Part shown: piece after piece, positions 1-20,434 of the stretch
How the letters are laid out: the number at the start of each line of letters is the position of its first letter
Numbering within the stretch: the first letter of the stretch is position 1
Notes under the pieces: model-generated
Seen by the model: only the letters and a program-made list of their open reading frames with translations
Told to the model about the DNA's origin: nothing
The model's database searches: none
DNA from: a virus
Direction: 5' to 3' (one strand)
Virus record (IMG/VR): IMGVR_UViG_3300034061_002136
Span: 1 to 20,434 of that record
Length of the DNA: 20,434 nucleotides
Position numbers and translations under genes: made by a program

Positions 1-544
1 ATGATTCTTCTATACGATCGCCATCCGGTTTTGAGTAAACTATCTTGTTTGGATTTACCTCATACGTTTTGTTCTTGAATTTCTCAACGTATTTCTTGCC
101 CATTCCAGGTTTTAAGTAACCGATCGTCGCATGTGGATGATAGTCCGGAAAATTGGTGGTGTGAGGTAGTTCGCTAAGCTTGGCATTAATTTCGTATAGA
201 GCTGAGTTCTGAACATCGAACTTCAGTACATCGTATTTCTCATTTTCAAATAGAGAAGCATTGACTAACATCAACGGACCTATTGGTCTAGACTTACAAA
301 TGTCCATTACAGTATCGTCATTGATCTCGTTTGAGTGAAGGCCGTAGAGTAGAGTGGTGTGAGGTTCATCCTCTAATCCAAAAGATCGATCGCCTTCTTC
401 AGTATAAACGTCGTCTGAATCTATTTCAGCATGAAATTCCTGCATCTGTGGAAAATCGAAATACACCATGGCACAGCCATAGGAATGAGAATCGCCCTTC
501 TTTTCAAAAAGACCTGCGATGAATTGTGTGAATGATTTAATCAT
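1..544 (-). CDS. 2H phosphoesterase (2'-5' RNA ligase-like), C-terminus cut by window edge
   Basis: The frame is open for 181 codons from the ATG at 544 to the window edge with no stop, so the C-terminus is missing. Two His-x-Thr motifs, EPHTTLLYGLH (His62, Thr64) and HPHATIGYL (His138, Thr140), lie about 76 residues apart. This pair is the signature of the 2H phosphoesterase superfamily, which hydrolyses cyclic phosphates or 2'-5' linkages. Phage members include Acb1-type enzymes that degrade the cyclic nucleotide signals of CBASS defence, and RNA-processing enzymes; the sequence does not say which applies here. The N-terminus MIKSFTQFIAG resembles the capsid-targeting-like leader of other proteins in this window, although the Glu of the I-x-E cleavage site is replaced by Gly. 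The start lies 3 bases after the stop of the upstream 125-residue gene, consistent with translational coupling. The superfamily call is firm; the substrate is unknown. Confidence 0.85.
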   Translation of the reverse strand, partial: MIKSFTQFIAGLFEKKGDSHSYGCAMVYFDFPQMQEFHAEIDSDDVYTEEGDRSFGLEDEPHTTLLYGLHSNEINDDTVMDICKSRPIGPLMLVNASLFENEKYDVLKFDVQNSALYEINAKLSELPHTTNFPDYHPHATIGYLKPGMGKKYVEKFKNKTYEVNPNKIVYSKPDGDRIEES

Positions 545-547
545 GGA

Positions 548-925
548 TTAACGATTTTTATGGGTTAAACTTTCTGAGTCTAAGTAATCTTCGTAGCGTT
601 TGCCTACTTTATAAGAGCCGTCTTGTCTAAATACGACTAGTGCATTTTCTAATTTAGGAGAGGCTTCGTTCTCGAATCTAGCATCCATTTCATAAAGAAC
701 ATAAACGTCAGTCTCCAATGATCTTGCTAGTTCAGATAGTTCTTCGTGACTTAATGTCAAGTCAATGTCACCGAACCAGATCTTTCCTTCGTTTTTGGTA
801 CACACGTTTGCATTAAATACTGCAATGTTTTTTGGATACCTATTGCAATATCCGCTCTTTGAGCCAGAGATCATTCGGCCGTTCATGCCTAGTATTTTAC
901 TGGCTGTTTCTTTAAATATTGTCAT
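548..925 (-). CDS. Hypothetical phage protein, 125 aa
   Basis: I do not recognise this protein. It is 125 residues, soluble in character, with no signal peptide or membrane segment. The central stretch KIWFGDIDLTLSHEELSELA reads as a beta strand, a turn and an amphipathic helix. It is followed by a second strand-rich part (VYVLYEMDARF, ALVVFRQDGSYKVGKRYEDY) and a charged tail. The start ATG at 925 lies inside the end of the 49-residue upstream ORF (14-base overlap), and the stop is 3 bases before the 2H phosphoesterase start, so it sits in a tightly coupled three-gene string. No Shine-Dalgarno is visible; the region upstream of the ATG is A-rich. It is probably real given its length, spacing and sensible composition. 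Function unknown. Confidence 0.7.
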   Translation of the reverse strand: MTIFKETASKILGMNGRMISGSKSGYCNRYPKNIAVFNANVCTKNEGKIWFGDIDLTLSHEELSELARSLETDVYVLYEMDARFENEASPKLENALVVFRQDGSYKVGKRYEDYLDSESLTHKNR

Positions 926-1061
926 TTGTAATTATTTCTTTTAGTCTTTTAATTTCTTCAATAACATCGTCTCCTAACTCAATCTTTGACATCATAGTCA
1001 AATCAGCTATTTGAGATTCGTATAATTCGATCAATTGATCCTTTGCGCTTTCGATATTCAT
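912..1061 (-). CDS. Small helical protein, 49 aa
   Basis: The ATG at 1061 opens 49 codons to a TAA at 912-914, beginning MNIESAKDQLIELYESQI and ending EIIKR-type charged helix and TNDNI. The composition (Glu, Lys, Ile, Leu, no Pro) predicts one or two amphipathic helices, possibly a short coiled coil. It fills the gap between the topoisomerase medium subunit (stop 10 bases upstream) and the 125-residue gene, whose start it overlaps by 14 bases. An AGG lies 6 bases before the ATG. The fit into an otherwise empty gap and the overlapping ends support a real small gene. It is not recognised, and its function is unknown. Confidence 0.6.
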   Translation of the reverse strand: MNIESAKDQLIELYESQIADLTMMSKIELGDDVIEEIKRLKEIITNDNI

Positions 1062-1070
1062 AAGCCTATT

Positions 1071-2435
1071 TTACTTTAATGTGGTTTTAAGGTTTTTCTT
1101 TAGTTCAACTAAATCTTCTCTGTACATATCAATCGGCTCCTTCTTTTTAATCTCAGCCAATTCAGCTTTCTTTTCAGAAACCTCGTTTAAGAGCTGGTCG
1201 TAAGTTTCTTTAGTTAATGAATGAATTGGCATGTTCAATAGGTAATTGTACGATCCATTAACCTCATCGAAACCGGCGGTCTGTAAGTAGCTAATGATTT
1301 CTTTACGTGGAACGTTATTGATCTTTAGTTTACCATCAATGATTAGCTTTACGAACTTCGCTCTATTTGATAAGTACACCAATTCCTCGCCGTATTTCTT
1401 GATTAGAAAGGCTTTACGTTTTGAATAGAAACCTAATCTGAAATTAACGAAGTATTCCACCACCTGCGAAACATCTTCGAATATGATTAGCTTGCCCTTT
1501 TCGTTCAAACACGTCAAGTTCTCAGTCTCAGTCTCAATCATCTTTAGAGTCTGATCCAATTTGCCCTTTGCAATTAAGTCAGAGAGAGTTGCTCTTGCGA
1601 ATTTAATGGTGTAATTGATTCCATCAGTTGAGTTATCTTCATACGAGTAAATGATACCCCTGTCTTGTAAGGAGTTAAGATGAGTCTCGTATTTCTGAAA
1701 GGTCATTGACGGCGGAAGCTCCGTGATGTTGACAGTTGTCGTATTCTGGATCTCATAGACTCCGCGCATTACGTATTGATTCGTTCCAGTAACGTTCTCA
1801 ACTGGGCCAGAATATTCCTTCCACCAAGGTAAAAGCTTACCGACCTTCTTTCCATCAAGCACTTTTAGGCAAGAATCAACAAGATCCAGAGGATTTCTGT
1901 TTAGGATATTCGTGGCGAATCCTACTGCAATTCCCGAACTACCGTTCAATAAAACGGTTGGGATAATTGGTAAAAAGAATTTAGGTTCAATTGTGTTACC
2001 TTCCTCGATCTGATTCTCTAGTAATTCAAAATCCTTGTAGAGCAATCTAAAATTACCGGTTAGCTTAGTTGAAATGTAACGAGCTGCACCAGCTTCAGGA
2101 GATCTTAAGGATCCGAACTGGCCGATCTCATCAAGTAAAGGTAGGGAATTCTTGAATGACTGTGCCATACCAATGATTGCACCATTTAATGAGCCGTCAC
2201 CATGGTGATAATGCGCATCGGCTGCAATCTTTCCGCCTAACTGAAATATCTTTAGTGGCTTCTCATTGCCTGACCTCCAAACTTTATCAGCAATGTAAAT
2301 GATCTTACGAGCCGTAGGTTTAAATCCATCAATCACCGAGGGGATCGCTCGATTTTCTAACGTGTACATACCGTACATCGCATAGTCTTGATCCAAATAC
2401 TCAGTAACTGTTTTGCTAGTTTTTAGTTGCATCAT
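1071..2435 (-). CDS. 52: DNA topoisomerase II medium subunit (T4 gp52-like, GyrA/ParC type)
   Basis: This is the DNA breakage-reunion subunit of a type IIA topoisomerase. It cleaves both strands through a tyrosine and passes a second duplex, relieving strain at phage replication forks. The 454 residues match T4 gp52 in scale (about 440) and lack the large GyrA C-terminal wrapping domain. The N-terminal winged-helix region has the typical IPSVIDGFKPTARKIIY (31-47), a HYHHGDGSLNGAI segment (75-87) and the catalytic AARYIST with Arg119-Tyr120. A tower and coiled-coil region follows, ending in a Lys/Glu-rich helix. Either of two adjacent ATGs (2435, 2432) could start it. The start overlaps the SulP gene end by 20 bases, and the motif TTATTTTAGTAAAATATT lies just upstream. 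The ATPase/TOPRIM partner is at 4024-5859. Confidence 0.97.
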   Translation of the reverse strand: MMQLKTSKTVTEYLDQDYAMYGMYTLENRAIPSVIDGFKPTARKIIYIADKVWRSGNEKPLKIFQLGGKIAADAHYHHGDGSLNGAIIGMAQSFKNSLPLLDEIGQFGSLRSPEAGAARYISTKLTGNFRLLYKDFELLENQIEEGNTIEPKFFLPIIPTVLLNGSSGIAVGFATNILNRNPLDLVDSCLKVLDGKKVGKLLPWWKEYSGPVENVTGTNQYVMRGVYEIQNTTTVNITELPPSMTFQKYETHLNSLQDRGIIYSYEDNSTDGINYTIKFARATLSDLIAKGKLDQTLKMIETETENLTCLNEKGKLIIFEDVSQVVEYFVNFRLGFYSKRKAFLIKKYGEELVYLSNRAKFVKLIIDGKLKINNVPRKEIISYLQTAGFDEVNGSYNYLLNMPIHSLTKETYDQLLNEVSEKKAELAEIKKKEPIDMYREDLVELKKNLKTTLK

Positions 2436-3555
2436 GTTTTAATATTTTACTAAAATAAAATACCAAAGTTCCGAAAATTACGCCTATTGCTAAATTACTA
2501 GTAGCTAAGGAGACCAGAACAGTGGTTGTGATTATTGATAAGGTTTCTATTTTTTTAATGTGAAGGCTTGACCATGCACCAGTTTGGTAAACAACAACCA
2601 TCATTACACCAATTAGGCCAGCGAGCGGTAACCGTTCAATCCATTCACCAAACACTAAAATAATGACAGCTAATCCTAGAGCCGCAACTAGGCTAGACAA
2701 CCGGTGCTTTGCACCTGCTCCAATATTCAAGTTGGTTTGTCCGACTAGTACACAGCCTCCCATTGTTCCAAATAGTCCGCTTACTATATTACCTATTCCT
2801 TGAGCTAAGGTTTCTCTGCCCCTGTCACCGGGTTCGTTTAACTTATTGGAAACACTATCGACTGTTAGTAATGATTCGGTTAATCCTGAAATTGCCATAC
2901 CGAAAGAGTATGGAATAACTGCAAGTATTAAAGCAGTAGAGATCGTTGGCACCTTAAATTCCGGTAAGCTTGCGGTGACTGGCGATAGATCGCCGACTGT
3001 CGCAAAGCCTAATGGAATACCAATGAGGGTACCGACTGCGATTGCGGAAAGAGCTGGTGGAAACTTAAATCGTTTTGCTGAGTACATCATTGTTGCGGCA
3101 GACAGGGCAACTACGCAAATGAGCCAAATCGTTTGTGAAACAGTAGGCGAACCTACTTGCAGATACTTTAATTGACTATGTAATATCATTAAGGCCAAGG
3201 CAATTAAAAACCCTGAGATTGCAGCATTCGGTATCTTTGCAAATACTCGCCATGCGCCAGAAGAAAAAATTATCAATTGAATTATCCCAGCTAAAATTAC
3301 TCCCAGAAATAGAGAGTCTATTCCAACCGTAGATACTAAACCTGCCATGATTACAGCGGTTGCACCAGTTGCACCGGAAATAATTCCAGGTCTTCCACCG
3401 AAAATGGAAGTAGATAGTGCCATGAATACTGCAGCCCATAATCCAATTTGAGGAGCCGCTCCAACCAATAGAGCAAATGAAATTGCTTCCGGTACAAGTG
3501 CAATTGCAATAGTTAATCCTGAAAGGACTTCTGTTTTTATTTGATTAATTGTCAT
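2416..3555 (-). CDS. SulP-family anion transporter without STAS domain
   Basis: An integral membrane protein of 379 residues with about ten hydrophobic segments and almost no long hydrophilic region. Near the N-terminus, ALVPEAISFALLVGAAPQIG (19-38) and GGRPGIISGATGATAVI (53-69) match the conserved first membrane segments and substrate-binding loop of SulP/SLC26 transporters, which carry sulfate, bicarbonate or related anions. Typical bacterial SulP proteins are 500-600 residues and end in a cytoplasmic STAS domain. This one stops after the membrane part (FYFSKILKHDATKN), so it is a compact form. It lies between the two topoisomerase subunit genes and overlaps the medium-subunit start by 20 bases, so it is probably co-transcribed with replication genes. 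Most likely an auxiliary metabolic gene acting in the host inner membrane. The family is well supported; the substrate is not known. Confidence 0.88.
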   Translation of the reverse strand: MTINQIKTEVLSGLTIAIALVPEAISFALLVGAAPQIGLWAAVFMALSTSIFGGRPGIISGATGATAVIMAGLVSTVGIDSLFLGVILAGIIQLIIFSSGAWRVFAKIPNAAISGFLIALALMILHSQLKYLQVGSPTVSQTIWLICVVALSAATMMYSAKRFKFPPALSAIAVGTLIGIPLGFATVGDLSPVTASLPEFKVPTISTALILAVIPYSFGMAISGLTESLLTVDSVSNKLNEPGDRGRETLAQGIGNIVSGLFGTMGGCVLVGQTNLNIGAGAKHRLSSLVAALGLAVIILVFGEWIERLPLAGLIGVMMVVVYQTGAWSSLHIKKIETLSIITTTVLVSLATSNLAIGVIFGTLVFYFSKILKHDATKN

Positions 3556-3559
3556 TTAC

Positions 3560-3940
3560 TTAATTTAGGTCTAAACAGACTGTTGTCAAAAATCGATGGT
3601 CTTCTGGTAGAGTCAATAGATCTTTGATGTGATTGTCACAAGCCTCTTGAAATTTCTCAGGCTCACTATTACTCCAAAGAGTTGCTTGATCGTAATGATT
3701 TAGCTTGGCCAGTCTAATCAGTTCAGCATAATCCTTATCTCTTAAATGACCCTTGAGAGGCATGAGTCCGCCGACACAAGTATTCCACTTAAGTTTGCGG
3801 CCGTTGTAAGTTATCCAATAGTAATCCATCTCATCTTCACCGACAGCAATAAGCCTTTCGATCTCCCAGCAAGCATTGATTACGAACTGGCCTTTGAGTT
3901 TCTCAAACTCTGCAAGGATTAAGGTTTTGTTATCTGTCAT
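3560..3940 (-). CDS. Hypothetical protein, 126 aa
   Basis: I do not recognise this protein. It begins with a helical segment (LILAEFEKLKGQF) followed by a strand-rich, aromatic middle (DEMDYYWITYNGRKLKWNTC) and a helical C-terminal half (DYAELIRLAKLNHYDQATLW, KFQEACDNHIKDLL). There is no signal peptide or membrane span, and two Cys residues (Cys19, Cys55) do not form an obvious metal motif. The ATG at 3940 directly abuts the stop of the 27-residue upstream ORF, and the stop is 4 bases before the SulP start, so it belongs to the same operon as the topoisomerase genes. Upstream sequence is A-rich with no Shine-Dalgarno. Probably a small intracellular phage protein; no role can be inferred. Confidence 0.72.
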   Translation of the reverse strand: MTDNKTLILAEFEKLKGQFVINACWEIERLIAVGEDEMDYYWITYNGRKLKWNTCVGGLMPLKGHLRDKDYAELIRLAKLNHYDQATLWSNSEPEKFQEACDNHIKDLLTLPEDHRFLTTVCLDLN

Positions 3941-4024
3941 TTAGAATTTTTGAAATGTTGAGTGTTCACGAGTCCAATCAATTGACTTCTGTATTTTTGT
4001 TATGAATTGTATAAAGAGTTTCAT
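3941..4024 (-). CDS. Microprotein with leader-like N-terminus, 27 aa
   Basis: The ATG at 4024 shares its A with the TAA stop of the topoisomerase large subunit (TAATG), and its own TAA at 3941-3943 is followed immediately by the ATG of the 126-residue gene. The predicted peptide starts MKLFIQFITKIQKSIDWT. The first ten residues resemble the capsid-targeting-like leaders of other proteins here (compare MKHIKLFEQFITE and MIKSFTQFIAG), but there is no Glu after the I-x position, so a prohead-protease site is not evident. It could be a genuine amphipathic microprotein, a remnant of a leader-bearing gene, or a coupling spacer. The exact stop/start junctions on both sides favour translation. Confidence 0.5.
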   Translation of the reverse strand: MKLFIQFITKIQKSIDWTREHSTFQKF

Positions 4025-5859
4025 TATATCGAAAGTTTAAGTAGCTTTTCCTTACGAGGTTCAGAATCTGATCCGAACCAATCGCTTAGGCTATCTTTGT
4101 ATTGTTTGTCGTTCTGCAATTTAACTAAGACTGGATTATGAATAATATCTCTGTACTCAACATCTTCCAATGCCGCAAGACCTTTTTTGTATTCAACGTC
4201 CCAACCCTTTGCACCAGTTTTCTTTTCCCATTCAGAGTATTCGTCGTTTGAATAGAAAGGTTTTACCTCCTTGCCCTTTTTTGCAACAACAAGTGGGGTC
4301 ATTACCTTAAAGACTCTGTTCTGTTCGAAGAGTTCTGGCCAATACTTATTAAAGAAGTTGATTAGCAGACCGGCAATTGAGTCTCCGTCTGGATCAGCAT
4401 CAGTATAGATGTACACCTTGCCATATCTCAGATCACCTGGTTCCTCTCCTAATTTGATTCCTAATGAAGCCATTAGCTGGACAACCTCATCGTTCTGGAT
4501 GACCCCAGAGTTTGTCATCTCACTAACGTTTAGGAACTTACCCTTTAGTGGAAAGGCTCCGAACGTTTGTGGGTCTCTAAACTTACGAACCGCCGACAAC
4601 GCTGACATTCCTTCAAATATTCCAAGCACGCATTTATTCCGGTCCTTGCCCTTTGCATCAATTAACTTAAGCACTTTAGTGCTAGCTAGAGATTTATTAA
4701 GCTTACGTAGTTCAGCACGCTCTTCGGCATTCTTTTTCTGTTCAATCCAATCAAGTAACGATTGGATTACCTCTGACCCAAATACAGCTTTTGCGAATTT
4801 CTCAGTCACATCATGCTTTGTACCAAAATCTTTAGGTTCAGTGATTAACTTCTCCTTTGTTTGAGATGAGAACGCTGGATTAATTACTGTACAATTTATG
4901 AAAAGAAATACATGATTCTTTATTTCAGAAGGTTTAACATCAACCTTGTGTTTTTTCTTGATCATGGCTCTAAGATACTCTATTACCTGATTCAAGACGT
5001 AGTTCTCATGAGTTCCTCCATCCTTTGTATGGATTGAATTAACAAATGACACTGACTGGAAACCATCCTTTGAAACTCCAAAAGAAATTTCCCAGTCCTT
5101 TGATCTTTCCCAAATTGAATCATTTACGTAGAGATCAACATATTCCTTGAATGTTTTAAACTTATATTTCTCACCGTTGAATTCAAGCTTAAGACCTGGA
5201 TTAGCGGCAGCAATATCGATTACTCGTTTGCGCATCATCTTACAATGAGCATCATCTATTTTCTTCATTTCAAATCTTGAAAGATCTGGAACGTAGGTTA
5301 TTTCAGTAAAGCCTTGAGAAGTTCTGCTTGTCTTTGGAGTGGTTCTCTTTGACATGTTATCGGTGAATGTCTGTAAGAAACGATTCTTTCCGTCAGCCGT
5401 ATCAATCACGAATCTCTTTGAGAAAATATTAACTAATGAAGCTCCCACTCCATTCGTTCCAGCAACGGTTCTGCCCTCATCATCATTGAAATTTGATCCA
5501 GCTCTTAAGTTAGAGAAGATTAATTCAGGAATCCAAACTTTATGTTGTGGGTGTTGAACTACTGGAATTCCACCATTGTCCCATACGGTGATGGTGTCTG
5601 AACTCACAGATACTTTTATTGTATTAATTTTACCAGATCTTTTGTGCTCGTCAACTGAATTCGAAATGATTTCGTCAAACAGCTTTAGAAACCCAGGATT
5701 GTAGGTCAACTCCTCTTTTGAATAGAGGCCGTCTCCAAGAATCCATTCATTTGCGGTGTGGGGCTTTGTGGAGCCAATGTACATTCCAGGTCTTTTGAGA
5801 ACGTGTTCAATCTCATCGAGTAACTGGTATTTCTTTCCTATTTCTTTAGTAGATGCCAT
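4024..5859 (-). CDS. 39: DNA topoisomerase II large subunit (T4 gp39+gp60 fused, GyrB/ParE type)
   Basis: This is the ATPase and TOPRIM subunit of the phage type IIA topoisomerase, partner of the gp52-like protein at 1071-2435. The GHKL ATPase domain shows FDEIISNSVDEH (Glu63, Asn67), WDNGGIPV (Asp94-Gly97) and GTNGVGASLVNIFS (134-147). The transducer loop is SQTKEKL (332-338), with Lys335 expected at the ATP gamma phosphate. The TOPRIM domain follows with FEGMSALSAVRKF (Glu416) and TDADPDGDSIAGLLINFF (487 onward). In T4 these parts are split between gp39 (about 516 residues) and gp60 (about 160). Here one 611-residue frame holds both, so the gene is unsplit. Its stop overlaps the start of a 27-residue ORF (TAATG). 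A weak promoter-like GATACAATAG lies 7 bases before the ATG. Confidence 0.97.
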   Translation of the reverse strand: MASTKEIGKKYQLLDEIEHVLKRPGMYIGSTKPHTANEWILGDGLYSKEELTYNPGFLKLFDEIISNSVDEHKRSGKINTIKVSVSSDTITVWDNGGIPVVQHPQHKVWIPELIFSNLRAGSNFNDDEGRTVAGTNGVGASLVNIFSKRFVIDTADGKNRFLQTFTDNMSKRTTPKTSRTSQGFTEITYVPDLSRFEMKKIDDAHCKMMRKRVIDIAAANPGLKLEFNGEKYKFKTFKEYVDLYVNDSIWERSKDWEISFGVSKDGFQSVSFVNSIHTKDGGTHENYVLNQVIEYLRAMIKKKHKVDVKPSEIKNHVFLFINCTVINPAFSSQTKEKLITEPKDFGTKHDVTEKFAKAVFGSEVIQSLLDWIEQKKNAEERAELRKLNKSLASTKVLKLIDAKGKDRNKCVLGIFEGMSALSAVRKFRDPQTFGAFPLKGKFLNVSEMTNSGVIQNDEVVQLMASLGIKLGEEPGDLRYGKVYIYTDADPDGDSIAGLLINFFNKYWPELFEQNRVFKVMTPLVVAKKGKEVKPFYSNDEYSEWEKKTGAKGWDVEYKKGLAALEDVEYRDIIHNPVLVKLQNDKQYKDSLSDWFGSDSEPRKEKLLKLSI

Positions 5860-5866
5860 ATAGTTT

Positions 5867-5876
5867 CTATTGTATC
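5867..5876 (-). promoter_or_regulatory. Weak TATAATAG-type motif before the topoisomerase large subunit
   Basis: On the minus strand this reads GATACAATAG, one base different from the GTATAATAG core found upstream of three other genes in this window apart from its first bases. It lies 7 bases before the ATG at 5859, in the same position as the other copies. The upstream TTATTTTA box is replaced by a different A/T-rich stretch, so the match is partial. Confidence 0.3.
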
Positions 5877-5895
5877 TGATTTTTTATAAAAAGTT

Positions 5896-6354
5896 TTATC
5901 TAAATTGTTGCATGCGATTCTTGGAATATTCAATTAATGCGGGGTCTGCTCCAGGCAAATTCTTTAGGAACTGCCATTCGTACATGTAGGCCAAGTGCTC
6001 TTCCTTTCTCGGCGGAATAGAATATCCTTGCATTAACATGCTTAGGTGTAGACTCTCATGAACCAAGACCGCTGCAATATTCTGAACCCCCAGCCTAACA
6101 TCGTTTGCTGAAACAAAAATGGTTCCTTTTTTGTTTAAGGAACCTTCACAGCTTGAAAAACTTGCATTGAAAAATGATATTGAATCACAAACTTCGAGTA
6201 ACCCTTTGTAATAAAAATTGGGAGCGGTCTTAATTAACGAAATTGCTGAATCTGCTTTGGCTCTCCAATCATCGCCAGCCTGATCAATATGGATTTGAGC
6301 ATGTGATACACTGGTTGCTGCCAATAAAATTAGCGTTAAAAATAGTTTTCGCAT
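5896..6354 (-). CDS. Secreted HExxH metallopeptidase-like protein, 152 aa
   Basis: The N-terminus has a clear Sec signal peptide: basic MRK, a hydrophobic core (LFLTLILLAATSV) and a likely cleavage after SHA before Gln20. The mature part contains VLVHESLHLSMLMQG with His99-Glu100-x-x-His103, the zinc-binding HExxH of many metallopeptidases. A Glu-rich helix follows (RKEEHLAYMYEW; Glu118, Glu119) that could supply a third ligand in gluzincin style. Two Cys (56 and 69) could form a disulfide, consistent with export. At about 133 mature residues it is small for a peptidase and could be a regulatory or non-catalytic relative. It is preceded by its own TATAATAG-type promoter and a 16-base palindrome, so it may be expressed separately from the enzyme genes upstream. 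Secretion is well supported; catalysis and target are inference. Confidence 0.75.
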   Translation of the reverse strand: MRKLFLTLILLAATSVSHAQIHIDQAGDDWRAKADSAISLIKTAPNFYYKGLLEVCDSISFFNASFSSCEGSLNKKGTIFVSANDVRLGVQNIAAVLVHESLHLSMLMQGYSIPPRKEEHLAYMYEWQFLKNLPGADPALIEYSKNRMQQFR

Positions 6355-6358
6355 AATG

Positions 6359-6375
6359 CTATTATACCAAAATAA
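6359..6375 (-). promoter_or_regulatory. Putative phage promoter, TTATTTTGGTATAATAG
   Basis: The minus-strand sequence TTATTTTGGTATAATAG ends 4 bases before the ATG at 6354, with TATAAT 6 bases from it. Near-identical copies lie upstream of the genes starting at 15283 and 11382. The core matches a bacterial -10 box. If used as one, transcription would begin at or very near the start codon, giving a leaderless or nearly leaderless mRNA. Confidence 0.6.
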
Positions 6376-6377
6376 CT

Positions 6378-6393
6378 TTTAACAATTGTTAAA
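6378..6393. promoter_or_regulatory. 16-base perfect palindrome upstream of promoter (possible operator)
   Basis: TTTAACAATTGTTAAA is a perfect palindrome with no loop, lying 2 bases upstream of the TTATTTTGGTATAATAG motif in the only sizeable gap between the amine oxidase and metallopeptidase genes. Position and symmetry suit a dimeric repressor or activator site. It has no G/C-rich stem or T-tract of the kind a terminator needs. Single copy in this window. Confidence 0.35.
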
Positions 6394-6420
6394 CTGATAT
6401 CTGGCACTTAAAATTTATCG

Positions 6421-7575
6421 TCAAATGGGGTTGACTAGGGAAATTTGTTCTACACTGAGTAGTGCTCCGTCGACCCAACCTTGCTTCTGAGCTACCATTT
6501 CACCGATAACCCAAACAAGGCTATTTGGATTCTGGGCCCGTCTGATAAATTCCTCTCTCGATTTATATTTACTGGATAGAGGTTTGTAATAGTGGGTGCC
6601 TTCTTTCCAATAAAACTTCTTCATTCCGGAAAGCGTTGCTCCCGTAAAGTCATCGTTAAGAAGATTTTGAAAATAGGATTCTGGTTTAGACTTAAGGGCT
6701 TCTGCATCTGCATTATCGGAATATGCAACATTAAAAACGTTTCCTTTTATTGGAATTATTTTTCTTAAATTAGAATCAACTATCGTATACGTATTGACGT
6801 CTAAATTTTCAACATTAGCAAAAGCTTTTATAAAACTCTGAGATTCTATATCGTCGTATATTGAGTCCTTTAAAAATTTTCTTAAAACATTCACAGTAAC
6901 TGCAAAGACTATTCCGTCTGCTACATACTTTCCGTTAACTAAAAACTTATCTTCGTTTTTCGTAATTTTGTTTACTTCAACATTAAGCTCAATATTCTTT
7001 TCTCCAATTTCTTGGATAAGTTTTTCGACTACAACAGACCAGTCTACATTTTCAGCTTCATAGCCGGAAACATTATCGTCTAGCCCGTAGTTGTTAATGG
7101 TGTCCATAAACCCAGCATTCTCGAAATCTGTGTAACCCATTCCTTTAACAAAGCTCTCATATCTCTCGCCTAAAGCTTTTTGACCAAATTCTTTAAAGGT
7201 CATTTTCTCCCCTTGATAATCTTTAGACTTTTTCTTGAGTTCTTTAATCATCTCTTTCAAGGGCGGCTCGGGAAATGAATAGTTCATTTCTATCTCGTAA
7301 GTCTTTCTCTTTATTCCTAAATCCTTAAGAAGTTTCTGAAGAGTTTTATCTTTGTCTACTCTAGAAAATTGAGCACCAGTTGGAACTTTAACTCCATCTA
7401 CTTCTTCCATAGATACTCGTCCGCCACATTTACTTTCTTTTTCAAGAATAGTCACTTTAACTTCAGGCCTTCTTTTCTTTAAAAGATAAGCACAATAAAG
7501 TCCGGCAATCCCTCCTCCAATAATAACGATAGACTGGGGATTTTTAAAATCTTCGAATAGTTTTATCAATTTCAT
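6421..7575 (-). CDS. FAD-dependent amine oxidase-like flavoprotein with capsid-targeting-like leader
   Basis: The first ten residues, MKLIKLFEDF, match the shared leader. A Rossmann FAD-binding start follows immediately: SIVIIGGGIAGLYCAYLLKK with G20-x-G22-x-x-G25, the ribose-binding acid Glu45 (VTILEKE) and KCGGRV (50-54), as in amine oxidase, phytoene desaturase and protoporphyrinogen oxidase families. The C-terminal FAD motif is also present: VIGEMVAQKQGWVDGALLSV (about 356-375). The 384-residue length is close to compact flavin oxidases, so it looks intact. The substrate cannot be told from sequence. The gene starts within the stop of the nucleotidyltransferase (TAATG), so the two are translationally coupled and both carry leaders. 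A flavoenzyme with a virion-targeting leader is unusual. The leader could be removed after LFE or retained; no ideal I-x-E-A site is present. Confidence 0.88.
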   Translation of the reverse strand: MKLIKLFEDFKNPQSIVIIGGGIAGLYCAYLLKKRRPEVKVTILEKESKCGGRVSMEEVDGVKVPTGAQFSRVDKDKTLQKLLKDLGIKRKTYEIEMNYSFPEPPLKEMIKELKKKSKDYQGEKMTFKEFGQKALGERYESFVKGMGYTDFENAGFMDTINNYGLDDNVSGYEAENVDWSVVVEKLIQEIGEKNIELNVEVNKITKNEDKFLVNGKYVADGIVFAVTVNVLRKFLKDSIYDDIESQSFIKAFANVENLDVNTYTIVDSNLRKIIPIKGNVFNVAYSDNADAEALKSKPESYFQNLLNDDFTGATLSGMKKFYWKEGTHYYKPLSSKYKSREEFIRRAQNPNSLVWVIGEMVAQKQGWVDGALLSVEQISLVNPI

Positions 7576-8738
7576 TAGGATTTAGGTAGCTTGACTCCTG
7601 GAATTCCCATCAACTGATTGCTTAATGCCCTAATCATTTGAACATGATTTGAAAATTTAACGGTTTCAAACCAGAAAGGAGTTTTAGTCTTTGAATTTAG
7701 AACAACTTGATAATCGCTTAGTCCTGCATATTTCTGTAGAGTCTGAGGATTGAACGCAACTGGCTTTGCAACCAAGTTTCCGCCTTCCTGACGAATCATC
7801 ATTGGTGAAGTAAGTCCTACCATGTTTACCCAACGACCCGATCTTTCAACTTCTCTGGCCCAATCAATATAGAACACAAAAAGACGACGACCTCCCTCAA
7901 CATCAGGGCCCATCACAACGACGGTGTTACCCTTACCGAATGAAACGGACTCGTCTACTACATCAGCTTCAGTTGAGAATTTAGAATCAAGCGCGCCGGC
8001 TGGTTCTGAATAAATGTGAGAGTAAGCTTGCGATTTTAGATCAATTAATTTTCCGATCCAACCTTCATTACGTAATCTCTTAAAAACTAGATTTTCAACA
8101 GAGAACTCTCCGCCCTTGTGTGCAAGCTGTTCGTCTCTTGATCTTGAGATCTTCTTTTTTAGAACAGATGCTCGTTCCATAATATCTTTAGCTTCTTCAG
8201 GTCCAGCTCCTTGGATCTCTTCCATCATTTGCTTGATTGCATAAATGTAGTGGTCTGATTTTACCTGAACGTCTTTTGGATCGACAGTTGGTTGACTGTA
8301 TTCCGGTTTTCTAAGCCATTCACCTTTTAATAGAGAATAAAGGCCAGACGCCAAGTGTAACTGATTTATGTCTTGTGCATAGAGTTCAACATCATATCCT
8401 CCAATATTTACTGGATGTCTTTGATTCCAAACTGTCTTTAAACCTTCCATCGCAATCTTTACTAGTTCGACGTCCGGGTTTATCTTGGAAAGATCCATGA
8501 TGACATGTACGTCAAAATCAGAGTACTTGGTCCAGTTATAGTTGGCTAGGGATCCAGTAAGTTGAATGTCTTCGATTGGAGCACTAACTTTTAGGTCCTC
8601 GTAGAAATCATGAGCGATCTGTAGAAGCTTGGTTCTAAGTTCAGAGTTGATCTCTTCTCCATCCCAGACCATTGGATTCAATTGATCTTGATAGAATTGA
8701 TCCTCGTTTATGAATTCGGTAAATTTAAAAAGTTTCAT
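7575..8738 (-). CDS. Nucleotidyltransferase-fold protein with capsid-targeting-like leader
   Basis: The N-terminus MKLFKFTEFINED carries the shared leader, with a possible prohead-protease site after INE (residue 12). The next domain has the DNA polymerase beta-type nucleotidyltransferase signature: QLTGSLANYNWTKYSDFDVH, with Gly62-Ser63 and the metal-binding Asp74/Asp76, and a later acidic strand YDVELY (Asp116/Glu118) as third carboxylate. Such enzymes transfer NMP groups to nucleotides, RNA or proteins; minimal NTases also act as toxins. A helical middle part (about 155-220) and a C-terminal domain of about 130 residues (VVVMGPDVEGGRRLFVFYID onward) are not recognised. The start lies after an AGATAAATAATTC motif and 13 bases beyond the glycosyltransferase stop. 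The downstream flavoprotein is coupled by TAATG. The catalytic motif is intact, so activity is plausible; the substrate is unknown. Confidence 0.85.
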   Translation of the reverse strand: MKLFKFTEFINEDQFYQDQLNPMVWDGEEINSELRTKLLQIAHDFYEDLKVSAPIEDIQLTGSLANYNWTKYSDFDVHVIMDLSKINPDVELVKIAMEGLKTVWNQRHPVNIGGYDVELYAQDINQLHLASGLYSLLKGEWLRKPEYSQPTVDPKDVQVKSDHYIYAIKQMMEEIQGAGPEEAKDIMERASVLKKKISRSRDEQLAHKGGEFSVENLVFKRLRNEGWIGKLIDLKSQAYSHIYSEPAGALDSKFSTEADVVDESVSFGKGNTVVVMGPDVEGGRRLFVFYIDWAREVERSGRWVNMVGLTSPMMIRQEGGNLVAKPVAFNPQTLQKYAGLSDYQVVLNSKTKTPFWFETVKFSNHVQMIRALSNQLMGIPGVKLPKS

Positions 8739-8740
8739 CA

Positions 8741-8753
8741 GAATTATTTATCT
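8741..8753 (-). promoter_or_regulatory. AGATAAATAATTC start-proximal motif
   Basis: The minus-strand AGATAAATAATTC is followed by TG and then the ATG at 8738. The identical 13-mer stands in the same place before the ATG at 10951, and a close relative precedes 17739. It contains ATAAATA, seven of the eight bases of the T4 late promoter box TATAAATA. It may be a late promoter of nearly leaderless type or a translation-initiation element. Confidence 0.5.
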
Positions 8754-9576
8754 AAGCCTCCAATCTCTCCAGGACGTAAGGGCTTACGTATTTTGCCCAT
8801 AGTTCCTGGTCGTAATCGTTTTTATGCTTAGATAAAAATTCATAGAATCTATTATAGAATGGATCTATCACGGATTGGCCGCATCGGTTTAAAGGTTTCG
8901 CTGAAACGTCAGTTGACGCAACCTTATGGTTATCGAAATTATTTGGATTATTAATATCGCCTGATTGCTTGTGACCTGCCATGTCAGATGGATCAGACCA
9001 GTTAAAGCAGTAAGATGGAATGTAATGGGTGAAGTGTTCGTCTAGCTGTTTTTCGTCCCTAAGTTTGGTGTACCAACTTAAACCTTCATACCCTGTCATA
9101 TCATCCCTAAAACCAATCTCACGGATTCGGGACATCTTTACGATTACTGAAGCCTCAAGAGTATTTCGAGTAAGCTCGACCTTATGTGGAGTTGCGAATA
9201 TGCTTCTCTCTGGTTTCCAAGCGTCCTTTTCGTTTGCAACGATTCCATCAACAGCTTGGCGAATATGCCAAGGCAAATAGGCATCATCGTCATCCGCTAG
9301 CATAAAGTATTCTCCAGTTGCATGAGTTACTGCATCTCTACATATCGCACCTCTATTCGTATAAGATTTGCCAGTTACGTAATCAGTATCATTATTGATA
9401 AGAACTATGTTTAAATCAGCAAGGTCAGGATCAAGGCTCATTGGATTATTAACATCCGTGTTGAAGATAATTAATTCTTTGTGCGGATAATCTTGTTGAA
9501 TGAATTGCTCTATAATTCTTTCAACGCATCTGTATCTGCGATAAGTGGTGCAAATGAAACTTACTTTATTAGTCAT
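8752..9576 (-). CDS. Family 2-type (GT-A) glycosyltransferase
   Basis: The 274-residue protein opens with the GT2 pattern VSFICTTYRRYRCVERIIEQ and has the nucleotide-sugar and metal site LADDDDAYLPWHI (Asp95-Asp98) in the expected place about 90 residues in, followed by a long acceptor-side half. There is no membrane segment. These enzymes add a sugar from a nucleotide donor to an acceptor; phage examples modify DNA bases, virion proteins or host surface glycans. Its start overlaps the end of the glycosyltransferase-like/methyltransferase gene by 8 bases, so the pair probably acts on the same glycan or sugar product. It has no leader peptide, in contrast to the nucleotidyltransferase that follows 13 bases downstream. 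Fold and class are firm; donor and acceptor are unknown. Confidence 0.9.
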   Translation of the reverse strand: MTNKVSFICTTYRRYRCVERIIEQFIQQDYPHKELIIFNTDVNNPMSLDPDLADLNIVLINNDTDYVTGKSYTNRGAICRDAVTHATGEYFMLADDDDAYLPWHIRQAVDGIVANEKDAWKPERSIFATPHKVELTRNTLEASVIVKMSRIREIGFRDDMTGYEGLSWYTKLRDEKQLDEHFTHYIPSYCFNWSDPSDMAGHKQSGDINNPNNFDNHKVASTDVSAKPLNRCGQSVIDPFYNRFYEFLSKHKNDYDQELWAKYVSPYVLERLEA

Positions 9577-10951
9577 GGAGTTTTCTTTTTAAAGTGAATG
9601 TTAGAATATTAGTATCGCTATCGATCGGGACGCGTATTGAATCTTCGAGATTACAAAAATTAATCACTTCATAACCAATCGAGTTTGCGAATTTAAAAAT
9701 GCTTGCTTCATCAAAAAACCAAAGATGCTCGTTAGGTCGACGGTGTTTCCATTTATCGAACCATTCACTCGAATGATAGTGGCACCAAGGTAGAGAGACT
9801 ACAATGTATTCTGCTTGACAATTTTTTAAAATATATGGATCTTCCATGTGTTCAAGGACGTCAAACAGGGTCAAGACTTCAACCTTATGCGAAACCCAAT
9901 CTTCAATAAAGATTGCATTTTCTGGAATAGGATAGCCGGTTACATCATAGCCATAGCACGAATTAACAATGCTTGAACAAGTCGATAAAAAGGATCCGTT
10001 TCCGTAGCCTATGTCCATTATAGAGTCGGGAATCTTTCCGATTGAACCGATCACATATCCTAATCTCAAGTTGCTCATCAAATCATTTAAAATTCCATAC
10101 GTGTTGTATCGAGTATTCACGTACTCTTCATCGTACGTAATGATGTTTTTTTCAATTTGATAAATTAGGCCATCTGAATTTTTATTGTAATTAGGTAGCA
10201 TACGTTCTTTGTCAAAGTTATAGAATCTCATCTCACTATTATCTGAGTTAATGTAAAATGGCGCGGTGAATACGCTTGGCCAAGATCCATGCATTCCATC
10301 ATTATAGTAATACACAAGCTTTCGAGTTGGATTGTCGAGTACACTTGCAAGTAAAGATAGTCCGGTTGCGCCACCGATGTAGTATTCGCAAGTTAAAATG
10401 TGTTCCAAGTTCTCAGTAAAATCAGTACTTATCGTAAACTCCTTTGGGTCTATGTTATCTGGCAGTTTCTTAATACACAGTATTCTAGAGTAGTCAGAGT
10501 ATTCGCTCGTAGAATATTCATCGATTATTCCTTGAAGAACAGACTGTGGCCAATTTCGTTGAGGATCATACTCTGCATCAACTAATGGAAATAGACACAA
10601 CTTTCTTTCAGTATTTTCTGGGTTCGAAATCTTTATCCATTCGCCCTCTCGTTTTCGATAGTCCCACAAATTCCCATAAGGTACAAGACTTATCTCACCA
10701 GGCGATTCATCAAAATAATCAGTTCTAGACATTACGAACTCTAAAAAAAGTCTAACATAATCTCTCTTTTGAATTGAAGATTCAGCTAAATGAAATTTGA
10801 TTGTGCAGTTAGAGTTCTTTCTTCTAATATCACAAACAACATTCAAAACGGAAATTAAGTCTCCCATTTTAAATCCTCCTTGAAAGGTGGTCTCGTCAAT
10901 ATTTACGGTTAAATCAGGTCCAGAATAGGACCATAAATCGAATACATGCAT
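9569..10951 (-). CDS. Bifunctional protein: glycosyltransferase-like N-domain and class I SAM methyltransferase
   Basis: The C-terminal part (about 285-460) is a class I methyltransferase: SAM-binding SIMDIGYGNGSFLSTC (motif I, Asp313-Gly319), an acidic residue after the next strand (YGYDVTGY, Asp336), LFDVLEHMEDPYIL (362-375) and RPNEHLWFFDEASIFKFANS (405-424), typical of Methyltransf_23-like enzymes associated with glycans. The N-terminal 250 residues contain TFQGGFKMGDLISVLNVV and CEYYIGGATGLSLLASVLDN (189-208), reminiscent of the donor-binding end of GT-B/GT9 glycosyltransferases; this is a weaker call. At 460 residues it looks like a genuine fusion. The ATG follows an AGATAAATAATTC motif that overlaps the stop of the previous gene, and the end overlaps the GT2 gene by 8 bases. 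A role in making a methylated sugar is a reasonable inference. Confidence 0.82.
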   Translation of the reverse strand: MHVFDLWSYSGPDLTVNIDETTFQGGFKMGDLISVLNVVCDIRRKNSNCTIKFHLAESSIQKRDYVRLFLEFVMSRTDYFDESPGEISLVPYGNLWDYRKREGEWIKISNPENTERKLCLFPLVDAEYDPQRNWPQSVLQGIIDEYSTSEYSDYSRILCIKKLPDNIDPKEFTISTDFTENLEHILTCEYYIGGATGLSLLASVLDNPTRKLVYYYNDGMHGSWPSVFTAPFYINSDNSEMRFYNFDKERMLPNYNKNSDGLIYQIEKNIITYDEEYVNTRYNTYGILNDLMSNLRLGYVIGSIGKIPDSIMDIGYGNGSFLSTCSSIVNSCYGYDVTGYPIPENAIFIEDWVSHKVEVLTLFDVLEHMEDPYILKNCQAEYIVVSLPWCHYHSSEWFDKWKHRRPNEHLWFFDEASIFKFANSIGYEVINFCNLEDSIRVPIDSDTNILTFTLKRKLHD

Positions 10952-10953
10952 TT

Positions 10954-10966
10954 GAATTATTTATCT
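10954..10966 (-). promoter_or_regulatory. AGATAAATAATTC start-proximal motif
   Basis: This is an exact copy of the 13-mer at 8741-8753, again followed by two bases and the ATG (10951). Here its TAA doubles as the stop of the 69-residue gene upstream. Equal spacing to the start codon in both copies argues for function. Confidence 0.5.
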
Positions 10967-11170
10967 TGTCCAGTAAACTTCACCATCCACTAGAGTCTTG
11001 ACAATGGTCTCGTCCTTTGCAATCGAATTGATATATGCTTTTGGATTCTTTACGTTATTGTAAATTCTTTGAGTTCCATTTAGATAAACGACGGTCACTG
11101 AGTATCCGCCGGGTTTAAGACTCAGGTAATTTTTTCTAAATCTTTCGTGTACTATTATTGTTTTTGACAT
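10961..11170 (-). CDS. Small hypothetical protein, 69 aa
   Basis: A 69-residue basic protein with the pattern SLKPGGYSVTVVYLNGTQRI followed by YNNVKNPKAYINSIAKDETI. The V-N-x-K-N-P-x-A-Y-I segment is reminiscent of small conserved proteins I associate with T4-like phages, but I cannot name a family. Two or three beta strands and a C-terminal helix and strand are likely; there is no signal or membrane segment. It starts 5 bases after the stop of the 68-residue membrane protein and ends inside the AGATAAATAATTC element before the methyltransferase fusion. An AGGAAAA stretch lies upstream of the ATG, one of the few Shine-Dalgarno-like sequences here. Function unknown. Confidence 0.7.
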   Translation of the reverse strand: MSKTIIVHERFRKNYLSLKPGGYSVTVVYLNGTQRIYNNVKNPKAYINSIAKDETIVKTLVDGEVYWTR

Positions 11171-11175
11171 ATTTC

Positions 11176-11382
11176 TTATTTTCCTGTTAATAAATTTCGG
11201 ATCATTCCCAATAGCATTACGAACACGGTTATTGGCCAGGTTAGAATGACAATCACCCGGGCTATCAAAGTTTTAGGAATCTGTCTCTTTGCTTGTCGAG
11301 ACTCAATGTATTCGATTAGGGCTCCCCAAAGTAAGCCAACTATAAGATAGGACGCAATGTCCTGTAATAAATCATTTTGCAT
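11176..11382 (-). CDS. Small membrane protein, 68 aa, two transmembrane segments
   Basis: The 68 residues contain two hydrophobic stretches, about 11-25 (ASYLIVGLLWGALIEYI) and 40-63 (LIARVIVILTWPITVFVMLLG), separated by a basic loop (ESRQAKRQIPK). This predicts a small inner-membrane hairpin with a cytoplasmic positive loop. It has no recognisable family. It is the first gene after a TATAATAG-type promoter, with only 8 bases from TATAAT to the ATG, and leads a unit running into the 69-residue gene and the glycan-type enzymes. Possible roles include membrane anchoring, superinfection exclusion or holin-like activity. None is shown by the sequence. Confidence 0.72.
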   Translation of the reverse strand: MQNDLLQDIASYLIVGLLWGALIEYIESRQAKRQIPKTLIARVIVILTWPITVFVMLLGMIRNLLTGK

Positions 11383-11388
11383 ATTGAT

Positions 11389-11409
11389 CTATTATACTAA
11401 ATAATAAGT
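11389..11409 (-). promoter_or_regulatory. Putative phage promoter, TTATTTAGTATAATAG type
   Basis: The minus strand reads ACTTATTATTTAGTATAATAG, ending 6 bases before the ATG at 11382. It shares the ACTTATT upstream box and the AGTATAATAG core with the copy at 15292-15308. It fills the 33-base gap between the 491-residue gene and the membrane protein, a natural point for a new transcript. Confidence 0.6.
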
Positions 11410-11415
11410 AAAAGG

Positions 11416-12891
11416 TTATTGACCTGAAATCATTGTCAATATCTGATCCTTAACTGCAAGAATTGCCTCGATCTTACGTTTAGTGTTTGCTTGTTTATCA
11501 AATGTACCGGCAGCGATAGCGGTCTCCATCAGCTTAAAACCTCGTGCGGTCTTAGCTAGAATTGCTTCAGTATCTGCTTCAGAAACAGCTGATCCAACTA
11601 TTAATTTATTGTATAGTTTTGCAGCAAATGTTGAAAGGACTCCGAATTGCTTGAATGAGTCAACGACGTCTTGCATTTTGATTAGCTGACCCATTTCCTG
11701 ATCAACCACATTAACAATTTCCTGTTCAGCATAGGTTGACATTGATTGATCCGCGATTTGCAAGCTGTGACCTGCTGTCATGATCTTGTCTATGATGGCT
11801 CTACCGGTTTTAGCCGAAGCTCCTTCGTCAAGTACCTGTTTAACTGCGCATTCAGCGGAGAGAGGCTTTACTATTGAATCGACTACCTCAGCTGGATATC
11901 CCAATTTGGTGAAGTGTTCTGCTGGATCATCGGACTTCTTAATAGCAATATCATTAATATCATGAGAGGTTCTTACTGTACCGTTATAGTAAATGGTTGT
12001 TCCAACAATGTGTAAAGGATCGGTGGTAGGAACTCCAAAATCGAATATGTTTATCTGTACTGCACCGGTCGCGTATTGTTTCCATGCCCATGTGTTAATA
12101 CACCAATTCGCAGCAGAACATAGGGCCTTTTGAGCAGCTTCCGTTCTGATTGACATTACTACATAACGATCATCGTCATACATCACATTAACTGCAGGCG
12201 CTAGCTCTTCAGCTTGAGCGGCAAGCTTGATTGCACCACCCTCAATGTTTTGAGCATCAGCGAAGTTAGTCGCGTATTGAATGAATGCTGAGATTGGCTT
12301 GTCTAGGAATCGATTGACCTTTTTCATTAATCTTTTCTGAATCTCAGGATCCTCATTCGCTAAGTTCGCGCCAAGTCTGAATAGGGCTTGCTGTTCTTCA
12401 GGAGTTGCGGCACGTGCTTTATCTCTGATTGCTCTCGGCAATTTATCAATGATCCACTTACCCTTTCTACGAAATTCAATTTGAGCGAACTGATCCATTA
12501 AGGCTTCATATCCTGAAATTCTAGCAGCTTGATCTGGATTGCCCTTTGAATATTCTTCAACCGTATGAGGTAATGAATTAATGAATTCTCGGTTATCAGC
12601 AATCTTTGTCAACAATAATTGTAATTGTTCAATTGATATTCTTTGAAGAAACACAAAGTTAACAAACGATCCTGCATAACCACGGTACTTCTCTCCAAGT
12701 AGATCAATGATTTCCTTGTATTTTGGATCACTTAAAGCTTGAGCCTGTTCCTCAGGTGAAAGCTCCTGAACCGGCTTACGTAAACGGTCCGCTAGTCTTT
12801 TCAACATGAAAGACTTTGCTGCTTGCATGTTTTCGTCTATCATCTGGTCCTCATTGGAAATCCAGCTCTCAAATATTCTTAAGTACTTCAT
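11416..12891 (-). CDS. Leader-bearing virion-type protein of unknown function, 491 aa
   Basis: The N-terminus MKYLRIFESWISNEDQ carries the shared leader, with a likely I-S-N-E junction near residue 14. The remainder is mostly helical and charged, but residues about 239-312 form a distinct strand-rich segment: DDRYVVMSIRTEAAQKALCS, then NWCINTWAWKQYATGAVQIN and PLHIVGTTIYYNGTVRTSHD. The W-C-(I/T) turn with the surrounding aromatic residues recalls a motif seen in assorted phage proteins of unknown function; I cannot assign a domain name. The gene starts 6 bases after the stop of the leader-bearing 292-residue gene and is the last of a three-gene run of such proteins. A structural or internal head protein, or capsid cargo, is the best inference. 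Confidence 0.75.
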   Translation of the reverse strand: MKYLRIFESWISNEDQMIDENMQAAKSFMLKRLADRLRKPVQELSPEEQAQALSDPKYKEIIDLLGEKYRGYAGSFVNFVFLQRISIEQLQLLLTKIADNREFINSLPHTVEEYSKGNPDQAARISGYEALMDQFAQIEFRRKGKWIIDKLPRAIRDKARAATPEEQQALFRLGANLANEDPEIQKRLMKKVNRFLDKPISAFIQYATNFADAQNIEGGAIKLAAQAEELAPAVNVMYDDDRYVVMSIRTEAAQKALCSAANWCINTWAWKQYATGAVQINIFDFGVPTTDPLHIVGTTIYYNGTVRTSHDINDIAIKKSDDPAEHFTKLGYPAEVVDSIVKPLSAECAVKQVLDEGASAKTGRAIIDKIMTAGHSLQIADQSMSTYAEQEIVNVVDQEMGQLIKMQDVVDSFKQFGVLSTFAAKLYNKLIVGSAVSEADTEAILAKTARGFKLMETAIAAGTFDKQANTKRKIEAILAVKDQILTMISGQ

Positions 12892-12897
12892 TTGATA

Positions 12898-13776
12898 TTA
12901 GTAGTGGTTTTTAGTAATGATTTTTATTCTAGGATCTGAGATAACTTCCTTCTCATCGCTAGTTAGTCGATTTTTATATTTCCATTCGCTTACAACTAAG
13001 GTAACTTCTTGATCTGTGTTAAAGTAATTGTTCAGAGCCTTAATGTTTTTTCTTCGATTAACAGCTTCAGTAAAGAAGAGTAGACTTTTTAAGTCTTCCA
13101 CTATTTTCTGAATTCTTGAAAAATCCGAATCTGGAAATTTAGAGTTGACTAATTTAAGGAGGAGCTCGTAAAATTGACCTTGTTCTACTTGTTGTGAGGC
13201 ATTAGCCTTAATTGATCTCTTTGTAGAAAAGTCTCGAGAAGTAAAGTCTAGTGATTGAACTAAATATTCCATTGCCTTTTTGAAAAAGTCAAGTTCAGTA
13301 GGCTCATTGAGTCTCTTGATTACCATGTCCATGTCTCTGAATCCAGTTTTTGGAGTAAGACGTCTAACTGTTTGAGACGGGCCAAATAAACCAATTCCCC
13401 AGTCGGTTGTCGTATCTCGTTGGCGGCTTCTTGTAAATTGTAAAGTATGATTTAGTAATTGGGTAAAACTTGAAGATAGAACAACTCCTGACTCTATTAG
13501 AGCTTTGTATTCAGGAGATTCAACAACCTCAATCAACCATGCTAAATCAGGATAAGTTTGGATATCATTGAACCATTCAGTCGAATAAATTCGATGTTGT
13601 GATCCTGTTTTTAATCTGCTCTTGGTGTGAGCGTTGATTTCACGGGTCAGAGACTGTACCTTAGCTGAATATTCTTCAGGCGAAATGATACCAATCTCCT
13701 TAAGACCAGCTAGATCATTTTTCTGTTGTATTAGGGTCTCAATTGAATGTTCTTCAAAAAGTTTAACGTACTTCAA
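12898..13776 (-). CDS. Leader-bearing protein of unknown function, 292 aa, TTG start
   Basis: The reading frame starts at a TTG (13776). The in-frame codons just upstream are TGA GAT, so no ATG is possible, and only this start yields the shared leader MKYVKLFEEHSIE. After the leader there is a Lys/Glu/Ser-rich helical stretch (about 14-55, ETLIQQKNDLAGLKEIG) and then a mainly helical body with a conserved-looking GIGLFGPSQTVRRLTPKTGF segment near residue 125. No enzyme motif, signal or membrane segment is evident. It begins 13 bases after the stop of the Gly-Ser-Ala repeat gene and ends 7 bases before the 491-residue gene, so the three form one unit. It is probably packaged with the head; I do not recognise a family. 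Confidence 0.72.
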   Translation of the reverse strand: MKYVKLFEEHSIETLIQQKNDLAGLKEIGIISPEEYSAKVQSLTREINAHTKSRLKTGSQHRIYSTEWFNDIQTYPDLAWLIEVVESPEYKALIESGVVLSSSFTQLLNHTLQFTRSRQRDTTTDWGIGLFGPSQTVRRLTPKTGFRDMDMVIKRLNEPTELDFFKKAMEYLVQSLDFTSRDFSTKRSIKANASQQVEQGQFYELLLKLVNSKFPDSDFSRIQKIVEDLKSLLFFTEAVNRRKNIKALNNYFNTDQEVTLVVSEWKYKNRLTSDEKEVISDPRIKIITKNHY

Positions 13777-13788
13777 ATCTCATTATTA

Positions 13789-14685
13789 TTATTTTGCAGC
13801 AACTCCAGCCGTTCCAGCGGTACCGGCCGAACCAGCAGAACCTACATTAAGGGCTGCACCGTATTGGGGCTTGTAATTTTGGATCAATGAATTTAATTCA
13901 AGTGCTTTTGCTTTGACCGCATCCTTTGCAGCTGGGTCCTGAGCTGCATTGAACTCTGCTTGAACTTGAGTTAATTTCGCGATTAATGCTGCCTTAACTT
14001 TAGGTTCAATCTCCTTTTCTTTGGCATCCCTTTCAGCCTGAGTTGCGGTCGGTAGCGCCTGAGCATCAAGTAGAGTCTTGATTGATGAGTCTTGTCCAGC
14101 TGCTGCTTGTAAAGCTGGATCATTGATCATTCGTAAGTACGCAGCGACTTGTTTTACTCCAGCCTCTTGCATTGCTTTATCAAAACCGGCAGAAGCAGCA
14201 CCGAACATTTTATCAGCAATATTTCCAGCAGAACCGGCCGAGCCAGCCAAGCCAGCAGAACCGGCTGAACCTGCGGAACCTGAAGCTCCAATTCCATCAA
14301 CTATGTCACCAATTGAATCAATTTTAGCGGAACCGTCCGCCTGTATTGTAAAAAGGTATCTGGCTGAGAAAGCATAATTAGGTTCGCCTCCAGGTAAATC
14401 AGCTAACACACCAGACTGCTCAATAGCAGCTCTACCGCCAGCTGCCTTTAGTGCAGCTATCGCAGTAAGATCAGCGGTTGTTAACATTACTACCAGATTG
14501 AAACCTGAATCGGAGGCTGCCTTTGCATCTAGTATCGCCATTAGTTTGCCTAATTTCTTGGTGCACAGCTTAAATGTCTTTTGATACTCGGTCCATTTGA
14601 TCTTTTTTGTATCTACGAAACTTGTCATTGGGCCAGTCGTCGCTTCACTAATGAACGATTCAAATAATTTTATGTACTTTGGCAT
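13789..14685 (-). CDS. Leader-bearing protein with Gly-Ser-Ala repeats, 298 aa
   Basis: The leader MPKYIKLFESFISEATTG has an ideal I-S-E|A prohead-protease-type site (after Glu14). A small mixed domain (about 25-125) is followed by a low-complexity collagen-like stretch of G-S-A and G-L-A triplets (about 133-154). A helical Ala-rich domain (156-275, with DPALQAAAGQD and EFNAAQDPAAKDAVKAKALE) comes next, and a second G-S-A-G/G-T-A-G tail (282-296) ends the protein. Triplets lack Pro, so a collagen triple helix is uncertain; a flexible or silk-like linker is as likely. It lies directly after the ECF sigma factor and behind ATAAATA-type sequences. Probably a virion or internal head protein; the family is not recognised. 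Confidence 0.75.
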   Translation of the reverse strand: MPKYIKLFESFISEATTGPMTSFVDTKKIKWTEYQKTFKLCTKKLGKLMAILDAKAASDSGFNLVVMLTTADLTAIAALKAAGGRAAIEQSGVLADLPGGEPNYAFSARYLFTIQADGSAKIDSIGDIVDGIGASGSAGSAGSAGLAGSAGSAGNIADKMFGAASAGFDKAMQEAGVKQVAAYLRMINDPALQAAAGQDSSIKTLLDAQALPTATQAERDAKEKEIEPKVKAALIAKLTQVQAEFNAAQDPAAKDAVKAKALELNSLIQNYKPQYGAALNVGSAGSAGTAGTAGVAAK

Positions 14686-14706
14686 GTATTGCTTAATTTA
14701 TTTCAG

Positions 14707-14720
14707 GTTTATTTATTTTA
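14707..14720 (-). promoter_or_regulatory. ATAAATA-type late-promoter-like motif
   Basis: The minus strand reads TAAAATAAATAAAC, then CTGAAATAAATTAAGC before the ATG at 14685. Two overlapping ATAAAT elements sit in the 52-base gap between the sigma factor and the Gly-Ser-Ala repeat gene. They resemble the T4 late box TATAAATA, but the region is A-rich and the match may be partly chance. Confidence 0.35.
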
Positions 14721-14737
14721 GCTAGGTCAGATAAGAA

Positions 14738-15283
14738 TTATCGAAGCCCAGTCATAGATAACTGTTTTCGTAATTTTGTCTTGGCATCATGAACATTTGA
14801 CTTGACTGCACCGGCTGTCGTTCCCATGTGAACTGCTGCCTGCTCATAGGATAAATCTTCATACACGACTAGTTTGAAAGCAAGCTGCTGACGAGTCGGA
14901 AGTTTATCGACAATACCTCTAATCAACATTAGCGCTGGCCTATCCGCATGTACATCCTCGGTTACTACGTCAACTCCTTCAATATCAGAGAAAGTTTTGA
15001 CCTTTGTCTTGAATTGTCTAATCCAATTGACCGTTTCATTACGCACGATTCTGGATAACCATGCAGCAAATGGGCCTGTCCCGCTCCATTTATCTAGATT
15101 CATGAAGGCTTTGGCCAATCCTTGGCTCACTGCTTGATCAAGATCGTCTTGATCAGTTAAGTATTTTGCGGCGTTTTTGTAGGCTAGAGGCTTCCACTGA
15201 TCCCACAAATCTGAGAGAGCTCGGTGATTACCGGTTCGGGCCTCATCGACTAATGGGTCGACGTGCTGTAAATTTAAGTCCAT
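14738..15283 (-). CDS. ECF-type sigma-70 family RNA polymerase sigma factor
   Basis: At 181 residues this has the two-domain layout of ECF sigma factors. Region 2 spans about 10-90: DDLDQAVSQGLAKAFMNLDK (46-65) for core binding, then PFAAWLSRIVRNETVNWIRQ (71-90) for -10 recognition. After a short linker, region 4 spans about 124-175: KLPTRQQLAFKLVVYEDLSY, then EQAAVHMGTTAGAVKSNVHD, a helix-turn-helix that would read a -35 element. It has no leader peptide. It is preceded by a TTATTTTAGTATAATAG motif 10 bases from the ATG, so it may control its own class of promoter, and it sits upstream of leader-bearing virion-type genes. T4 uses gp55 as its late sigma; this could be the functional equivalent, but I do not see clear gp55 similarity. 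Family certain, promoter class inferred. Confidence 0.92.
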   Translation of the reverse strand: MDLNLQHVDPLVDEARTGNHRALSDLWDQWKPLAYKNAAKYLTDQDDLDQAVSQGLAKAFMNLDKWSGTGPFAAWLSRIVRNETVNWIRQFKTKVKTFSDIEGVDVVTEDVHADRPALMLIRGIVDKLPTRQQLAFKLVVYEDLSYEQAAVHMGTTAGAVKSNVHDAKTKLRKQLSMTGLR

Positions 15284-15291
15284 AGATTGGA

Positions 15292-15308
15292 CTATTATAC
15301 TAAAATAA
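15292..15308 (-). promoter_or_regulatory. Putative phage promoter, TTATTTTAGTATAATAG
   Basis: The minus-strand motif TTATTTTAGTATAATAG occupies the 26-base gap between the lysozyme fusion and the ECF sigma gene. TATAAT lies 10 bases before the ATG at 15283. It is the best-matching copy of the motif also seen upstream of 11382, 6354 and (one mismatch) 2435. Confidence 0.6.
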
Positions 15309-15309
15309 G

Positions 15310-16134
15310 TTAAGCTGATTTAATAACTGCGGCTAGCGTCTTGGCTCTGTCCCCGACCTGTTTGGCCCATGCGGACCTTAGCATCTCTTCTGATGCAGCA
15401 TCGAAGTTTTTCTGTTTGATGTGGGTTAGGAAATTAGTAAACTCCGAGAGACCCCTTTTACCTAAATTAAAAACCATTTCAGTTAAGACTCCCTGAACTT
15501 GAGTCGGTAGATTCGGCATGTTCGGAACTAACTCCTGTGCATTAACTTTAGCCTGCTTAAGGTCGGTGAAGAGCAGAGCAGTTATCTGTTCTTGAGTCAA
15601 TGGTGATTTACCAGCCTTGACCTTTTCAGGATTAGCTCCTACCTTTTTTAACTGAGCAGTCGCGTCTTCACGATTAAGATTAAAACCCACTCCTACTGTT
15701 GGAATCTGTCTGGAATCCAAGTACTTAAAGGGTTTTGAGCCTTCATGTTTTATAACTCGGTCCTTGATAGAAGCAAGGACTGGATCAGTTGGAGGCGGTG
15801 GTGCTTTAAATGAGTTAAGGTATTGTTCGGCTCTAATGTTCTTGATGTGGGTCATTATCTGATTCTTGTAGTCAGAATCCATAATTCCCAGCTCGCCGTT
15901 GATTGCATCTCCGACACTTGGATACTCCCATGATTTCTGTGGATCCTCGTGACCTGCCTTCAAGGCCTTATTGATCTTGACCAATGAGTATACATCCGGA
16001 ATTGATTTAATGGCGGCTGTCAAAGCATCCTCGTCCGTGCCCATTCCATCGGTTGCTGTCTGAATTTGCGCAGCGATTTGGTCTGCAGTTAAGGCTTCGT
16101 TTATCCAGCTTTCAAATAGTTGTATGTGTTTCAT
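15310..16134 (-). CDS. Annexin-like repeat fused to T4-type lysozyme (GH24), with leader
   Basis: The leader MKHIQLFESWINEA has an ideal I-N-E|A site. Next, residues about 16-60 (TADQIAAQIQTATDGMGTDE DALTAAI in two parts) carry the G-M-G-T-D-E signature of an annexin repeat. A Pro-rich linker (APPPPTDP, 111-118) leads to a glycoside hydrolase 24 domain (119-274). Glu131, Asp140 and Thr146 in KHEGSKPFKYLDSRQIPTVG have the same 9 and 6 residue spacing as Glu11, Asp20 and Thr26 of T4 lysozyme, and SAWAKQVGDRAKTLAAVI matches the lysozyme C-terminal helix. It should cleave the MurNAc-GlcNAc bond of peptidoglycan. With a capsid-type leader and no signal peptide, it looks more like a virion-carried lysozyme for entry than the lysis endolysin, although the latter cannot be excluded. 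Coupled to the upstream gene by TAATG. Confidence 0.92.
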   Translation of the reverse strand: MKHIQLFESWINEALTADQIAAQIQTATDGMGTDEDALTAAIKSIPDVYSLVKINKALKAGHEDPQKSWEYPSVGDAINGELGIMDSDYKNQIMTHIKNIRAEQYLNSFKAPPPPTDPVLASIKDRVIKHEGSKPFKYLDSRQIPTVGVGFNLNREDATAQLKKVGANPEKVKAGKSPLTQEQITALLFTDLKQAKVNAQELVPNMPNLPTQVQGVLTEMVFNLGKRGLSEFTNFLTHIKQKNFDAASEEMLRSAWAKQVGDRAKTLAAVIKSA

Positions 16135-17534
16135 TAGTTATTCTCTTTCAATAATTTAGAAAGTCTTTCGACCTCTGCAAAATCTCTACGATCAAGAGCT
16201 TGATCGATTAGATCTTGAATGTCAGACTGACTCATTGAATTGGATGAAGCTCTCGGTGCAAAGTCATTATCCATTGCATAATCGAAACTTGAGTCTCCGT
16301 ACTCGTCGTCTTCTCCGTATTCTGAGCCTTGCATTGAGTCTTCCCATTCAGCAAGCTCATCCTGTATTAACTGGATCAATTGCTGAACGATTGCTTTTGC
16401 CTTTGGCATTGCTTCACGAGCAGCCGTCGTTTCTTCTTCTGAATATGGCGGTTCATTTTCGCGAACCTGTCGGTAAAGAGGAGCTGCCATGAATATTAAT
16501 CTCATTAGCTCAAGAAACTTTTGATCAGGAACAACACTCGCATCGATCATCTTACCCCAAACATATTCGCGACCGTTATCAATGGTCTCAACTTCTGGAA
16601 AAGTATAGATGAAGTCCCTAAGATCAGCGGCAGTTAACTTAGCACGCTTAAGATCCTGTACCTCGTCCTGAGCAGTGTCAGCATTCATAAAGACCTTAGC
16701 GATCGTCTCATCATCTAGATGTGCGAGACCACCCTGATTTATTAGACCGTATATTGCTTTAACCGCTTCATGAAACAGCATCGCCTGGTCCATGCCAAGG
16801 ATTATTAGCTTGGCCGTATCTGATTCGTGATTCTCTTCTGGAGTTTCGTCATCTTCTTTTGGAGTCTCTTCAGCCTCTTTTTCTTCTTTTGGCTTCCATT
16901 CAATTTTAGAAATTCCGCTTAGACCGTTTCCGTTCTCAATCATTGCTGCACCAACCTCTTCTGGAATTCTCCAGTCTCTGGCATTACAAATATCCGTGAT
17001 CTTTATTAGGAGGTCGACCATACGAGTCGCACGTTCTTCTCCGAATAATTCAGTTAGACCTGCCATATTGGTCTCGCCCATTAACATCTTCTTTGAATTG
17101 ATTGCTTCGCCTTGGGCAATCATGTTTAGGATTTTACGCTTGTGAATCGCTGCCTTAGTATCCTCGTCCTCTATCTCCTTGAAGCTTGGCTTGTCTTGGT
17201 CTTCCGGATCTTCTTGATCCATTTTCTGCTTCATTTCCCTAGGATTTGTTGGGATTCTAATATCAAGCTCGGTCTCTCCAAGAATGGAACCGTATTGCTC
17301 TTCAATTACTGAACGAGTTAGGTCCTCAATCTGTTTTTCCTTGCCTCTTTGCATTGACTGCACTTCCATTACGAAACGCATTAAGTTTCCCATTTCTCTG
17401 CCTAATCTCTGTTCAATATCTCGAGCACTGGCCTCAGCTCTCTTGTTCAAGGAGGTTAGGTATTCAGGAGAAACTGCCGGATTTCCCTTGATATCGGCCT
17501 CATTCATGAATTGTTTAAACGATTTCATTTTCAT
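16134..17534 (-). CDS. Leader-bearing acidic virion-type protein, 466 aa
   Basis: The leader is MKMKSFKQFMNEA, with an M-N-E|A site; the second Met (17528) gives the tighter match MKSFKQFMNEA and may be the true start. The body is helical and strongly acidic. It contains a segment RFVMEVQSMQRGKEKQIEDL (about 51-70) leading into EEQYGSILGETELDIRIP, a Glu-rich low-complexity linker (about 214-240), a helical domain with DLRDFIYTFPEVETIDNG, and an acidic Ser/Asp tail ending DRRDFAEVERLSKLLKENN. The overall look is that of conserved T4-like phage structural or prohead-core-associated proteins, but I cannot assign a T4 number. It overlaps the 74-residue gene by 20 bases and the lysozyme fusion by 1 base (TAATG), so the three are one operon. 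Confidence 0.78.
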   Translation of the reverse strand: MKMKSFKQFMNEADIKGNPAVSPEYLTSLNKRAEASARDIEQRLGREMGNLMRFVMEVQSMQRGKEKQIEDLTRSVIEEQYGSILGETELDIRIPTNPREMKQKMDQEDPEDQDKPSFKEIEDEDTKAAIHKRKILNMIAQGEAINSKKMLMGETNMAGLTELFGEERATRMVDLLIKITDICNARDWRIPEEVGAAMIENGNGLSGISKIEWKPKEEKEAEETPKEDDETPEENHESDTAKLIILGMDQAMLFHEAVKAIYGLINQGGLAHLDDETIAKVFMNADTAQDEVQDLKRAKLTAADLRDFIYTFPEVETIDNGREYVWGKMIDASVVPDQKFLELMRLIFMAAPLYRQVRENEPPYSEEETTAAREAMPKAKAIVQQLIQLIQDELAEWEDSMQGSEYGEDDEYGDSSFDYAMDNDFAPRASSNSMSQSDIQDLIDQALDRRDFAEVERLSKLLKENN

Positions 17535-17739
17535 TCTCTAATTCTTTTAAACGATCCATCACGTCTTCGGCTTGAGCTTTTGCTGGCTCAGGTTGCTTAA
17601 ACGGTTTCTTGGTAGGAATTGGACCTGGTTTTGGTCTGGTTGCGGGTCTTGTTGGAGCAATGGTCGGTGCCGGCTTAGTTGCAGGTTCTGCAGCATAAAA
17701 CTCGGTTATGAATTGCTCAAATAGTTTAATGTGCTTCAT
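17515..17739 (-). CDS. Pro-rich leader-bearing small protein, 74 aa
   Basis: The leader MKHIKLFEQFITEF (I-T-E|F site) is followed by a Pro/Lys/Thr/Ala-rich disordered stretch, about 15-53, including RPKPGPIPTKKPFKQPEPAK, and a C-terminal acidic helix (AEDVMDRLKELENENEIV). The length is close to T4 prohead core proteins such as gp67 (80 residues), but the composition differs (basic and Pro-rich rather than acidic), so I do not equate them. Short Pro-rich proteins of this layout are, to my recollection, common in T4-like phages from aquatic sources. It is first in a three-gene unit, preceded by ATAAATA-type motifs and a hairpin. A role in the prohead scaffold or as capsid filler is plausible. 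Confidence 0.72.
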   Translation of the reverse strand: MKHIKLFEQFITEFYAAEPATKPAPTIAPTRPATRPKPGPIPTKKPFKQPEPAKAQAEDVMDRLKELENENEIV

Positions 17740-17750
17740 TTAGAGTTATT

Positions 17751-17774
17751 AATTATTTACCTAGTTATTTATTT
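17751..17774 (-). promoter_or_regulatory. Tandem ATAAATA-type motifs before the 17739 operon
   Basis: On the minus strand, AAATAAATAAC (17764-17774) is followed by AGGTAAATAATT (17751-17762), which ends 11 bases before the ATG at 17739. The second element matches the AGATAAATAATTC 13-mer of 8741 and 10954 at most positions. Located just after a transcription-ending hairpin, this is a natural promoter site for the virion-type operon. Confidence 0.45.
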
Positions 17775-17785
17775 GCCGGACTCCC

Positions 17786-17819
17786 GTAAAATAAATAACG
17801 GGACCAAGTGGATCCCGTT
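17786..17819 (-). terminator. Probable intrinsic terminator after the sigma-like gene
   Basis: On the minus strand AACGGGATCC-ACTT-GGTCCCGTT forms a 9-pair stem with one bulged A, followed by ATTTATTTTA, a moderately U-rich tail. It lies 23 bases beyond the stop of the sigma-like gene and before the promoter-like motifs of the next operon. The tail is interrupted by A residues, so efficiency is uncertain. A further TCCCGT/ACGGGA pairing partner lies adjacent (see findings). Confidence 0.6.
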
Positions 17820-17842
17820 TTAAAAATGTATTTCTAGACTAC

Positions 17843-18454
17843 TTAAAAATCACGAAATTGAGGTTGGCCCAATCGGTAATGATAATCTCTATTTGCAAAA
17901 CTTTTGAATCGACGATGTAATAATCTTCTAATCGTTGATAATCTGGTCGTAATGGTCGAAACGGATAATCCAATCTCTTTAGAGATGTCCTTGAGCGCTA
18001 GTTCATTAACATGGTACAATTCAAAGATTCGAGCATAGGTTGGTCCTAATTTGTGGAGTACTAAGCGCGTTGCGACCTCGTGTAGTCGGTGAGGGTTCAG
18101 CACGATTTCTTTGGGCTCAACGCTTTCTTCAAATTTGTCGGGCCTTACATAATCATCATCTGCCCAATCTGGAATTAATTGACTCTCCAAAACGACCGGT
18201 GTTTCCAACCTCTTTTTTACGGCCTCACACCAGCCCCAATAACAAGTCTTCATCAAGTAATTTACCATGTGAACCTCATTCTCAAATTCAAGTTCTCGAT
18301 TCTTGGCTGAAACTGCGCTACGAATTGCGCAGAACTGGGCATGCTCAAGATCGTCTTCATGGCTAACGAATCCACCCCATCTCTTTATCGAGACCATTAC
18401 AAATCCTCGACCCTGCCCAAAGAATTTGACTATTATCTCATCGGTTATTTTCAT
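17843..18454 (-). CDS. Sigma-70 family-like transcription factor, 203 aa
   Basis: The C-terminal part (about 126-186) is a sigma region 4-type helix-turn-helix: HKLGPTYARIFELYHVNELA, LKDISKEIGLSVSTITTRLS, then TIRRLLHRRFKSF. The N-terminal half fits a divergent region 2: SHEDDLEHAQFCAIRSAVSA (31-50) and HMVNYLMKTCYWGWCEAVKK (62-81), with the acidic D-D-L start of core-binding helices and aromatic residues where the -10 helix should be. An acidic linker (about 88-120) separates them. It is probably an alternative or late sigma, more divergent than the ECF factor at 14738-15283. The length is close to T4 gp55 (185 residues), but I see no decisive gp55 motif. It starts 4 bases after the 35-residue membrane ORF and ends before a hairpin, forming a compact two-gene unit. 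Confidence 0.82.
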   Translation of the reverse strand: MKITDEIIVKFFGQGRGFVMVSIKRWGGFVSHEDDLEHAQFCAIRSAVSAKNRELEFENEVHMVNYLMKTCYWGWCEAVKKRLETPVVLESQLIPDWADDDYVRPDKFEESVEPKEIVLNPHRLHEVATRLVLHKLGPTYARIFELYHVNELALKDISKEIGLSVSTITTRLSTIRRLLHRRFKSFANRDYHYRLGQPQFRDF

Positions 18455-18458
18455 TGTG

Positions 18459-18566
18459 TTAGTTTAGCGGAGTATTGACTAGGATGCAGGTCATGCCAAC
18501 TATCCATGCAGTAAAGATGAATACGATAGCCCAATCCCAGAGAGTCCATTTATTAAGATTCTTCAT
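18459..18566 (-). CDS. Single-span membrane microprotein, 35 aa
   Basis: The ATG at 18566 opens 35 codons: a basic start MKNLNKWTLW, one hydrophobic segment (about 12-31, WAIVFIFTAWIVGMTCILV) and a short tail NTPLN, then TAA at 18459-18461. The positive N-terminus and single span predict an N-in inner-membrane peptide. It lies 14 bases beyond the intrinsic terminator and 4 bases before the sigma-like gene. It may be a membrane partner (anti-sigma-like tethering is one speculative idea) or an unrelated small phage membrane protein. Composition makes chance unlikely. Confidence 0.6.
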   Translation of the reverse strand: MKNLNKWTLWDWAIVFIFTAWIVGMTCILVNTPLN

Positions 18567-18579
18567 GAGGTTAATGTAC

Positions 18580-18606
18580 AAAAAAACCGGCCACATGGGC
18601 CGGTCG
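18580..18606 (-). terminator. Intrinsic terminator
   Basis: On the minus strand ACCGGCC-CATGT-GGCCGGT is a perfect 7-pair G/C-rich stem with a 5-base loop, followed directly by a run of T (GGTTTTTTTG). It lies 23 bases after the stop of the 110-residue gene and before the 35-residue membrane ORF. It is the clearest terminator in the window. Confidence 0.9.
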
Positions 18607-18628
18607 GTTATAAAAGATCTATTGATTA

Positions 18629-18961
18629 TTAGTAAAGGTCATTGAGCAAAATGTACTCGAACCAACCGATATCGTCAATTCCGCTAGAATCATACATCCA
18701 GGTTTTAACCTGTTCAAGTTCTTGAGCATCGTCATCAGACTCAAAGTCTATGTGCTTTTCGAACAGTTCTTGGAACTTAGATTTTAGAGTATCAATTGCA
18801 GCATTTACTTCCGGATCAGAACTCCATTCGTTAACTAAAGTTTTGTAACGTTCTTCGAAAGGTGCAGAATAGTCAGAGAAGCCCATGCTCTTGAGTTCGT
18901 TCTCCTCGTCTTTTCCTAATTCTTCTGATATGAATTGATTGAAGTGTTTTAATTGTTTCAT
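18629..18961 (-). CDS. Leader-bearing acidic small protein, 110 aa
   Basis: The leader MKQLKHFNQFISEEL has an I-S-E|E site (after Glu13). The rest is very acidic and mostly helical: GKDEENELKSMGFSDYSAPF, EERYKTLVNEWSSDPEVNAA, then IDFESDDDAQELEQVKTWMY, ending GWFEYILLNDLY. There is no known domain, signal or membrane segment. The start overlaps the 208-residue gene by 4 bases (ATGA), so translation is coupled, and an intrinsic terminator follows. Acidic leader-bearing small proteins in T4 act in the prohead core or as internal proteins, which is the best guess here. Confidence 0.75.
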   Translation of the reverse strand: MKQLKHFNQFISEELGKDEENELKSMGFSDYSAPFEERYKTLVNEWSSDPEVNAAIDTLKSKFQELFEKHIDFESDDDAQELEQVKTWMYDSSGIDDIGWFEYILLNDLY

Positions 18962-19584
18962 GCGGTGTCTTGTTTTTTTGTGCTAAAGTCTTCAGCGATT
19001 ATCTTTGAGAGCTCACGGTCCTGATCGGTCGCTCGATTGATTGCCTCCTTCTCCATGCGTCTCATGAAGTCCGGAAACTGGGCTCCAACCTTGAGCACGC
19101 TTTCGGTCCAAGGTTTTGGATCGTATTCTCTCTGCTTGGTATAGTACTCACGAGCAATTCTACCGGCAGTAACGTCATCCAAGTAAACTGTGTCAGATCC
19201 CAACTTAAAGCTTGCCTCAACCGTTGGATAGTCTTCCATTGAGATTGACCATTGACATGAGGTTTCATTCTCAAGCTCGGCCCAACACTTCACGCTCTCG
19301 TCAGTCTCTTCGAACTCAACAAGCTTTTCAACTTTACCGGTCAACCAGTCCTTAAATGTTTTGGGTTCCTCAGGCGCTGGTGCCTCAGTTGTCGTTTCCG
19401 TAGTATCCTCTTCGGGCCCGGTTTCAGCAGGTTCTTGCACCTTACCTTGATCCTCTTCAGGCTCTGCTGCAGGTTCAGGCTTGGGCTTCTTCTCCTGCTT
19501 TTTGAAAGGCACCGGCTTGTGAGCTTGATCCGCTGCACGTTCCATGTCCTCAAAGAAGTTCTCGTATAGTTTAACGTATTTCAA
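18958..19584 (-). CDS. Leader-bearing protein with acidic Pro/Glu linker, 208 aa, TTG start
   Basis: I place the start at the TTG at 19584, not the TTG 15 bases upstream (19599). Only the former gives the canonical leader MKYVKLYENFFED, and a sister gene at 13776 starts with an equivalent TTG-AAG-TAC-GTT-AAA. The leader is followed by a Lys/Pro then Pro/Glu/Thr low-complexity stretch (about 22-74, including KPKPEPAAEPEEDQGK). A compact domain (75-208) follows with TFKDWLTGKVEKLVEFEETD, CQWSISMEDYPTVEASFKLG, YLDDVTAGRIAREYYTKQRE and a charged helical tail. I do not recognise the domain; the C-W-x-E-L and strand pattern suggest a small beta-rich fold. It is coupled to the 110-residue gene by ATGA. 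Likely virion-associated. Confidence 0.75.
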   Translation of the reverse strand: MKYVKLYENFFEDMERAADQAHKPVPFKKQEKKPKPEPAAEPEEDQGKVQEPAETGPEEDTTETTTEAPAPEEPKTFKDWLTGKVEKLVEFEETDESVKCWAELENETSCQWSISMEDYPTVEASFKLGSDTVYLDDVTAGRIAREYYTKQREYDPKPWTESVLKVGAQFPDFMRRMEKEAINRATDQDRELSKIIAEDFSTKKQDTA

Positions 19585-19606
19585 ATTATTAGTGTTCAAA
19601 TCGTTT

Positions 19607-19625
19607 GATTTATTTCTATTTATTA
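19607..19625 (-). promoter_or_regulatory. ATAAATA-type motifs before the 208-residue gene
   Basis: The minus strand has TAATAAATAGAAATAAATC, two ATAAAT elements starting within the stop of the 51-residue gene and ending 22 bases before the TTG at 19584. This is similar to motifs before other leader-bearing genes and to the T4 late box. It is an A-rich context, so the call is tentative. Confidence 0.35.
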
Positions 19626-19778
19626 TGGGGTAGTATTGTTATCGATCCATGCCTGGCACTCCGCTCTGGTAACTCCAGTATAAACGGTTTTGTTGGTCTG
19701 GTCTTTTACTAAAAAGAAGGGAACAGTTCCTTTTGGTGGGGTGCTTGAATTGGCATAGGGTTCTTCTATTGTGTACAT
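19623..19778 (-). CDS. Small hypothetical protein, 51 aa
   Basis: The ATG at 19778 opens 51 codons to TAA at 19623-19625. The peptide begins MYTIEEPYANSSTPPKGTVP and continues FFLVKDQTNKTVYTGVTRAE, then CQAWIDNNTTP. The pattern of a strand (FFLVKD), a turn and V-Y-T-G-V-T-R-A-E-C-Q-A-W-I-D (strand, turn, helix) looks like a complete miniature fold. It follows the LamG-type gene by 15 bases and precedes the 208-residue gene, with a natural amino-acid composition. Not recognised; possibly a small virion accessory protein co-expressed with the adhesin. Confidence 0.6.
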   Translation of the reverse strand: MYTIEEPYANSSTPPKGTVPFFLVKDQTNKTVYTGVTRAECQAWIDNNTTP

Positions 19779-19793
19779 GATTCTTTGGTTATG

Positions 19794-20434
19794 TTAAAAC
19801 ACCAGTCTTGACTGGACGGCTGCGAAGTTGTAGTACATTTCCATATCGCTAAGCACTCGATCATAGAACAGGGCTTGGCGAACTTTTAATGGGCCGACCT
19901 GCATGGGTCCGTACATGCCAAAGACCGCGGTCGGATGAGCAGTATTGCCCAAAGCACCGGCACCGGGCGAGGTCAGACCGCCGATCTTTGTGTCATTCAC
20001 CCACATCTGACCGCCAGATTGGGAGCTGTAAGTCATGCTAATCATTAGCGTTTGGTTTGGAAACATTCTGACGTACAAGTCGGTGAGGTTGGTCCAGCCG
20101 GAATTTTGAGTGTAACCGTACCAGCCAAGAATACCATCGTTTCCGTTTCCCTGATAGTTATCGAACTGGTACAAAACGAATGAAGCATTAAGATTGTAAG
20201 CGGAGTTCCATTTGCTGATTGGATGATACGCGTACTGATCGACTGTGCTTGCGGTCTTTTCCAACAGGCAACAGACCGTTATTGAGTTTGCGCCATTCAT
20301 CCAGGCTGGGTCAGCCCCAGATCCATTGGTGTATGAGGCTCCGCCTATCATGTCGTACCACTTATCGCTACCGTCTGATGAATGACTTATTGAGTAGTCA
20401 GTATCGAATGCGAACCTCAAACCATTAGTCACGG
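19794..20434 (-). CDS. LamG/concanavalin-like domain of a structural or adhesin protein, 5' end cut by window
   Basis: The frame is open to the window edge; a GTG at 20432 is the only candidate start seen and is more likely an internal Val, so the N-terminus is missing. The visible 212 residues form one beta-rich domain: GLRFAFDTDYSISHSSDGSD (3-22), KWYDMIGGASY, SITVCCLLEK, then RMFPNQTLMISMTYSSQSGG, QMWVNDTKIGG and LFYDRVLSDMEMYYNFAAVQ near the end. The pattern of a strand-rich start with W-Y-D, a mid-domain M-x-V-N-D-x-x-I-G strand and a terminal Y-D-R-x-L-(S/T)-x-x-E segment is typical of LamG-type (concanavalin-like lectin) domains in phage tail fibre, neck or decoration proteins. A glycan- or surface-binding role is inferred. 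Confidence 0.8.
   Translation of the reverse strand, partial: VTNGLRFAFDTDYSISHSSDGSDKWYDMIGGASYTNGSGADPAWMNGANSITVCCLLEKTASTVDQYAYHPISKWNSAYNLNASFVLYQFDNYQGNGNDGILGWYGYTQNSGWTNLTDLYVRMFPNQTLMISMTYSSQSGGQMWVNDTKIGGLTSPGAGALGNTAHPTAVFGMYGPMQVGPLKVRQALFYDRVLSDMEMYYNFAAVQSRLVF

Follow-up and report, generated by a model that had tools for sequence, protein, structure and literature searches.

A phage protein that joins a capsid-targeting-type leader and a single annexin-like repeat to a T4-type lysozyme domain

Using a combination of profile searches, structure prediction and genome comparison, our analysis of a 20,434-nucleotide stretch of viral DNA (positions 1 to 20,434 of IMG/VR record IMGVR_UViG_3300034061_002136; hereafter the window) describes a 274-residue protein in which a capsid-targeting-type leader, a single annexin-like repeat, a proline-rich linker and a GH24 lysozyme domain follow one another. 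The annexin repeat is a module for binding membranes, known chiefly from animals. As read from sequence, this arrangement suggests that a large T4-like virus of bacteria injects an enzyme that cuts the wall and is fitted to hold on to membranes. In the reading that we prefer, to which we give a probability of about one half, the product is a head-packaged, protease-trimmed and injected GH24 muramidase whose annexin repeat docks the enzyme at the membrane during entry.

All four parts had been named in a first-pass annotation of this DNA and all four are present: the leader MKHIQLFESWINE followed by A, the G30-M-G-T-D-E35 loop, an A-P-P-P-P run at about residues 111-115, and the GH24 domain. 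The interval that it gave for the gene, 15310-16134, is correct, and the strand, which it had left unstated, is minus: frame 1 of the plus strand contains many stops here, and the minus strand holds one uninterrupted reading frame, whose ATG overlaps the stop codon of the upstream gene in the sequence CTAATG. The architecture is therefore confirmed, and it recurs in the majority of the IMG/VR loci recovered, which numbered 26 in one search, including contigs of 253 and ~271 kb, with identities in the N-terminal domain down to ~56%. Because all of the parts are conserved in most of these loci, we do not regard their association as chance. One relative in IMG/VR, L030, is without the lysozyme.

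Table 1. Coordinates of the lysozyme gene, its parts and the leader-bearing genes discussed in the text; a slash marks a putative cleavage point.
Feature	Position	Strand	Remarks
Lysozyme gene	15310..16134	minus	leader, annexin-like repeat, Pro linker and GH24; 274 aa; intact ORF
Leader MKHIQLFESWINE, residues 1-13	16096..16134	minus	capsid-targeting-type propeptide; cleavage at E13/A14 inferred
Single annexin-like repeat, residues 14-106	15817..16095	minus	five helices; AF2, Foldseek, hhalign
A-B loop GMGTDE, residues 30-35	16030..16047	minus	annexin type II Ca2+-site motif, from sequence
E81	15892..15894	minus	in the hhalign register, stands opposite the acid of the annexin D-E loop (SEL / GDF position)
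Pro-rich linker APPPPTDP, residues 111-118	15781..15804	minus	kept in GH24-bearing relatives
GH24 / T4-type lysozyme domain, residues 129-267	15334..15750	minus	catalytic E131, D140, T146
Upstream leader protein MKMKSFKQFMNE/ADIKGNP	16134..17534	minus	466 aa; stop overlaps lysozyme ATG
Leader protein MKHIKLFEQFITE	17515..17739	minus	74 aa
Leader protein MPKYIKLFESFISE/A	13789..14685	minus	298 aa, collagen-like
Leader-like protein MKYVKLFEEHSIE	12898..13776	minus	
Leader-like protein MKYLRIFESWISNE	11416..12891	minus	
Flavin amine-oxidase-type protein	6421-7575	minus	leader-like start MKLIKLFEDF
Nucleotidyltransferase-type protein	7575-8738	minus	leader-like start MKLFKFTEFINE/D
Leader-tagged VanY(-GH19) and CHAP enzymes	L047:3186-4436, L047:5353-5979, L057:8543-9844	plus, minus, plus	253/271-kb relatives

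The C-terminal domain is confirmed by sequence as a GH24 muramidase. PF00959 matched residues 129-267 with E = 3.8e-11 and 43.8 bits, above the curated cut-off of 22.3, and the E131-D140-T146 spacings of 9 and 6 equal those of E11-D20-T26 in the T4 e lysozyme, as read from the T4 record, which bears out the T4-like spacing claimed at first pass. T4 lysozyme was likewise recovered by phmmer against the PDB (1.6e-9) and by Foldseek (9e-7). A PHROG search returned an endolysin as its top match and several tail lysozymes among the others, and also matched PHROG 2083, ‘internal virion lysozyme motif’, with an E-value of 2e-7.

For the N-terminal domain, profile and fold evidence taken together lead us to conclude that it is very probably homologous to annexin repeats. 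Single-sequence searches contributed little: PF00191, the model named in the first-pass annotation, gave no match to the 274-residue protein up to E = 10 and none at the annexin-lysozyme locus in scans of whole records, and across eight family members the sole Pfam family seen was PF00191, in one member, at E = 0.19. A weak PF00191 match elsewhere in the 253-kb phage was set aside as noise, since 7 of 14 control genomes also gave matches. Neither tblastn of the domain against annotated phages nor a search of bacterial genomes for its relatives found any. A profile of the domain run against all PDB sequences, by comparison, returned almost only annexins, with E-values that apply to whole chains, summed over their repeats, and alignments that cover mostly helices A-C.

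Profile-profile alignment supplies the connection. With a profile of the domain as query, hhalign against 12 animal annexin repeats (from ANXA5 and ANXA6, verified against the PDB) aligned the repeat in full, with a score of 32 and a Prob of 82; none of 300 column shuffles scored above 23.7, and the reversed profile reached 9.3. Because masking the six motif columns lowers this score to 10.7 and removes the signal, the link to animal annexins, taken by itself, depends on the motif. Against a bridging set of 14 annexin repeats, 13 of them taken from viral contigs and the other from a contig of a bacterial MAG, a profile of 14 relatives scored 49.7 with a Prob of 96 over 86 columns, the best of 150 shuffles reaching 16.7, and this set aligns in turn with the animal annexins at a Prob of 98.4 and E of 5e-15. 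With the motif masked, the score against the phage annexins is a marginal 22.8, where 250 masked shuffles gave a maximum of 23.6 and a next-best value of 17.6.

Structure prediction points the same way. AF2 on the full-length protein with 7 sequences gave low confidence in the N-terminal part (~50), and we therefore repeated it on the domain alone with 14 sequences; this template-free model of residues 14-115 has a pLDDT of 86.9 and contains five helices, which are 12, 9, 16, 7 and 13 residues long. Annexins, or chains fused to annexin A2, make up 44 of its best 50 PDB matches in Foldseek; probabilities reach 0.98, TMq is mostly ~0.5 and the E-values are all at least 0.2. Since AF2 may know the motif from training, this evidence is not fully independent of the alignments. 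Pure convergence on a short motif was considered and rejected: the alignment and the helix pattern span the whole domain, and the acid of the D-E loop is invariant. Thus the annexin-like repeat proposed at first pass is supported by the bridging phage annexins and the fold comparison, but not by single-sequence Pfam searches.

The type II site of annexins is formed by backbone carbonyls of the GxGT loop together with an acid of the D-E loop. G32, T33, E35 and E81 are invariant across the 14 N-terminal domains, and G30 and D34 are less constant (11/14 and 10/14). GxGTD is a motif of annexins, and the D-E loop Glu is less conserved in those of bacteria (PMC3894181). Binding of Ca2+ or lipid by the repeat is plausible from these residues. 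Unlike eukaryotic annexins, the phage protein carries a single repeat in place of the core tetrad of four, and its C-D connection is several residues longer; with one repeat and drift at D34 and G30, affinity for Ca2+ or lipid may therefore be low or lost.

Annexins have been described as common across eukaryotes and scattered among bacteria, and a 2014 survey found none in viruses (PMC3894181); our literature search, of incomplete coverage (most subscription journals and preprints lay outside its scope), found no paper on a phage annexin. When animal annexin repeats were used to query IMG/VR, they nevertheless returned further phage proteins with single repeats, L102 and L103 lying above the PF00191 cut-off at 31 and 25.5 bits, and extension from these first phage annexins led to more families. 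Together the further families are represented by L102, L103, L104, L112, L124-L132, L137 and L144. In many of these further families a hydrophobic segment lies ahead of the repeat, and in L103, L104, L112 and L137 this stretch resembles a membrane span by eye. The L030 protein (4962-5777, plus) shares leader and annexin domain with the lysozyme family and has an unrelated C-terminus, which found no match in PDB sequences, Pfam or PHROGs. Two others, L138:3845-4453 (plus) and L139:3806-4435 (plus), on contigs of 134 and 373 kb, begin with the leaders MKYIKLYETF and MKHIKLFEAF and continue into a GTGTDE annexin repeat without a lysozyme. The combination of leader and annexin without lysozyme occurs in phages of 134-373 kb, of which those of 343 and 373 kb encode an S77 protease and gp23. 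Single annexin repeats recur, then, in several phage protein families, one of which fuses the repeat to a lysozyme, and many of these proteins bear head-packaging-type leaders or membrane-span-like segments.

The leader of the lysozyme belongs to a pattern of MK, then F, then an aromatic residue, then [IVL]-x-E before A, S or N, and it is itself conserved in the form M K ... F.. W. N E A/S. On one contig (L006:5320-6141, plus) an in-frame stop replaces the Trp codon of the leader (FES-stop-INEA), which may be a sequencing error, a mutation or recoding. In the 253-kb relative the pattern occurs at 24 of 308 gene starts and 5 of 1398 internal methionines (Fisher p 3e-14), and in the 271-kb relative at 19/312 and 4/1400 (Fisher p 2e-11); chance probably accounts for a few of these matches, and the leader is common to ~20 mostly unrelated genes per relative genome. 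Applied to T4, of which four stretches were scanned, the same pattern picked out IPII and IPIII, both MKTYQEFIAE/A, among its five matches. In T4, internal proteins enter the prohead core by means of capsid-targeting sequences (CTS), which gp21 then cuts off, and the trimmed proteins leave the head with the DNA (PMC3012670, PMC5694885, PMC7411985). The genomes of the relatives contain genes for an S77 prohead protease of T4 type and for a gp23 capsid protein; the propeptide of the latter ends in GSLNE/S or GSINE/S, and the proteases carry RVNE/A or KINE/A near their N-terminus, sites of the same [ILV]NE/[AS] type as the INE/A of the lysozyme gene. The window itself holds neither a protease nor a capsid gene, both being known from relatives only. 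For the 253-kb relative, the major capsid protein (L040:2731-4410, minus) is closest, at 32-39%, to those of uncultured huge phages and of Prevotella Lak phages.

Depending on how strictly the pattern is read, 6-10 genes of the window begin with a leader-type N-terminus, and the order of the 466-residue leader protein and the lysozyme is retained in a 271-kb relative. Within or beside this cluster lie two sigma-70-type factors (14738-15283 and 17843-18454, minus). At the edge of the window, a gene that continues past the contig end (2-544, minus) has the leader-like start MIKSFTQFIAG and two HxT motifs. It weakly matches 2'-5' RNA ligase and Acb1, an anti-CBASS protein (E ~3e-4), and its product is a candidate head-packaged counter-defence enzyme. 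A SulP-type sulfate permease (2416-3555, minus; E 4e-39) adjoins topoisomerase II genes and is a possible auxiliary metabolic gene.

The leader also marks other wall enzymes. The 253-kb relative encodes a VanY protein, of GH19 type in its C-terminal part, behind the leader MIKGFDQFTGKINE/AS and a CHAP protein behind MKLIKDFNQFITE/AE, and the 271-kb relative a VanY protein with the leader NKILNFKQFLTE/AA, read from an internal Met. The leader thus tags three classes of peptidoglycan hydrolase (GH24, VanY-GH19 and CHAP), along with a nucleotidyltransferase and many unknown proteins. The gp5-like spike of the 253-kb relative is a 270-residue OB protein without lysozyme, so leader-tagged cargo appears to have taken over wall cutting from the tail spike. 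The head packaging suggested at first pass accordingly gains indirect support from the leader family, from the S77 protease and gp23 with their matching cleavage sites, and from the lysozyme-free spike, and it is from these sequence features that we infer packaging itself.

We posit that a large T4-like myovirus carries the gene product inside its head, as an ejection protein. Judging from the leader family, residues 1-13 would act as a capsid-targeting sequence that pulls the protein into the prohead core, where the T4-type S77 protease, given the matching sites, would cut after I-N-E to leave a mature protein of 261 residues in the head. By analogy with the T4 internal proteins and Alt, this protein would exit with the DNA at infection. 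The annexin repeat could then bind, or help to cross, a membrane of the envelope, perhaps through Ca2+ held at the G-x-G-T loop and E81, and the Pro linker might keep the GH24 domain at the interface of membrane and peptidoglycan, where it would make a local opening in the wall, either to let DNA enter or to remodel the host.

Two other readings concern where the lysozyme acts. It may be a phage endolysin working from within at lysis, with the annexin-like domain as a membrane or wall anchor and a leader that has no role in the head or a dual one. The e lysozyme of T4 is an endolysin of the GH24 family and is free, the top PHROG match is an endolysin, and the annexin-lysozyme is the sole PF00959 locus in the genomes of the large relatives that carry it; yet the leader pattern is conserved and shared with the mostly unrelated genes described above, the gene sits within a cluster of leader genes, and in one 253-kb relative the VanY-GH19, CHAP and SLT wall enzymes could serve as endolysin. 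The first-pass annotation had named action only as a free endolysin as one outcome that would speak against its proposal; the single GH24 locus leans towards such a role, and the leader on three hydrolase classes leans away from it. Given that leader, head-packaged and injected wall enzymes are therefore favoured over a lone endolysin, a dual role being possible, and we consider the endolysin reading unlikely. Alternatively, the protein could be a tail or baseplate lysozyme, substituting for the lysozyme domain missing from gp5 and not carried in the head, as the OB protein of the relatives and the several tail lysozymes among the PHROG matches would allow. A capsid-targeting-type leader with a prohead-protease-type site argues against a place in the tail, as does the position of the gene in one relative (G001), at ~172 kb and far from the baseplate genes at ~72 kb, and we regard this as highly improbable.

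A further reading keeps the protein in the head and takes the annexin repeat to be a module for docking to the prohead core, for multimerisation or for association with DNA, so that the lysozyme alone would act after ejection. Variation at D34 and G30 among relatives fits such a role, as do the lower conservation of the D-E loop Glu in bacterial annexins (PMC3894181) and the occurrence of leader and repeat with an unrelated C-terminus (L030) or on their own (L138, L139). The invariance of G32, T33, E35 and the D-E loop acid E81 in all 14 domains, and the repeats that follow membrane-span-like stretches in several other phage proteins, weigh on the opposite side, and we judge this reading quite unlikely. 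A broader proposal, which we advance tentatively and think doubtful, is that annexin repeats are a general delivery module of contractile injection particles: large T4-like phages, in their leader-tagged head cargo, and PVC systems alike would attach a single repeat to the enzymes that they inject, so that these dock at membranes or cross them, and in such phages a set of head-packaged GH24, VanY-GH19 and CHAP enzymes would have replaced the tail-spike lysozyme.

If head packaging of the annexin-lysozyme holds, annexins would be linked to injection machines, both phages and PVC systems, and large phages would have a testable route through the wall that does not depend on gp5 lysozyme. The leader, for its part, allows virion cargo to be predicted, for uncultured large phages, on the basis of sequence alone.

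Like IPI-IPIII and Alt of T4, the window protein has a short propeptide ending in x-E/A, and its lineage has a T4-type prohead protease and gp23; its leader of 13 residues is a few residues longer than those of the T4 internal proteins. We know of no T4 internal protein that is a wall hydrolase or carries an annexin repeat. The GH24 fold and the Glu-Asp-Thr spacing are those of T4 gpe and gp5, but gpe is free and gp5 part of the tail spike, and both are without the leader and the annexin repeat. The internal virion lysozymes of the podovirus T7 gp16 type are internal head proteins with a wall hydrolase used for entry; to our knowledge, they have another protein context, no CTS leader and no annexin repeat. 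With the single-repeat annexins of bacteria, which are sometimes fused to other domains, the window protein shares the GxGTD loop and the five-helix repeat, and the 2014 survey of these proteins mentions no lysozyme fusion (PMC3894181). By analogy, the closest functional precedent is found in the toxins of PVC phage-tail-like systems, where a single annexin domain placed before a C-terminal enzyme has been proposed to help breach target membranes (PMC3482391). As in the toxins from Haliangium and Microscilla (PMC3482391), one annexin repeat stands ahead of the C-terminal enzyme. In contrast to these, which carry toxin domains, are processed by a PVC metallopeptidase and travel in a phage-tail-like vehicle, the window protein combines its repeat with a GH24 muramidase, a phage as vehicle and a leader of the capsid-targeting type.
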